Shown one piece after another: positions 1 to 64,000 of a DNA stretch of 64,000 nucleotides. Positions within the stretch are counted from its first letter, which is position 1. Each line of letters starts with the position of its first letter. The notes beneath the pieces were generated by a model. It did not search any database. It was not told the DNA's origin and worked only from the letters and a program-made list of their open reading frames with translations. The DNA is from Tessaracoccus palaemonis (GTDB taxonomy: Bacteria > Actinomycetota > Actinomycetes > Propionibacteriales > Propionibacteriaceae): contig NZ_CP079216.1 in NCBI RefSeq assembly GCF_019316905.1, positions 1,054,001-1,118,000 of the forward strand. The letters are read 5' to 3'. The position numbers and the translations under genes are program-made.

Positions 1-3000
1 ATCGCGACCTCGCCCTCGGCCAGCAGTGCGTCGAGGTGTTCGGGCCGGTAGCCGGCCAGGCGCCCGGGCAGGACGTGCGTCTCCCAGGCGGAGGCTGGCA
101 GGGCGGCACCGGCCAGCCGTTGCAGCGCGAGCAGCACCTCGTCGGGGCCCGACGGCGGCGGGTCCGCCAGCTGGTGCGAGGCCAGCAGGAAACGGGCGTA
201 GCCGGAGCCCGAGACGGGCTGCAGCTCGGCGCGGGCGCGGGCCAACGAGCGGCTGCGGATGCGGCGGAGCACCTCCGGGTCGACGTACTCCGCCTCGGGC
301 GCGCCGGGGGTGAAGCGGCCCGCGACCAGCCGGCGGCCGGCGGCCTCGCGGTCCAGCACCAGCTGCGCGGTGGCCGGTCCCAGCCCGAACTCGGCGGCGA
401 CCAGGGCCGCGGTGAACGGCCCGTGCACGCGGGCGAAGCGGGCCACCAGCTGCGTCAGCGGGTCGCGGCCACCGGGATCGGGCTGCGCCGCGAACCCGGC
501 CGGGACGGGGATGCCCAGCGCGTCGCGCAGCAGCCCGAGGTCGGGGGCCGCGACGAGCCGGTCGGCGCCGGCCACGGGCAGGACGGCGACCCGCCTCGCC
601 AGAGATTCGATGGCTGTCGAAATATCCAGGTCACCGGCCACATGGCGGGGCAGGTCCGCGAGGCGGATCGGGCCGAGCAGGCGCGTGAGGTCGGCCAGCT
701 CCTCGGGGTTCCGGGCGAGACGGCCGGGTGCCGTGTGCTGCAGCTCGGCCACCACCTCGGCGACCACATCCGCGTCGAGCACCTCGCGAAGGTCGAGCGT
801 GCCGAGGGCCGCGGCCAGGAGCTGCGGGTCCATCGACAGCAGGGCTGCGCGCTTCTCCGCCAGCGGCACGTCGCCGTCGTAGATGAAGGCGCCGGGGTAC
901 CGGAACAGGATGCTGGCGGCGAAGGGGCTGGGCGCCTCGGTGACCACCTCGATCAGCCGGACCGACCCGGCGCGGAGCTGGCGCGCGAGCTCGACCAGCC
1001 CCGGCACGTCGTAGACGTCCTGCGTCACCTCGCGGACCGTCTCCAGCACGATCGGGAACCGGGGGTGGTGTCGCGCGACCTCGAGCAGCTGCGCGGCGCG
1101 CTGCCGCTGCTGCCACAGCGGCGCCCGCCGGCCGGGGTTGGGCCGCGGCAGCAGGAGGGCGCGGGCCGCGCACTCCCGGAACCGGCCGGCGAACAGCGCG
1201 GTGCCGCCGACCTGCTCCGTGACGATGCGCTCGACCTCGGCGGGGTCTGGGACCAGGAGAGAGCCGAGCCGCTCGACGACATCGGAGTCCGGCAGCCTCA
1301 GGACGACGCCGTCGTCCGCGGCCAGCGGGGTGACGTCGACGCCGGTCTCGCGGGAGAGCGCATCCGCCATGATCAGCGACCAGGCGCCGAGCAGCCGCCT
1401 GCCGAGCGGCGAGTGTACGACGACGCGCCAGTCGCCGAGCTCATCGCGGAACCTCTCGATCACGACCGTGCGGTCGTCGGGGACCGTGCCGGTGGCGTCC
1501 CGCTGCTCCGCGAGGTAGGAGGCCAGGTTCGCCGACGTGTTGGCGTCGACGAAGTCGCGGTCCAGCCGGCCGGCATCGCGGGTGGCCTCGCGCTGCAGCT
1601 CGCCGATGTGGCGGCCGAGCTCGGCCGGCCTACCGTCGTCCTCGCCCCGCCAGAACGGGAGACGGCCCGTGTTGCCCGGCGCCGGCGTCACCAGCACGCG
1701 GTCGCGGGTGATCTCCTCGATCCGCCAGGAGGACGCGCCCAGCGCGAACACGTCGCCCACCCGAGACTCGTGCACCATCTCCTCGTCCAGCTCGCCGACG
1801 CGCCGGGGGCCCTGCTCCTCGCCGGCCAGGAAGACGCCGAACAGGCCCCGGTCCGGGATGGTGCCCCCGGAGGTGGCGGCCAGCCGCAGCGCCCCGGGGC
1901 GTGGGTACAGGCGGCCGTCCAGCAGGGTCAGCCGGGCCCGCAGGCTCGCGAAGTCGGCCGACGGGTAGGCGCCGGTGAGCAGTTCGACGACCGCGTCGAG
2001 CAGCGACGCGTCGAGGGCGGCGTAGGGGAGCGAGCGGCGGACGGAGGCGAGCCACTCGACGACGTCGAGCCCGGCGTCGCCGGCCGCCGCGGCGGCGGCC
2101 ACGGTCTGCTGGGCCAGCACGTCCAACGGCGCGCGGGGGACCTTCAACTCCTCGATCCGGCCGTCCAGCATGCGCTCGGTCGTGACGACGGCGGCGGCCA
2201 GGTCGCCCCGGAACAGCGGGTAGACGTCGCCCACGGACACCGCGCCGACCACGTGCCCGGCGCGGCCGACGCGCTGCAGCGCGCTGGCCACCGACGGCGC
2301 GGCCCCGATCTGGATGACGCGGTCCACCGCGCCCATGTCGATGCCCAGCTCCAGCGAGCTGGTCGCCACCACGCAGCGGAGCTCTCCCGACTTGAGCGCC
2401 CCCTCGATCTCGGCGCGCTGCTCCTTGCTCACCGACCCGTGGTGCGCCCGCGCGATGACCAGCGGCGCTCCGCGCACGTGGTCGGCCGAGGCCATCACCT
2501 GCGCCGGCGGCCGGGCGGGCCAGTCCGGCAGCGTTTCCGGGTCGTGGCGCTCGGCCCAGATCTCGTTGAGCCTGCCCGTCAGCCGCTCGGCGGTCCGCCG
2601 GCCGTTGGTGAACACCAGCGTGGAGCGGCCCCGCAGGATCGACTCGTAGACGGCCTCCTCGACGTGCGGCCACACCGAGTTCCCGGCGGGCGCGCCGACG
2701 GTGACCGTGTCGGTGCCCGGTCCGGCGAGCAGCGGGTCCGTCGGGGCTCCGGGGGCCGGGCCGGGGTTCGCCAGGTCGGCGACGGGCAGCCGGACCGAGA
2801 CGTCCCACAGCTTCCGCGTCGCCGGGGCGACGATCTCGACGGCCCGGTCGCCGCCGAGGAAGGCCGCGACCCGCTCGATCGGGCGCACGGTCGCGGACAG
2901 TGCCACGCGCTGCACGTCGCGCCCGACCAGGGCGTCGAGGCGCTCGAGGCTGAGCGCGAGGTGCGTGCCGCGCTTGGTGCCGGCCACGGCGTGGATCTCG

Positions 3001-3497
3001 TCGACGATGACCGTCTCCACGTCCGTGAGGGTCTCCCGCGCCGAGCTGGTCAGCATCAGGTACAGCGACTCGGGCGTCGTGATCAGCACGTCCGGGGGCC
3101 GCCTGCTCAGCGCAGCACGCTCCCGGGGCGTCGTGTCCCCGGACCGGACGCCGACCGTGATGTCGGGCTCGGGCAGCCCCAGGCGGGCCGCCGCGAGGCG
3201 GATGCCCGTCAGCGGCGCGCGGAGGTTGCGCTCCACGTCGACGCCGAGCGCCTTGAGCGGCGAGACGTACAGCACGCGCACACCGCGTCGGCCGTCGTCG
3301 CGACCGGTGGCGAGTCGGTCCAGCGCCCACAGGAAGGCCGCCAGCGTCTTGCCCGACCCCGTCGGTGCCACCACCAGCGCGTGCCGGCCCGCGGAGATGG
3401 CGTCCCAGGCGTCGACCTGCACGGCCGTCGGCCCGTGGAAGACACCCGCGAACCACTCGCGCGTCGGGGCGGTGAAGCGCGCCAGCGGGTCGGTCAT
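1..3497 (-). CDS. lhr: Lhr-type ATP-dependent DNA helicase (3' end beyond the window)
   Basis: Large superfamily 2 helicase of the Lhr family, a 3'-5' translocase linked to DNA repair in actinobacteria. About 1165 codons are present and the frame runs open off the left edge; family members reach about 1500 residues, so the C-terminus is missing. The protein begins MTDPLARFTAPTREWF. Visible motifs are Walker A APTGSGKT (residues 44-51), the DEIH box in VIVDEIHAV, the SAT motif in VALSATVRP, and motif VI QRVGRAGH. A winged-helix and Lhr C-terminal region follows. The ATG at 3497 lacks a clear ribosome binding site; CAGACT lies 7 nt upstream, a weak match to the leaderless pattern seen elsewhere here. 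It is divergent from gnd. A long open frame on the opposite strand is only a GC shadow. Confidence 0.93.
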   Translation of the reverse strand, partial: MTDPLARFTAPTREWFAGVFHGPTAVQVDAWDAISAGRHALVVAPTGSGKTLAAFLWALDRLATGRDDGRRGVRVLYVSPLKALGVDVERNLRAPLTGIRLAAARLGLPEPDITVGVRSGDTTPRERAALSRRPPDVLITTPESLYLMLTSSARETLTDVETVIVDEIHAVAGTKRGTHLALSLERLDALVGRDVQRVALSATVRPIERVAAFLGGDRAVEIVAPATRKLWDVSVRLPVADLANPGPAPGAPTDPLLAGPGTDTVTVGAPAGNSVWPHVEEAVYESILRGRSTLVFTNGRRTAERLTGRLNEIWAERHDPETLPDWPARPPAQVMASADHVRGAPLVIARAHHGSVSKEQRAEIEGALKSGELRCVVATSSLELGIDMGAVDRVIQIGAAPSVASALQRVGRAGHVVGAVSVGDVYPLFRGDLAAAVVTTERMLDGRIEELKVPRAPLDVLAQQTVAAAAAAGDAGLDVVEWLASVRRSLPYAALDASLLDAVVELLTGAYPSADFASLRARLTLLDGRLYPRPGALRLAATSGGTIPDRGLFGVFLAGEEQGPRRVGELDEEMVHESRVGDVFALGASSWRIEEITRDRVLVTPAPGNTGRLPFWRGEDDGRPAELGRHIGELQREATRDAGRLDRDFVDANTSANLASYLAEQRDATGTVPDDRTVVIERFRDELGDWRVVVHSPLGRRLLGAWSLIMADALSRETGVDVTPLAADDGVVLRLPDSDVVERLGSLLVPDPAEVERIVTEQVGGTALFAGRFRECAARALLLPRPNPGRRAPLWQQRQRAAQLLEVARHHPRFPIVLETVREVTQDVYDVPGLVELARQLRAGSVRLIEVVTEAPSPFAASILFRYPGAFIYDGDVPLAEKRAALLSMDPQLLAAALGTLDLREVLDADVVAEVVAELQHTAPGRLARNPEELADLTRLLGPIRLADLPRHVAGDLDISTAIESLARRVAVLPVAGADRLVAAPDLGLLRDALGIPVPAGFAAQPDPGGRDPLTQLVARFARVHGPFTAALVAAEFGLGPATAQLVLDREAAGRRLVAGRFTPGAPEAEYVDPEVLRRIRSRSLARARAELQPVSGSGYARFLLASHQLADPPPSGPDEVLLALQRLAGAALPASAWETHVLPGRLAGYRPEHLDALLAEGEVA

Positions 3498-3524
3498 GGC
3501 GCCCAGTCTGCCAGCGCACAGGGA

Positions 3525-3530
3525 TAGGGT
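3525..3530 (+). promoter_or_regulatory. Putative -10 element of gnd
   Basis: TAGGGT lies 37 nt upstream of the gnd start, leaving a short leader that contains the GGAGGA ribosome binding site. No convincing -35 is visible, as is usual for actinobacterial promoters. The assignment is by position and consensus only. Confidence 0.4.
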
Positions 3531-3567
3531 GGCGATGCACACCTGACGTCCCATGGAGGAAGCACGA

Positions 3568-5007
3568 ATGTCGACTGACCAGCTCGCGAACATCGGTGTG
3601 ATCGGGATGGCGGTGATGGGCTCGAACCTGGCCCGGAACCTCGCGCATCACGGTCACCGCGTCGCCGTGTTCAACCGCACGACCGCACGCACCGACGAGA
3701 TGATCGCCGCCCACGGATCCGAGGGCGACTTCCGCCCCGCCGCCGAGCTGGCCCAGTTTGTCGCGTCGCTCGAGCGGCCGCGTCGCATCATCATCATGGT
3801 CAAGGCCGGCGGCCCCACCGACGCCACCATCGACGCGCTCATCCCCCTGCTGGAGCCCGGCGACATCGTCGTCGACGGCGGCAACGCGTTCTTCGAGGAC
3901 ACCCGCCGCCGCGAGCAGAAGCTCCGCGGGGCCGGGCTGCACTTCGTCGGCGCCGGCATCTCCGGCGGCGAGGTCGGGGCGCTCGAGGGCCCCTCGATCA
4001 TGCCCGGCGGCTCCGCGGAGTCCTACGAGGCCCTCGGCCCGATCCTGGAGTCGATCTCCGCCCAGGTCGACGGGGAGCCCTGCTGCACCTACATCGGCAC
4101 CGACGGCGCGGGCCACTTCGTCAAGATGGTGCACAACGGCATCGAGTACGCCGACATGCAGTTCATCGGCGAGGCCTACGAGCTCCTGAAGGGGCTCGGG
4201 CTGAGTCACACAGAGATGGCCGACGTGTTCGCCACCTGGAACACCGGCGACCTCGACTCCTACCTGATCGAGATCACCTCCGAGGTGCTCCGCAAGGTCG
4301 ACGCAGCCACCGGGAGGCCGCTGGTCGAGGTCATCGTCGACGCGGCGGGCATGAAGGGCACCGGTACCTGGACCGTGCAGTCGGCCCTCAACCTGGGCAC
4401 GCCCGTCAGCGCGATCGCGGAGGCCGTCTTCGCCCGCGCGATCTCCAGCTCGCCCGACCTGCGGGCCGCCTCACAGGCCGCGCTGGCCGGCCCGTCGGGG
4501 GCCATCGCCGTCGACGACCGCGCCGCCTTCATCGACCAGATCCGCCAGGCGCTGTGGGCCAGCAAGGTGGTCGCCTACGCGCAGGGCCTCGACGAGATCC
4601 GGATGGGCGCGGCCGAGTACGGCTGGGACATCAACGTCGGCGAGGTCGCGAAGATCTGGCGCGGCGGCTGCATCATCCGGGCCAAGCTGCTGGAGCGCAT
4701 CCGCTCCGAGTACGCTGCCGGGTCGCTGACGACGCTGCTCGAGGCCCCGTCGGTCGCGAAGGAGCTCGCCAACTCGCAGGACGCGTGGCGCGCGGTCGTC
4801 GCGGCGGCCGTCACCGCCGGCGTCCCGGTGCCGGGCTTCAGCTCGGCGCTGGCGCACTACGACCAGGCCCGCGCCCCGCGCCTCAACGCCGCCCTGACCC
4901 AGGGCCTGCGCGACTACTTCGGCGCTCACACCTACCGTCGCGTCGACAAGGAGGGCACGTTCCACACGAACTGGTCCACCGACGGCGCCGAGGTGCAGGA
5001 GGACTGA
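3568..5007 (+). CDS. gnd: 6-phosphogluconate dehydrogenase, decarboxylating
   Basis: Oxidative pentose phosphate pathway enzyme that converts 6-phosphogluconate and NADP+ to ribulose 5-phosphate, CO2 and NADPH in the cytoplasm. The 479-aa protein has the N-terminal Rossmann motif GVIGMAVMGSNLARNLA followed by an NRT NADP-binding signature. It carries the substrate motif GISGGEVGALEGPSIMPGG and the catalytic lysine/asparagine segment FVKMVHNGIEY. Length and motifs match the long decarboxylating class. An in-frame ATG at 3553 overlaps the GGAGGA sequence (3555-3560), so the ATG at 3568, 7 nt beyond it, is the natural start. The gene stands alone between divergent lhr and a repeat tract. rpiB, another pentose phosphate enzyme, lies 15 kb away. 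Confidence 0.96.
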   Translation: MSTDQLANIGVIGMAVMGSNLARNLAHHGHRVAVFNRTTARTDEMIAAHGSEGDFRPAAELAQFVASLERPRRIIIMVKAGGPTDATIDALIPLLEPGDIVVDGGNAFFEDTRRREQKLRGAGLHFVGAGISGGEVGALEGPSIMPGGSAESYEALGPILESISAQVDGEPCCTYIGTDGAGHFVKMVHNGIEYADMQFIGEAYELLKGLGLSHTEMADVFATWNTGDLDSYLIEITSEVLRKVDAATGRPLVEVIVDAAGMKGTGTWTVQSALNLGTPVSAIAEAVFARAISSSPDLRAASQAALAGPSGAIAVDDRAAFIDQIRQALWASKVVAYAQGLDEIRMGAAEYGWDINVGEVAKIWRGGCIIRAKLLERIRSEYAAGSLTTLLEAPSVAKELANSQDAWRAVVAAAVTAGVPVPGFSSALAHYDQARAPRLNAALTQGLRDYFGAHTYRRVDKEGTFHTNWSTDGAEVQED

Positions 5008-5019
5008 GCCGGGTCCCTG

Positions 5020-5557
5020 AGCCGGCCTTCGGTTCCCTGAGCTTGTCTCCCTCGGTTCCCTGAGCCTGTCGAAGGGCGCCGAGCGGAGCGAGGCGGTGAA
5101 CCCTGGGCGGGTGAGTGACCTCGGGGTCGGGTGTGTCCCTTCGCTTCGCTCAGGGCGTCTCGACAGGCTCAACGACCCGGGTCCCTGAGCTTGTCTCCGT
5201 CGGTTCCCTGAGCTTGTCGAAGGGCGCCGAGCGGAGCGAGGCGGTGACCCCTGGGCGGGTGAGTGACCTCGGGGTCGGGTGTGTCCCTTCGCTTCGCTCA
5301 GGGCGTTTCGACGGGCTCAACGACCCGGGTCCCTGAGCTTGTCGAAGGGCGCCGAGCGGAGCGAGGCGGTGACCCCTGGTCCGGCGAGTGACCTCGTGGT
5401 CGGGTGTGTCCCTTCGCTTCGCTCAGGGCGTTTCGACAAGCTCAACGAACCGGGTCCCTGAGCTTGTCGAAGGGCTCAACGACCCGGGTCCCTGAGGTTG
5501 TCTCCTTCGGTTCCCTGAGCTTGTCGAAGGGCGCCGAGCGGAGCGAGGCGGAGGATC
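5020..5557. repeat. Tract of interspersed direct and inverted 'TGAGCTTGTCGAA' repeats
   Basis: The whole space between convergent gnd and pyrC is repetitive. A forward element whose core is TGAGCTTGTCGAAGGGCGCC recurs with GAAGGGCGCC at 5071, 5219, 5344 and 5525. Three inverted elements (CTTCGCTCAGGGCGTYTCGA...) lie between them, so each unit of about 125-148 bp can fold into long hairpins. Neighbouring units are almost identical, which indicates recent tandem amplification. No credible gene is present: translations give the low-complexity SLSKGAERSEA pattern. Similar elements are dispersed in several high-GC actinobacterial genomes. A role as REP-like element or bidirectional terminator is inference. 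Confidence 0.85.
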
Positions 5558-5565
5558 GGGGAAGA

Positions 5566-6828
5566 TCAGCGCGAGTACGTGCGGCGGCCGTTCCAGAAGG
5601 TGGCCTCGACGGGGTCGGGGAGGGTGCGGCCGTCGTACGGGTTGTTGCGGCTCAGCGACACGGACTGCGTCTTGTCCACCACCGCGGTACGGGCCGGGTC
5701 GATGAGCACGATGTTGGCGGGCTCGCCGACGGCCAGCGGGCGACCCTGCGTCGTCAGGCTGGCGATGCGGGCCGGGGTGTGGCTCATGCGCTCGGCGACG
5801 CCGGCCCAGTCGAGGCGGCCGGGGCGGACCATCGTCTCGATCACCACGGACAGCGCCTGCTCCAGGCCGATCATGCCGGGGCGGGCGTCGACGAAGGCGT
5901 GGTCCTTGTCCTGGGCCGCGTGCGGGGCGTGGTCGGTGGCGACGGCGTCGATGGTCCCGTCGGCCAGCGCGGCGCGGACGGCCTCGATGTGCTCGTCCGT
6001 GCGCAGCGGCGGGTTGACCTTGAAGGTGGTGTCGTAGCCGACGAGCTCGCCCGTGCCGAGCAGCAGGTGGTGCGGGGTGACCTCGGCCGTGACGCGGATG
6101 CCGCGGGCCTTGGCCCAGCGGATGACGTCGACGCCCTCCGCGGTGCTGACGTGGCAGACGTGGAGCCTGGAGCCGGTGGCCTCCGCCAGCTGGACGTCGC
6201 GGGCGATGATGGCCGACTCGGCGACGGGAGGCCAGCCGCCGAGCCCGAGCCGGCCCGAGATCTCGCCCTCGTGGCAGCAGGCGCCGGGGCCGGCGAGGTT
6301 GGATTCCTGCGAGTGCTGCGCGATGACGCCGTCGAACGGCTTCACCCATTCCAGGGCGCGGCGCATCAGTTGGGCGTTCATCAGGCAGTGGCCGTCGTCG
6401 GAGAACATCGTGACGCGGGCGCGTGACCGGTTCATCAGGCCGAGTTCGGCCAGCTCCGCGCCGTTCAGGCCCTTCGAGATGGCTCCGATGACGACGACCT
6501 CGGCCAGCGCGGCCTGCCAGCCGAGATCGAGGATGTGCTCGGCCTTCTCCGCGGTGTCGGTTACCGGGTTGGTGTTCGCCATGGCGCAGACGGCGGTGAA
6601 GCCGCCGCGGGCGGCGGCGCGGGAGCCGGTCAGGACCGTCTCGGTGTCCTCGCGGCCGGGCTCGCGCAGGTGCGTGTGGACGTCGACGAGGCCGGGCAGC
6701 GCGACCAGCCCGTCGCAGTCGACGACCTCGGCCCCGGAGCCCGCGTCGTCGACGAAGATGCCGTCGGAGATCGCGAGGTCGGTGCGGGTGCCGTCGGGGA
6801 GCGTGACGCCGTGGAGGAGGGTGCTCAT
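5566..6828 (-). CDS. pyrC: Dihydroorotase (class I)
   Basis: Third step of pyrimidine synthesis: reversible cyclisation of N-carbamoyl-L-aspartate to dihydroorotate. The 420-aa amidohydrolase has the metal motif VDVHTHLREPG, the class I SDDG segment (MFSDDGHCL), HSQE, HVCHVS and the late catalytic ATDHAPH. This layout is that of PyrC/PyrX class I enzymes, which lack the carboxylated lysine of class II. The ATG at 6828 follows AAAGG on the minus strand. The open frame extends much further upstream, but that part overlaps pyrB and is not coding. It is last in the pyrR-pyrB-pyrC operon, 11 nt behind pyrB, so it probably shares control by PyrR. Confidence 0.95.
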   Translation of the reverse strand: MSTLLHGVTLPDGTRTDLAISDGIFVDDAGSGAEVVDCDGLVALPGLVDVHTHLREPGREDTETVLTGSRAAARGGFTAVCAMANTNPVTDTAEKAEHILDLGWQAALAEVVVIGAISKGLNGAELAELGLMNRSRARVTMFSDDGHCLMNAQLMRRALEWVKPFDGVIAQHSQESNLAGPGACCHEGEISGRLGLGGWPPVAESAIIARDVQLAEATGSRLHVCHVSTAEGVDVIRWAKARGIRVTAEVTPHHLLLGTGELVGYDTTFKVNPPLRTDEHIEAVRAALADGTIDAVATDHAPHAAQDKDHAFVDARPGMIGLEQALSVVIETMVRPGRLDWAGVAERMSHTPARIASLTTQGRPLAVGEPANIVLIDPARTAVVDKTQSVSLSRNNPYDGRTLPDPVEATFWNGRRTYSR

Positions 6829-6839
6829 GGTGTGGCCTT

Positions 6840-7775
6840 TCAGTGGGTGGAGCTGTCGCCGGCGAGGACGTGGTACAGCACGCTCATGCGCACGGCGACG
6901 CCGGAGCTGACCTGGTCGAGGACGATCGAGCGGGGGGAGTCGGCGGCCAGCGAGGAGATCTCCAGGCCGCGGTTCATCGGGCCGGGGTGCATGACGCACG
7001 CGCCGTCCCTCAGGCGGGCGAGCCGGCGGGGGGTGAGCCCGTACGCGTCGACGTACTCGCGCTCCGACGGGAAGAAACCACCGGACATCCGCTCGCGCTG
7101 CACGCGCAGCATCATCGCGACGTCGATGTCGTCGAGCACGTCGTCGAACACCGCGGTCGAGTCCGCATCCCACGCCTCGGCGCCGGGCGGCATCAGGGTC
7201 GGGGGAGCGACCAGCACAACGGAGGCGCCGAGCTTGTTCAGCAGCAGGACGTTGGAGCGCACCACGCGGGAGTGCAGGAGGTCGCCGACGATCGCGACCC
7301 GCTTGCCCTCGAGGTCGCCGAGGTCGTTGCGGGCGAGGTGGCGGCGCATGGCGTGCGCGTCGAGCAGCGCCTGGGTGGGGTGCTCGTGCATGCCGTCGCC
7401 GGCGTTGATCATGGAGGCGCGGACCCAGCCGGCCGCCTGGGCGACCGAGCCGGAGCCGGCGTGGCGCATCACGATGGCGTCGACGCCCATCGCGTCCAGC
7501 GTCATGAGGGTGTCGCGCATGGACTCGCCCTTGCTGACGCTCGAGCCCTTGGCCGACACGTTGACGGCGTCGGCGGAGAGCCACTTGGCGGCGAGCTCGA
7601 ACGAGGAGCGGGTGCGGGTGGAGTCCTCGAAGAACAGATTCACGACGGTGCGGCCGCGCAGCGCGGGCAGCTTCTTCACCTGCCGGTTCTGCACGTCGTG
7701 CATCTCCTCGGCGGTGGTCAGGATCGAGTCGATCTCCGCGCGGCTGAGGTCGGCGATGCTGAGGAGGTGCTTCAC
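6840..7775 (-). CDS. pyrB: Aspartate carbamoyltransferase catalytic subunit
   Basis: Condenses carbamoyl phosphate with aspartate to N-carbamoyl-aspartate, the committed step of UMP synthesis. The 311-aa protein has the carbamoyl-phosphate motif STRTR at residues 52-56 inside [17 protein letters not shown]. It also has [12 protein letters not shown] and the aspartate-loop motif HPGPMNRG. Length is typical of class B/C catalytic chains; no regulatory pyrI is visible. Its ATG overlaps the pyrR stop by 4 nt (ATGA, 7772-7775), so the two are translationally coupled. pyrC follows after 11 nt. Confidence 0.96.
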
Positions 7776-8302
7776 GAGGCGCTCCGTTCGATGGTGACGA
7801 GGTCCTCGCCGTCGCTCTCGGCGAGCCGGACGCGGACGCGCTCGTCGCGGGAGGTGGGCAGCACCTTGCCGACGATGTCGGCCTGGATGGGCAGCTCGCG
7901 GTGGCCGCGGTCGATCAGGGTGACGAGCTGGATCGATCGGGGTCGGCCGAGGTCGGCCAGCGCGTGCAGGGCCGCCTGGATGGTCCGGCCGGAGAACAGG
8001 ACGTCGTCGACGAGCACGACGACCTTGTCGTCGATGGGGCCGGGCAGGATCGTCCGGCCCACGGTGCGCGTCGGGTTGGCGCGCAGGTCGTCGCGGTACA
8101 TCGTGATGTCGAGCTGCCCGACGGGGAGGGTGTGGCCCTGCGCCTCGGCAACGGCGGAGAGGCGGGTCGCCAGCGGCGCCCCGCGGGTGAGAATCCCCAG
8201 CAGCACGACGTCGGTCGCCCCGCGGTTCCTCTCGAGGATCTCGTGTGTCATGCGGGTCAGCGCCCAGGCCATGTCATCAGCGGTCAGAATCGTACGATCC
8301 AT
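7772..8302 (-). CDS. pyrR: Bifunctional pyr operon regulator / uracil phosphoribosyltransferase
   Basis: RNA-binding regulator of pyrimidine genes with uracil phosphoribosyltransferase activity; it responds to UMP/UTP and PRPP. The 176-aa protein has the type I PRTase fold with the PRPP-binding loop [13 protein letters not shown] (around residue 100) and the N-terminal [17 protein letters not shown] segment typical of PyrR. The ATG at 8302 is preceded by GAGAGGG at about 5 nt. It is first in the operon with pyrB and pyrC. In mycobacteria PyrR represses translation by binding the leader, and a matching hairpin overlaps this ribosome binding site (see 8306-8322). Confidence 0.95.
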
Positions 8303-8305
8303 CGC

Positions 8306-8335
8306 GTCCCTCTCTTGGGTCCGCAGGGCAATCTA
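8306..8335 (-). promoter_or_regulatory. pyrR -10 element and candidate PyrR-binding leader hairpin
   Basis: On the minus strand, TAGATT (8335-8330) is a -10 candidate. The predicted transcript starts near 8323 and begins with GGACCCAAGAGAGGGACGC, then the ATG at 8302. CCC and GGG pair around an AAGAGA loop, which resembles the PyrR binding-loop consensus (CC-NGNGA-GG) with one extra loop base. The loop and 3' arm contain the ribosome binding site, so PyrR binding would block translation directly. The match is by eye. Confidence 0.5.
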
Positions 8336-8371
8336 CCGCAGTGACGGGGCCCGGCGGCGCCCCAGGTCGGG

Positions 8372-8377
8372 TAGGGT
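8372..8377 (+). promoter_or_regulatory. -10 element of a predicted leaderless transcript
   Basis: TAGGGT ends 7 nt before the ATG at 8385. This is the same spacing seen at many other starts in the window, consistent with transcription beginning at the start codon. Confidence 0.45.
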
Positions 8378-8384
8378 GCCGCGC

Positions 8385-8588
8385 ATGAGCATGCTGCCCC
8401 TCGAGGTCTTCCCCGGCTGGCCCACGCCCGAGCCCACGTCCAGCCTCTTCATGGTGCTGCTGACGATCGTCGGGCCGCTGGCCTTCGGCGCGGTGCTGGC
8501 TCTGCTGGCGTTCGCCCCCAAGCTGCGCCGGGAGGCGAGCGGCACGTCCACCAGCACCGAGGTCGCCACCACCCGCGACGACGCCTGA
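8385..8588 (+). CDS. Small single-pass membrane protein, unknown function
   Basis: A 67-aa protein starting MSMLPLEVFPGWPTP, with one strong membrane segment (about residues 20-44, LFMVLLTIVGPLAFGAVLALLAFA) and a short basic then Ser/Thr-rich tail (KLRREASGTSTSTEV). No family is recognised. Support comes from G/C-rich third positions, the TAGGGT box 7 nt before the first ATG, and its fit in the gap between divergent pyrR and the epimerase gene. The second ATG at 8391 is possible. The tail is probably cytoplasmic under the positive-inside rule. Its stop is 18 nt before the next start. Confidence 0.6.
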   Translation: MSMLPLEVFPGWPTPEPTSSLFMVLLTIVGPLAFGAVLALLAFAPKLRREASGTSTSTEVATTRDDA

Positions 8589-8606
8589 CCGGGCTAGCGT
8601 TGCCCC

Positions 8607-9589
8607 ATGGCAACCAACAAGCTCCTGTTCATCGGCGGCACCGGAATCATCTCGTCGAAATCGGTGCGCCTGGCGCACGAGCGCGGGCATGACGTCACGG
8701 TCCTGAACCGCGGGATCTCCCGCATCCGGCCCCTGCCCGAAGGAGTGCGGTCGCTGGTCGCCGACATCCGCGATCCGCGCTCGGTGCGCGACGCGATCGG
8801 CTCGGAGGAGTTCGACGCGGTCGCGGAGTTCGCGGCGTTCACGCCCGAGCACGTGGCGGGCGACCTCGACCTGTTCGAGGGCCGCGCCGGCCAGTACGTC
8901 TTCATCAGCTCGGCCTCGGCGTACCAGAAGCCCCCGGCCAGCCTGCCGATCACCGAGTCGACGCCCCTGGTCAACCCCTTCTGGCGGTACTCACGCGACA
9001 AGATCGCCTGCGAGGACCTGCTGGTGGCCGCGCACCGCGACCGCGGTCTGCCCGTCACGATCGTGCGTCCCTCGCACACCTACGACGAGGCGGCGCTTCC
9101 GACGCTCGGTGGCTGGACCGATGTGGCGAGGATGAGGGCGGGCAGGCCGGTCGTGGTGCACGGCGACGGCACCAGCCTGTGGACGCTGACGCACTCCCGG
9201 GACTTCGCGGTGGCCTTTGTGGGGTTGCTCGCCAACCCGCTGGCGCTCGGCGAGGCCTACACGATCACCGGCGACCATCACCCGACATGGAACCAGATCT
9301 ACGAGTGGATCGGCCGGGCCGCGGGGGTCGAGGCCGAGCTGGTGCACGTCGCCAGCGAGACCATCGGGCGGGTCCTGCCGGAGCACCTCGACGGGCTCGT
9401 GGGGGACAAGGCCCACAGCGTCGTCTTCGACAACTCCAAGGTCAAGGCGCTGGTGCCGGAGTTCAGCACCACCGTGCCCTACTGGGAGGGCGCCGCCCAG
9501 ACCATTGCCTGGTACGACGCCCATCCCGAGAAGCAGGTCGTCGACGTCGCGCTGGACGCGGCCTTCGACGCCCTCGTTGCCCACGCCCG

Positions 9590-9599
<10 letters not shown>
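8607..9599 (+). CDS. NAD-dependent epimerase/dehydratase (extended SDR family)
   Basis: A 330-aa nucleotide-sugar-modifying type oxidoreductase. It has an N-terminal Rossmann fold with the glycine motif FIGGTGIIS (about residues 8-16), an HDVTVLNRG second strand, and the catalytic pair YSRDK (Y-x3-K). The C-terminal half has the EAYTITGDHHPTWNQIYEWIG pattern common in this family. The substrate cannot be inferred, since neighbours are a small membrane protein and pepN. The ATG at 8607 sits 6 nt after TAGCGT (8595-8600), so it is probably leaderless. Its last 10 nt overlap the end of convergent pepN. Confidence 0.88.
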
Positions 9600-14407
<4,808 letters not shown>

Positions 14408-14409
<2 letters not shown>

Positions 14410-14433
14410 TGGCGGCAGGTGTGAGCCGCCACT
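14408..14433. terminator. Bidirectional hairpin between ligA and the AAA cassette
   Basis: AGTGGCGGC (14408-14416) and GCCGCCACT (14425-14433) form a perfect 9-bp stem with an 8-nt loop. It starts at the ligA stop and ends 6 nt before the last codon of the convergent cassette. There is no U-tract, as is common in high-GC actinobacteria. Confidence 0.6.
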
Positions 14434-14439
14434 GCCCCC

Positions 14440-15171
14440 TCAGCTGTTCGGTTCCTTGAGCTGTCGCGGCATGCAGACATTGAGCCTCTCGCGCCCCTCA
14501 AACTGCGGGAACTCATCGGCGCACCAGTCGAGTACATCGTCCTCGCTGGTGAATGAGTCGCTGAGCCCGAAGGTGATCCAGAGGTTCTTGCCGTCGACCA
14601 GCTGTTGTTTGCCGAAGTCCCGACTGTCGAGGAGTACCACCTGGACACTGGTCACGCTCTGGGCGATATCTTCGAACTCGCTCAGGATGTCGAGAGCGAA
14701 GAACGTGTGGGTGCCGTTCGCCGCCGTGAGGAGTGGGTCGCTGACGCCCACATACTTCGAGGACAACTGAGCGACCCACTGATCGTCTTTCGCGACGATG
14801 GCGTCGTACTGCTTCGCGTATGACTTGAGCTGGCGCAGCGCGGCCTTCTCAGGATCTGGCTGGCTGGAGTCCTCGCCCTCAGAAGGGGGCGGGTCGCTTG
14901 AGGAGGATGACTCGGCGGAAAGGGTCGCTGAGGGCGTCGGTGACGCCATTGGCGTCCCGCCTGCACCGCTGGAAGAGGGCACCGGGGTAGCAGACACCGG
15001 GGTAACTGCAGGCATGGGAGACGCCGATGTGGCGCCCGGTGCAGCCGAATCGGCGGCTCGGCCGCCGATGACCTGCCACACGACATACCCGACGATGACG
15101 AGGATGCCCAGGCCGATGAGGATTGCGGGAACAGGTAGGCGGCGGGGGGCGGGTCCCGGATCTGTGATCAT
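14440..15171 (-). CDS. Cassette protein F: single-pass membrane protein with extracytoplasmic domain, unknown
   Basis: 243 aa, family not recognised. A short basic N-terminus (MITDPGPAPRRLPVP) precedes one membrane helix (about residues 16-36, AILIGLGILVIVGYVVWQV). A Ser/Thr/Pro-rich linker of about 65 residues follows, then a compact C-terminal domain of about 130 residues (KYAKQYDAIVAKDDQWVAQL onward) with two cysteines near the end (DWCADEF and NVCMPRQ) that could form a disulfide. The orientation is probably N-in with the domain outside. The ATG at 15171 has GGAG 5 nt upstream. It is last in the six-gene cassette, 10 nt after the ATPase stop; the hairpin at 14408-14433 ends the unit. It may be the envelope-facing component; this is inference. 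Confidence 0.8.
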   Translation of the reverse strand: MITDPGPAPRRLPVPAILIGLGILVIVGYVVWQVIGGRAADSAAPGATSASPMPAVTPVSATPVPSSSGAGGTPMASPTPSATLSAESSSSSDPPPSEGEDSSQPDPEKAALRQLKSYAKQYDAIVAKDDQWVAQLSSKYVGVSDPLLTAANGTHTFFALDILSEFEDIAQSVTSVQVVLLDSRDFGKQQLVDGKNLWITFGLSDSFTSEDDVLDWCADEFPQFEGRERLNVCMPRQLKEPNS

Positions 15172-15181
15172 CTGATCTCCA

Positions 15182-16729
15182 TCAACCGACGAGAAGCCGG
15201 CGGATCGGGGCGCCGGCCGGGGCATCGATCGCGGGCGGTGTCCCAGCAGGCAGGCAGCGTCCATTCGCCCAGGCGCGCAGATGCGCCACATCCTCGTGAT
15301 TCGTGCGGCTGTAGGGCACGACGTCGACGAACCAGGGACGAAGCTCGTCCTCCGGTGGTAGCAGGGTCGTCCCCTGGGTGAACATCCTCGACGCGATGGA
15401 GTGAACCACCGAGTCGATATCGGAACCGGAGAAGCCGTCCGTGATCCTCACGAGCTCCGTCAGGAGCGCGGGGGAAAGGCGCGCCTCAAGGTAGCGGTCG
15501 AAGTAGAGTTCGATGATCTCGGCGCGGTCGTCAGCATCGGGCAGGTCCACGAAGAACATCTCGTCGAAGCGACCTTTCCGCAGCAACTCAGGGGGGAGCG
15601 CGGACACGTCGTTGGCCGTCGCGACGAGGAACGTCTTGGAGGTGGACTCCTGGAGCCAGTAGAGGAACTGCCCGATCAAGCGCTGGGTCGTGCCGCCCTC
15701 ACCGTTCGACGTGGCAAGTGCCTTCTCGATCTCGTCCACCCACAGGACACAGGGGGCCACCCGATCGGCGGCCGCGAGAGCCTCCCGGAGTCGGGACTCG
15801 GACTGGCCCACGTACATGCCCAGGATCCCCGCCATGTCGAGTCGGTAGAGGGGCAGCCCCCAGCTGTGGGCGATCGCCTTGGCCGAGAGCGACTTCCCGC
15901 AGCCCGGAACCCCGACCAGGAGCACACCCTTGGGCGGGTTCAGACGGGTGGCCGAGAGATCGGCCTTCATGAGGAACTCGCGATCGACCAGCCAACTCTG
16001 CAGCTGCCGTAGCCCACCGACGCTGTAGTCCTCGCGGAGCGGGATGCGTTCGATGCCGGCCAGCGCCCCGAGGATGCGGTCCTTGTACTCCGAGAGTTGG
16101 CTGAGGTCGTCAGGCCCCAACTGCTTCCTGGTGAGCATCGTCATGAGGACGTTGACTGCTTCGGTCTCGGTCACCCCGGTGAGGATCTCCGCCGCGCGGC
16201 GGACCTCGGCAGGGCCCCAGGCCACCGAGACGAGGCCCTCCTGGTCGTTGATGATCGACTGCAGTGTCTCGGCAAGCTCATCGGTCGTCGGAACATCAAG
16301 GGCAACGCTCATTCCCAGCCGCCCCAGCCCCGTCCAGACAGGGTTGGACTCGATCAGGATGATGGAGCCGGAGCAGGCTTCCGCCAGCCGAACCATCTCT
16401 GCGAGATGACGTGAGGTGGACGTCTCGTCTGCGAGGTCCTCGACATCGGTCAGCACGAAGTTGACATTGCGCCGGGCCTTGAAGGTGACGCGCGCCTGAT
16501 CCAAGGCGGCGGCCAGGGAGGTGTCGTCACCCATTGACTGCTGGGTGAGGAGATCCTTGATTCCCTCTGTGCGTGAATGCTCGAAGAAGTTCATCGACCG
16601 GATCTCGTCGGCCACCTGCCGCAGCAGGTCCATGACGCGGCTGGGTTCGATGGACTCGATGATCACCAGCGGAACACGAGCCCTCAGATAGCTGGACACG
16701 AGGTTCGTGGTTTCCTGAAAATCCGGCAA
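15182..16729 (-). CDS. Cassette protein E: Ycf46-like AAA+ ATPase
   Basis: 515-aa AAA+ protein. The N-terminal 200 residues resemble the degenerate AAA-like module of cyanobacterial/plastid Ycf46 ([29 protein letters not shown]). The canonical ATPase domain then contains the conserved lead-in [15 protein letters not shown], Walker A GVPGCGKS (about 273-280), [15 protein letters not shown], Walker [11 protein letters not shown] (about 328-337), sensor 1 [14 protein letters not shown] and arginine-finger region RKGRFDEMF. All key residues are intact, so it should be active. A TTG at 16729 lies 7 nt after GGAG and is preferred; a TTG at 16744 overlapping the upstream stop is possible. Ycf46 proteins in cyanobacteria are tied to inorganic carbon use; the role here is unknown. 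Confidence 0.88.
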
Positions 16730-16740
16730 GGTCCTTCTCC

Positions 16741-17328
16741 TCAATCCAGGTGTACGGTGCGGCGCGGAGTGACTGACATGGGGCGGGAATCCTGATCCTC
16801 GAGGGGCTCAGGTAGGGGAGCACGCTCGGCGCGTTGCCCGTCCTGCGTGACGGTGAGCCGGCGAGCACCCTCGAACGAGTTGTCGCGGATGATCCGCATC
16901 ATCCGTTCCTTCTGCGATCGGGGCACCCTGTCCCGGTCGAGGTCAGCCGCAACGTTCCTCTCGAAATCCTGCTGAAGCCGCTGGACCATCCGGTGGAAGT
17001 CCTCAGTCAGAGCACTTCGGACAGGCTCGGGCAGCGACGGATGCGATACGAGTTGGAGCCGTCGCGCCAGACCCACGCGCAGCTTGATGAGGCGCTCGGC
17101 GAAGTCATGATCACTCCGCAGACCATGCATCGCGCCAGCCAGCTCTCCGTTCCACCGCCTGGTCGATTCCTCAAGCGCCTCCCGGAGGTGGGTGAACAGC
17201 CGTGCGAAGGCCTCAGGGGGAAGGCTGTCATCCCTCAGTTCGGGAAGGTCGTCGAGTGGAGTGGCCGGGTCTTTCCGCCAGACACGCAGCGTCATGACCC
17301 AGGACTCGTACGCGCTCGATCCCCTCAT
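16741..17328 (-). CDS. Cassette protein D: helical protein of unknown function
   Basis: 195 aa, no recognised family. Starting MRGSSAYESWVMTLRVWRK, it is predicted mostly alpha-helical, with long amphipathic stretches (AFARLFTHLREALEESTRRW; ALTEDFHRMVQRLQQDFERN) and a charged, proline-containing C-terminal tail. It has no signal peptide or membrane segment, so it is probably cytoplasmic. It could be an adaptor or scaffold for the adjacent ATPase; this is inference from order. The ATG at 17328 overlaps the stop of gene C in an ATGA arrangement, which decides the start over upstream in-frame codons. It is followed directly by the ATPase gene. Confidence 0.78.
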   Translation of the reverse strand: MRGSSAYESWVMTLRVWRKDPATPLDDLPELRDDSLPPEAFARLFTHLREALEESTRRWNGELAGAMHGLRSDHDFAERLIKLRVGLARRLQLVSHPSLPEPVRSALTEDFHRMVQRLQQDFERNVAADLDRDRVPRSQKERMMRIIRDNSFEGARRLTVTQDGQRAERAPLPEPLEDQDSRPMSVTPRRTVHLD

Positions 17329-17582
17329 GACTTCTTCGGCGCTCGGGTCAGGAGCTCGTCCGGCGGCATGGGGTGCCACGCTGGGAGGTCACCCACCATC
17401 TCCCTCTGACGTTGCGTCTGCTGGTCGGTCTGGCGAGTGGTCGAGTGCAGGACGTTGCGCTCGAGGACCACGTCGGAGCTGACCGGATCGGGCGCCGGGC
17501 GCGGGCGGAACTTCCCGCTGCGGCCGCTTGGCCGCCGGAGTTCGGCTGGCTCAGGCTGGGGGGACGTGACCGCGTCGGTCAT
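17325..17582 (-). CDS. Cassette protein C: small proline-rich protein, unknown
   Basis: 85 aa (MTDAVTSPQPEPAELRRPSG...), rich in Pro, Arg and Gln and probably largely disordered. A short hydrophobic patch (SSDVVLERNVLH) could be a binding motif. No homologous family is recognised. It is accepted as a gene because both ends are 4-nt ATGA overlaps: its start with gene B (17579-17582) and its stop with gene D (17325-17328). That pattern would be unlikely by chance and implies coupled translation. It may tether partners in the complex; this is inference. Confidence 0.72.
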   Translation of the reverse strand: MTDAVTSPQPEPAELRRPSGRSGKFRPRPAPDPVSSDVVLERNVLHSTTRQTDQQTQRQREMVGDLPAWHPMPPDELLTRAPKKS

Positions 17583-19324
17583 GCCGACACCTCCTGATCC
17601 GTGCGCTGTGCGGTGGGCCAGGTCTCTATGAGGCTGATCAGATCAGCCTCCTGGCGATCGAGGGACCGATAGAGGTCAAGCGCATCGACTCGCTCCGCCA
17701 GGGCGTTGCGGTACTTCGCGATGGAGACCTCCGCCGCCTTGTCCCGCGCGTCCTCCAGCGCGACGATTGCGGCCTTCGAAGCCTTCTTCGCTTCCTCCGC
17801 GAAGAACCACACGACTCCGGCACCGATGAGTGCCGCAGCAATGCCGAAGGCCACGTTGAAGAGGCCGACGACAATGGCGATGCCGAGCACGAGGATGGCT
17901 TTCCCGCCGTACCAGGAGTTGTCGAAGCGTGCCTTCTCCAGGTGGCTGGACATGGTACGCACCCACGCCTCCCGGAGTCTCGCCACTCCAGCATCCTCCG
18001 GCAGCTCCGTAGAGAATGAGGCGCCTCCGAATGCGTATTCGCGGGCGTAGTTCGAGTGCTGGTCGGTGAAGTCGAGGCGCAGGTGTTCGAGGGCGGACTG
18101 GCGGTAGGCCGCACAGTACCGCCCGATGGCCGTCAGAAGATGGGCCTGGGACGCGCCGATGGCGATGCGCTGGGTCTGTACGCTAGCGCCCAGCAGTTCG
18201 GGCGCGATCGCAGTCTGGGTCTGCAGTGAAATGGCGTCCGTGGTCTCGTCCAGGGCCTTCTGCAGCTCGTCGGCGCGTCGCCTCGCCAGCGCGATGTCGC
18301 CGCCCTCCTCGATCACCGACTCGTGGTACAGGACCTCGCGGCGCAGGGGGAGCTCCTCCGCGTCGTACTCAGTGACGAGGCGGTCTACCAGATCGTCCAT
18401 CAGGTCTTCCAGAGCCGTCGGGAGACTGGTCTCATGGCGAGCGATCGACCCGTACTTGTCGATCATGACCGGAAGGCTGGAGGCGACCTCGAGTTGGTTG
18501 ACGAGTACCGGCCAGTCGGTCGGCGACAGGTCGGCGAGGTTGGGGTAGCCCGCCGGATCCAGCTGCTCAGTCTGGCTCTGGAGCTCACCCAGCCAACGCG
18601 CGATCTGCTGTTGAACGATGTCGTCGCTGGCGCTGAGCTGCGTGACCCAGTCGGCCAGCCGCCTCGTCATGAGCTGTTGGGCGGCGGGCCCGAAGGCGTT
18701 GAAGCTCGCCGCTTCGAAGATGACGGTGAACTCGCGTCCGAGCCTTCCCGGATCCTGGGCCTCGAGGTAGTGCTTGAGCCACCGAGTTGAGGCCTCTAGG
18801 CGGCCCTGCCGTCTGAGGATGATGGTGAAGAGCAGGGACGTCTTCGACCTGTCGCGGGCATAGGCCTCACGCACTGATCTCTCGGCCATCTCCTGGTCGT
18901 GGTTCGCCCAGGCAGCCAGGGCGACGAGGGCAGGTGCCAGCCAATAGCGAGGTGTCTGCAGCATCAACTCCTCGGATATCTGGGCGGTGACAGCGCGGGA
19001 TACATTCCCGACATCGAATGCCTGGAGTAGGCCAACTGACGTGCGTCGGACGACCGCATGGTGGCCGTAGCTGCGGTCGAGGTCCGCCTTCAGGTTCACC
19101 ACGCGGGTCTCGGACTGCTGTACGGCTGCGGTGCGGCCGGCCTGCTGCACGAACGCATCGAACTCGCTTCGCAGCGCGATGAGTTGGTCGGTGGTGAGCC
19201 GGAGGTCCTGGGCGACCATCCCGACTCTCGCGTCGACCTGGTTGATGTTCTGGGAGAGTTCCAATCCAACGTTGTCGACGGCCCTGATGACGGGGCTGAA
19301 GTCGATGCTGATGCTCTGCGTCAT
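17579..19324 (-). CDS. Cassette protein B: large helical protein with a C-terminal membrane hairpin, unknown
   Basis: 581 aa, no recognised family. Residues 20-85 look coiled-coil forming (LELSQNINQVDARVGMVAQD...). Residues 125-190 resemble TPR-like helical repeats (WLAPALVALAAWANHDQEMAERS...). Residues 335-365 form a second heptad-rich stretch. A strongly hydrophobic segment of about 35 residues (474-508) contains a central FNVAFG turn and can span the membrane twice, leaving most of the protein and the Ala/Lys-rich tail in the cytoplasm. Start MTQSISIDFS at 19324 has GGAG at normal spacing. It is the second and largest gene of the cassette and overlaps gene C by ATGA. It is the likely membrane anchor of the system; this is inference. 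Confidence 0.8.
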   Translation of the reverse strand: MTQSISIDFSPVIRAVDNVGLELSQNINQVDARVGMVAQDLRLTTDQLIALRSEFDAFVQQAGRTAAVQQSETRVVNLKADLDRSYGHHAVVRRTSVGLLQAFDVGNVSRAVTAQISEELMLQTPRYWLAPALVALAAWANHDQEMAERSVREAYARDRSKTSLLFTIILRRQGRLEASTRWLKHYLEAQDPGRLGREFTVIFEAASFNAFGPAAQQLMTRRLADWVTQLSASDDIVQQQIARWLGELQSQTEQLDPAGYPNLADLSPTDWPVLVNQLEVASSLPVMIDKYGSIARHETSLPTALEDLMDDLVDRLVTEYDAEELPLRREVLYHESVIEEGGDIALARRRADELQKALDETTDAISLQTQTAIAPELLGASVQTQRIAIGASQAHLLTAIGRYCAAYRQSALEHLRLDFTDQHSNYAREYAFGGASFSTELPEDAGVARLREAWVRTMSSHLEKARFDNSWYGGKAILVLGIAIVVGLFNVAFGIAAALIGAGVVWFFAEEAKKASKAAIVALEDARDKAAEVSIAKYRNALAERVDALDLYRSLDRQEADLISLIETWPTAQRTDQEVSA

Positions 19325-19332
19325 GGGGGCTC

Positions 19333-19782
19333 CTACGTGATCGGCTGTCCGTTGGCACGGACTGGGACGAGGGATCCGTCGTCATACACCTCGATGAAGG
19401 CGTAGGCGTCGGAGCGCGCCAGGGCTCGGGCTGCGGCAAGGTGTGGGGCGAGAGCCTCGCTCCTCTTGAAGTGCGTCAGAATCGTGCCGTCCAGCGACAT
19501 GAGATGGTCGAGGTATGGCTCTCCGAGCTGACATCTGGCAAAGAGCGCTACGGGGTTCCCCAGGTCGCTCTCCTGATAGATCGAGTTCACGTAGCTAGTG
19601 ACGGCCCTCAGCGCATCTGGACCGGTCGTCGTATCCAGTTGTGTGACCGCTGTCATCAGCGAGGTGGGGCGGGTCCGTCCAGCTCGGGTGGTGTCGAGGG
19701 GGACTGTCGAGGGCGTCGAGGTCCGGGCGCTCGTCGATAGGTCCAAGGAACGCTCCGTTGCAACGCGTCGTCTGAGTGACAT
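19333..19782 (-). CDS. Cassette protein A: first gene, unknown
   Basis: 149 aa, not assigned to a family. The first 45 residues are basic and Ser/Thr-rich (MSLRRRVATERSLDLSTSAR...), probably disordered. The remaining 100 form a compact alpha/beta domain (DALRAVTSYVNSIYQESDLG ... AYAFIEVYDDGSLVPVRANG). It has no signal sequence. The ATG at 19782 is preceded by AGGAGAGG at good spacing, which decides it over in-frame codons further upstream. It ends in TAG, 8 nt before gene B. As leading gene it may be the regulatory or effector-recognition component, but nothing in the sequence shows that. Confidence 0.78.
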   Translation of the reverse strand: MSLRRRVATERSLDLSTSARTSTPSTVPLDTTRAGRTRPTSLMTAVTQLDTTTGPDALRAVTSYVNSIYQESDLGNPVALFARCQLGEPYLDHLMSLDGTILTHFKRSEALAPHLAAARALARSDAYAFIEVYDDGSLVPVRANGQPIT

Positions 19783-19800
19783 TGGCCTCTCCTGCGGGAT

Positions 19801-19818
19801 GTGAGGGCGGACCCTCAC
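19801..19818. promoter_or_regulatory. Perfect inverted repeat in the divergent cassette/rpiB promoter region
   Basis: GTGAGGG (19801-19807) and CCCTCAC (19812-19818) are perfect inverted repeats with a CGGA centre. They lie 18 bp upstream of cassette gene A and 10 bp from the rpiB -35 candidate. This could be an operator for a regulator of the cassette or a hairpin in its leader; the two cannot be told apart here. Confidence 0.45.
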
Positions 19819-19828
19819 TTTCTGTCGC

Positions 19829-19856
19829 TTGTTCCTGACGGACAGGGCCATAGTGT
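19829..19856 (+). promoter_or_regulatory. rpiB promoter
   Basis: TTGTTC (19829-19834) and TAGTGT (19851-19856) with a 16-bp spacer. The -10 ends 7 nt before the rpiB ATG at 19864, so the transcript is predicted to be leaderless. Confidence 0.5.
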
Positions 19857-19863
19857 GGGTTCT

Positions 19864-20322
19864 ATGCGCGTCCACATCGCCACCGATCATGCGGCCTTCG
19901 AGCTGAAGCAGTACCTCGTCGAGCGGCTCGCCGCCGACGGACACGACGTCGTCGACCACGGCGCCTCGACCTACGAGTCGCTGGACGACTACCCGCCGCT
20001 GATCATCCCGGCCGCGGAGGCGGTCGTCGCCGACGCGGGCAGCCTGGGCGTCGTGCTCGGCGGCTCCGGCAACGGCGAGCAGATCGCCGCCAACAAGGTC
20101 CCCGGCATCCGGGCCGCGCTCGCGTACAACGTCGAGCTCGCCACCCTTGCCCGCCAACACAACGACGCCAACGTCGTCGCACTCGGCGGCCGCATGCAGT
20201 CACTCGAGGAGGGCTACGCGATTGTCGCAGCGTTCCTCGGCACCCCCTTCTCCGGGGAGGAGAGGCACCAGCGCCGGATCGACCAGATCTCGGCCTACGA
20301 GGGGTCTGTGCGTCGCCGCTGA
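19864..20322 (+). CDS. rpiB: Ribose-5-phosphate isomerase B
   Basis: Interconverts ribose 5-phosphate and ribulose 5-phosphate in the non-oxidative pentose phosphate pathway. The 152-aa protein belongs to the RpiB/LacAB family. The catalytic loop GGSGNGEQIAANKVPGIRAA carries Glu72 in place of the cysteine base used by E. coli RpiB; this is the actinobacterial class described for M. tuberculosis. The N-terminal phosphate-binding ATDHAAFELK is present. The start MRVHIATDHA at 19864 is preferred over an upstream GTG (19801) because TAGTGT sits 7 nt before it and the extension is not conserved-looking. It is divergent from the AAA cassette. Confidence 0.95.
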   Translation: MRVHIATDHAAFELKQYLVERLAADGHDVVDHGASTYESLDDYPPLIIPAAEAVVADAGSLGVVLGGSGNGEQIAANKVPGIRAALAYNVELATLARQHNDANVVALGGRMQSLEEGYAIVAAFLGTPFSGEERHQRRIDQISAYEGSVRRR

Positions 20323-20420
20323 GACACCAGATCGACCGGTCGAAGGTATGAGTCCCGAGCCGGGATCTTTGGCTTCTCTGTGACTGTCGGTGGGCTCCGC
20401 TAGCATCTCAGCCATTCGAT

Positions 20421-20433
20421 GAATCGCTGATTC
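20421..20433. promoter_or_regulatory. Short inverted repeat upstream of the secreted Ltp-type gene
   Basis: GAATC-GCT-GATTC lies 16 bp upstream of the start codon and 14 bp downstream of a TAGCAT -10 candidate (20401-20406). It is a possible operator or leader element, weak because it is short. Confidence 0.3.
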
Positions 20434-20449
20434 ACAAGGGGAGATGAAG

Positions 20450-21397
20450 ATGAATATGAAGCGGGTACGGGCGGGCCTCGTCGGGCTGGTCGCCCTGGCG
20501 ACCATGTCGGCCGGAGTGCTGACCGCGACGCCGGCGGCAGCGGCAGGCAACTTCACGGGGGTCTCGAAGCCCACGATCTTGGGGACGCGGGCGGTCGCCA
20601 GCAAGCTCACGGCCAAGGCCGACACCGCGACGAAGCCGACGGCGGCCAAGCTGACCTACCAGTGGCTGCGGTCGGGGTCGAAGATCCCCGGCGCCACCAA
20701 GAGGACCTACACGCTGAAGTCCGCGGACAGGGGCAGGAAGATCTCCGTCAAGGTCTGCTACCTGGCCTTCGACACCAACACGCGCTGCGTCACCTCCGCA
20801 AAGACCGGAGCCATCAAGGCGAAGGTGCTCAAGACTCTGTCCATCTCGACCCCGAAGGTCTCGGGCGTGGCCAAGGTCGGGGCGACGCTCAGGGCCTCGA
20901 CGGGCAGCTGGACCTCCGGCACGACGTTCACCTACAAGTGGCTCCGCAACGGCAAGGCCATCCCGGGCGCCACCAAGTCCACCTACAAGCCGACCTCGGC
21001 CGACAAGGGTCGGACCATTCAGGTGAAGGTGACGGGGAAGAAGTCCGGCTACACCACCCGCGCCAAGAGCTCCGCGAAGACGGCGAAGGTCACGTCGCTC
21101 TCGTGGACGCAGAAGCAGGCGGTCTCCGAGGCGAAGTCCTACCTCGAGGTGCTCTACTTCTCCCGCACGGGGCTCATCGACCAGCTCGAGTACGAGGGAT
21201 TCAGCACCTCCACGTCCAAGGTCGCCGTCGACTACGTGAACCCGAGTTGGAACAAGCAGGCAGCGGGGTCGGCCCAGTCCTACGTCGACACCTTCGGGTA
21301 CGACTACTTCACGTGGGACGAGCTATATGACCAGCTCCGCTGGGAGGGGTTCACCGCGTCGCAGGCCACCTACGGGGTCAACGCCGTCGGCCTCTGA
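20450..21397 (+). CDS. Secreted protein with two Ig-like repeats and C-terminal Ltp (PF07553-type) repeats
   Basis: 315 aa. A Sec signal peptide (MNMKRVRAGLVGLVALATMSAGVL, cleavage after ATPAAAA) precedes two Ig-like repeats of about 85 residues, each with the pattern Y(Q/K)WLR-G--IPGATK-TY--(T/S)ADKGR-I-VKV. Two copies then follow of the helical host-cell-surface-exposed lipoprotein/Ltp motif (A-SYL---YFS--GLIDQLEYEGFS; AQSYVDTFGYDYFTWDELYDQLRWEGF). There is no lipobox, so the protein is exported rather than lipidated. Ltp repeats are known from phage superinfection-exclusion and surface proteins. GGGGAG lies 6 nt before ATG 20450; ATG 20444 abuts it and is less likely. The gene stands alone. 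Confidence 0.85.
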   Translation: MNMKRVRAGLVGLVALATMSAGVLTATPAAAAGNFTGVSKPTILGTRAVASKLTAKADTATKPTAAKLTYQWLRSGSKIPGATKRTYTLKSADRGRKISVKVCYLAFDTNTRCVTSAKTGAIKAKVLKTLSISTPKVSGVAKVGATLRASTGSWTSGTTFTYKWLRNGKAIPGATKSTYKPTSADKGRTIQVKVTGKKSGYTTRAKSSAKTAKVTSLSWTQKQAVSEAKSYLEVLYFSRTGLIDQLEYEGFSTSTSKVAVDYVNPSWNKQAAGSAQSYVDTFGYDYFTWDELYDQLRWEGFTASQATYGVNAVGL

Positions 21398-21424
21398 CCC
21401 GACCTCCTTAACTAGGGTGGGGGG

Positions 21425-22249
21425 ATGCCTGAGGGACACGTCATCCACCGCCTCGCCAACCAGTTCAGCGACACGTTCGGGGGTGAGCTGGTCCGCGTCA
21501 CGTCGCCCCAGGGCCGCTTCGACGCGGGAGACCTGGACGGTGCGCTGTTCGAGCGCGGCGAGGCGGTCGGAAAACACCTGTTCCTCGATTTCGAGGCTGA
21601 CCGCGTCGTCCACATCCACCTCGGCCTGATCGGCAAGCTGGCGTTCGCGCCACTCGCGCCGCCGAAGGGCGAGGTGCGGCTGAGGGTCTCCGACCTGCAG
21701 ACCGCCGCCGACCTCCGCGGTCCCCAGTGGTGTCGGCGTATCACCCCCGACGAGCGCGACGCCGTCGTCGCGGCCAGCGGCCCCGACCCCCTGCGCGACG
21801 ACGCGGACCCGGTGCGGGGGTTCACGCGCCTGCACCGGTCCGGCAAGTCGGTGGCCGCGCTGCTGATGGACCAGAAGGTGGCCGCGGGCGTCGGCAACAT
21901 CTTCCGCGCCGAGGTGCTGTTCCGCCACCGGCTCGACCCCACGGTCCCCGGGAAGGAGTTGCCGCGGCGCTCGTGGGACCTGCTGTGGGCCGACCTGGTG
22001 GACCTGATGCACCGCGCGGTCCTGATCGGCCGGATCGACACCGTCGCGGCGGACCACACGCCCGAGGCGATGGCCCGCGATCCCCGCGTCGACCGGCACG
22101 GTGGCGAGGTCTACGTCTACCGCCGGGCAGGGCAGCCCTGTCTCGTCTGCGGCACCGAGATCCGTACCGCAATGCTCGAGGGGAGGCACCTCTACTGGTG
22201 TCCGCGGTGCCAGCGTCGCCGGACCGCTGGCCCCACGCCTATAGGCTGA
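21425..22249 (+). CDS. nei: Fpg/Nei family DNA glycosylase (endonuclease VIII-like)
   Basis: Base-excision repair glycosylase/AP lyase acting on oxidised bases. The 274-aa protein begins MPEGHVIHRLA: after Met removal, Pro2 and Glu3 form the catalytic pair, and the PEG rather than PEL start marks the Nei branch. A helix-two-turn-helix follows (DQKVAAGVGNIFRAEVLF). The C-terminal zinc finger CLVCG...WCPRCQR is complete. The ATG lies 6 nt after TAGGGT (21413-21418), so it is probably leaderless. The end overlaps the -10 box of the next gene. Whether the ortholog is Nei1 or Nei2 cannot be decided by eye. Confidence 0.9.
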   Translation: MPEGHVIHRLANQFSDTFGGELVRVTSPQGRFDAGDLDGALFERGEAVGKHLFLDFEADRVVHIHLGLIGKLAFAPLAPPKGEVRLRVSDLQTAADLRGPQWCRRITPDERDAVVAASGPDPLRDDADPVRGFTRLHRSGKSVAALLMDQKVAAGVGNIFRAEVLFRHRLDPTVPGKELPRRSWDLLWADLVDLMHRAVLIGRIDTVAADHTPEAMARDPRVDRHGGEVYVYRRAGQPCLVCGTEIRTAMLEGRHLYWCPRCQRRRTAGPTPIG

Positions 22250-22254
22250 GGTTC

Positions 22255-22968
22255 ATGGAAATGCGTGAATACGGTGCCGTGCTGTTCGATCTCGACGGCG
22301 TGCTGACACCCACGGCCGAGGTGCACATGCAGGCGTGGAGCGACATGTTCAACGCCTTCCTCGCCTCCAGGGGGGTCGAGGCCGACTACACGGACGAGGA
22401 CTACTTCCGGTACGTCGACGGCAAGCCCCGCTACGACGGGGTCCGCGACTTCCTCGCCTCCCGCGGGATCGAACTCCCGCTCGGCACGCCGGAGGACGCA
22501 CCGGAGCTCGAGACGGTCTGCGGGCTGGGTAACCGCAAGAACGACGCCTTCAACGCGGTGCTCGAGCGCGACGGCATCGCGCCGTACCCCGGCTCGCTGG
22601 CGCTGGTCGAGCAGCTCGCCGCGGACGCGGTGCCGATGGCCGTCGTCTCGTCGTCGAAGAACGCCCCCGCTGTGCTCGAGGCGGCGGACCTGACTGACTT
22701 CTTCCCCGTGATCGTCGACGGGAACGTCGCGCACGCGGAGAACATCGCCGGCAAGCCCGCCCCGGACACCTATCTCCGCGCGGCCCAGCTGTTCGGCGTC
22801 GACCCCGATGACGCCATCGTCGTCGAGGACGCCGTCTCCGGCGTCGCCGCCGGCGCCGCCGGCGGCTTCGCCCACGTCGTCGGCGTCGACCGCGGCGTCG
22901 GCAGGCAGGAGCTGCTCGATGCGGGTGCCGACATCGTGGTCGCCGATCTCGGGGAGCTGGTGCGATGA
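22255..22968 (+). CDS. HAD hydrolase, beta-phosphoglucomutase-like
   Basis: 237-aa haloacid-dehalogenase-family protein with the nucleophile and acid/base aspartates in FDLDGVLTPT (Asp12, Asp14). It has a helical cap, SSSKNAP (motif II), the lysine in GKPAPDTYL (motif III) and VVEDAVSGV (motif IV). It fits beta-phosphoglucomutase, which converts beta-glucose 1-phosphate to glucose 6-phosphate. The next gene encodes a GH65 phosphorylase that releases beta-glucose 1-phosphate, and the two overlap by 4 nt (ATGA), strongly supporting that role. The ATG is 7 nt after TAGGCT (22242-22247), probably leaderless; ATG 22261 is the alternative. A trehalose-6-phosphatase-like role is less likely. Confidence 0.87.
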   Translation: MEMREYGAVLFDLDGVLTPTAEVHMQAWSDMFNAFLASRGVEADYTDEDYFRYVDGKPRYDGVRDFLASRGIELPLGTPEDAPELETVCGLGNRKNDAFNAVLERDGIAPYPGSLALVEQLAADAVPMAVVSSSKNAPAVLEAADLTDFFPVIVDGNVAHAENIAGKPAPDTYLRAAQLFGVDPDDAIVVEDAVSGVAAGAAGGFAHVVGVDRGVGRQELLDAGADIVVADLGELVR

Positions 22969-25472
22969 TCCGCGAGGTCTCGTCCGACCCGATGGACCGC
23001 CTCCGGTTCCCGGCCGACGAGTGGCGCCTCGTCGAGATCGAGCCGATCGAGGGCGACGTCGGCACCACGGAGACGCTGTTCTCGGTCGGTAACGGCTATC
23101 TCGGCATGCGCGGCAACCCGGAGGAGGGCCGCACCAGCTACGCGCACGGCACGTTCATCAACGGCTTCCACGAGACGTGGCCCATCAAGCACGCCGAGGA
23201 GGCCTTCGGCTTCGCCCACACCGGGCAGACCATCGTGCATGTCCCCGACACCAAGCTGATGAAGGTCTACGTCGACGACGAGCCGCTCATCATCAACGTC
23301 GCCGACCTCGACTCCTACGAGCGGGCCCTCGACTTCCGCGAGGGCAGGCTCACCCGCGACATCGTCTGGCGCACCCCGGCCGGCAAGCGCGTCCAGATCC
23401 GCACGTCGCGCATGGTCTCCTTTACCGACCGTCACCTCGCGCTGATGCAGATCGAGGTCACGCTCCTCGAGGGCGACGCGCCCGTCGTCATCGCGTCGCA
23501 GATCGTCAACCGGCAGGACGGGTACACCGACTACCGGCGCCCCGACAGCTCCGTCGAGGGCTGGGACCCGCGGCGCGCCGCCGGCAAGCTGGCCGAGCGG
23601 GTGCTGATCCCGCAGATGAAGTGGCAGCACGGGAAGCGCACCGTCATGGGGTACCAGGTCGCGCGCTCCGGCATGACGCTGGCCGTCGGTGCCGACCACT
23701 ACATCGACACCGACAACGAGTTCGAGACCGTCAGCTCCGTCGAGGACGACCTCGGCAAGGTGGTCTTCCGCGTTAACGCGCGCGAGGGTGTCCCCATCAC
23801 AGTGAGCAAGGCCGTGGCCTACCACACGTCGCGCGGCGTCCCCTGCAACGAGCTCAACGACCGCTGCCGCCGCACGCTCGACCGCGTGCAGGAGCACGGC
23901 TTCGAGCACTTCTACATCCAGCAGCAGCAGTGGCTCGACGAGTTCTGGCGCGAGAGCGACGTGGAGATCGAGGGCCAGCCCGCCATCCAGCAGGCCGTCC
24001 GGTGGTGCCTGTTCCAGCTCGCGCAGGCGACCGCCCGCAGCGACCAGCTCGGCATCCCCGCCAAGGGGCTGAGCGGCTCCGGCTACGAGGGCCACTACTT
24101 CTGGGACACCGAGATCTACCTGGTGCCCTTCCTGATCTACACGTCCCCTCGCGTGGCACGCAACGTGTTGCGGTTCCGCGTCGGCCTGCTGCCGCAGGCC
24201 CGGGAACGCGCTCAGGTGATGTCACAGCGGGGCGCGCTGTTCCCGTGGCGCACCATCAACGGCGAGGAGGCGTCCGCGTACTACGCGGCCGGCACCGCGC
24301 AGTACCACATCGATGCCGACGTCGCGTTCGCCTTCGCGAAGTACCGCGACCTCACCGGCGACGAGGGGTTCATGTACCGCGACGGCGCTCCGGTGATGGT
24401 GGAGACCGCCAGGCTGTGGGCGGATCTGGGATTCTGGCGCTCGGACAAGGACGGCTCAAGGTCGTTCCACATCCACGGCGTCACCGGCCCCGACGAGTAC
24501 ACCGCCGTGGTCAACAACAACATGTTCACCAACGTGATGGCGCGCGCAAACCTCCGCAGCGCCGCGATGCTGATGCGGGAGATGCAGGTCGCCGACCCCT
24601 CAGCCTACGAACGGGTCTGCCACTCGCTGCTGCTCACCGAGGACGAGATCGAGGAGTGGGAGCAGTGCGCCGAGAGCATGGTGGTGCTGTTCGACGAGAC
24701 GTTCGGCATCCACCCCCAGGACGAGAAGTTCCTCACCTCCGAGCTGTGGGACCTCGAGAACACGCCCGACGACAAGCGTCCGCTGCTGCTCAACTACCAC
24801 CCGCTGGTGATCTACCGGTTCCAGGTGCTGAAGCAGGCCGACGTCGTGCTGGCCCTGTTCCTGCAGGGAGACCAGTTCACCCGCGAGGAGAAGAAGGCCG
24901 ACTTCGAGTACTACGACCCGATCACGACGGGCGACTCGACGCTGTCCGGCGTCGTCCAGTCGGTGATGGCGGCCGAGGTCGGGTATCACGACATGGCCGT
25001 GCAGTACTTCCTGTCCGGGCTCTACGTGGACCTCGCCGACCTGCACTCCAACGCCCGCGACGGAGTCCACATCGCCTCGACGGGTGGTGTGTGGAATGCG
25101 CTGATCTACGGCTTCGCCGGCATGCGTGACCACAACGGGGAGGTCACCTTCGATCCGCGGCTCCCCGACGACTGGCCGTCCATGACGTTCCCGCTGGCCA
25201 TCCGCGGCTCGCGCATCCGCGTCCGGCTGGAGGCCGAGCGGATCACCTTCACGCTCGAGAAGGGTGATCCTGTCGAGGTGTCGGTGCGCGGTGAGGCCGT
25301 CGTCGTGGGGGCCGACCTGCCTGTGTCGGTCGAACTGCACGGCCAGGGTGGACGGCTGCAGTCGCTGCAGGGCAGTCACCCGCTCATCGGCGGCCGCCGC
25401 CCGGACGGGTCGGTGATCCAGGCGGTCGTGCCGGAGTCGCACCCGCAGGAGACCGTGGTGGACGAGGGCTGA
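22965..25472 (+). CDS. Glycoside hydrolase family 65 disaccharide phosphorylase
   Basis: 835-aa GH65 enzyme (maltose, trehalose or kojibiose phosphorylase type), which cleaves an alpha-glucoside with phosphate to glucose and beta-glucose 1-phosphate. The N-terminal beta-sandwich has VGNGYLGMRGNPEEG. The (alpha/alpha)6 catalytic barrel contains YFWDTEIY and the catalytic acid Glu511 in HGVTGPDEYT. The GVVQSVMAAEVGY and ASTGGVWNALIYGF segments and a short C-terminal sheet complete the family layout. It lacks a signal peptide, so it is cytoplasmic. It overlaps the HAD gene at its start and the next gene by 1 nt at its stop, forming an operon. Substrate choice among alpha-glucosides cannot be read from the sequence alone. 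Confidence 0.92.
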   Translation: MIREVSSDPMDRLRFPADEWRLVEIEPIEGDVGTTETLFSVGNGYLGMRGNPEEGRTSYAHGTFINGFHETWPIKHAEEAFGFAHTGQTIVHVPDTKLMKVYVDDEPLIINVADLDSYERALDFREGRLTRDIVWRTPAGKRVQIRTSRMVSFTDRHLALMQIEVTLLEGDAPVVIASQIVNRQDGYTDYRRPDSSVEGWDPRRAAGKLAERVLIPQMKWQHGKRTVMGYQVARSGMTLAVGADHYIDTDNEFETVSSVEDDLGKVVFRVNAREGVPITVSKAVAYHTSRGVPCNELNDRCRRTLDRVQEHGFEHFYIQQQQWLDEFWRESDVEIEGQPAIQQAVRWCLFQLAQATARSDQLGIPAKGLSGSGYEGHYFWDTEIYLVPFLIYTSPRVARNVLRFRVGLLPQARERAQVMSQRGALFPWRTINGEEASAYYAAGTAQYHIDADVAFAFAKYRDLTGDEGFMYRDGAPVMVETARLWADLGFWRSDKDGSRSFHIHGVTGPDEYTAVVNNNMFTNVMARANLRSAAMLMREMQVADPSAYERVCHSLLLTEDEIEEWEQCAESMVVLFDETFGIHPQDEKFLTSELWDLENTPDDKRPLLLNYHPLVIYRFQVLKQADVVLALFLQGDQFTREEKKADFEYYDPITTGDSTLSGVVQSVMAAEVGYHDMAVQYFLSGLYVDLADLHSNARDGVHIASTGGVWNALIYGFAGMRDHNGEVTFDPRLPDDWPSMTFPLAIRGSRIRVRLEAERITFTLEKGDPVEVSVRGEAVVVGADLPVSVELHGQGGRLQSLQGSHPLIGGRRPDGSVIQAVVPESHPQETVVDEG

Positions 25473-26770
25473 TGACTGTCGAACTGTCCGGCGCCGCCCC
25501 CGAGGTCTTCGACTCGCGCATCACCACCGACGTCGTCGAGCTCGTCGGCTCGGGCAGGCTGCGGCGCCTCGGGATCGAGTTCGGGCAGGGGTGGCTGACG
25601 CCCCGCGAGTCGGCCGACGGCGTCGGCATCGACGTCGAGCACGAGATCGGGGCAAGGGCCAGCGTCCGGATCCGTCCCGGGCGTCGCGTGCGCATCGAGC
25701 TGACTGTCGAGTCCATCGTCGAGGACGTCATCACCGTCCACGGCCCCGTGATGTGGGTCAGCGGTCAGCACGAGCCGATCAGCTGGCACGCGGGGGCGAC
25801 TGCCGAGATCGTCCTGCCATCGGAGCACGGCCCGGGGCTGCTCACTCAGCGTCGCGGCATCTCGACGCCCGGCGGCGAGCCGGGCATGTCCTACCCGCTG
25901 GACGAGGAGCTGAGCCTCCGGCCGCGCCAGGCCATGAGCGCGGCCTGGACCTATGAGGCGTTCCCCGGCGGTCTGCTGGACGTGCCGGCCGAGCCGGGGT
26001 GGCTGCCGCTCGTGCGGCACGTGCCCATTGGCCGCGCCGTCGAGATCAGCGCCCCGGACGGCCTCGTGCAGCTGGTCGGCGACGGCACCGTAGAGGACGT
26101 CGACGGCGAGTTCGAGGTCTACCCGCCGGAGGGGCTGACCGCCATGGAGGTGTGGGGCCCCGGCGGCCGCACGCTCGTGGAGGTCGGCGCCTACGAGGAC
26201 CTCGCCGTGCTGCGCCGACGGCTCGTCGACGAGCAGGGCTCCGACGATGTGTGGGCGTACGTCGCCGCCCGATCGATCGCCGAGGGACCCTTCAGCGACA
26301 GCGTGCTCGATCGGATCGACTGGGCCCTCGGCGGCTATGAGGAGGAGCCGACGGCCTGGTCGGTGTGCGCCGCCCTGCTCGCCAGCCACGTCGGCCTGCC
26401 CTTGACGGAGCAGGCGCAGCGCGGAGCGGCGGAGGTGCTGTCGCGTGGGGGAGTGGACGACGCACTCCTGCTCGCCCTGCATGGTCTCGCGCCCGCGGAA
26501 CTGCTCACGGGCGGGTGGCCCATCGGGGACTTCGGCCAGCGCGGTCTCGAGGCCCTCGCCCGGTTGAGCTACGGGCGGATCCACACGGACGGACGCCGCG
26601 AGCGTGGCCGCGACGTCGCCGTCGCGCGGTTGTATGCGGCGGGCCTGGGGGAGACGGAGCGCGGCCTGCACGCGGCTGCCTGCGCCCAGGGCGCGGAGGG
26701 ACGGCTGATGTGCATGCTGACCACCAGACCGGATCCCCTTGACCTGGCCTGGCTGTCGGTGGGTGCGTAG
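25472..26770 (+). CDS. Unknown protein coupled to the GH65 operon
   Basis: 432 aa, family not recognised. Residues 1-230 are rich in predicted beta strands (ASVRIRPGRRVRIELTVESI; VEISAPDGLVQLVGDGTVED) and resemble a sugar-binding or beta-sandwich fold. Residues 240-425 are helical and Ala/Leu-rich. There is no signal peptide or membrane segment. It shares a TGATG junction with the GH65 gene (25470-25474), implying translational coupling and a role with the phosphorylase/phosphoglucomutase pair, perhaps in substrate handling; this is inference. It ends 37 nt before the convergent DUF222 gene. Confidence 0.82.
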   Translation: MTVELSGAAPEVFDSRITTDVVELVGSGRLRRLGIEFGQGWLTPRESADGVGIDVEHEIGARASVRIRPGRRVRIELTVESIVEDVITVHGPVMWVSGQHEPISWHAGATAEIVLPSEHGPGLLTQRRGISTPGGEPGMSYPLDEELSLRPRQAMSAAWTYEAFPGGLLDVPAEPGWLPLVRHVPIGRAVEISAPDGLVQLVGDGTVEDVDGEFEVYPPEGLTAMEVWGPGGRTLVEVGAYEDLAVLRRRLVDEQGSDDVWAYVAARSIAEGPFSDSVLDRIDWALGGYEEEPTAWSVCAALLASHVGLPLTEQAQRGAAEVLSRGGVDDALLLALHGLAPAELLTGGWPIGDFGQRGLEALARLSYGRIHTDGRRERGRDVAVARLYAAGLGETERGLHAAACAQGAEGRLMCMLTTRPDPLDLAWLSVGA

Positions 26771-26807
26771 GTACGCCGCCGACCGCGAAGTCGAACGACC
26801 TGCCCGG

Positions 26808-28247
26808 TCAGGGCCCGTTCTCGGACTCGGTCCCCCACAGGGTGACCCGGTAGCGGTAGCCGAGGGGGCTGATCCAGTACGCCACACCCGGCGACGGCTG
26901 GTAGAGCTTCCACGAGCCGGCGGTCTTGGCGCGGTGGGCGCGGCGACGCACCGGGAACAGGTTTCCGATCCGCGTCTGACCCTTCGTCCAGTGGGCACCG
27001 TGTTCGAAAGTGACGGTGTGGTCGATGTCGAGGGAACGGCTGTCGCGGTCGGAGAACGGGAACATCTCGGTGGGGAAGGCCAGCCGGACGGCCTCGCGCA
27101 TGCGCGGGCTGGGCCGGTAGCCGTCCTGGGGCGGCAGCTCGGGCAGGTCGATGACCGGGCGTACGGCGATCCCGACACCGTCGCCGCCGATGCCCTCCCC
27201 GAGCAGTTCGGCCAGCAGCGCAGTGGTGATGTGCCCGGCCCGCTCGATGCGGGCGGCCCCGGTGAGCCCGCCCACCGTGTCGGCGTTGATGTGCACGACG
27301 ACCTCCACCTGGGGCCGCAGCTCGGCCGGGTCGACCGTGATGGTGCCGCACAGCTCTCCGTGGCACACGGGCACGTCCTGCTCCTTGTCCGCCTCGGGGG
27401 TGGGCTCGGCGCCGGCAGGCAGCCGGTTATCGGCGGGCACGCTGGCGCCGTCGGTCGGCAGGAGACGGGTCTCGTGGGAAGACGCCTCGTCGATCAGGGC
27501 GGGCTGTGCCGCCCCCTGGAGGAGTCTCAGCGCGTAGGCCGGGTGGGCGAGTGCGCCGACGGCCTTGGCCCGCAGCTGATCCCGATCCAGGTCCGGGTGG
27601 GCTTCCCCGAGCAGCTCCGCCATCCGGTCGAGCTGCGCGCTGAAGTACAGGCCGTCGAGGGAGTCCAGCTTCCCGGACAGAGCGGAGACGCCGTCCTGCG
27701 CCGGCCACAGCCACACGCCGCGGCCCTCCCTGGCCTTGGCCTCTGCCCGGGCCGCGGCTTCGGCGTCGACCTCGATGATCAGCTGCTCCGCCAGCTTGAG
27801 CGACCCTGAGTAGGTCAGGCGGTGCTGGAGTCGCAGCCAACGGCGCGACACCTCCGCGGCCGACTCCTCGGAGAGGGCGTGGCAGCGGTGCGCGACCGCC
27901 AGGGCGCGGTGCGCGTCGACCTCCAGGGCCTGCACGGCGTCGTACAGGGGGCGGTGGCGGTGCTTCAGATCGAGGGCATCCGCCAGCTGACCGTTGGCTG
28001 CGTGCTCGGAACAGCCGAGCAACGGACCGATCTCGAGCCCGACGAACTCGGACACCAGCGGCGTCCCCGCACCGCCGAACCTCGTCAGCTGCGAGGCGAG
28101 GGCCTCGACCACCTCGTCGAACTCGACCTCATAGGCCTCGGCCAGCGTGCAGAGGAAGCCGATCCGGTTGGCGTCCGCCTGCCGACGGGCGTGCAGGGAC
28201 GCGCGCAGCCCCTCGGCCGCCTCCCTCGCGATCTCCTGCTTCCCCAT
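26808..28247 (-). CDS. DUF222/13E12-family protein with C-terminal HNH endonuclease domain
   Basis: 479 aa. The N-terminal two thirds match the DUF222 (13E12 repeat) layout common in actinobacteria: a helical domain with VDAHRALAVAHRCHALSEES and LDSLDGLYFSAQLDRM. The C-terminus has an HNH-like core: DIDHTVTFEHG, GNLFPVRRRAHRAKT and a terminal WISPLGYRYRV strand. Such proteins occur in many near-identical genomic copies and are often linked to mobile DNA; a nuclease role is inferred from the fold. The ATG at 28247 is 6 nt after a minus-strand TAGCCT (28259-28254), suggesting a leaderless transcript. It is divergent from ltrA. Confidence 0.88.
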   Translation of the reverse strand: MGKQEIAREAAEGLRASLHARRQADANRIGFLCTLAEAYEVEFDEVVEALASQLTRFGGAGTPLVSEFVGLEIGPLLGCSEHAANGQLADALDLKHRHRPLYDAVQALEVDAHRALAVAHRCHALSEESAAEVSRRWLRLQHRLTYSGSLKLAEQLIIEVDAEAAARAEAKAREGRGVWLWPAQDGVSALSGKLDSLDGLYFSAQLDRMAELLGEAHPDLDRDQLRAKAVGALAHPAYALRLLQGAAQPALIDEASSHETRLLPTDGASVPADNRLPAGAEPTPEADKEQDVPVCHGELCGTITVDPAELRPQVEVVVHINADTVGGLTGAARIERAGHITTALLAELLGEGIGGDGVGIAVRPVIDLPELPPQDGYRPSPRMREAVRLAFPTEMFPFSDRDSRSLDIDHTVTFEHGAHWTKGQTRIGNLFPVRRRAHRAKTAGSWKLYQPSPGVAYWISPLGYRYRVTLWGTESENGP

Positions 28248-28331
28248 GTTCCAAGGCTAGGCGTCCCCACCGACAAAAAGAACTGGTGCACGAATCCTGT
28301 GGATAACCCTGCGTGCACTAGGTTCTGGGCC

Positions 28332-29561
28332 ATGGAGCTGACACATCGCGTGAAGCGAATGTCCGGTCGCGACCCGCACGAGGCGCACCGCGCGGCCACG
28401 CCGCTGGAGCTGCTGTTCGACCTGACCTTCGTCGTCGCCTTCTCGCAGGCCGCCTCCCAGGCGGCGCACTACTTTGAGCTCGGCCACGTCTGGACGGCGC
28501 TGATCGGCTTCTCCATCGCCGTGTTCGCCGTCACGTGGGCCTGGATCAACTTCTCGTGGCTCTCGTCGGCCTACGACACGGACGACGTCCCGTTCCGGGT
28601 AGCGACGTTCGTCCAGATGATCGGCGTCATCATCGTCGCGCTCAGCCTGCCGCCGTTCTTCCACTCGCTGGAGGAGGGGGAACACGTCGACAACTCCGTG
28701 ATGGTCGCGGGCTACGTGCTGATGCGCCTGGTCACCGTCGCGCTGTGGCTCCGGGCCGCCGCGCACGATCCCGACCACCGGACCACCTGCCTCACCTACG
28801 CGGCCGGGGTCGGCATCGTGCAGGTCGGGTGGGTCGTCGTCATCTTCGTGAACCCGCCCATCTGGGTGGCGCTGCTCCTCATGGTGGGTCTGGTCGTGTG
28901 CGAGCTGCTGGTGCCGTGGATCGCGGAGGGGAGGGCGAGGACCCCGTGGCACGCGCATCACATCGCAGAGCGCTACTCCCTCCTGGTGATCATCACGCTC
29001 GGCGAAGTGATCGTCGGGACGGTCACGGCCGTCTCCGCCGCGGTCGAGGAACACGGCTGGAGCCTGCAGGCGGTCGCGGTCGCAGCCGCGGGAACGCTGC
29101 TGGCCTTCGGGATGTGGTGGGCCTACTTCATCGTGCCTTGGGCCCGGATCCTGCACCGGCACCGCGACCGGGCCTTCGCGTTCGGGTACCTCCACATCCC
29201 GCTGTTCGGCGCCATCGCCGCCGTCGGCGCGGGGCTGCACGTCGCGGCGCTGAGGATCTCCGGGGAGGCGCACGTAGACGACACCTTCGCGCTGCTCACG
29301 GTCGCCCTCCCGACCGTCGTGTTCGTCGTGATGCTGGCGGTGCTCTACGACGCGCTCGTGCGCCGCGTCGACGGCCTGCATCTGCGGATGTTCGTCGGCG
29401 CTGTGGTTGTGGTGGGGGTAGCAGTCGTCGTGTCGCTGGCCGGGGCCGGGCTGGGCGTGACGCTGCTGATCACGTCGCTCGCCCCGCTCGTGGTGGTCGT
29501 CGGGTACGAGGCCGGCGGGCACCGCAAGGCCGCGGCCGACCTGGTACGCCTGGACGCCTGA
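28332..29561 (+). CDS. ltrA: LtrA family membrane protein (low temperature requirement A)
   Basis: 409-aa integral membrane protein of the LtrA family, first described in Listeria as needed for growth in the cold; the biochemical function is unknown. The N-terminal family signature TPLELLFDLTFVVAFSQAA is intact. About 10-12 hydrophobic segments follow, with the conserved WAWINFSWLSSAYDTDD and HHIAERYSLLVIITLGEVI motifs. The ATG at 28332 lies 7 nt after TAGGTT (28319-28324), probably leaderless. The last 850 bp (28713-29562) are repeated almost exactly at 30669-31518 as a truncated copy, so this is the functional parent or sibling. Confidence 0.92.
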   Translation: MELTHRVKRMSGRDPHEAHRAATPLELLFDLTFVVAFSQAASQAAHYFELGHVWTALIGFSIAVFAVTWAWINFSWLSSAYDTDDVPFRVATFVQMIGVIIVALSLPPFFHSLEEGEHVDNSVMVAGYVLMRLVTVALWLRAAAHDPDHRTTCLTYAAGVGIVQVGWVVVIFVNPPIWVALLLMVGLVVCELLVPWIAEGRARTPWHAHHIAERYSLLVIITLGEVIVGTVTAVSAAVEEHGWSLQAVAVAAAGTLLAFGMWWAYFIVPWARILHRHRDRAFAFGYLHIPLFGAIAAVGAGLHVAALRISGEAHVDDTFALLTVALPTVVFVVMLAVLYDALVRRVDGLHLRMFVGAVVVVGVAVVVSLAGAGLGVTLLITSLAPLVVVVGYEAGGHRKAAADLVRLDA

Positions 29562-29562
29562 C
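28713..29562 (+). repeat. Parent copy of an 850-bp near-identical duplication
   Basis: The 3' part of ltrA matches 30669-31518 at a constant offset of 1956 bp, with no indels and only scattered substitutions (clustered near 28950-28980 and 29390-29450). Homology begins sharply at TACGTGCTGATG and ends at the stop codon. Confidence 0.93.
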
Positions 29563-29651
29563 AAGCCGCGATACGAAACCCCAGGGGCAACATTGTGGGT
29601 AGGCTGTGAGGAACCCAGCCAGGCAGCCTGGTGCCGACCCGAGGAGTCGCG

Positions 29652-30614
29652 ATGATGCGTTCACTACCGATACGGAGAGCGTTGGCGGCCGTGCTGGCCG
29701 TCCTCGGTTACCTTGCCCTCGTGGCCTGCTCCGGCTCCGGCTCCGGCGCCGGGTCGGGGTCAGACTCGGCAGCGGTCGAGCCGGCCCGCGACGGTGCGCT
29801 CAACATGCCGGCTGACGACACGGACGACTCGGGGGGCGAGGAGTCCGGTGCGATGATCATCCGGACCAAGACGATGAGGCTGGAGGTCTCGAGCACCGCC
29901 GACGCCGTCGACCGGGTCCGTGAGATCACGCGCAGCCATGAGGGCACCGTCTCCAGCATGCAGGTGGCATCCGGCGACGAGTGGATCTATCACTACGACG
30001 AGACAGGCGCCATCGTCGGCGACGGCACAGCGGTGCGAGGCTGGGTGACGGTGCGGGTGCCGACGGACTCCTACGAGGACTTCGTGGCCGAGGTCGGTGA
30101 GCTGGGCACCATCAGATACCAGAGCGAGTCCACCGACGACGTCACCCAGGACCACGTCGACATGTCAGCGCGGCTGGCGAACCTCAAGGCCCAGGAGACG
30201 CGGCTACGCGAGTTCTTCGACGCCGCCAAGGACGTCGATGACATGCTCGCGATCGAGGAGGAGCTCGGCAGGGTCCGCGGCGAGATCGAGTCTCTCGACG
30301 CCCAGATCACCTATCTCGAGCGCCAGGCGGCCATGGCGACCGTCTCCGTCGAGCTGGTGGAGCCCGACGACATCGTCACCCCGGCGGGGGAGTCGTGGGG
30401 GTTCGCCGATGCGATCACCTCTGGCATCCGCGGCGCGGCAGCGGTGCTGACCGGGGCACTCACGGTGATCATCGCCAGCGCACCGGTCTGGCTGGCCGGA
30501 CTCGCGGTGCTCCTCGTCGTCCGAGCCGTTCGCCGGCGACGACGCGCGGCCCCGCCCGCGCCAGAGGTGCCGGAGGAAGAATCGCCGGAGGATGAGCCGC
30601 CCCACTCCTCATAG
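29652..30614 (+). CDS. DUF4349 domain lipoprotein with C-terminal membrane segment
   Basis: 320 aa. The lipoprotein signal peptide has lipobox LVAC (Cys about residue 28, in YLALVACSGSG), followed by a Gly/Ser/Asp-rich linker. A DUF4349 domain follows: IIRTKTMRLEVSSTADAVDRV ... WVTVRVPTDSYEDFVAEVGELG ... QDHVDMSARLANLKAQE. A coiled-coil (residues 165-220, ETRLREFFDAAKDVDDMLAI...) and a membrane helix near residue 260-290 precede a basic, then acidic C-terminal tail. The function of the domain is not known; it sits outside the membrane. GAGGAG (29641-29646) lies 5 nt before ATG 29652. It falls between the two ltrA copies. Confidence 0.88.
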   Translation: MMRSLPIRRALAAVLAVLGYLALVACSGSGSGAGSGSDSAAVEPARDGALNMPADDTDDSGGEESGAMIIRTKTMRLEVSSTADAVDRVREITRSHEGTVSSMQVASGDEWIYHYDETGAIVGDGTAVRGWVTVRVPTDSYEDFVAEVGELGTIRYQSESTDDVTQDHVDMSARLANLKAQETRLREFFDAAKDVDDMLAIEEELGRVRGEIESLDAQITYLERQAAMATVSVELVEPDDIVTPAGESWGFADAITSGIRGAAAVLTGALTVIIASAPVWLAGLAVLLVVRAVRRRRRAAPPAPEVPEEESPEDEPPHSS

Positions 30615-30642
30615 TGGACTCCCTCCGCCCGAAAGCCGAGCG

Positions 30643-30668
30643 TGGTCGGGGCGACAGGACTCGAACCT
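30643..30668 (-). repeat. 26-bp fragment of the 3' end of tRNA-Pro (att-like direct repeat)
   Basis: This stretch is identical to 34722-34747, the T-arm, acceptor 3' strand and encoded CCA of tRNA-Pro(TGG). It lies in the same orientation, and identity breaks immediately on both sides. The rest of the tRNA is absent. It abuts the truncated ltrA copy exactly at 30669. A tRNA 3'-end duplicate at the far side of an accessory segment is the classic footprint of integrase-mediated insertion. Confidence 0.9.
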
Positions 30669-31517
30669 TACGTGCTGATGCGCCTGGTCACCGTCGCGCT
30701 GTGGCTCCGGGCCGCCGCGCACGATCCCGACCACCGGACCACCTGCCTCACCTACGCGGCCGGGGTCGGCATCGTGCAGGTCGGGTGGGTCGTCGTCATC
30801 TTCGTGAACCCGCCCATCTGGGTGGCGCTGCTCCTCATGGTGGGTCTGGTCGTGTGCGAGCTGCTGGTGCCGTGGATCGCGGAGGGGAGGGCGAGGACCC
30901 CGTGGCACGCGCACCACATCGCAGAACGGTACTCACTGCTGGTGATCATCACGCTCGGTGAGGTGATCGTCGGGACGGTCACGGCCGTCTCCGCCGCGGT
31001 CGAGGAACACGGCTGGAGCCTGCAGGCGGTCGCGGTCGCAGCCGCGGGTACCCTGCTGGCCTTCGGGATGTGGTGGGCCTACTTCATCGTGCCTTGGGCC
31101 CGGATCCTGCACCGGCACCGCGACCGGGCCTTCGCGTTCGGGTACCTCCACATCCCGCTGTTCGGCGCCATCGCCGCCGTCGGCGCGGGGCTGCACGTCG
31201 CGGCGCTGAGGATCTCGGGCGAGGCGCACGTCGACGACACCTTCGCGCTGCTCACGGTCGCCCTCCCGACCGTCGTCTTCGTCGTGATGCTGGCGGTGCT
31301 CTACGACGCGCTCGTGCGCCGCGTCGACGGCCTGCATCTGCTGATGTTCCTCGGTGCCGTGGTTGTGGTGGGGGTCGCCGTCGTCGTGTCGCTGTCGGGG
31401 GCCGGGCTCGGCGTCACTCTGCTGATCACGTCGCTCGCCCCGCTCGTGGTGGTCGTCGGCTACGAGGCCGGCGGTCACCGCAAGGCCGCGGCCGACCTGG
31501 TACGCCTGGACGCCTGA
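30669..31517 (+). pseudogene. 5'-truncated second copy of ltrA
   Basis: Encodes residues about 128-409 of LtrA, nearly identical to the intact gene at 28332 and reading to the same stop. The first 127 residues, including the LELLFDLTF signature, are missing and replaced by the tRNA-Pro fragment. An open frame from a GTG at 30642 would give MVGATGLEP before joining LtrA sequence; those residues are translated tRNA and not a real N-terminus. Substitutions between copies are mostly silent or conservative (RMFVGAV/LMFLGAV, SLAGAG/SLSGAG), so the frame may have been under selection before truncation, or the duplication is recent. Confidence 0.85.
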
Positions 31518-31522
31518 CCTGG

Positions 31523-32545
31523 TCACGGCATGAGTAGCGCCTTGACGGCCTTCCGCTCGTCCATCGCCCGATAGGCCTCGGCGGCATGGCTGAGCGGGAG
31601 GCGGAGGTCGAACACCAAGCCTGGGTTGATCTGGCGGGTGTAGATCCGCTGAATGAGATCCGGGAGATATGCCCGGACTGGTGCCGGGCCGCCGTGGAGG
31701 TGGATGTGGCTGAAGAACATCTCGAGGCCGTCGAAGGTGACGCTGTGTGGGACGCCGACGAAGCCGAGGTGACCACCCCGTCGGGTTGACCGCACGGCCT
31801 GCCGCATTGCCTCTGCGGTTCCGACGCATTCCAGCACTGAATGTGCGCCGTACCCGCCGGTGAGCTCCAGGATCCTTGCGGCGCCGTCCTCACCCCGATC
31901 TGCCACGATGTCGGTCGCGCCGAACTCGATGGCAAGCTGCTGTCGATCCGTGTGGCGACTCATCGCAATGATGCGTTCGGCCCCGAGATGCTTCGCCGCG
32001 AGGACTCCGAGCAGCCCCACTGCTCCGTCCCCGACCACGGCTACGGTCTTACCAGGGCCAGCGGCGCCGGCGACAGCGGCGAACCACCCGGTGCCGAGTA
32101 CGTCTGAAGCCGCAAGAAGCGATGGGATCAGGTCCTCGTCAGGGGCGCCGGGCGTGGCGACCAGGGTGCCGTCGGCGAGGGGAACCCGCAGCAGCTCGGC
32201 CTGGGCGCCGCCGGGACACGCCGGCTCACGATGAACGCAGCCCGAATGGTAGCCCTCTTGGCAGATTTCGCACGTACCGTCGGAGGCGAAGAACGACCCG
32301 ACCACGAAGTCGCCAGGTCTGATCGAGGTGACGGCAGCGCCGACGGCCTCCACCACCCCGCAGTACTCGTGGCCCATGGGAACCGGCCAGGCGGCTGATT
32401 CGACGCCCCTGTAGGGCCACAGGTCCGACCCGCACACGCTCGTCGCCGCGAGCCTGACCACGGCGTCAGTCGGTGATTCGATGCGGGGATCCGCCCGCTT
32501 CTCTACGCGCACGTCCCCGGGGCCGTACATGACCACACCTTGCAT
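31523..32545 (-). CDS. Zinc-dependent alcohol dehydrogenase (MDR superfamily)
   Basis: 340-aa medium-chain dehydrogenase/reductase. The catalytic zinc site is CGSD (about Cys38) with GHEYCG. The structural-zinc lobe is CEICQEGYHSGC, with altered cysteine spacing from the usual four-Cys pattern. The Rossmann motif is VAVVGDGAVGLLGVLAAK. Similarity is to threonine/sorbitol-type and 'IMP dehydrogenase-like' MDRs; the substrate is unknown. AAGGAG lies about 8 nt before the ATG at 32545. It follows the lipoprotein gene on the same strand (48-nt gap), and both are divergent from the XRE/MmyB regulator, which probably controls them. It lies inside the tRNA-Pro-bounded segment. Confidence 0.9.
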   Translation of the reverse strand: MQGVVMYGPGDVRVEKRADPRIESPTDAVVRLAATSVCGSDLWPYRGVESAAWPVPMGHEYCGVVEAVGAAVTSIRPGDFVVGSFFASDGTCEICQEGYHSGCVHREPACPGGAQAELLRVPLADGTLVATPGAPDEDLIPSLLAASDVLGTGWFAAVAGAAGPGKTVAVVGDGAVGLLGVLAAKHLGAERIIAMSRHTDRQQLAIEFGATDIVADRGEDGAARILELTGGYGAHSVLECVGTAEAMRQAVRSTRRGGHLGFVGVPHSVTFDGLEMFFSHIHLHGGPAPVRAYLPDLIQRIYTRQINPGLVFDLRLPLSHAAEAYRAMDERKAVKALLMP

Positions 32546-32593
32546 GTTGAATTCTCCTTCTCTTCTCCCCGGCCCGTCCCGACCGGAAGTTCC

Positions 32594-33079
32594 TCACCCA
32601 GCCAGTCGGATGGTGACCGGGCCACTCGCGGTGGCGACGGCATGCAGGCCGTCGGTCACCACACCGAGCCGCACCACGCCCGGCGGGGCGACGCTGGCGC
32701 CGTGATCGTCGTAGAACACTGCGAGGGAGCCCGAGTCAGGGGCATACGCGATCTCCCCGAGCGTGAACTGGGTTGACCGGACCAGGCCGTTGACCGATGG
32801 GGCCGACGGCAGCGGGCCGACAAGGGCGAGGCCGAAGCTGTCACCCACATCGATAGTCAGCGGCAGGCTGGCGGCAAACGCACGTCCTGCGGGTGTGTCA
32901 TCGATGACCGCGGCCGCGCCGCTGCTGCCCCGCTCCAGTTCCGCCGCTGTGCCTGTCATGCTCACTGCCGTCGGCCGGTCGACGGACTGCGCGGGCATCG
33001 GAGCACTGCACGCCGGCAGTGCAAGCAGACAGTTGGTGGCGAGAGTGATCCACGCGGCGGTCCTGTTCATGCGCACCAT
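32594..33079 (-). CDS. Lipoprotein with cyclophilin-like fold domain
   Basis: 161 aa. The lipoprotein signal peptide MVRMNRTAAWITLATNCLLALPAC has lipobox LPAC (Cys24), so the mature protein is anchored outside. The C-terminal 110 residues (AFAASLPLTIDVGDSFGLAL ... GEIAYAPDSGSLAVFYDDHG ... VRLGVV) match the small cyclophilin-like family usually found beside oxidoreductase genes; this is not a classical peptidyl-prolyl isomerase. The start is either ATG 33079 or ATG 33070; both leave a good signal peptide. It is transcribed with the alcohol dehydrogenase and divergent from the XRE regulator 93 bp away. Confidence 0.78.
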   Translation of the reverse strand: MVRMNRTAAWITLATNCLLALPACSAPMPAQSVDRPTAVSMTGTAAELERGSSGAAAVIDDTPAGRAFAASLPLTIDVGDSFGLALVGPLPSAPSVNGLVRSTQFTLGEIAYAPDSGSLAVFYDDHGASVAPPGVVRLGVVTDGLHAVATASGPVTIRLAG

Positions 33080-33159
33080 GTCACCGTGCGGGACGGGAAC
33101 AAGGAAGTCTCTGGCATGGGGTGTACCGGCAGAGCATCCCACCGGCACCCCGGTCACCG

Positions 33160-33165
33160 TAGATT
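33160..33165 (+). promoter_or_regulatory. -10 element of the XRE/MmyB regulator
   Basis: TAGATT ends 7 nt before a GTG codon at 33173. The spacing matches the leaderless pattern and decides the start over GTG 33167 and upstream in-frame codons. Confidence 0.45.
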
Positions 33166-33172
33166 GGTGAGG

Positions 33173-34069
33173 GTGGACGACAACAGAGCAGAGGTGCGGG
33201 ACTTCCTCACCACCCGTCGCGCGCGGATCACCCCCGAGCAGGCTGGCCTGCACCCCCACGGCAGCCGTCGGGTGCCGGGTCTGCGGCGTGGTGAGGTCGC
33301 AGACCTCGCCGGGGTCAGCGTGGAGTATTACGCCAAACTAGAACGCGGTGACCTCGCAGGAGTCTCGGCAGCAGTGCTCGAGGCCCTCGCCTCAGCGCTC
33401 CAACTCGAGGACGCCGAACGCGAACACCTTTTCGATCTCGCCCGGGCCGCCGTCGGGTCCAGCCTGCTCAACAGCCGTCCCCGGCGTCGCACGACACGCA
33501 CGTGGCAGCCCTCCCAGGCTCTGCAGTGGACCCTGGATGCGATCCGCGATGCTCCTGCGGCCGTCGGTAACCAGCGCGGCGACCTGCTCGCGACCAACCA
33601 CCTAGGCCGCGCCCTCTACTCCGACCTCTACGCCGATCCGACCGGGCGGCCGAACTTCTCCCGGTTCACCTTCCTCAACCCCGCAGCCCGCCGGTTCTAT
33701 CCAGACTGGGACTACTTCGCGGACATCTCCGTCGCCATGCTCCACATCGAGGCGGGACGCAATCCTCGCGACCCAGAACTCCATGAGCTCGTCGGGGAGC
33801 TCTCCACCCGCAGTGAGGAGTTCCGCGACCGCTGGAGCGCCCACAATGTGCGCATCCACACCGCAGGAACCAAGCACTACCGTCACCCGGTCGTCGGCGA
33901 CCTGCAACTGGTCTACCAGACCCTTGACCTTGCTGGTGAACCCGGCATCGCCATGACGGTCTACACGACGGAGCCCGGCAGCCCCAGCCACCACGCACTT
34001 CAGTTGCTCGCCAGTTGGGCCGCATCCACACATGTGACCGTAGACCCGGGGGTGCAGGCGCCCCACTAG
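33173..34069 (+). CDS. XRE-family transcriptional regulator with MmyB-like ligand-binding domain
   Basis: 298 aa. The N-terminal helix-turn-helix of the XRE type includes RVPGLRRGEVADLAGVSVEYYAKLERGD (about residues 34-61). The C-terminal MmyB-like domain (WTLDAIRDAPAAVGNQRGDLLATNHLGRAL ... FTFLNPAARRFYPDWDYFA ... HPVVGDLQLVYQTLDL) is thought to bind small hydrophobic ligands in this family. Members commonly repress a divergent oxidoreductase gene, which fits the adjacent lipoprotein and alcohol dehydrogenase. The start is GTG 33173, 7 nt after TAGATT. Convergent with the GNAT gene, with a hairpin between. Confidence 0.9.
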   Translation: MDDNRAEVRDFLTTRRARITPEQAGLHPHGSRRVPGLRRGEVADLAGVSVEYYAKLERGDLAGVSAAVLEALASALQLEDAEREHLFDLARAAVGSSLLNSRPRRRTTRTWQPSQALQWTLDAIRDAPAAVGNQRGDLLATNHLGRALYSDLYADPTGRPNFSRFTFLNPAARRFYPDWDYFADISVAMLHIEAGRNPRDPELHELVGELSTRSEEFRDRWSAHNVRIHTAGTKHYRHPVVGDLQLVYQTLDLAGEPGIAMTVYTTEPGSPSHHALQLLASWAASTHVTVDPGVQAPH

Positions 34070-34112
34070 CCCCGGGGCACTGTGAACGGGGATGCCACCC
34101 TGCGTCGCCTCC

Positions 34113-34130
34113 CGCTGCGGAGACGCAGCG
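34113..34130. terminator. Hairpin between convergent XRE and GNAT genes
   Basis: CGCTGCG-GAGA-CGCAGCG is a perfect 7-bp stem with a 4-nt loop. A second, bulged stem (GCTTGGACG / CGTCAAGC, 34139-34159) follows at the GNAT stop. Together they probably terminate both genes. Confidence 0.5.
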
Positions 34131-34152
34131 CGTGACGCTTGGACGTGTAACG

Positions 34153-34686
34153 TCAAGCTCGCCGGAAGGGATCTGGCGCCGAGATCCGCCAGGCGCGCGT
34201 GGGTCGTCCGAACGCGTTGCTGGTCTTGTCGTCTGGAACGAAGCCGCTCCTGCGATGGAGTCGCGCAGCGGCCATGCGGTCATCCTCGAAGTCGTTGACA
34301 ATGACTGTGGCGTCTGTGTCCCTCCGGACTCGGTCGAGCAGAAGGCTCATGAAGTGTGACCCGAGGCCGGCGCCGCGACGGCGGGGAATCACGTTGACGC
34401 CGATGTGCGCTTCGCCATCGCCGTCGACCTCGTAGTGGACGTGGCCGACGAACTCGTCGGTCTCGTCGTCCAGGACGTAGAAGTAGCCCTGCTCGGCTGC
34501 GGGTCTGGCGAGCTTCTGCTCGAACGCAGGCCAGTCCTCCTCCGGCCAGTCGAGACAGCCGGAGGCCGGGTCATAGCCTGCGTAGCGAACGCTCCAGCCA
34601 GCGTTGTAGGACATCATCTCCGGATCGAGCATCCAGCACCTCCGGATCGCGAACTCGTGCCGCGACGGAACATGGAGACTCAGCAC
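34153..34686 (-). CDS. GNAT family N-acetyltransferase
   Basis: 177-aa acetyl-CoA-dependent acyltransferase. It shows strand-helix layout with YFYVLDDETDEFVGHVHYEV, the motif A acetyl-CoA loop IPRRRGAGLGSHFM (R-R-x-G-x-G), and the late VIVNDFEDDRMAAARLHRRSGF segment typical of the family. The substrate is unknown. The start is GTG 34686, 6 nt after a minus-strand TAGTGT (34698-34693); GTG 34692 directly at the box is the alternative. It sits inside the tRNA-Pro-bounded segment, just before the tRNA. Confidence 0.82.
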   Translation of the reverse strand: MLSLHVPSRHEFAIRRCWMLDPEMMSYNAGWSVRYAGYDPASGCLDWPEEDWPAFEQKLARPAAEQGYFYVLDDETDEFVGHVHYEVDGDGEAHIGVNVIPRRRGAGLGSHFMSLLLDRVRRDTDATVIVNDFEDDRMAAARLHRRSGFVPDDKTSNAFGRPTRAWRISAPDPFRRA

Positions 34687-34721
34687 CTCCACACACTAGC
34701 CGTGTTGCCCGGTGGTACCGA

Positions 34722-34797
34722 TGGTCGGGGCGACAGGACTCGAACCTGCGGTCTCCTGCTCCCAAAGCAGGCGCGCTAGCCACTACGCTACGCCCCG
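34722..34797 (-). tRNA. tRNA-Pro (TGG)
   Basis: The cloverleaf folds by eye: acceptor CGGGGCG / CGCCCCG, anticodon stem CCTGC / GCAGG with loop TTTGGGA (anticodon TGG, reading CCA), T-loop GGTTCGAGTCC, discriminator A and genome-encoded CCA. It is 76 nt including CCA. Its 3' 26 bp recur at 30643-30668. Confidence 0.96.
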
Positions 34798-34855
34798 TTG
34801 ACTACGGGTTACGTCCCGTTGTGCCAGTCCGGCAATCGCTCGGACGCCTCGTAGC

Positions 34856-36123
34856 TTACACGGACTGGACCTGAGCCCGCTCATTGAGTGCGGCTCCTCC
34901 GGGGAACGGCGCGCGGCTGAGGACGGCGACGGCGGCCACCATCAGCGCGCAGCCGAGCGCATACGGAGCGGCGTGGCCGAGTTGGCTGTACAGCAGTCCG
35001 GCGAGCAGCGGTGCGACGATCCCGATGCCGGAGCTGAGCGACTGCGTCGTGCCGGCCAGCCAGCCCTGTTCGTCGTCGCCGACCGAGTTTGCGAGCACGC
35101 CGTCCATCGTGGCGGTGGCCGCCCCCTGCCCCGCGGCCAGAGCGAGCGTGCCGACCACGAACAGCCACGGCTGGGCCAGGATCGAGGCGACTAGCGCGAG
35201 CGCGAGGAGCCCCACTGCCTGAGTGACCACCCCGCTGATGATGACGCCGCGCTCGCCGAGGCGCGGCAGGAGGAAGCCGAGGAGTGCCCCCTGGATGACG
35301 ATGTCGACGACGCCGACGGCAGTGGTCACCAGCCCGATGAGGGTGGCGTTCCAGCTGATGGCGTCGAGGGCGAGCACGCTGAAGTTGTTGACGAAGAACC
35401 CGAACGGGATGCCCACCAGGATCAGGGCGGTCATCAGGCGGCGCAGTTCGACGCGGCCGAAGGCCTCGCGGAAGACGTGGAACGGGTGGAGGGCGGTGAG
35501 CCGGAGGGTCGCCGTGCGGTTCTCGCGGGCGAGGCTCTCGGGGAGCAGGACACGCTCAGCAGGGCGATGGTCGCGGCGATGGCGGCGGTGACGAAGACGG
35601 GAAGTGCGATGCTGATCGTCGCGAGGAGTCCGCCGACGGCCGGGCCGATCATCGTCCCGACACCCGACAGCGCGCCGAGAATCCCGAAGCGGCGGGCGCG
35701 CTGTTCCGGGGGCGTGATGTCGGCGAGATAGGCGAACAGGGCTGGCAGGTCTCCGGCGGTGAGGCCCTGGATGATCCGGCCGAGCAGGAGGACCCAGATG
35801 GAGCCGCCGATGCCGAACAGCAGGTAGCCCATCGCCGCGCCGAAGCCGGCGACGACGATGACAGGGCGTCGTCCGAACCTGTCGGAGACCCGCCCGAGCA
35901 GGGGTGCGACGAGGAACGCGCACAGAGCGTTGACCGTCTCCAGAACCCCGACCCAGACGGCCAGGTGCGACTGGTCGGGGACGTAGCGGAGGACGACGAA
36001 GGGGAGGATCGGCAGCACGACGGTCATGCCCGCGGTGGTGAGCATCGTGATGACGATGAGCATGATCCACGCACGACGGTCGGCGCGCCTTCCGTCCCGA
36101 CCCTGCTGATTGAGTGAAGTCAT
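34856..36123 (-). pseudogene. MFS drug/metabolite exporter interrupted by a frameshift
   Basis: Together two frames give a complete 12-helix major facilitator of about 422 aa. The N-terminal half (MTSLNQQGRDGRRADRRAWIM..., with loop 2-3 motif GRVSDRFGRRP) reads from ATG 36123 to about 35550. The C-terminal half (LLPESLARENRTATLRL... to AQVQSV) continues in another frame to the TAA at 34856. Restoring one base near 35550 (GTGTCCTG read as GTGTTCCTG) would give ...LLSVFLLPESL, so a single-base deletion explains it. A sequencing error is possible. Tetracycline/multidrug-type exporters of this family are often controlled by a divergent TetR gene, as here. Confidence 0.85.
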
Positions 36124-36126
36124 ACC

Positions 36127-36157
36127 GAAACTGTAGCGATACCAGTTTCAAAGTCAA
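36127..36157. promoter_or_regulatory. Exporter promoter overlapped by a palindromic TetR-type operator
   Basis: On the minus strand, TTGACT (36157-36152) and TACAGT (36135-36130) with a 16-bp spacer form a near-consensus promoter whose -10 ends 6 nt before the exporter ATG. The inverted repeat GAAACTG (36127-36133) / CAGTTTC (36143-36149) with a 9-bp centre covers the -10 and spacer, the expected place for repression by the divergent TetR protein. Confidence 0.65.
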
Positions 36158-36191
36158 ACCACTTTCGAACCGGGTTGGCTAAGGTGGGGGC

Positions 36192-36794
36192 ATGAAGGTG
36201 ACTCCGACCCCCGGCCGACGCGAGCGGAAGAAGGCTGCGACCCGCAAGGCGATCTCCGACGCGGCGACGTTGATGTTCGTCGAGCGCGGCTTCGATGATG
36301 TGAGCATCCGCGAGATCGCGGAACGGGCGGACGTGTCGCCGACGACGGTCTTCGCGCACTTCCCGCAGAAGGAGGCCCTGATCTTCGATGAGGACGACGA
36401 GCAGCGGGCCCGCCTGGTCGACGCGGTGCGGGGGAGAGCGGCCGACATCAGCATCCCCGGCGCGATCCGGAGGTACTACCTGCGGGAGCTTCTGGAGTTG
36501 GAGCACGACGTCGACGGGGAGAACCGCCGCCGGTTCATGGAACTCGTCGACTCCACGCCCGCGCTGCGGGACTACGCGTCGCGGATGTGGTTGCGTCACG
36601 AGGATGCGCTGGCGGAGGTGATAGCCGACGAGGTCGGCCTGCCGGAACCTGATGAGGGCGTCCGGGCCTTCTCGCGCTTCGTCCTCCAGGTGCAGCTGCT
36701 GGCCACCGAGCGTGCGGGCGCCGAGGCGATGATCGAGGCTGGGTTCCGGATCCTCGATGCGGGCTGGGAGGCCCTGGGGTACGGGGAGTCGTGA
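36192..36794 (+). CDS. TetR/AcrR family transcriptional regulator
   Basis: 200-aa dimeric repressor. The N-terminal TetR DNA-binding domain is RKKAATRKAISDAATLMFVERGFDDVSIREIAERADVSPTTVFAHFPQKEALI (residues about 11-64), where the HTH is IREIAERADVSPTTVFAHF. A helical ligand-binding C-terminal domain follows. It is divergent from the broken MFS exporter, with a palindromic operator between them, and so is likely its repressor and autoregulated. The ATG is 6 nt after TAAGGT (36180-36185), probably leaderless. A strong 15-bp hairpin follows the stop. Confidence 0.92.
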   Translation: MKVTPTPGRRERKKAATRKAISDAATLMFVERGFDDVSIREIAERADVSPTTVFAHFPQKEALIFDEDDEQRARLVDAVRGRAADISIPGAIRRYYLRELLELEHDVDGENRRRFMELVDSTPALRDYASRMWLRHEDALAEVIADEVGLPEPDEGVRAFSRFVLQVQLLATERAGAEAMIEAGFRILDAGWEALGYGES

Positions 36795-36810
36795 GGGCTG
36801 GTTGAACGCA

Positions 36811-36847
36811 ATCTGCCCTGGTCAATCAGCTGTTGACCAGGGCAGAT
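36811..36847. terminator. Perfect 15-bp hairpin between tetR and convergent tRNA-Gly
   Basis: ATCTGCCCTGGTCAA (36811-36825) pairs without mismatch with TTGACCAGGGCAGAT (36833-36847) around a 7-nt loop. Its position 16 nt after the tetR stop and 10 nt beyond the tRNA 3' end suggests a shared, bidirectional terminator. Confidence 0.75.
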
Positions 36848-36856
36848 GCACCTTCG

Positions 36857-36927
36857 AGCGGATGACGGGAATCGAACCCGCGTGGTCAGTTTGGAAGACT
36901 GGGGCTCTACCATTGAGCTACATCCGC
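36857..36927 (-). tRNA. tRNA-Gly (TCC)
   Basis: 71 nt. Acceptor GCGGATG / CATCCGC, D-arm AGCTCAATGGTAGAGC, anticodon stem CAGT / ACTG with loop CTTCCAA (anticodon TCC, reading GGA), and T-loop GGGTTCGATTCCC. CCA is not encoded. Confidence 0.95.
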
Positions 36928-37062
36928 AGAACCGTCGGTCAGTCTAGCAGCGATGCTCCTGGCCGCGCACTTTCGTCCCTCCGGAGCCTTCTTGCCGGCG
37001 CCGCGGCGACGCCCCGCTTCGGCGTTATTGAATCGTTATAAGCGGGCTCTTGCCACTGCTTC

Positions 37063-37098
37063 GTAGAACCATCTACGCTCCTTCGTAGATGGTTCTAC
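37063..37098. promoter_or_regulatory. Twin palindromic operators upstream of the LacI gene
   Basis: GTAGAACCATCTAC (37063-37076) and GTAGATGGTTCTAC (37085-37098) are each palindromic (GTAGA-4-TCTAC) and are inverted copies of one another, with centres 22 bp apart (two helical turns). As single strand the region could also form a 15-bp hairpin. It lies 26 bp before the LacI start and 1.1 kb before the transporter genes. Autoregulatory LacI-type operators are the best explanation. Confidence 0.65.
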
Positions 37099-37124
37099 AC
37101 ACTCAACGTTGAGGGAGGCCAGGC

Positions 37125-38153
37125 ATGAGCTCATCACGCAGCACCGTCACGATCGACGATGTCGCCCGCGCCGCCGGCGTCTCCCGTGCGGCGGTGTCCA
37201 AGGTGATCCGGAACGCGTACGGCGTCAGCGACGCGATGCGCGTCAAGGTCCAGGCGGCCATCACCGAGCTCGACTACCGACCCAGCGTCGCCGCCCGGGC
37301 GATGCGGGGGACGAGCTACACGCTCGGCATCGAGCTGCCCAACATCACGAACCTGTTCTTCTTCGATGTCACGTCCCACATGACGACGGCGCTGACAGGG
37401 ACGCCCTACGAGCTGATCCTCGCCCCGGTCGGGAAGCGCGGCGCGGCCCACCACGAGGCCATCCAGCGGCTCGCCGACCGACACGTCGCGGGGCTGGTCG
37501 CCTTCTCGCCCCTGGTCTCTCAGGACTGGCTGGAGGACTTCGCCTCTCGCACGCCGCTGGTCATGATCGGCCGGCACGACGCCGCGCTCAACTACGACAC
37601 GGTTGTCAACGACGACGCGCTCGGTGCGCGGCTCGTCGTCGAGCACCTCGTCGCGCTCGGTCACCGCAACATCGCGCACCTGACCATTCCCCGGGAGGAT
37701 CAGGGCTACCTGCCACAGGCTCCGCACGCCGTCCGCGCGCAGGGGTTCCTCGACGCCATGGCCGCAGCCGGCCTCGGCGATCAGGCCCGGGTGGTGCACG
37801 CGCGGCAGGATGTCGAGGCCGTGCGCGCGGCGACCTGGGCGCTCCTCGACAGCGACAACCCTCCGACCGCCATCTTCGCCGGCCATGACGAACTCGCACT
37901 GTTCGTGCTGCAGGCGGCTGCCGAGCGTGGCCTCAACTCGACGGACCTGTCCGTCGTGGGCTACGACGATGCGGACATCAGCTCGCATCCCCTGATTTCC
38001 CTGACCACCGTCAACCAGTCCGCCGCGAAGTTCGGCGAGCGGGTTGCCCGACTGCTGCTCGAGCGCATCGAGGGCCGCCGCGACGCGGTCCACGAAGTGA
38101 TCGTGCCGAAACTTGAGGGCCGCGGCTCCACCACGGCCCCCAAGCACCGCTGA
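37125..38153 (+). CDS. LacI family transcriptional regulator of the rhamnoside locus
   Basis: 342 aa. The N-terminal LacI HTH is TVTIDDVARAAGVSRAAVSKVIRNAYGVSD (about residues 7-36), followed by the hinge helix YRPSVAARAMRG. The periplasmic-binding-protein-like effector domain ends in DLSVVGYDDADISSHPLISLTTV, the classic sugar-binding/dimer region. GGGAGG precedes the ATG at 37125. It heads the locus of ABC importer, GH78 and GH3 genes, so the inducer is likely a rhamnoside or rhamnose; this is inferred from neighbours. Twin palindromes just upstream are probable autoregulatory operators. Confidence 0.93.
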   Translation: MSSSRSTVTIDDVARAAGVSRAAVSKVIRNAYGVSDAMRVKVQAAITELDYRPSVAARAMRGTSYTLGIELPNITNLFFFDVTSHMTTALTGTPYELILAPVGKRGAAHHEAIQRLADRHVAGLVAFSPLVSQDWLEDFASRTPLVMIGRHDAALNYDTVVNDDALGARLVVEHLVALGHRNIAHLTIPREDQGYLPQAPHAVRAQGFLDAMAAAGLGDQARVVHARQDVEAVRAATWALLDSDNPPTAIFAGHDELALFVLQAAAERGLNSTDLSVVGYDDADISSHPLISLTTVNQSAAKFGERVARLLLERIEGRRDAVHEVIVPKLEGRGSTTAPKHR

Positions 38154-38226
38154 ATCACCAGCATCCCTTCCACAGAAACACGGCGACCACGAAGCGGTGG
38201 CGCCATTATCCCAAAGGAATCCGAAA

Positions 38227-39552
38227 GTGTCCCATCACCCCATTCGGCGGGCTGCGGTCATCGCAGCGGCGTCCATCTCAGCGCTCGCGCTCGGCGCCTG
38301 CTCCGCGGGCTCCCTGGTCAATCCCACCGAGTCCTCCTCGGAGGGCAAGACCACCCTCACGATCCTCATGGACAGCTCGACCCAGACCACGACCCAGGGC
38401 CAGGCCCTCGCCGACGGGTTCAACGCTTCGCAGGATGAGATCGAGGTCAAGATCGAGACCCGTCCCGAGGGCACCGACGGCGACAACGTCGTCAAGACCC
38501 GCCTGGCCACCGGCGAGATGACCGATCTCTTCCAGTACAACTCGGGCTCCCTGATGCAGGCGCTCGACCCGGCCACGAACATGGTCTCCCTGACCGACCA
38601 GGACTTCGTCGCGAACCTCGACGAGTCCTTCGTCACGTCGGTCACGGCGGACGAGCAGGTCTACGGCGTCCCGTTCGGTCAGCTGATGGCCGGCGGCATC
38701 TACTACAACAAGAAGGTCTACGCGGACCTCGGCCTCAGCGTCCCGAAGACGTGGGACGAGTTCATGGCCAACAACGCCAAGATCGAGGAGGCGGGCATCG
38801 ACCCCGTCATCCAGACCTACGGCGACACCTGGACCTCGCAGCTGTTCGTGCTGGCCGACTTCCACAACGTGCTCTCGGAACAGCCCGACTGGGCCGAGAA
38901 GTACACCGCGAACCAGGCGAAGTACGTCGACGAGCCCGCCATCAAGGGCTTCGAGCGCCTCCAGGAGGTCTACGACGCCGGCTACCTGAACAAGGACTTC
39001 GCCTCCGCGAAGCTCACCCAGGGCCTGCAGCAGCTGGTCGACGGCACGGGCGCCCAGTACCCGAGCCTAACCTTCACCATCACCTCCTACCTCGAGCTGG
39101 CCGACGACGCCGCGGAGAACATCGGCTTCTTCGCCCAGCCCGGCGACGACGCCGCCACCAACGGACTCACCTCGTGGAGCCCGGCGGCGCTGTACATCCC
39201 GAGCACCACGACGGGTGACAAGCTCGACGCGGCCAAGAAGTTCCTCGCCTGGGTCGCGACCCCCGAGGCCTGCGACGCGCAGACCGCGGCCATGGACCCG
39301 ACCGGCCCCTACGCCGTCAAGGGCTGCACGCTGCCCGACGGCCTCCCCGCCGCCGTGACCGACATGCAGGCCTACTACGACAACGGCAACGTGAGCCCGG
39401 CTCTCGAGTTCCTGTCCGCGGTCAAGGGCCCGAACCTGGAGAAGATCACCGTCGAGGTCGGCTCCGGCATCACGACGGCCGCCGACGGCGCCGCCCGCTA
39501 CGACGAGGACGTCAAGAAGCAGGCCCAGCAGCTGGGCCTCGAAGGCTGGTGA
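38227..39552 (+). CDS. ABC sugar transporter, substrate-binding lipoprotein
   Basis: 441-aa family 1 extracellular solute-binding protein (CUT1 class), anchored outside by lipidation at Cys25 in ALALGACSAG. The mature part shows the family pattern: TLTILMDSSTQTTTQGQAL, NGLTSWSPAALYIPS, and the sugar-binding domain LFQYNSGSLMQALDPATNM ... YGVPFGQLMAGGIYYNKKVY. The start is GTG 38227, with AAAGGAA about 8 nt upstream. Two permease genes follow after a strong hairpin. The ligand is inferred to be a rhamnosylated glycoside from the downstream GH78 and GH3 genes. Confidence 0.93.
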   Translation: MSHHPIRRAAVIAAASISALALGACSAGSLVNPTESSSEGKTTLTILMDSSTQTTTQGQALADGFNASQDEIEVKIETRPEGTDGDNVVKTRLATGEMTDLFQYNSGSLMQALDPATNMVSLTDQDFVANLDESFVTSVTADEQVYGVPFGQLMAGGIYYNKKVYADLGLSVPKTWDEFMANNAKIEEAGIDPVIQTYGDTWTSQLFVLADFHNVLSEQPDWAEKYTANQAKYVDEPAIKGFERLQEVYDAGYLNKDFASAKLTQGLQQLVDGTGAQYPSLTFTITSYLELADDAAENIGFFAQPGDDAATNGLTSWSPAALYIPSTTTGDKLDAAKKFLAWVATPEACDAQTAAMDPTGPYAVKGCTLPDGLPAAVTDMQAYYDNGNVSPALEFLSAVKGPNLEKITVEVGSGITTAADGAARYDEDVKKQAQQLGLEGW

Positions 39553-39557
39553 TGTGA

Positions 39558-39591
39558 CCGAGGGGGGCCGCCGCACCGCGGCCCCCCTCGG
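39558..39591 (+). terminator. Intercistronic 14-bp hairpin between binding protein and permease genes
   Basis: Perfect stem 39558-39571 / 39578-39591 (CCGAGGGGGGCCGC / GCGGCCCCCCTCGG) with a 6-nt loop, starting 6 nt after the binding-protein stop. Such structures often attenuate or stabilise, so that binding protein is made in excess over permeases. Confidence 0.7.
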
Positions 39592-39628
39592 CCCTCCCTC
39601 CTCCCACCTCCGCAGAGAGTTGTCCCCT

Positions 39629-40546
39629 ATGCATTCCGAAGCAACCGCGCGCCCGAAAACAGCCGCGCCGAGGGCAGTGGCCCGCCACGTCGAGCGCTCC
39701 TACCCGCTGTGGTTCTACATTCCCGGCGGCCTGGTCTACGTCGTCCTCTTCATCGTCCCGACGCTCCTGTCGTTCTACTTCGCGTTCACCCGCTGGACGC
39801 TGTTCGACTCGACCTTCGTCGGCTTCGACAACTTCATCCAGTTCTTCGCCGAGCCGGGACTCATCGGTTCCCTGAAGAACACGCTGGTCTACGGCGTGGT
39901 CACCTCGGCGTCCAAGGTCGTCCTCGGCATGCTGCTGGCGGTCCTCCTGTCCGGCCCGATCATCGCGCGGGGCTACCTGCGCTCCGTGACCTTCTTTCCC
40001 GTGCTCGTCAGCGCGGTCGGCGTCGGCCTCACCTTCCAGGTCCTGCTTGACCCGTTCAACGGCGTCGTCAACCAGGTCTGGACCGCCATCACAGGGGCGG
40101 ACGGCCCCGGCTGGCTGACCAACCCCGACCTCGCGCTCCTCTCGGTCGCCGCCATCGACGTCTGGAAGGGCGTCGGCCTGGCGACGCTGATCTACATCGC
40201 GGGTATCGCCGCCATCCCGAACGAGTATTTCGAGGCCGCCCGCGTCGACGGTGCGGGCGCGTGGCAGCAGTTCCGCAGCATCATCCTGCCGCTGTCCTTC
40301 CCGGCGACCTCCACCGTCATCCTGCTGTCGCTGATCGGGGGGCTCCGGTCCTTCGACCTCATCTGGTCCACGACGCAGGGCGGCCCCGGCTTCAGCTCCG
40401 ACGTCATCGCCTCGGTGATCTACAAGCAGTACCAGGCCGGCTTCTACGGGCTCAGCACCGCGGGCAACGTCATCCTTTTCCTCGTCGTCACGGCGATCGT
40501 CTACCCGCTGTCCCGCTGGCTCAACTCGAAGGAGACCTCGCTGTGA
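39629..40546 (+). CDS. ABC sugar transporter permease, MalF type
   Basis: 305-aa inner-membrane permease of the CUT1 family. About six membrane helices begin near YPLWFYIPGGLVYVVLFIVP. The cytoplasmic EAA loop that contacts the ATPase is EYFEAARVDGAGAWQQFRSIILPL (around residues 200-223). The start MHSEATARPKTAAPRA at 39629 is favoured; a GAGAG sequence 11 nt upstream is a weak ribosome binding site. Its stop overlaps the start of the next permease (GTGA). No ATPase gene lies in the locus, so a shared MsmK-type ATPase from elsewhere is needed. Confidence 0.92.
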   Translation: MHSEATARPKTAAPRAVARHVERSYPLWFYIPGGLVYVVLFIVPTLLSFYFAFTRWTLFDSTFVGFDNFIQFFAEPGLIGSLKNTLVYGVVTSASKVVLGMLLAVLLSGPIIARGYLRSVTFFPVLVSAVGVGLTFQVLLDPFNGVVNQVWTAITGADGPGWLTNPDLALLSVAAIDVWKGVGLATLIYIAGIAAIPNEYFEAARVDGAGAWQQFRSIILPLSFPATSTVILLSLIGGLRSFDLIWSTTQGGPGFSSDVIASVIYKQYQAGFYGLSTAGNVILFLVVTAIVYPLSRWLNSKETSL

Positions 40547-41379
40547 ACACCATGCGCAAGTCCGCCCGCTGGGGCATCGGCATCGGCGGCATCCTCTTCA
40601 CCACGGTGTTCTTCCTCGTGCCGTTCGCGTTCATCTTCACGATGTCCGCCAAGACCGGACCCGAGGCGGCACGGCTGCAGTTCAGCTGGCCGACCGAGTT
40701 CGTCCTGTGGGAGAACATCGTCGCCGTCTTCCAGGCCCGCAACTACATGCTCATCGTGGCCTTCATCAACTCGTTCACGCTGACGGTGTTCTCCGTCGCG
40801 CTCATGGTCGTGTTCGGCGCCATGGTCGCCTACGTCCTCGACCGCCGGAAGAGCAGGCTGAACGGCCTCATCAACGCCGCCATCCTCGCCGGCCTCATCG
40901 TGCCGCCCGCCGTCGTGCCCACCATCTGGGTCATGCAGTCGCTCGGCATCTTCAAGACGCTGTTCGGGCTCATCCTGATCGAGGTCGCCTTCGGGCTGTC
41001 GTTCACCATCCTGGTGATGCGCGCGTTCATCGCGACCATCCCGAGGGAGATCGACGAGGCGGCCATCGTCGACGGCGCCGGCCCGCTCAGGCTGTTCTTC
41101 CGGGTGATCCTTCCGCTGCTCAAGCCGACGATCGTCACCATCGTGGTCGTGCAGTCGATCTTCGTCTTCAACGACTTCCAGAACCCTCTCTACTTCCTCC
41201 CCGGGGACGCGAACGCCACCGTGCAGCTGACGCTGTTCAACTTCCAGAGCCAGTTCGTCACGTCCTACAACCTCCTGTTCACCAACATCCTCGTCATCAC
41301 CATCCCGATGCTCGTGATGTACCTCATCTTCCAGCGCCAGATCGTCTCCGGCATGACCGCCGGCGCCGTCAAGGGCTGA
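40543..41379 (+). CDS. ABC sugar transporter permease, MalG type
   Basis: 278-aa partner permease with six predicted membrane helices and the EAA loop REIDEAAIVDGAGPLRLFFRVILPL. It starts with GTG 40543 overlapping the previous stop by 4 nt; AAGGAG lies 8 nt upstream (40529-40534), so the two permeases are translated in a coupled way and probably 1:1. It forms the transmembrane channel with the MalF-type subunit. The GH78 gene starts 16 nt after its stop, tying import to hydrolysis. Confidence 0.92.
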   Translation: MNTMRKSARWGIGIGGILFTTVFFLVPFAFIFTMSAKTGPEAARLQFSWPTEFVLWENIVAVFQARNYMLIVAFINSFTLTVFSVALMVVFGAMVAYVLDRRKSRLNGLINAAILAGLIVPPAVVPTIWVMQSLGIFKTLFGLILIEVAFGLSFTILVMRAFIATIPREIDEAAIVDGAGPLRLFFRVILPLLKPTIVTIVVVQSIFVFNDFQNPLYFLPGDANATVQLTLFNFQSQFVTSYNLLFTNILVITIPMLVMYLIFQRQIVSGMTAGAVKG

Positions 41380-41395
41380 GCCCGGAAAGACACCC

Positions 41396-44185
41396 ATGCC
41401 ACACATCGAAGTCGCCTCCCCCCGCCTCGAACACGGCCCCGCCGTCGCCGCGAACCCGACGCCGCGCATCTCCTGGGTCACGACCACGGCCCCCGACGGC
41501 TGGCGCCAGCTGGCCGCCGAGGTCTCGTTCGCCACCGGCGACCGCACCGTGACCGTCACCCTGGACGGCCCCGACCAGGTGCTGGTCGCCTGGCCCTTCG
41601 CGCCCCTGGCGCCCCGGCAGCGCGGCGAGCTGAGGGTCCGGGTCCGGGGAGAGGAGGGCTGGTCGCCGTGGACCGCGCCCGCCCCCGTCTGGGCGACGTT
41701 CCTGGGCGACGACGAGTGGCAGGCGTCGTTCATCTCGCTGCCCGACCCGGTCAGGCAGGCGCAGCCAGCGCAACTGCGTCGGGGCTTCACCGTCCGGGAC
41801 GGCCTGACCAACGCCACCTGGTACGCCACCGCGCACGGCGCCTACCAGGCGCGCGTCAACGGGGCAGTGGTGGATGACCAGATCCTCAAGCCCGGCTGGA
41901 CGCCATACCAGTTCCGCCTCGTCCACGAGACGACCGACGTCACCAGCCTGCTCCAGGCGGGGGAGAACTCCCTCGACATCTCCCTGACCGGCGGCTGGTA
42001 CTGCGAGGAGTTCGGGTTCCAGGGGCAGTCGGCGCCGTTCTACGGCGACCAGCCGAGCGTCGCCGGGCAGCTGAGGCTCGAATACGCGGACGGCAGCACG
42101 GAGTGGATCGTCACCGACGGGTCGTGGCAGGCCAGCGGATCGGGCCCGCTCGTTTCCGCAGGCCTCTACGTCGGGGAGACCTACGACGCGCGCCGCACGG
42201 CCACCGACTGGGGGCCCGCGGACGTCCGGGACGCCGGCGTGACGCCCGGCCCGCGGACGTCGCCCGCCGTGCGGGTCACCGGGACCGTCCCGGTGCAGGA
42301 GGTCATCACCTCGCCCGCTGGTCGGACCATCCTCGACTTCGGCCAGAACCTCGTCGGCCGGCTGCGGATCACCGTCCGCGGCGCCGCCGGCGACACGGTG
42401 ACGCTCCGTCATGCGGAGGTCCTGGAGGACGGAGAGCTCGGCGTCAGGCCGCTGCGCCGCGCCACCTCGACCGACCGCTACACGCTGGCCGGCGGCGGGG
42501 AGGAGAGCTACGCGCCGACGTTCACGTTCCACGGCTTCCGCTATGCGGAGGTCAACGGCTGGCCCGGCGAGTTCGACCCGGCCGACATCGTGGCGGAGGT
42601 CGTCGGCTCCGACCTGCGCCGCACCGGCTGGTTCGAGTGCTCCGACTCCCGGGTCAACAGACTGCACGAGAACGTGGTCTGGGGGATGCGCAGCAACTTC
42701 CTCTACCTGCCCACCGACTGCCCGCAGCGCGACGAGCGCCTCGGCTGGACCGGCGACATCCAGGTGTTCGCCCCCACCGCCAGCTTCCTCTTCGACTGCG
42801 ACGCGTTCCTGGCCTCCTGGCTGGAGGACCTCGCGCTCGAGCAGCGAGCCGCGGGCGGCGTGCCGTTCATCGTGCCCGACGTGCTGGGCTCGGGCACCGT
42901 CCCGGCCGCGGCCTGGGGTGACGCCGCGACCGTGGTGCCGAGCGTCCTGCACGAGCGGTTCGCGGACCGTGGCGTCGTGGAGCGGCAGTACCCGTCCATG
43001 CAGGCCTGGGTCGAGCAGCTGCTGGCCATCGCGGGGGAGCGGCGCCTGTGGGAGGGCGGCTTCCAGTTCGGCGACTGGGTGGACCCCGACGCCCCGCCGG
43101 AGGACCCGGCCAAGGCCAAGGCCGACCCCGACCTGGTGGCCAGCGGCTATCTCTACCGCTCGACGACGCTGCTGGCCAGGGCCGCGGCGCTTCTGGGGAA
43201 GGACGCCGACGCCGCCCACTACGCGGCGGTCGCCGAGGAGGTGCGCGCGGCCTGGCAGCGGGAGTACGTGACGCCGGCCGGCCGGCTGCTCTCGGACGCG
43301 CAGACCGCCTACGCACTCGCCATCGAGTTCGGGCTCGTCGACGGGGAGCTCCGCGCCCAGATGGGGGACCGCCTTGCCGACCTCGTCCGCCGCGACGGCT
43401 ACCACATCGGCACCGGCTTCGTCGGCACACCGATCATCGCCGACGCGCTGAGCGGCACGGGCCACATCGCGCAGGCCGGCCGCATGCTCCTGCAGACCGA
43501 GTGCCCCTCGTGGCTCTACTCCGTGGAGATGGGCGCGACCACCATCTGGGAGCGCTGGGACTCGATGCTGCCGGACGGCTCCATCAACCCCGGCGAGATG
43601 ACGTCGTTCAACCACTATGCGCTGGGCTCCATCGCCGACTGGCTGCAGCGCGTCGTCGGCGGGCTCGCGCCCGCGGAGCCCGGCTACCGTCGGGTGCGCC
43701 TCCAGCCGACCCCCGTGCCGGGCCTCGACTCGGCGTCGTCCACGTTCGACGGCCCGTACGGCCTCGTCAGCGTCGCGTGGCGGCGCGAGGGCGACGACCT
43801 GCTGGTGACCGCCCAGGTGCCGCCCAACACGACCGCGGACGTCGTGCTGCCGGGCCGGGACCCGTTCGAGGTCGCCTCTGGCAGCCACGAGTGGCGCGTC
43901 GCCTGGCCGCTCGACGAGACGGTGCCGGCAGCGGTCGACATCGACACCTCGCTCGCCGAGATCCAGGACGATCCGGAGGCCTACGCGGCCGTGATCGGGG
44001 CCTTCGAGGGCATCGATCCCGTCGTGGCCGAGGACTTCCGGCTGCGCACCCGGTGGCAGGGCAACCAGTCGCTGCGCTCCGCGTTCGCGCTCATCTCGCC
44101 CACCGTGGCAGGCGCCGTGGCCGACGAGCTGGTGCGTCTGAACGAGCGTCGCGGCCTCGCGGAGGTCGTCGATGCACACGCCTGA
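41396..44185 (+). CDS. Glycoside hydrolase family 78 alpha-L-rhamnosidase
   Basis: 929-aa enzyme that releases terminal L-rhamnose from rhamnosides such as flavonoid glycosides or saponins. The N-terminal Ig-like and beta-sandwich domains include the Bac_rhamnosid_N pattern ATAHGAYQARVNG...LKPGWTPYQFR. The (alpha/alpha)6 catalytic domain carries the signature DCPQRDERLGWTGD (from residue 441) with the general acid. EMGATTIWERWDSM and TSFNHYALGSIADWL follow, then a C-terminal beta domain. The last 90 residues form an extra helical tail. There is no signal peptide, so it acts inside the cell on imported substrate. The final 14 nt overlap the GH3 gene. Confidence 0.94.
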   Translation: MPHIEVASPRLEHGPAVAANPTPRISWVTTTAPDGWRQLAAEVSFATGDRTVTVTLDGPDQVLVAWPFAPLAPRQRGELRVRVRGEEGWSPWTAPAPVWATFLGDDEWQASFISLPDPVRQAQPAQLRRGFTVRDGLTNATWYATAHGAYQARVNGAVVDDQILKPGWTPYQFRLVHETTDVTSLLQAGENSLDISLTGGWYCEEFGFQGQSAPFYGDQPSVAGQLRLEYADGSTEWIVTDGSWQASGSGPLVSAGLYVGETYDARRTATDWGPADVRDAGVTPGPRTSPAVRVTGTVPVQEVITSPAGRTILDFGQNLVGRLRITVRGAAGDTVTLRHAEVLEDGELGVRPLRRATSTDRYTLAGGGEESYAPTFTFHGFRYAEVNGWPGEFDPADIVAEVVGSDLRRTGWFECSDSRVNRLHENVVWGMRSNFLYLPTDCPQRDERLGWTGDIQVFAPTASFLFDCDAFLASWLEDLALEQRAAGGVPFIVPDVLGSGTVPAAAWGDAATVVPSVLHERFADRGVVERQYPSMQAWVEQLLAIAGERRLWEGGFQFGDWVDPDAPPEDPAKAKADPDLVASGYLYRSTTLLARAAALLGKDADAAHYAAVAEEVRAAWQREYVTPAGRLLSDAQTAYALAIEFGLVDGELRAQMGDRLADLVRRDGYHIGTGFVGTPIIADALSGTGHIAQAGRMLLQTECPSWLYSVEMGATTIWERWDSMLPDGSINPGEMTSFNHYALGSIADWLQRVVGGLAPAEPGYRRVRLQPTPVPGLDSASSTFDGPYGLVSVAWRREGDDLLVTAQVPPNTTADVVLPGRDPFEVASGSHEWRVAWPLDETVPAAVDIDTSLAEIQDDPEAYAAVIGAFEGIDPVVAEDFRLRTRWQGNQSLRSAFALISPTVAGAVADELVRLNERRGLAEVVDAHA

Positions 44186-46574
44186 CCCGCGCATCGAGAC
44201 GCTGCTGAAGGACCTGTCGCGCGCCGACCTGGAGGCGATCGCGCTCGGCGACTTCGCGCCGCTGGAGGCGCGCGGGCTGCCCGCGCCGGACTACGTCGAC
44301 TCGGGCACGGGGCTGCGCGGCGTCGACGGCGCCACCGCCTTCCCCTGCGGCACCGCCCTCGCGGCGTCCTTCGACGCCGACCTGGCGGAGCGGTACGGCC
44401 AGGCCGTGGGCGTCGAGGCGCGCCGCGCCGGGTTCCCCGTCGTCCTCGGGCCGACGGTGGACCTCGCCCGCGACCCCGTCGGCGGCCGCGTCGGTGAGGC
44501 CTTCGGCGAGGACCCGTTCCTGTCGGGCCTCATCGGCGCGGCCCACGTCGTCGGGCTCCAGTCCGCGCACATCGTCGCTCAGGTCAAGCACTATGTCGCG
44601 TACAACGGCGAGGCGCGCCGCACGGGCTTCGGGCGGGAGCCGGAGCGCGGCGACTCCATGGACGTGATCGTCGATGACGCGACGCTCCACGACGTCTACC
44701 TCAGGCCCTTCGAGGCCGCGGTGCGGGCCGGCGCGCTGTCCATGATGGGCTCCTACAACCGCGTCGGGGGCGCCTACGTGTGTGAGGACGCCGACCTGCT
44801 CGACATCCCGCGCCGGCTGTGGGGCTGGGAAGGGTTCTACTGCCCCGACTTCATCTTCGCCGTCCGCGACCCGGCCAGGGCGCTGGCGGCCGGCCTCGAC
44901 CTCGGGGCCCTCGGCGGCGCGGGTGGGCGCACGGCCGACCTCGTGGCCGAGGCCCCGGAGGAGACGCTGCGTGACCTCACGAGACACCTCCTGCACGCGC
45001 TCATCGCCTCCGGCCTGGTCGACGACCCGCTGCCCGAGCCCGGCCCGCCCTCGTCGGCGGACCACCTCGCGCTGGCCCGCGAGGTGGCCGTCGCGGGCAG
45101 CGTGCTGCTCCGCAACGACGGCGTCCTGCCGCTCGGCCCGACGCTCCGCCGGGTCGCGCTTATCGGCCCCGCAGCTGGCGACGCCCTGTACGTCGGCGGG
45201 GGAGCTGCCTCCGTGACCCTGACTACGGAGCGGGTCGTCGCCCCGGTCGACGCGCTGACGGCGCGCCTCGACGCGGAGGTGGTCACCGCCCAGGGATCGC
45301 TCGGCGACGCTGCGCTGCCCGTCGTCCCCGCCTCCGCGTGGCAGCTGCCCGACGGCTCCGGCCCCGGCGTCCTCGTCGAGTTCGCCGACGGCGACACCGT
45401 CGAGGACGAGGTCCTGGAACGCATCGACCACCAGCTGCCGCCGGGCGCGACGCGGTGGCCCCGCCGCTGGCGGGCCCGGCTCCTCCCGTCCGTGGACGGC
45501 GAGCACCGGATCAGCCTCGCCTTCGGCGGTCACGCCCGGCTGCGGGTCGGGGACGAGGTCGTCATCGACGCCTGCCGCGAGGCCGAGCGCTTCATCCATG
45601 GACCCCTCTACCCAGCGCAGGCTGTCGTGCGGCTGACGGCGGGGGTTCCGGTCGATGTCGAGATCGACTACGACAACGGCCCCGCCATCGAGATCCCGCC
45701 CATGGGCATCACGCCGACCCTGCGCCTCGGCTGGCAGCCGCCCGACGGCCTGATCGACGAGGCCGTCGCGCTCGCGGCGGGCTCGGACGTGGCCGTCGTC
45801 GTCGTGAACGCCGCCGCGGGCGAGGGCATGGACCGCGACGGCCTCGCGCTGCCCGGGGACCAGGACCGGCTCGTCGCGCGCGTCGCGGCCGCCAACCCGC
45901 GCACGGTCGTCGTGGTGAACGCGCCCGGCGCCGTCCTCATGCCCTGGGCGGACGACGTGGCCGCCATCGTCCAGGTCTGGTACCCCGGCGAGCAGTTCGG
46001 CCCCGCCCTTGCCGACATCCTCTCGGGCGACAGGGAGCCCGGGGGGCGCCTGCCCCTGACCATCCCGCGCACTCGGGACCAGCTGCCGGGCGCCCGGCCG
46101 ACCGGCGAGGGGGTGCCGACGGTCCTCGACTACCGGCGCGACGGGGGCATCGGCTACCGGTCGCCTGCAGTGCTGGCCGAGGGGGCCGCCTTCCCGTTCG
46201 GCTTCGGGCTCGGCTACTCGCGCACGGAGGCCACGGCCTCGGCCCGGGCCGACGGCGACTCGCTCACCGTCACGGTGACCGCGACCAACCTGGGAGACCG
46301 GCCGACGTGCCACGTGACGCAGGTCTACGTCTCGGCGGAGGGATCGGGTCCGCGCGAGCTCGCGGGCATCGTGCGGATCCCGCTTGGCCCAGGTGCCACC
46401 GCGGCCGGCAGCGTGACCATCGATCCGCCGCTCCGCTGGGACGCCGCGGCCGGCCGGAGGCTGCCCCTGGCGGGCGCCCACACCGTCGCCGTGGCGCAGC
46501 ACAGCGCTGACCCGGGCACGGTGTTCACATTTGACGGCCGTCGAAGGGAGCCTTCCGCGGCGCCCGTACACTGA
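44172..46574 (+). CDS. Glycoside hydrolase family 3 beta-glucosidase with PA14 insertion
   Basis: 800-aa cytoplasmic beta-glucosidase. The N-terminal TIM barrel has QVKHYVAYNGE and the nucleophile aspartate in GFYCPDFIFA followed by AGLDL. The alpha/beta sandwich domain is interrupted by a PA14-like beta domain (about residues 390-520; RWRARLLPSVDGEHRISLAF...GHARLRVGDEVV). GEGMDRDGLALPGDQ (likely acid/base region) and a C-terminal FnIII-like domain follow. The layout resembles PA14-containing GH3 enzymes of the yeast BglI type. It overlaps the GH78 gene, so the likely order of action is removal of rhamnose by GH78, then glucose by this enzyme. Confidence 0.92.
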   Translation: MHTPDPRIETLLKDLSRADLEAIALGDFAPLEARGLPAPDYVDSGTGLRGVDGATAFPCGTALAASFDADLAERYGQAVGVEARRAGFPVVLGPTVDLARDPVGGRVGEAFGEDPFLSGLIGAAHVVGLQSAHIVAQVKHYVAYNGEARRTGFGREPERGDSMDVIVDDATLHDVYLRPFEAAVRAGALSMMGSYNRVGGAYVCEDADLLDIPRRLWGWEGFYCPDFIFAVRDPARALAAGLDLGALGGAGGRTADLVAEAPEETLRDLTRHLLHALIASGLVDDPLPEPGPPSSADHLALAREVAVAGSVLLRNDGVLPLGPTLRRVALIGPAAGDALYVGGGAASVTLTTERVVAPVDALTARLDAEVVTAQGSLGDAALPVVPASAWQLPDGSGPGVLVEFADGDTVEDEVLERIDHQLPPGATRWPRRWRARLLPSVDGEHRISLAFGGHARLRVGDEVVIDACREAERFIHGPLYPAQAVVRLTAGVPVDVEIDYDNGPAIEIPPMGITPTLRLGWQPPDGLIDEAVALAAGSDVAVVVVNAAAGEGMDRDGLALPGDQDRLVARVAAANPRTVVVVNAPGAVLMPWADDVAAIVQVWYPGEQFGPALADILSGDREPGGRLPLTIPRTRDQLPGARPTGEGVPTVLDYRRDGGIGYRSPAVLAEGAAFPFGFGLGYSRTEATASARADGDSLTVTVTATNLGDRPTCHVTQVYVSAEGSGPRELAGIVRIPLGPGATAAGSVTIDPPLRWDAAAGRRLPLAGAHTVAVAQHSADPGTVFTFDGRRREPSAAPVH

Positions 46575-46578
46575 GCGC

Positions 46579-47490
46579 ATGACAACGCGATCGCACCCGG
46601 GCGCCACCCTGGGTGTGCTCGCGCTGCTTGTCACGTCGATCCTGTGGGGCACGACCGGCACCGCGGCGACGTTCTCGACCGCTGGGCCGCTCGCGACCGG
46701 CGCCGCTGCGCTCGGCATCGGGGGCCTGCTGCAGGCCGCCGTCGCGGTGCCGCAGCTACGCACTGAGCGCCGGGCATTAGTGCGGCGCTGGCGGCTGCTG
46801 GCGCTGGGCGGCGTCTCGGTGGCCGTCTACCCGCTCGCCTTCTACTCCGCGATGCACCTGGCCGGGGTCGCCGTCGGCTGCGCCGTCGCCCTGGCGTCGG
46901 CGCCGCTGTTCGCCGGGCTGCTCGAGGTCGTCGTGGACCGGGCGCGACTCACCCGCTGGTGGGGCCTGGCGGCGGCACTGGGCGTCGTCGGCAGCGCGCT
47001 GCTGAGCCTCGCCGAGCTGGGCGAGTCGAGGCAGGCTGCCCTCGAGACGGCGCTCGGCGTCGGCCTCGGGCTCCTCGCGGGCCTCACCTATGCCACGTAC
47101 TCGTGGGTCGCGCGCACGCTGATGCGTGACGGCGTGACCCGCTCCGCCTCGATGGGCGCGGTGTTCGGAGTCGGCGGGCTGCTGCTGATGCCCGTGCTCG
47201 CGGCGACCGGGGCGCCGCTGCTCGCCAGCGGCCAGAACCTCGCGGTCGCGGCCTACATGGCGCTCGTGCCCATGTTCCTCGGCTACGTCCTGTTCGGCTT
47301 CGGCCTGACCCGCGTGCAGGCCAGCACCGCCACGACGGTGACGCTCGCCGAGCCGGCGGTCGCCGCCCTGCTGGCCGTGTGGATCGTGGGTGAGCGGCTC
47401 CCGCTCATGGGCTGGGTCGGCCTCGCGCTGATCGGCGCGGTCCTCGTCATCCTGGCCGCCGCCCCGACCAACCGGCGCGACCTCAGCTGA
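46579..47490 (+). CDS. EamA/DMT family transporter
   Basis: 303-aa membrane protein with ten predicted helices in two EamA repeats (LALLVTSILWGTTGTAATFS... and LLAGLTYATYSWVARTLM...TLAEPAVAALLAVWIVGERL). It probably exports or imports small metabolites; the substrate is unknown. It follows the GH3 gene by only 4 nt but has its own TACACT box (46567-46572) 6 nt before ATG 46579, so it is likely independently transcribed as a leaderless mRNA. Its end overlaps the convergent patatin gene by 8 nt. Confidence 0.9.
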   Translation: MTTRSHPGATLGVLALLVTSILWGTTGTAATFSTAGPLATGAAALGIGGLLQAAVAVPQLRTERRALVRRWRLLALGGVSVAVYPLAFYSAMHLAGVAVGCAVALASAPLFAGLLEVVVDRARLTRWWGLAAALGVVGSALLSLAELGESRQAALETALGVGLGLLAGLTYATYSWVARTLMRDGVTRSASMGAVFGVGGLLLMPVLAATGAPLLASGQNLAVAAYMALVPMFLGYVLFGFGLTRVQASTATTVTLAEPAVAALLAVWIVGERLPLMGWVGLALIGAVLVILAAAPTNRRDLS

Positions 47491-48382
47491 GCCCCAGGAA
47501 CTCCCGGATCGCCGGGGCCTCGCGCCGGCCCTGGGCCAGCGCGGCGTCGTAGACCGAGGCGAGGCGGGCGACGTTGCGCTCCGAGTTCTCGATGGGCATC
47601 GCGTCGGGGAACACGAGGTAGGCGCGCCCCTGCCGCTCCAGCTCCAGCAGCCGCTCCATCGTGGCGTTGTAGTTCCCCGGCCGCGCGAGCAGCGCCCGCG
47701 CCACGGCCGGGTAGCGGCGGAACAGCGCCCGGAACGTCCGCGGCGTCCGTACGGCGCCCTTCCGGTAGCCGCGCACCCGGGTGAGCACAACGAGGAACTT
47801 CGAGAAGCCGTCGTCCTCGGCCGCGTCGAGCGCGATGCCGCCCGTCGGGCCGAGCGCGCCGTCGACGAAGTCCACCCCGTCGACCGTGGTGATGGGCATC
47901 AGCAGCGGCATGGTCGACGACGCGCGCACGCGCTTCATGAGAGCCCCGACCGGTTGGAGGTCCTCGTTGCCCCAGTAGACCATCTCGCCGTCGGAGCAGC
48001 GGAAGCCGCCGACGCGCAGCTGGGCGGGGTTGGCCGTGAATGTCGCATAGTCGAGCGGCAGCGGCTCGTCCGGCCCGGAGGTCTGCTCGTAGATCCACTC
48101 GGAGTGGAACATGCCCTTGCCGCGCACCCAGGTCCGCAGGTCGCCGAAGCGGGGGTCCGCCGCGATGTCGACGAATGACCGGCGCCCGCGCTCCGCGTCG
48201 CGCGAGGCGTAGTTGACCAGGCAGCTCGAGCCTGCCGAGATCCCGCCGACCCAGCCGCAGAACACCTCGGCCTCCAGCAGTGCGGTCAGGATGCCGGTCG
48301 AGAAGCTGCCCCGCATGCCCCCTCCCTCGAAGATCAGGGCCGTGTCGGGGGCGGTGGGGATCAGGTCGGTCGCGGTGGGCAC
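47483..48382 (-). CDS. Patatin-like phospholipase
   Basis: 299-aa serine acyl hydrolase. The oxyanion-hole motif is FEGGGMRGSFSTG, the nucleophile is in GGISAGSSCL (G-x-S-x-G), and the catalytic aspartate is in VDGALGPTGG, giving the complete Ser-Asp dyad. It resembles the YjjU-type branch of bacterial patatins. There is no signal peptide. The start is GTG 48382, 7 nt after minus-strand TAGGAT (48395-48390); the usual choice, ATG 48391, overlaps that box. It is convergent with the EamA gene and divergent from tig. Confidence 0.9.
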   Translation of the reverse strand: MPTATDLIPTAPDTALIFEGGGMRGSFSTGILTALLEAEVFCGWVGGISAGSSCLVNYASRDAERGRRSFVDIAADPRFGDLRTWVRGKGMFHSEWIYEQTSGPDEPLPLDYATFTANPAQLRVGGFRCSDGEMVYWGNEDLQPVGALMKRVRASSTMPLLMPITTVDGVDFVDGALGPTGGIALDAAEDDGFSKFLVVLTRVRGYRKGAVRTPRTFRALFRRYPAVARALLARPGNYNATMERLLELERQGRAYLVFPDAMPIENSERNVARLASVYDAALAQGRREAPAIREFLGLS

Positions 48383-48427
48383 ATCGTGCATCCTACGGGC
48401 CCCGCCGCTGGCGACGATGAGGGCCAA

Positions 48428-48456
48428 TTGGTGGAGGTGGCGCGAGCCGATAGACT
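48428..48456 (+). promoter_or_regulatory. tig promoter
   Basis: TTGGTG (48428-48433), a 17-bp spacer and TAGACT (48451-48456). The predicted transcript starts near 48463, giving a leader of about 32 nt with AGGAG before the GTG start. Confidence 0.6.
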
Positions 48457-48494
48457 GGCGGGCGGTAATCATTCACACTCCCAGGAGTCCATTC

Positions 48495-49889
48495 GTGCCT
48501 AGCACTGTTGAGAAGCTGAGCCCGACGCGGGTCAAGCTCACCGTCGAGATCCCGTTCACCGATCTCAAGCCCCACCTTGACAAGGCCTACAAGGGGATCG
48601 CCGACCAGGTCACCATCCCCGGCTTCCGCAAGGGCAAGGTCCCCGCAGCCGTCATCGATCAGCGGTTCGGCCGTGGCGCGGTGCTCCAGGAGGCCATCAA
48701 CGAGGCCATCCCGTCGGCGTACAACGCGGCCATCGAAGAGGCCGAGGTCACCCCGATGGCCCAGCCCGAGGTCGAGGTCACCAAGCTGGAGGACAACGAC
48801 CTGGTCGAGTTCACCGCCGAGGTGGACGTCCGCCCCGAGGTCACTCTCCCCGACTTCGCCGAGGTCACCACCTCCGTCGAGAACGCCGCCGATGTCGAGG
48901 AGCTCGTGGGCGAGCGCATCGAGATCCTGCGCCAGCGCTTCGCGACGACCACCGAGGTCGAGCGCGCCGCCGCCGAGGGCGACGTCGTCAACATCGACCT
49001 TGTCGCGTCGCAGGACGGCACCGAGCTTCCCGAGGCCACCGCCGAGGGCGTGAGCTTCAAGATCGGTCAGGACACCAACATGCTCGAGGGCCTCGACGAG
49101 GCCGTCACCGGGCTGAAGGCCGGCGAGACCGCCACCTTCACCTCCACCCTCATGGGTGGCCAGTTCCGCGGCCAGGAGGCCGACATCACCGTGACCGTCA
49201 AGACCGTCTCGGAGCAGGAGCTCCCGGCCGTCGACGACGAGTTCGCCCAGCTCATCTCCGAGTACGACACGGTCGAGGAGATGAAGGAGGACCTGCGCAA
49301 GGGTGCCGAGCAGCAGGTGAAGGCCGACCAGCTGGCCGACGCCCGCGACAAGGTCCTCGAGGCCGTCCTCGAGAAGATCGACTTCGAGCTGCCCGAGGGT
49401 GTCCTCACCCGCGAGCAGGAGGCCCGCCGCACCGAGGTCGAGCGCCAGCTCGCCGCCGGCGGCATGACCGTCGAGCAGTACCTCGAGAACGCCGAGGACG
49501 AGGACGCCGAGGACGAGGAGGCCTTCTGGGCCACCATCAACGAGCGCTCCGAGCAGGCCCTCAAGGCGCGGGTCGTCCTCGACGTGTTCGCCGACGAGAA
49601 CAAGATCGACGTCTCGCAGCAGGAGCTGACCGAGCTGATCTTCCGCAAGGCGCAGCAGAACAACAGCTCCCCGCAGGACGAGATCAACCACATGATGGAG
49701 CATGGCCACATGCCCGAGTGGATGCAGGAGATCCGTCGGGGCAAGGCGCTGGCCGCCATCGTCGCCGCCGCGACCATCACGGACGCCGACGGCAACGTCA
49801 TCGAGACCGAGGCACCCGAGGCCGAGGCTGTCGAGGAGGAGGCCGAGGAGGCCCCCGTCGTCGAGGTCGTCGAGTCCGAGGACAAGTGA
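48495..49889 (+). CDS. tig: Trigger factor, ribosome-associated chaperone and peptidyl-prolyl isomerase
   Basis: 464 aa. The N-terminal ribosome-binding domain contains the signature VTIPGFRKGKVPAAVIDQRFG (about residues 36-56). A central FKBP-type PPIase domain (EGDVVNIDLVASQDG ... GQDTNMLEGLDEAVTGLKAGE) and a helical C-terminal substrate-cradle follow. An acidic, low-complexity tail (EAPEAEAVEEEAEEAP...) ends the protein. The start is GTG 48495, with AGGAG (48483-48487) 7 nt upstream. Actinobacteria usually place tig just before clpP; here one permease gene intervenes. A long hairpin follows the stop. Confidence 0.96.
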   Translation: MPSTVEKLSPTRVKLTVEIPFTDLKPHLDKAYKGIADQVTIPGFRKGKVPAAVIDQRFGRGAVLQEAINEAIPSAYNAAIEEAEVTPMAQPEVEVTKLEDNDLVEFTAEVDVRPEVTLPDFAEVTTSVENAADVEELVGERIEILRQRFATTTEVERAAAEGDVVNIDLVASQDGTELPEATAEGVSFKIGQDTNMLEGLDEAVTGLKAGETATFTSTLMGGQFRGQEADITVTVKTVSEQELPAVDDEFAQLISEYDTVEEMKEDLRKGAEQQVKADQLADARDKVLEAVLEKIDFELPEGVLTREQEARRTEVERQLAAGGMTVEQYLENAEDEDAEDEEAFWATINERSEQALKARVVLDVFADENKIDVSQQELTELIFRKAQQNNSSPQDEINHMMEHGHMPEWMQEIRRGKALAAIVAAATITDADGNVIETEAPEAEAVEEEAEEAPVVEVVESEDK

Positions 49890-49912
49890 CCCAGCGGCAC
49901 TGACCAGCTGAA

Positions 49913-49949
49913 CGGATCGCCGTCGTCCCACCGGGGCGGCGGCGATCCG
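49913..49949 (+). terminator. tig terminator hairpin
   Basis: CGGATCGCCG (49913-49922) pairs with CGGCGATCCG (49940-49949). The inner bases also pair, with two G-U wobbles, giving a 17-bp stem and a 3-nt loop. CATTT follows. It is 23 nt past the tig stop. Confidence 0.7.
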
Positions 49950-50007
49950 CATTTCCTGCCCGTGGCGTCCCCATGGCTAGACTGCGAACCCGAGAGAGGG
50001 AGCCCGC

Positions 50008-51168
50008 ATGTCTGACAAGCCCACCGACGAGGCCGTCGAGGCGCCGCAGGACGTCGACCTGGACGAGGGGGACGTGGTCGACACGATCGACCACACCGAA
50101 GCGGTCGCGGTGCGTCCGTCGATCCCTGCGCTCGTGACGGCGGTCATCGTCGTCGCGGCCATCGCGTTGACGCTCGGCCTGCTGCAGGACCTGAGCAGCA
50201 TCATCGCCCCGATCTTCCTGACGCTGAACCTGCTGATCGCCGCCTTCCCCATCTACACCTGGCTCGTGGCGAAGCGCTGCCCCCGGCTCGTCGCATCCCT
50301 GGTCACGGGACTCGCGGTGTTCGTCGTGCTCATCCTCGGGCTGGCGGCCATCGTCTGGTCCGTGACGAAGATGGTCCAGACCCTGTCGGGCTACACCGAC
50401 CAGTTCGTCGCCATGTACGAGCAGTCCATCGCCTGGCTCGGGCAGTTCGGTTTCGACGAGTCGTCGCTGCTCAACTCCCTGAAGTCCATCTCGCCGTCGA
50501 GCGTCCTCGACTTCGCCGGAGGTCTGGTCTCCGGCACGTCGGCCGCCAGCGCCATGATCGTGGTGATCATCGTCATGATCGTGTTCATGGTGATGGACCT
50601 TCCGTCCGTCGGCGAGCGGCTCCGCGTGACGCAGCATCTGCACCCCCGGTTCACCAACTCGATCACCGCCTTCGTGACCGGCATCCGCCGATACTGGCTC
50701 GTGACCACGGTCTTCGGCCTGATCGTCGCTCTGCTCGACGGCGTCGTGCTCCTCATCCTCGGCGTCTCCCTGCCGCTGGTCTGGATCGTGCTGGCCTTCA
50801 TCACCAACTACATCCCGAACGTCGGCTTCGTCATCGGCCTTGTGCCTCCCGCGCTGCTCGCGCTCTTCGAGAAGGGGCCCGTCACAGCCCTGATCGTCGT
50901 CATCGCGTACTGCGTCCTGAACTTCCTCATCCAGTCGCTGATCCAGCCGAAGTTCACCGGCGACGCCGTCGGCATCACCCCGACCGTCTCCTTCATCTCG
51001 CTGCTGCTGTGGGCATGGGTCTTCGGCGCGCTGGGCGCCCTGATCGCGCTGCCGGCGACGCTGGCCGTCAAGGCGCTGCTGATCGACTCCGATCCGCGGC
51101 TGCGCTGGGTCAACGCGTTCATCAGCAACGAGCCGGAGGCCATCGCGCCGAAGCCCTCCGAGGGTTGA
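50008..51168 (+). CDS. AI-2E family permease (UPF0118)
   Basis: 386-aa membrane protein. An acidic cytoplasmic N-terminus of about 35 residues precedes eight predicted helices. The family signature is present (ITNYIPNVGFVIGLVPPALLAL; NFLIQSLIQPKFTGDAVGITP). Family members have been linked to autoinducer-2 export or Na+/H+ exchange; the substrate here is unknown. TAGACT (49978-49983) gives a short leader containing GAGAGAGGGAG before the ATG at 50008. It sits between tig and clpP1, and its last bases are 8 nt from the ClgR-like box. Confidence 0.88.
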   Translation: MSDKPTDEAVEAPQDVDLDEGDVVDTIDHTEAVAVRPSIPALVTAVIVVAAIALTLGLLQDLSSIIAPIFLTLNLLIAAFPIYTWLVAKRCPRLVASLVTGLAVFVVLILGLAAIVWSVTKMVQTLSGYTDQFVAMYEQSIAWLGQFGFDESSLLNSLKSISPSSVLDFAGGLVSGTSAASAMIVVIIVMIVFMVMDLPSVGERLRVTQHLHPRFTNSITAFVTGIRRYWLVTTVFGLIVALLDGVVLLILGVSLPLVWIVLAFITNYIPNVGFVIGLVPPALLALFEKGPVTALIVVIAYCVLNFLIQSLIQPKFTGDAVGITPTVSFISLLLWAWVFGALGALIALPATLAVKALLIDSDPRLRWVNAFISNEPEAIAPKPSEG

Positions 51169-51170
51169 CG

Positions 51171-51189
51171 GCTCACGCCTGCGGCGAAC
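51171..51189 (+). promoter_or_regulatory. ClgR-box-like site upstream of clpP1P2
   Basis: CACGCCTGCGGCGAAC (51174-51189) matches the published actinobacterial ClgR consensus (CGC-YNANR-GCG-WWS) at all but one specified position (G for the central A). It lies just upstream of the clpP1 promoter, as in Corynebacterium and Mycobacterium, where ClgR activates clp genes. Confidence 0.55.
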
Positions 51190-51203
51190 TTCGAGGCACA
51201 ACC

Positions 51204-51231
51204 TTGGGTCCCTTGCAGATGCCGGTAGGTT
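51204..51231 (+). promoter_or_regulatory. clpP1 promoter
   Basis: TTGGGT (51204-51209), a 16-bp spacer and TAGGTT (51226-51231), which ends 6 nt before the GTG start at 51238. The transcript is predicted to be leaderless. Confidence 0.55.
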
Positions 51232-51237
51232 AGGGGT

Positions 51238-51867
51238 GTGAATAAGCCCCGAATCGACGACGACATCCGCATGGCGGGGCCGGGTGCCGCGGCACTCGGC
51301 ATGGCCGACAACGTGTACTCGGCGCTCCTGGCGAACCGCATCATCTTCCTCGGCTCCGAGGTGCGCGACGAGAACGCCAACGCGATCTGCGCGCAGATGC
51401 TGCTGCTCAACGCCGAGGATCCGCACAAGGACATCTACCTCTACATCAACTCCCCGGGCGGCTCCGTCGACTCCGGCATGGCGATCTTCGACACCATGCA
51501 GTGGATCAGCAACGACGTCGCCACCGTCGCGATGGGGCTGGCGGCCTCGATGGGCCAGTTCCTGCTGTCGGCCGGCACGCCTGGCAAGCGCTTCGCGCTG
51601 CCGCACAGCCGCATCATGATGCACCAGCCCTCCGGCGGCCTCGGGGGAACGGCCTCCGACATCCGCATCCAGGCTGAGCAGTCCCTCCACATCAAGAAGA
51701 CGATGGCGGGCCTGATCGCCAAGCACACCGGCCAGACGCTCGAGCAGATCGAGGCGGACTCGGACCGCGACCGGTGGTTCACCGCAGAGCAGGCGCTCGA
51801 GTACGGGTTCATCGACCACGTCTACGAGCGCGCTTCCCAGATCAAGTCGGAGGCCCCGAACCAGTGA
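51238..51867 (+). CDS. clpP1: ATP-dependent Clp protease proteolytic subunit ClpP1
   Basis: 209-aa serine peptidase subunit of the Clp tetradecamer. The catalytic Ser104 lies in MGLAASMGQ and His129 in [10 protein letters not shown]; the aspartate follows in the C-terminal third. The SPGGSVDSG oxyanion motif is present. The start is GTG 51238, supported by TAGGTT 6 nt before it; no Shine-Dalgarno is seen. Its stop overlaps the clpP2 start. In actinobacteria ClpP1 and ClpP2 form a mixed complex that works with ClpX or ClpC1 and is generally essential. Confidence 0.95.
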
Positions 51868-52511
51868 TGATGACGAACTTCCACCCCCAGGGTGTTGCTC
51901 CCGCAGGAGCGGACATGAACTACTACATCCCGCAGTGGGAGGAGCGCACCAGCTACGGCATGCGTCGCGTCGACCCCTACACGAAGCTCTTCGAGGACCG
52001 GATCATCTTCCTGGGTACCCCGATCAGCGACGACGTCGCCAACGCCGTGATGGCGCAGCTGCTGTGCCTGCAGTCGATGGATCCGGAGCGCCCGATCTCC
52101 ATCTACATCAACTCTCCCGGCGGCTCCTTCACCGCGCTGACGGCCATCTACGACACGATGCGCTACATCAAGCCCGACATCCAGACCGTCTGCCTCGGCC
52201 AGGCGGCCTCGGCCGCCGCGGTCGTGCTCGCGGCCGGCACGAAGGGCAAGCGCCTCGCGCTGCCGAACTCGCGCATCCTGATCCACCAGCCCGCCACGGA
52301 GGGCGGCTACGGCCAGTCCTCCGACCTGGAGATCCAGGCCAACGAGATCCTGCGCATCCGCTCCCTCATGGAGTCGATGCTGGCCTCCGACACCGGCCAG
52401 GAGCTGGAGAAGATCAGCCGCGACATCGAGCGCGACAAGTACCTGACCGCCGCCGAGGCAGTCGAGTACGGCATCATCGACGACATCCTTCCCTCGCTGA
52501 AGGATCTCTGA
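51867..52511 (+). CDS. clpP2: ATP-dependent Clp protease proteolytic subunit ClpP2
   Basis: 214-aa second ClpP paralog. Catalytic Ser115 lies in [10 protein letters not shown] and His140 in [14 protein letters not shown]. The N-terminus is about 14 residues longer than in ClpP1 ([20 protein letters not shown]) and probably forms the axial loop or a processed propeptide. The start is ATG 51867 in a TGATG overlap with clpP1, with GGAGG 13 nt upstream; ATG 51870 is equally possible. It is co-transcribed with clpP1; clpX follows after 142 nt with its own leader. Confidence 0.95.
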
Positions 52512-52606
52512 GTCACCAGTCGGAGCTGCGTCGGGTCGCCTCAGGGCGGCCGACGCGGCTTCCGTCACCAGCTTGTGTCGCCGCCTCGTCCTGGCACCCG
52601 GGCAGG

Positions 52607-52612
52607 TAGGCT
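52607..52612 (+). promoter_or_regulatory. Putative clpX -10 element
   Basis: TAGGCT lies 41 nt before the clpX GTG start, giving a leader with GGAGGAGG (52637-52644). A separate promoter would let clpX be made independently of clpP1P2. Confidence 0.4.
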
Positions 52613-52653
52613 GGCCAGGAAGCAACCCGATTCCGTGGAGGAGGTGGACCGCA

Positions 52654-53934
<1,281 letters not shown>

Positions 53935-53979
53935 CCCCCTGAGGGCGATCTGCCCCGCGAGCCTGTCGCAGGCGCGTTG

Positions 53980-53985
53980 TAGGCT
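53980..53985 (+). promoter_or_regulatory. -10 element of the tricorn gene
   Basis: TAGGCT ends 7 nt before ATG 53993, matching the leaderless pattern. Confidence 0.45.
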
Positions 53986-53992
53986 CGTCCGC

Positions 53993-56900
53993 ATGGCTTA
54001 CTCCCGCTACCCCCATCTCCACCGCGACAAGGTCGTCTTCGTTGCCGACGAGGACCTGTGGCTGGGAGACCTGGCCGGCGGACGGGCGGCGCGGATCACG
54101 ATGGGGGAGTCCACGCCGGTCAACCCGCGATTCTCCGGCGACGGGACAAGGATCGCGTTCACGGCAACCACCAACGGCGGCTGGGACTGCTATGTCGTGG
54201 ACCCCGACGGCGGCACCCGCCGCCTCACCTGGCTCAGCGCCCGCCGCATGAAGGTCTCCGGCTGGCTCGACGACGGGCACATCCTGCTCTGCTCCGACCA
54301 CGAGGGCATCCACCGCGTCGACGCCTCGCTCTACTCGCTGTCCCTCGACGGCAAGCTCCGCCGCCTGCCGTGGGGCATCGGCACCGCGGCCGCGGTCAGC
54401 CCGTCCGGCAGGGTGGCCGTCGCGTCGGCGAACTTCCGCGACCCCTCCGGCTGGAAGCGGTACCGCGGCGGCATGGCGGCGCGCCTCTACGTCTCGGCGG
54501 ACGGGAAGGGCGAGTGGCGCCGGATCCTGCCCGACGCAACCGCCGGCCTTTTCGGTCCCACCTGGATCGGCGAGCGGCTCGTCTTCACCTCCGACCTCGG
54601 CGACGCTCCCGACGTGCAGGCCCAGGTCTGGTCCGTCAACGCCCAGGGACGCGACCTCAGGCAGCACACCAGCCACACCGCCGCGACCGGCTACGTCCGC
54701 GACGCCGTCGGCGACGGGCAGGGGATCGTGTACCACGCCCGCGGACGGCTCTACCACCTGGCGAGCCTGAAGGCCGAGCCCCAGCCGCTCGAGCTGACCG
54801 TACCCGTCGGCCGCCCGGCCCCGGTGCCCGTCGCCCCCAGCGACAGGCTCGAGGCCATCGTCCCCGACCACGGTGGCGACTCCTCGCTCGTGGAGTGGCG
54901 CGGCGCCGCCTACCTCCTGACGCACCGCGGCGGCCCCGCCCGGGCGCTCGCCGACGTACCCGGCGTGCGAATCCGCGAGCCCCGCTTCCTCGGCCAGAGC
55001 GGCCGGGGCATCTGGGTCAGCGACGCAGACGGCGAGGACTGCCTCGAGGTCCGCCACGTCGACGGCAGCGAGAAGGTCCGAAGGCTGGCCAGCGGCAGGC
55101 TGGGCCGCGTGCTGGCCATGGAGCCCGCGCCCGTCGGCCCCAAGGTCGCCGTGGGCAGCCACGACGGAACCGTCTACCTCGTCGACACCGGCCGCGGCTC
55201 CGTGAAGCGGATCGGCCGCTCCACCGAGGGTGAGCCGACCGGCTTCACCTGGTCCCCGGACGCCCGCTACCTCGTCTGGCGGTCCGCCATCGGCCGCGAG
55301 GGCACGCTGGGTCGGCTCGTCGGCTACGACGTGACGGACGACAAGGCATTCACCCTGACCAGGGGCCAGTTCAACGACTTCTCGCCGACATTCAGCCACG
55401 ACGGCCGCTACCTCTGCTTCCTGTCCAGCCGGACCATCGACCCGACCTACGATGAGCTGGGCTTCGACCTGTCTTTCACACACACCATCCGGCCCTGGGT
55501 GGCCCCGCTGAGCGCCACCGAGCCCGCCCCCTTCGGGCCCGCCGCCGACGGCTGGCCCATCTCCGAGCCTCAGGAAGCAGACGAGAAGTCGGGCGACGAG
55601 AAGGGTGGCAAGGAGAACAAGGCGGACGACCAGGAGCCCGCGGTGGTCTTCGATGTGGACGGCTTCGAGGACCGGATAATCCCGCTCCCCGTGCCGTCCG
55701 GCCGGTACACGGACCTCCAGGCCACCAAGGACGCCCTCGTCTGGCAGAACCTCCGCTCCTTCGGAGAGCTGGGCGCGGTCCGCGCCGGCGTCGAGGGAGA
55801 GGTCAAGGACACCATCGAGCGGTTCTCGTTCAAGACCCGCAGGGGCGCCACGCTCGTGGACGCCTGCGACTCCGCCGCCGTCACGGGCGACGGCGAGCGT
55901 CTCGTCGTGCGCAACGGCGAAGAGGTCTGGGTACAGTCCGCGGAGCAGGCCCCGGGTGACGACGAGGATGGCCGCATCCACGTCGACCTGAGCCGCCTCC
56001 GCCGCGAACTCGACCCGCGCGCCGAGTGGCGGCAGATGTTCGAGGAGAATGCGCGCCTGATGCGCGACCACTTCTGGCGCGACGACTTCGACGGCGTCGA
56101 CTGGGCCGCGGCCGTCGACCGCTACCGCCCGCTGCTCGACGAGATCACCACGCACGACGACCTGGTGGACGTGCTGTGGGAGTGCGTCGGTGAGCTCAAC
56201 ACCTCGCACGCCTACGTCGACCCGCCCGCGCCCCAGGACCCCGCCCCGCGGGCCGCCTTCCTCGGGGCCGAGTACTCGCGCAACGCCAAGGGGGAGGTCG
56301 TGATCGAGCGGGTGCTGCCCGGCGAGACCTCCGACCCGAGCGCCCGCTCACCGCTGCGCGCCGCCGGCGTCGCCGCTCAGCCCGGAGACGTGATCATCGC
56401 CGTCGACGGCCACAGCACCGCCGACGTGCCCCACATCGGGCAGCTGCTGCTCGGCGCCGCGGACAAGGTCGTCGAACTGACCATGGCCCACGGCAGGCAG
56501 AAGCGCCGCGTCGCGGTCGTGCCCATCGCCCGCGAGGCCTCCCTGCGCTACCACGCCTGGGTCTCCGGCCGCGTCGACTATGTCACGGAACACACCGCCG
56601 GCCGACTCGGCTACATCCACGTGCCCGACATGGTTGCCAACGGCTGGGCCGAGTTCACCCGCCTGGTGGACGCGGCCATGCGCTGCGAGGGACTGATCGT
56701 CGACGTCCGCTTCAATGGCGGCGGCCACACGTCCGAGCTGGTCATCGAGCGGCTCGCCCGCCGCGCCGTCGGCTGGATGGGGGCGCGCCACCACGACGTG
56801 CCGATCACCTACCCGAGCCAGGCGCGTCGCGGGCCGGTGGTGTTCATCACCAACCCGTTCGCGGGTTCCGACGGCGACATCGTCACCGCTGCCGCGCAGA

Positions 56901-57202
56901 ACCTCGGGCTCGGGCCAGTCGTGGGGGAGCGCAGCTGGGGCGGCGTGGTCGGCATCGACGGCCGGTTCACGCTGGTCGACGGCACCGAGGTCACGCAGCC
57001 GCGCTACTGGACCTACTTCGACAGCCAGGGCTTCGGCCTGGAGAACCACGGCGTCGACCCCGACATCCCCGTCGAGGTCGGGCCCGCGGAGTGGGAGTCC
57101 GACCACGACGTGCAGCTCGACGCGGCCATCGCGGAGGCGCTGCGGCTGCTGGATGCCTCGCCCGCGGCAGCCCCGCCGTCGTTCGACGCTCCCCGTTTCT
57201 GA
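53993..57202 (+). CDS. Tricorn protease (S41 family)
   Basis: 1069-aa cytoplasmic protease that trims peptides released by Clp or proteasome. The N-terminal six- and seven-bladed beta-propellers (residues 1 to about 640) are separated by a charged insert of about 40 residues (EADEKSGDEKGGKENKADDQ). The C1 helical domain has the catalytic His739 in NTSHAYVD. A PDZ domain (LRAAGVAAQPGDVIIAVDG) and the C2 domain with nucleophile Ser959 in NPFAGSDGDI follow. Catalytic positions and length closely match Thermoplasma tricorn (His746, Ser965). Start ATG 53993, 7 nt after TAGGCT. It follows clpX, which suggests a shared peptide-degradation role. Confidence 0.93.
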   Translation: MAYSRYPHLHRDKVVFVADEDLWLGDLAGGRAARITMGESTPVNPRFSGDGTRIAFTATTNGGWDCYVVDPDGGTRRLTWLSARRMKVSGWLDDGHILLCSDHEGIHRVDASLYSLSLDGKLRRLPWGIGTAAAVSPSGRVAVASANFRDPSGWKRYRGGMAARLYVSADGKGEWRRILPDATAGLFGPTWIGERLVFTSDLGDAPDVQAQVWSVNAQGRDLRQHTSHTAATGYVRDAVGDGQGIVYHARGRLYHLASLKAEPQPLELTVPVGRPAPVPVAPSDRLEAIVPDHGGDSSLVEWRGAAYLLTHRGGPARALADVPGVRIREPRFLGQSGRGIWVSDADGEDCLEVRHVDGSEKVRRLASGRLGRVLAMEPAPVGPKVAVGSHDGTVYLVDTGRGSVKRIGRSTEGEPTGFTWSPDARYLVWRSAIGREGTLGRLVGYDVTDDKAFTLTRGQFNDFSPTFSHDGRYLCFLSSRTIDPTYDELGFDLSFTHTIRPWVAPLSATEPAPFGPAADGWPISEPQEADEKSGDEKGGKENKADDQEPAVVFDVDGFEDRIIPLPVPSGRYTDLQATKDALVWQNLRSFGELGAVRAGVEGEVKDTIERFSFKTRRGATLVDACDSAAVTGDGERLVVRNGEEVWVQSAEQAPGDDEDGRIHVDLSRLRRELDPRAEWRQMFEENARLMRDHFWRDDFDGVDWAAAVDRYRPLLDEITTHDDLVDVLWECVGELNTSHAYVDPPAPQDPAPRAAFLGAEYSRNAKGEVVIERVLPGETSDPSARSPLRAAGVAAQPGDVIIAVDGHSTADVPHIGQLLLGAADKVVELTMAHGRQKRRVAVVPIAREASLRYHAWVSGRVDYVTEHTAGRLGYIHVPDMVANGWAEFTRLVDAAMRCEGLIVDVRFNGGGHTSELVIERLARRAVGWMGARHHDVPITYPSQARRGPVVFITNPFAGSDGDIVTAAAQNLGLGPVVGERSWGGVVGIDGRFTLVDGTEVTQPRYWTYFDSQGFGLENHGVDPDIPVEVGPAEWESDHDVQLDAAIAEALRLLDASPAAAPPSFDAPRF

Positions 57203-58408
57203 TCAGCCGTGCCGCAGCCCCTTCGGCAGCCCGATCCGCCGGCTCCAGGCCAGGATCCACACGGCTCCGAAGGCGGCCAGCGCCGCGCTGGTCAGGATGC
57301 CGGCGGACAGGGATGACAGCAGGATCGCCAGGGAGAACAGCGACGGGCCGCCCAGCTTGCCGGTGTTGGTGAACAGCGCCCAGATACCGAGGAACCTCGC
57401 CCGGCCGACGGCGGGGCTCAGGTCGGCTCCGATGGTCATGTTGACGCCGGCGCCCAGCCCGTTGCCCACGGCCATCACCACGATGGCGGCGATCAGGCCC
57501 GTGAGGCTCGGGGCGAGCACCATCACCGTGAACCCGACGGCGAACGCGCCGAGGCAGGCGAGCAGCACCGCGGAGCGGCCCAGCCGGTCCTTCAGGTAGC
57601 CGCCGGGAAACATCAGGATCAGCTCCAGCGCCGCGCCCAGCGCGATCAGCAGCGAGATCGCCGACTCGTGCAGCCCGATCTGCACTCCCCACAGCTGCAC
57701 AGACACGGGCTGGATCGCGCGGGCCACCGCAAGGGTGGCGATCGACACGCCCGCCAGCATCACGGGCGTCCACGCGACCTTCAGGCGCGGACGGACCCCG
57801 TCGGCGTCGCGGGCCGGGCGGGGTCGCCGCCTGTGATCGTCGAACGTGCGCGACACGGGCAATGACAGGACGATGATCGCCGCGATGCCGCAGCAGGCGG
57901 AGAACACGAAGACCGACCACATCGGGAACACGTAGAGCAGCCCGGCGCTCGCGATCGGCCCGACGAGCGTGCCCACGCGCATGCACCCGCCGAGTGAGGT
58001 CATGGCCCTGCCCAGGTCCGCCGGCGCGACCGTCTCCGCGACGACCGCCTGGCGGGCCAGGTTCCACACGTCGGAGATGGGTGCGAGCAGCATCAGCGCG
58101 ACGGTGTAGAGCGCCAGCGAGGCCGCCGAATGCCAGGCCAAAGCGACGACGATGGCGCCGAAGACGAACACCGAGGCGATAGTCGCGGCATACATCGCGC
58201 GCGTGTCGCCCAGCCGGTCGATCATGATGCCGGCCGGGACGGCCAGACACAGCGAGACCCCGCCCATCAGGCCGACGAGGATGGCGGCGAAGGACTCGGT
58301 GGCGCCGACGCCGAGCGCGGCGAGCACGAGCACAGGGGTCAGCGCGCCCATCGCCACCGCGAACAGCAGCGACGGAACGAGCACCGGCCACAGGATCTGC
58401 CTGAACAT
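57203..58408 (-). CDS. MFS transporter
   Basis: 401-aa major facilitator with 12 predicted helices (first helix WPVLVPSLLFAVAMGALTPVLV). The loop 2-3 motif is degenerate, GIMIDRLGDTRAMY, and the loop 8-9 motif is GGYLKDRLGRSA. It is drug-efflux or sugar-exporter like; the substrate is unknown. Its TGA directly abuts the tricorn stop (57202/57203) in a tail-to-tail arrangement with no room for a terminator. The ATG at 58408 has an AGGA sequence 10 nt upstream. It lies 40 nt after valS on the same strand and may be co-transcribed with it. Confidence 0.9.
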   Translation of the reverse strand: MFRQILWPVLVPSLLFAVAMGALTPVLVLAALGVGATESFAAILVGLMGGVSLCLAVPAGIMIDRLGDTRAMYAATIASVFVFGAIVVALAWHSAASLALYTVALMLLAPISDVWNLARQAVVAETVAPADLGRAMTSLGGCMRVGTLVGPIASAGLLYVFPMWSVFVFSACCGIAAIIVLSLPVSRTFDDHRRRPRPARDADGVRPRLKVAWTPVMLAGVSIATLAVARAIQPVSVQLWGVQIGLHESAISLLIALGAALELILMFPGGYLKDRLGRSAVLLACLGAFAVGFTVMVLAPSLTGLIAAIVVMAVGNGLGAGVNMTIGADLSPAVGRARFLGIWALFTNTGKLGGPSLFSLAILLSSLSAGILTSAALAAFGAVWILAWSRRIGLPKGLRHG

Positions 58409-58448
58409 CGTCAGTGGATCCTGTGGCCGGTGCTGGTTCGAGTGGGGA

Positions 58449-61007
58449 TCAGTCCTCGGGGGCGACGAGCTCGACGTCGACCGTCAGGGGCTGGTCGGAG
58501 GTGGTCCAGGTGACCTCGCCGACCAGGCGGCCTACGGCGCGCAGGTCGGGCTCGATCGAGCCGAGGCGCTCCAGGACGTCGGCCGGGCCGGAGAACGCGG
58601 CGCGGGACGCCTCGGTCTTCATGGACACCTTTGCGGTGGACTTCGCGCCGCGGATCGCGATCAGCGCCGAGGCGACGTCGGCCAGCAGGGCTGGGTCACC
58701 GTCGACGGCAAGCTCGACGGCCTGGGGCCAGGCGGAGCGGTGGATGGACGATTCGTTCGTCCACCGCCACACCTCCTCGGTGACGAAGGGCAGGAACGGC
58801 GCGAACAGGCGCAGCTGGACATCGAGGGCCAGTGCCAGGGCGGCCTGGGCGGACGCCTTCCCGGCCTCGTCGCCGGTGTAGGCACGCTCCTTGACGAGCT
58901 CGAGGTAGTCGTCGCAGAAGGACCAGAAGAACGACTCGGCCGCCTCGAGGGCGCCGGTGTAGTCGAAGTCCTCGAAGGAGGCGGTCGCCTGCTCGACGAC
59001 CCCGCGGAGCGCCGCCAGCAGCGCCTTGTCGACGGGGTTCGTCACGGCGCCCGCGCCGCCGGGGGCCTCGGCCAGCGACAGCACGAACTTGCCGGCGTTG
59101 AGCACCTTCATGGCGAGGCGGCGGCCGACCTTCATCTGCGACTCGTCGAACGGCGAGTCCAGGCCGGGGCGGGCCATCGAGGCGCGCCAGCGCACCGCGT
59201 CCGAGCCGAACTTGTCGAGGATGTGCGTCGGCACGACGACATTGCCCTTGGACTTGCTCATCTTCTTGCGGTCGGGGTCGACCACGAAGCCCGAGATCGT
59301 GGCGCGCTTCCACGGCAGCGAGCCGTTCTCGAAGTGCGCCCTGACGACGCGAGAGAACAGCCAGGTGCGGATGATGTCGTGCGCCTGCGGGGCGATGTCC
59401 ATCGGGAACGTGAGGTTGAACAGCTCCTCGTCGCGCTCCCAGGCCGTGGCGATCTGCGGCGTCAGGGAGCTGGTGGCCCAGGTGTCCATGACGTCGGGGT
59501 CGGCCGCGAAGCCGCCCGGCTGGTTGCGCTGCTCGGCGGTGAAGCCCGCGGGGACGTCCGACATGGGGTCGACGGGCAGCGACGACTCTTCTGGCACGAT
59601 CGGGGCGTCGTAGTCCGGCTCGCCCTCGGCGTCCAGGCGGTACCAGATCGGGAACGGCACGCCGAAGAAGCGCTGGCGCGAGATCAGCCAGTCGCCGTTG
59701 AGTCCCGAGACCCAGTTCTCGTAGCGGTGGCGCATGTGCTCGGGCGTCCAGGCGAGCTCCTCGCCGCGGGCGAGGAACGTCTTCTTGAGCTCCTCGGAGC
59801 GGCCGCCGTTGGTGATGTACCACTGGCGGGTCGCGACGATCTCGAGCGGCTTGTCGCCCTTCTCGTAGAAGTTCGCCATGCGGGACGTGGGCTTCGGCTC
59901 GCCGTCCAGGTCGCCCGCCTCGCGCAGCGCCGCCACGGTGGCCTCGCGGGCCGAGAACGTCGTCTTGCCTGCGATGGCCTCGTAGGCCTCGGCGTTGACG
60001 ACCCAGTCGGGGGTCTCGCGCTGCAGGCGGCCGTCGCGGCCGATCACCGTGCGGGTCGGGAGGTTGAGCTCGCGCCACCAGGTGACGTCGGTCAGGTCGC
60101 CGAAGGTACAGCACATCGCGATGCCGGCGCCCTTGTCGGGCTCGGCGGCCGGGTGCGCGAGCACCGGAATCTCCACGCCGAAGATGGGGGAGACGACCGT
60201 CGTGCCGAACAGGTCCTTGTAGCGCTCGTCGTCAGGGTGCGCGATCAGCGCGCAGACGCTGACCAGCAGCTCGGGGCGGGTGGTCTCGATGTAGACGGGG
60301 GTGCCGTCGGCCTTGCGGAACGCGACGCGGTGGTAGGCGCCGGGGTACTCGCGGGCCTCCAGCTCCGCCTGCGCGACCGCGGTGTGGAACGTGACGTCCC
60401 ACAGCGTCGGGGCGTAGCTGAGGTAGGCCTCGCCGCGGGAGTAGTTCCTCAGGAACGCCTTCTGCGCGACGGCCTGCGACTCGGCCGAGATGGTCGTGTA
60501 GAGCGTGTCCCAGTCGACCGAGAGGCCGAGCTGGCGCCACAGGTCCTCGAACGCCTGTTCGTCGACCTTCGTCAGCTCGTGGCACAGCTCGATGAAGTTG
60601 CGGCGGCTGATGGCCACCTGGCGCTTCGGGTCGGGCTTGACCGGGGGCTGGAAGTCGGGGTCGTAGGGGATCGACGGGTCGCAGCGCACGCCGTAGTAGT
60701 TCTGCACGCGGCGCTCGGTGGGCAGGCCGTTGTCGTCCCAGCCCATCGGGTAGAACACCTCCTTGCCGGTCATGCGCTGGTAGCGCGCGACGGTGTCGGT
60801 GTGCGTGTAGCTGAAGACGTGGCCGACGTGCAGCGAGCCGGAGACGGTCGGCGGCGGGGTGTCGACCGAGAAGACCTGCTCGCGGCTCTCCGGCCGGCGG
60901 AAGGCGTAGGTGCCTTCCTCAGCCCATACCTGTCCCCACTTGGCTTCGAGGCCTTCGAGGACGGGCTTTGCGGGCAGGGCGCGGTCGGGCGCGGGCGTGT
61001 CGGTCAT
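58449..61007 (-). CDS. valS: Valyl-tRNA synthetase
   Basis: 852-aa class I aminoacyl-tRNA synthetase. The HIGH-type motif is [10 protein letters not shown] and the KMSKS motif is KKMSKSKGN. The CP1 editing domain ([26 protein letters not shown]) is intact. It lacks a long C-terminal coiled-coil arm, being about 100 residues shorter than the E. coli enzyme. Start ATG 61007 is 7 nt after minus-strand TAAGAT (61020-61015), so a leaderless mRNA is likely. No T-box leader is visible. Placement between clpX and folC is conserved in actinobacteria. Confidence 0.96.
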
Positions 61008-61068
61008 GGTGCCAATCTTAGTGAGGGGCCGCCCGGGCGCGGAAACCGCCCGGCCGCCGATGAACAGG

Positions 61069-61102
61069 CGACGGGGCCCCGCGCGGTCGCGGGGCCGCGT
61101 CG
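61069..61102 (-). terminator. Terminator hairpin downstream of the DsbA-like gene
   Basis: A 15-bp stem (61069-61083 / 61088-61102) with one mismatch and a 4-nt loop, GC-rich, starts 11 nt past the DsbA-like stop and ends before the valS promoter. It separates the two minus-strand genes. Confidence 0.7.
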
Positions 61103-61112
61103 GATGCTGGGA

Positions 61113-61919
61113 TCAGAAGTCGTTGTTGCGGTTGCCGGCCTCCCAGGCCTCGTTCACGGCAGCCATGAACGACTCCTCGGTGGGCTGGATCAGGGCGTTG
61201 CCCGCGTCGTCGGTGAACTCGAGCTTGGTGCCGGCCACGAGATAGGTCGGCGTCGAGCCGATCTGGTCGGTCGTGAACCTCTCGGCGGCCTCGGTCACCC
61301 AGGTCTCGAAAGCGCGGGTGTCGAAGAGTTCCTGGAACTTCGTCAGGTCGTCGCCCGTGATGCCGGCCTGCTCCGCGAAGTCGACCCGCAGCTGCTCATC
61401 GGTGAACCCGACGCCCTCCTCGGGCTGGTTGGCGTAGACGACGTCGTGGTACTCGGCGAACTTCCCGACGGCGTCGGCGGCGGCGGCGGCCAGTGCCGCG
61501 CGGTGCGAGTCGTCACCGCTCGTGCCGTCCAGGAACGTCGCGGTGCGGACCTCGATCGTGATCTTCCCGTCGGCGGCGAGCTGGTGGAACGTCGGGCCGA
61601 AGGTGTCCTCGTAGACCTTGCACCAGGGGCACTGGAAGTCCTCCCAGACCACGAGGTGCGGGACGTCGTCGGAGGGCTCCACACCGTTGTACAGGATGCC
61701 GTTGCTCGCCGTGGCGTTGGGCGGGGTCTGCTGGTCGGCGGTCACCTCGACGCGCGAGGTGACGGCCTGGACGATGACGATCGCCAGCACGACGACCACG
61801 GTCACCACCGCGAGGCCGATGCCCGCGCCGAGGATGCGCCGGTTGCGCTGGTGGCGCTCCTCGAGTTCCTGCTGCTGACGCAGCGCGGCGCGCTTGCTCA
61901 GCGACGAGTTGTTGGCCAT
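61113..61919 (-). CDS. DsbA-like membrane-anchored thiol oxidoreductase
   Basis: 268 aa. A charged cytoplasmic N-terminus (residues 1-28, partly coiled-coil) precedes one membrane helix (29-52). The extracytoplasmic thioredoxin-fold domain has the active site CPWC at residues 97-100 and the cis-proline loop STPTYLV. A helical insert of DsbA type lies between. This matches the actinobacterial DsbA/MSMEG-type family that forms disulfides in exported proteins. AGGAG lies 8 nt before ATG 61919. It is followed by a strong hairpin before valS. A VKOR or DsbB partner is not in the window. Confidence 0.92.
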   Translation of the reverse strand: MANNSSLSKRAALRQQQELEERHQRNRRILGAGIGLAVVTVVVVLAIVIVQAVTSRVEVTADQQTPPNATASNGILYNGVEPSDDVPHLVVWEDFQCPWCKVYEDTFGPTFHQLAADGKITIEVRTATFLDGTSGDDSHRAALAAAAADAVGKFAEYHDVVYANQPEEGVGFTDEQLRVDFAEQAGITGDDLTKFQELFDTRAFETWVTEAAERFTTDQIGSTPTYLVAGTKLEFTDDAGNALIQPTEESFMAAVNEAWEAGNRNNDF

Positions 61920-62090
61920 GGATAGAACTCCTGAAAGTCGGCGGTCTGCCCCATCTTAGGCGGCGCCCATAAAGATGGAAAGTTCAACTAGTTGGTGCGG
62001 TGGTCGTCCGCGTCGAAGACCTCCACCTGGCTGTCGACGACCATGCGATGTCGTGGTTCAATTCTGTGCCGGCCCGTTCTGCCGGGCGGC

Positions 62091-62096
62091 TAGTCT
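62091..62096 (+). promoter_or_regulatory. Putative folC -10 element
   Basis: TAGTCT ends 10 nt before ATG 62107. The leader would be only a few bases and lacks a Shine-Dalgarno sequence. Confidence 0.4.
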
Positions 62097-62106
62097 TGGC
62101 CCCACC

Positions 62107-63441
62107 ATGACCCAATCGACGCACGCAGAGCTCGTAGCAGAGCTGACCAGCCGCTGGCCCGAGCACCGGGTCGCACCCAGCCTCGGGCGCATCTCCGCGC
62201 TGATGGAACTCCTCGGCGACCCCCAGCGCGCCACCCCCGTGATCCAGGTCGCGGGCACCAACGGCAAGGGCAGCACGGCCATCATGATCGAGACGCTGCT
62301 CCGCGCGGCGGGGCTGCGGACCGGCCGCTTCGCCAGCCCGCACCTGGCAGACGTGCGGGAGCGCATCGTGATCGACGGCGAGCCCATCACCGTCGAGCGT
62401 TTCGACGAGGTGTGGCGCGACATCGAGCCCTACGTCGCGATGGTCGACGAGCAGCAGATCGACGGCGTCGCCATGACGTTCTTCGAGGTCATCACGGGCA
62501 TGGCCTACGCGGCCTTCGCCGACGCCCCCGTCGACGTGGCCGTCATGGAGGTGGGCCTCGGCGGACGCTGGGACGCCACGAGCGTCGCGGATGCCACCGT
62601 CGCGGTGGTCGCGCCCATCGGTCTCGACCACACGCACATCCTGGGCGACACCCTCGCGGAGATCGCGGGGGAGAAGGCCGGCATCATCAAGGAGGGCGGC
62701 ACCGCCGTCCTCGCCGGCCAGGATCCGGAGGCCGCCCGGGTGCTGCTCAACCGGGCCATCGAGGTCGGCGCCCCCGTCAAGGCGGAGGGCCCCGACTTCG
62801 GGGTCCTCGCGCGGCAACTCGCCGTCGGCGGCCAGCTCCTGCGGCTCGAGACCACCGGCGGCCCCGTCGCCGACGTGTTCCTGCCCCTCTACGGCGAGCA
62901 CATGGCCCGCAACGCGGCGCTCGCCGTCGCGGCGGTGGAGGCCTTCCTCGGATCCCAGCCGCTCAACCCTGAGATCATCGTCGAGGGCCTCGGTGCCGTC
63001 GAGGCGCCCGCCCGACTGCAGCTGGCCCGCACCTCGCCGCCCATCGTCGTCGACACGGCCCACAACCCGCAGGCGGCGCGTGTCACCATCGACGCGCTGA
63101 CGGAGAGCTTCGACTTCGCGCCCGTCATCGGCGTGGTCGCCATGATGAGCGACAAGGACGCGACGGGAGTGCTGGAGATCTTCGCCGAACGGATGGACCA
63201 GGTGGTCATCACGAAGGTGTCCTCCACTCCCCGGGCGCGCAGCGTCGACGACCTCGCCGCCGTCGCAGAGACGGTGTGGCGCACCGAGCAGGTCCACCGG
63301 GCCGGCACGATCGCGGAGGCGATCGACCTCGCCGTGATGCTCGCCGACACGGCAGACGGACAGGCGGGCGTGCTCGTCGCCGGGTCCGTCATCGCGGCCG
63401 GGGAGGCGCTCGAACTGCTCGCCACGGGGGAGGACGCGTGA
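62107..63441 (+). CDS. folC: Bifunctional folylpolyglutamate / dihydrofolate synthase
   Basis: 444-aa Mur-ligase-type enzyme that adds glutamate to dihydropteroate and folates. The P-loop is VAGTNGKGSTA (about residues 48-58). EVGLGGRWDATS, LDHTHILGDT, the carbamylated-lysine region GEKAGIIKEGG and the C-terminal VVDTAHNPQAAR are all present. The ATG at 62107 is chosen because TAGTCT precedes it and upstream frame is not coding-like. Its stop overlaps the next gene (GTGA). It is first of the folC-DUF4233-ndk operon. Confidence 0.95.
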   Translation: MTQSTHAELVAELTSRWPEHRVAPSLGRISALMELLGDPQRATPVIQVAGTNGKGSTAIMIETLLRAAGLRTGRFASPHLADVRERIVIDGEPITVERFDEVWRDIEPYVAMVDEQQIDGVAMTFFEVITGMAYAAFADAPVDVAVMEVGLGGRWDATSVADATVAVVAPIGLDHTHILGDTLAEIAGEKAGIIKEGGTAVLAGQDPEAARVLLNRAIEVGAPVKAEGPDFGVLARQLAVGGQLLRLETTGGPVADVFLPLYGEHMARNAALAVAAVEAFLGSQPLNPEIIVEGLGAVEAPARLQLARTSPPIVVDTAHNPQAARVTIDALTESFDFAPVIGVVAMMSDKDATGVLEIFAERMDQVVITKVSSTPRARSVDDLAAVAETVWRTEQVHRAGTIAEAIDLAVMLADTADGQAGVLVAGSVIAAGEALELLATGEDA

Positions 63442-63785
63442 CGCTCGACCCCGGGAGCCCGATGCACATGCCCGCCATGGGCACGCTGATCTGCCAGGTG
63501 ATCGTCATCTGGCTCGGCTACATCGGCATGATCCAGGTCTCCGACGTCTCCATGGGGGTCGGCGCAGCCTGGTGCGCCGTGGCGACGGTCCTCTGCCTCG
63601 TCGGCGTCGTCGGCCTGCGCCGGCGCTGGGGGTACCTGGTCGGCTGGGCCGCCCAGGTCGTGACGATCGGCCTCGGCCTCCTGACCCCGTGGATGTACGC
63701 CATGGGCATCATCTTCGCCCTCATCTGGGCGTCATGCGTCGTGCTCGGACGGCGCCTCGAGACCCGACAGGAGGCTGCCCAGTGA
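63438..63785 (+). CDS. DUF4233 membrane protein
   Basis: 115-aa protein with three to four hydrophobic helices (TLICQVIVIWLGYIGMIQV; AAWCAVATVLCLVGVVGL; TPWMYAMGIIFALIWASCVVLG), the pattern of the DUF4233 family that lies between folC and ndk in many actinobacteria; its function is unknown. The start is GTG 63438, overlapping the folC stop by 4 nt, and its own stop overlaps the ndk GTG in the same way, so three genes are translationally coupled. Confidence 0.88.
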   Translation: MTLDPGSPMHMPAMGTLICQVIVIWLGYIGMIQVSDVSMGVGAAWCAVATVLCLVGVVGLRRRWGYLVGWAAQVVTIGLGLLTPWMYAMGIIFALIWASCVVLGRRLETRQEAAQ

Positions 63786-64000
63786 CGCAGCGGACCTTCA
63801 TCATCATCAAGCCGGACGCGGTGTCGGCGGGCAACGTCGGCGATATCCTCGCGCGCTACGAGCGCGAGGGGCTCGTCATCGAGGCCCTGAGCCTGCGCAC
63901 GATCGACGACGACTTCGCCGACCGCCACTACCAGGAGCACGTCGGCCGCGACTACTACGCGCCGCTGCGTGACTTCATGACGTCGGGCCCCCTGGTGGCG
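63782..64000 (+). CDS. ndk: Nucleoside diphosphate kinase (3' end beyond the window)
   Basis: The first 73 codons are present and open to the right edge. MTQRTFIIIKPDAVSAGNVGDILARYE shows the family start with the conserved KPDAV phosphate-binding segment. YYAPLRDFMTSGPLVA matches the region before the catalytic histidine, which lies outside the window. The enzyme transfers phosphate between nucleoside tri- and diphosphates. GTG 63782 overlaps the DUF4233 stop (GTGA). It belongs to the folC operon. Confidence 0.93.
   Translation, partial: MTQRTFIIIKPDAVSAGNVGDILARYEREGLVIEALSLRTIDDDFADRHYQEHVGRDYYAPLRDFMTSGPLVA

Follow-up and report, generated by a model that had tools for sequence, protein, structure and literature searches.

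MoxR-vWA ternary conflict systems combine an AAA+ ATPase with scaffold partners and variable caspase-type effectors, have a patchy spread, and in some cases include ubiquitin-like genes (PMC7159879). The gene cassette analysed here, from a 64,000-nucleotide stretch of the Tessaracoccus palaemonis genome (the window), shares these traits, with ubiquitin-like genes in some cases only. It differs in that the window cassette has no vWA or MoxR gene, and its proteins C, D, E, and F match no Pfam family. When the six window proteins were scanned with Pfam, no vWA model came up, and the ATPase, protein B, was scored best by the classical AAA model. The caspase-dependent CATRA conflict systems (PMC8195603) have a caspase partner, as the cassette does in one genus; our Pfam scans gave no CATRA match, from a library that may hold no CATRA model. 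The TPR-CHAT protein Csx29 of Craspase (PMC10028731) resembles a cassette neighbor of that genus in its C-terminal CHAT domain. It differs in its surroundings: the cassette-linked CHAT protein is accompanied by B, E, and a caspase, and none of the cassette loci read revealed a CRISPR effector.

VCP-like ATPases of the p97-CDC48 type are the closest solved structures to B, which differs from them by having one full AAA module. Cofactors of p97 use short arginine-rich motifs, whereas in the cassette both the ATPase and its partners carry an end-peptide. The AAA region of B matches PADLOC IetA of the IetAS defence system (8.8e-25, residues 255–461 only), and none of the six window proteins matched a subtilisin-like model. 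Ycf46-like AAA ATPases on plasmids of Rhodococcus, Paenarthrobacter, Geminocystis, and Treponema are composed like B of an N-terminal module and one classical AAA domain, and share with it a match to PHROG 8638, an unnamed family. The four non-cassette plasmid ATPases read, from seven records, adjoin DUF2997, DUF1257, 4Fe-4S, or baseplate genes, unlike the cassette.

The window cassette is formed by six minus-strand open reading frames, F, E, D, C, B, and A (Table 1). As proposed from the sequence beforehand, the genes are tightly packed: the E/D and D/C junctions are 4-nucleotide overlaps (n = 2), and the other gaps measure 8, 11, and 10 nucleotides. Read by eye, the ribosome site is clear for five of the six genes and weak for C. 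The hairpin that bounds the cassette at its ligA side is strong, with a folding energy of −21.2 kcal/mol for positions 14400–14440. The inverted repeat reported upstream of F was found, though chance alone gives 1.8 such sites in the region. The divergent promoter placed there is unsupported, though not disproved: a sigma-70-type scan, which does not cover other promoter types, gave no promoter-like site on the minus strand.

Table 1. Positions of cassette features within the window.
Feature	Positions	Strand	Basis or remark
Inserted segment between ligA and rpiB	14413..19854		Alignment to uninterrupted G621 (L128) site
F, 149-aa core protein	19333..19782	-	Alignments A4 (8 sequences), A6 (11); predicted model
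F N-terminal end-peptide MSLRRRV	19762..19782	-	Misses strict pattern R-x-phi-phi
E, 581-aa core scaffold	17579..19324	-	Alignments A1, A5; predicted model
E membrane hairpin, residues 470-510	17795..17917	-	Hydropathy
D, Pro-rich 85-aa core linker	17325..17582	-	Counterpart at 15/15 cassette loci
D conserved C-terminal motif LPAWHPMPPDELLTR ([LF]P-x-W-...-P-...-R)	17343..17387	-	By eye
C, 195-aa core protein	16741..17328	-	Alignment A3 (7 sequences)
C C-terminal end-peptide PRRTVHLD	16744..16767	-	Misses strict pattern
B, 515-aa AAA+ ATPase, TTG start, classical (CDC48/FtsH-like) clade	15182..16729	-	Pfam AAA, PHROG 8638
B Walker A GVPGCGKS	15890..15913	-	Invariant in alignments A2, A7
B C-terminal end-peptide IRRLLVG	15185..15205	-	Pattern in 15/15 cassette B
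A, 243-aa single-pass protein with outer domain, accessory	14440..15171	-	Outer-domain survey
Bidirectional hairpin, ligA/A junction	14408..14433		Fold energy
Inverted repeat upstream of F, terminator-like on + strand	19801..19818		1.8 expected by chance in region

The cassette is an insertion of about 5.44 kb between ligA and rpiB, which are spaced by 7 nucleotides in the closest relative found. Homology to the uninterrupted site of G621 stops at 14412 and picks up at 19855, with boundaries accurate to a few nucleotides, and in this alignment TAGTG flanks the insert on both sides. The uninterrupted interval bears out the earlier suggestion that the cassette is a transferred module. The lower G/C bias claimed for it also holds: the GC3 of the six genes is 0.745–0.849, whereas 33 other window open reading frames of at least 200 amino acids average 0.920 (sd 0.054), albeit three of these 33 are equally low (0.74–0.79).

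All five genes, E, D, C, B, and F, occur at 15 of 15 loci, a count that concerns the partners, since E or B hits served to select the loci (the window, L027, L041, L042, L043, L032, L033, L034, L077, L079, L080, L081, L082, L087, and L096). Left out were L078, a second Komagataeibacter record with identical E and F, and the remnant in G070 (L028); ten later loci of one genus (L181–L190) were kept apart. Distant E-like proteins (L029–L031, L035–L037, L191), which match E partly or lack B, C, and F, were also left out; such distant proteins, L191 for example, stand alone. Complete sets occur in Actinomycetota, on alpha- and beta-proteobacterial plasmids, in Fusobacterium, in a Streptococcus satellite phage, and on two IMG/VR contigs. 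Because the set recurs in distant genomes, it is more than a chance group of open reading frames. The distance matrices of B, E, C, and F correlate at 0.867–0.928, and none of 5000 permutations reached values as high. Copies of the cassette reside on a Comamonas megaplasmid, in two plasmid records of Komagataeibacter, and at the end of the satellite phage, and one cassette contig carries serine recombinases, identified by eye. The five genes are co-inherited and have undergone transfer and insertion. Within the order, 4 of 293 genomes have E, in one case as part of a decayed set, and within one large-genome actinobacterial genus 12 of 295 do.

The conserved unit is formed by the five genes F-E-D-C-B, and A is an optional neighbor. 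The preliminary description had named a six-gene cassette; all six genes are there, but the unit is smaller. Protein A has one transmembrane segment. Its outer domain is encoded in 15 of 147 genomes of the family, 13 of which have no cassette hit, and the two coincide only in the window genome and G076.

The ATPase B matches Pfam AAA (7.2e-31, residues 269–395) and PHROG 8638 (2.6e-84, residues 11–506). Its Walker A, Walker B, sensor-1 Asn, and Arg-finger positions, said to be intact, are invariant across the cassette relatives in alignments inspected by eye. In a tree of 45 proteins, the 15 cassette B proteins form a single clade with a support of 100/100, separated by a branch of 1.71 from 30 other relatives; the tree omits three near-copies from the 29 non-cassette virus-scan relatives. 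No E gene was found with the 30 non-cassette relatives. The flanks of the 29 more distant virus-scan ATPases, which include a few near-copies, hold no E, C, or F within up to 9 kb per side, or less at contig ends, and Comamonas B shares 28–46% best-segment identity with them. An ATPase without the other five genes, an arrangement that the preliminary description named as counting against its proposal, occurs in the wider ATPase family and is absent from the cassette clade as sampled. The label "Ycf46-like" for cassette B appears to denote a resemblance, as B is set apart from the 30 relatives in a tree that includes no named Ycf46. No result here ties the cassette to inorganic-carbon use.

None of the families in the libraries searched accommodates protein C, D, E, or F, in agreement with their initial listing as unassigned partners. 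The predicted model of E (pLDDT 83.7) is composed of a long coiled coil, a TPR-like region at about residues 87–211, and a membrane hairpin within a 41-residue hydrophobic stretch. Hydropathy over 19 residues exceeds 1.6 in 15 of 15 E proteins, within a stretch ending at residues 488–522. E is the only window core protein with a membrane-like stretch, and the outer domain belongs to the accessory A; therefore, of the envisaged membrane-linked AAA+ module spanning cytoplasm and cell surface, the membrane link stands and the span is unsupported for the core. D was found as a called or annotated open reading frame at six loci, by motif search of the E–C gap at eight, and by reading the gap at one (L080); the strict motif pattern fits three of the six called proteins. 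The model of F (mean pLDDT 76.2) has a low-confidence N-terminal tail (below 50 for residues 1–30) followed by an alpha/beta domain, in which C84, H93, H104, and E131 are invariant (alignments A4, A6). Searches of Pfam, NCBIfam, PADLOC, and PHROG gave no match for F at E-value ≤ 1 and no convincing family for C (best E-value 0.088). The 2023 PADLOC library returned generic AAA matches for B and, as the sole other hit, one for protein E at an E-value of 0.36; the window core proteins do not fit the models of PADLOC-listed defence systems.

The unrelated subunits B, C, and F share an end-peptide, an arginine followed by any residue and two hydrophobic ones. It is present at the C-terminus of B at 15 of 15 loci, the N-terminus of F at 12, the C-terminus of C at 10, and in E at 6, one of which (RDLL in L043) looks fortuitous. 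The opposite ends have it at 0 of 15 loci each. Chance would give 0.62–0.70 per set, and none of 5000 shuffles was as high, for a pattern picked after the tails were seen and for related rows that are not independent. Among eight spread representatives, it occurs in eight B, six F, five C, and four E proteins. The start of F was placed by hand, with the motif in view, at L027, L042, L032, and L033; without these rows the count is 9 of 11 (expected 0.57, 0 of 5000 shuffles). The strict pattern is absent from F at three loci, including the window, and from C at five (the window, L027, and L080–L082), and E of four of the six non-actinobacterial loci ends in it. The later loci, a partial hold-out confined to one genus, carry it in 9 of 9 B, 10 of 10 C, and only 2 of 11 E proteins. 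Their F tails, read by eye, contain PRR[IV]V in seven of eight legible cases and PRRAV in one; two of ten are illegible. Some non-cassette tails loosely resemble the end-peptide.

At 12 of 13 loci of the large-genome genus, the cassette has a CHAT-protease gene no more than two genes away, and at 11 of 13 a caspase gene; four of these genomes have only 2–6 CHAT match rows each. The CHAT neighbor is a large protein, in which no TPRs scored above the Pfam cut-off. The adjacency was found in this genus only, and the window genome has a single CHAT match, far from the cassette. Elsewhere, HerA, E2, and JAB-ThiF genes adjoin one cassette, and in L082 E has a vWA-like DUF2201 gene at a distance of some 6 kb. 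In the part of the loci searched, an FtsK-like gene adjoins at least 2 of the 15 cassettes and a HerA-type pump a third. The CHAT and caspase adjacency, together with mobility, suggests an undescribed conflict or cell-death system. We give about even chances to the five core genes being one horizontally mobile AAA+ conflict or cell-death machine, with parts docking via the shared end-peptides. More tentatively, it may represent an undescribed class of mobile immune or cell-death machine, in which the end-peptide, an address code shared by unrelated subunits, brings together three small proteins, an AAA+ ring, and a TPR-like scaffold with a membrane hairpin, which would drive interchangeable outputs (CHAT and caspase, FtsK/HerA pumps, or a ubiquitin-like pathway). 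Against a conflict role stand the lack of PADLOC models for C, D, E, and F, the restriction of the CHAT and caspase genes to one genus, the distant E-like proteins that stand alone, and the neighbors in Comamonas and Fusobacterium, which look mostly metabolic, unlike a defence island.

The VCP/FtsH type of B, the membrane hairpin in E, and the genes that follow B in G619, a TPR gene and one matching TY-Chap1 (26.5 bits for a cut-off of 27), would also suit membrane or envelope quality control, with B extracting or remodeling membrane or coiled-coil clients held by E, and the cassette spreading as an advantage under niche stress. Its rare and patchy occurrence, its carriage on plasmids and satellite phage, and the caspase and CHAT genes beside it in one genus make this rather unlikely. 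The plasmid and satellite sites, and the integrase, RepA, and toxin-antitoxin genes close to the Komagataeibacter copies, could instead indicate a set for maintenance or exclusion by a mobile element (plasmid stabilisation, superinfection exclusion), not for host defence or cell death. However, several copies, including that of the window, belong to long contigs the size of chromosomes, and no open reading frame resembling an integrase was seen in the window insert; we consider this reading distinctly unlikely. Still less probable is a type VII-like secretion or polymorphic-toxin apparatus, in which an FtsK-like pump and small helical partners export a toxin while B recycles components. It would explain why the cassettes of G076 and Nesterenkonia are adjoined by an FtsK-like gene, a coiled-coil transmembrane gene, and a small helical protein with weak WXG100 resemblance only (E-value 0.03). 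The same set is also present in a Pseudoclavibacter genome, away from the cassette. The helical partner was unmatched in seven of ten genomes tested, among them G070 with its decayed cassette only; the window genome has only distant FtsK/EccC matches, and its cassette has no such pump with a WXG100 partner. Finally, the long helices and hydrophobic hairpin of E, which weakly lists MakA, AhlB, YaxA, and SmhB in Foldseek (E-value 0.14–0.68), might belong to a membrane-permeabilising effector of the alpha-pore type kept inactive by B, C, and F. As Foldseek gave nothing at E-value ≤ 0.001 and TPR proteins are the best structural matches of the predicted model, this is very improbable.

For the conflict or cell-death machine, we infer the role, the ring, the docking site, and the order of events as follows. 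The family of B is expected to form ATP-driven rings, and B would do the same. E would be a membrane-anchored scaffold with its TPR-like region and coiled coil, and D a linear-motif linker. Since the tails of B, C, and F end in the same peptide, we propose that they, and E at some loci, dock on a common receptor surface, most likely the TPR-like groove of E, which would put the B ring at the membrane. When a threat is sensed, B may exert force on F or some other client, or set it free, and as the output the cell may stop growing or die, or the client may be proteolysed. The CHAT protease plus, usually, the caspase would be this output or its trigger in the large-genome genus.

One Comamonas query (3,971 nt) went unmatched at the DNA level among the collected E. 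coli genomes, and the cassette is outside the scanned defence library; therefore, E. coli-centred surveys would miss it. The cassette links one ATPase, across several phyla, with four protein families (C, D, E, and F) for which the searched libraries offer no assigned relative, and in one genus it links them with caspase and CHAT proteases. If the cassette is a conflict system, it would add a new AAA+ type, and the shared end-peptide makes its wiring directly testable.

The six genes of the preliminary description, with their overlaps and spacings, were borne out on re-reading of the window, whose host genome consists of one 3.2 Mb contig. The ATPase B is the only cassette protein named by library scans (Pfam AAA, 7.2e-31), and its residues 11-506 match the unnamed family PHROG 8638. 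Proteins C, D, E and F, described earlier as unassigned, have no convincing match in Pfam, NCBIfam, PADLOC or PHROG. One of twelve scanned E proteins, scaffolds with a TPR-like region, coiled coil and membrane hairpin, has a weak helical match (0.0014); the other eleven have none at 0.01. The suspected lower G/C bias is present: the six genes have GC3 values of 0.745-0.849, vs 0.920 (sd 0.054) in the 33 other called ORFs of the window, three of which are equally low. No description of the five-gene cassette F-E-D-C-B was found in the openly licensed literature, which does not prove absence.

The cassette interrupts the ligA-rpiB interval, as proposed from the window sequence. rpiB was looked for in 39 genomes of the genus and found in 27. 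ligA lies directly before rpiB in 14 of these loci and ends ~1.3 kb from it in four; pepN adjoins rpiB in five, neither gene lies within the 1.5 kb examined in three, and the remaining locus is the window genome. In G621, the closest of these genomes, the site is uninterrupted: ligA and rpiB are 96% identical to those of the window, with 7 nt from the ligA stop to the rpiB ATG. TAGTG flanks both ends of the inserted segment and, judged from sequence, is possibly a target duplication or chance microhomology. No integrase-like ORF was seen in the segment. The four loci with ~1.3 kb separation (L134, L146, L147 and L151) raise the possibility of a small hot spot for insertion here.

Coordinates of features in the window genome and compared loci
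Feature	Sequence	Position	Remarks
Homology to G621 stops	window	14412
Homology to G621 restarts	window	19855
Single CHAT match	G000:C1	435205-435840	902-aa frame, far from cassette
EccC-like large ATPase, EccD-like and WXG100-like genes, by eye	G000:C1 (L089)	262000-281500	separate from cassette
225-aa protein and two small helical partners	L027 (G076)	10297-11535	minus strand
Prokaryotic E2 (family E) and JAB-ThiF fusion genes	L096	13752-15848	downstream of cassette; contig classed viral
Distant E-like protein	L191	8910-10565	no accompanying B, C or F

The six window proteins were used as tblastn queries over fetched loci. E, C, B, F and D are all present in the 15 loci chosen via E or B (D of L080 was identified by reading the gap). 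The order F, E, D, C, B occurs in same-family G076, Nesterenkonia muleiensis, Pseudoclavibacter helvolus, a Demequina lutea MAG, same-genus G619, which has the full set, and the IMG/VR contig L096. Three large-genome actinobacteria share this order; D scores weakly there in tblastn and was confirmed by motif. Fusobacterium vincentii, Streptococcus satellite phage Javan368 and another IMG/VR contig have the order E-D-C-B-F. Two Komagataeibacter nataicola plasmid records and one Comamonas antarctica plasmid carry the set; their annotation gives hypothetical proteins plus an AAA ATPase and, in one, omits D. Of the six genes first grouped together, five thus recur as a unit, whereas A belongs to a separate family: its outer domain is found in 15 of 147 family genomes, of which only the window genome and G076 have cassette matches. 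Distant E-like proteins stand alone in L191 (table) and in L029-L031 and L035-L037, where B, C and F are absent by tblastn; the core of E may have uses beyond the cassette.

The cassette is rare and its distribution patchy. At an E-value ≤ 0.001, E was found in 6 of 147 family genomes (full length in three) and 11 of 394 genomes of the class (full length in four, including the window genome). At 1e-10, the E profile matched 4 of 293 genomes in the order; in the phylum it matched 4 of 396, and two of these four matches are partial. B at 1e-40 was found in 2 of 147 family genomes. In the GTDB contig collection, one scan gave 39 pattern matches, from which three loci were confirmed; E occurs in 4 of 72,556 plasmid and 1 of 50,697 phage records. 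G070 holds a decayed set of full-length E, the tail of F and fragments of D and B, with no match to C; one search flagged a TGA in its E, and the profile search none.

The Comamonas B matched 31 virus-contig loci. E, F and C accompany the ATPase gene in the two of highest B identity (63% and 54%), and none of the three lies within the flanks examined in the other 29. Two further scans with other cassette B proteins again found these two cassette contigs; judged by identity alone, there was no third. Cassette B forms a single clade (support 100/100, branch 1.71) in a 45-protein tree of 15 cassette B, 26 of the 29 virus-contig relatives and four plasmid relatives. The ATPase without partners, envisaged earlier as evidence against a cassette, is seen in the 29 relatives, within those flanks, but not in the cassette clade as sampled, complete in 15 of 15 loci. 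The four plasmid relatives adjoin DUF2997, DUF1257, 4Fe-4S or baseplate genes. Two actinobacterial plasmids (L083, L084) show a different combination of partners for this ATPase family: AAA, hypothetical, DUF2997, a further gene and a 4Fe-4S protein. The distance matrices for B, E, C and F are correlated (r 0.867-0.928; as high in 0 of 5000 permutations). Shared descent alone would explain this correlation; since the set also crosses phyla, the subunits travel together.

We searched the 15 loci for R-x-phi-phi (phi = V, I, L, M or F) ≤12 residues from a protein end. It occurs at the C-terminus of B in 15 (expected 0.62), the N-terminus of F in 12 (0.70), and the C-termini of C in 10 (0.68) and E in 6 (0.63). 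When the terminal 45 residues were shuffled 5000 times, none of these counts was ever reached, and the opposite ends have 0/15 each. Four of six loci outside Actinomycetota have the E peptide; one of the six E matches, in L043, looks fortuitous. Among eight spread representatives the peptide is on B in 8, F in 6, C in 5 and E in 4, and later loci of one genus have it on B in 9/9, C in 10/10 and E in 2/11. Window F and C keep RR and lack the two hydrophobics; C of L080-L082 has nothing resembling the peptide. Non-cassette ATPase relatives match in 2 of 29 cases, and several have a looser R-x-phi-D/N-phi end. FtsK-like proteins adjoining two cassettes start similarly by eye (RRRI or RRGRRV). Because unrelated proteins of one operon share the end-peptide, it is best read as a predicted single docking site. 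Its putative receptor, we would guess, is the TPR-like groove of E.

In the large-genome genus (g52, probably Streptomyces), E occurs in 12 of 295 genomes; these and one class-scan locus make 13 loci. Within two genes of the cassette lie CHAT genes in 12 and caspase genes in 11. Upstream of F, ten have a divergent caspase gene followed by a CHAT-protease gene. L183 has the caspase gene upstream of F, where the contig ends, and B lies beyond the end of L183; L189 and L190 have CHAT after B and no caspase match; F of L188 was not found by tblastn. By pattern search, the catalytic dyad is present in every caspase locus except L188 (10 of 11) and in every CHAT locus except L189 and L190 (10 of 12). 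Chance CHAT adjacency is very unlikely because four genomes of the genus have only 2-6 CHAT match rows each. The window genome has a single CHAT match (table); by its genes, L089 resembles a type VII secretion locus.

Other neighbours differ. An FtsK-like pump and a coiled-coil TM gene lie upstream of the cassette in G076 and Nesterenkonia and are unlinked in Pseudoclavibacter. HerA, Prok-E2 and JAB-ThiF genes stand beside that of L096, and a TPR gene and TY-Chap1, the latter slightly below cut-off, beside that of G619. The 225-aa protein of the G076 trio is helical in its N-half, and its C-half ends NGRHRIAIARRLG; it is toxin-like by eye and has no Pfam match. One small helical partner is also present in Nesterenkonia and, in Pseudoclavibacter, next to the FtsK-like gene.

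The five genes form a real set that is mobile and inherited together; it carries a shared end-peptide and has protease neighbours in one genus. Kaur et al. (2020, PMC7159879) describe AAA+/effector conflict systems built on MoxR and vWA; the theme is similar, but the MoxR and vWA described there are absent from the window cassette. Metabolic neighbours in some genomes, and a protease link confined to one genus, argue against a conflict role. From the sequences we nevertheless infer a role in conflict or cell death: B would act as an ATP-driven ring at the membrane, the subunits would dock through their end-peptides, and the output would be conflict or the death of the cell.
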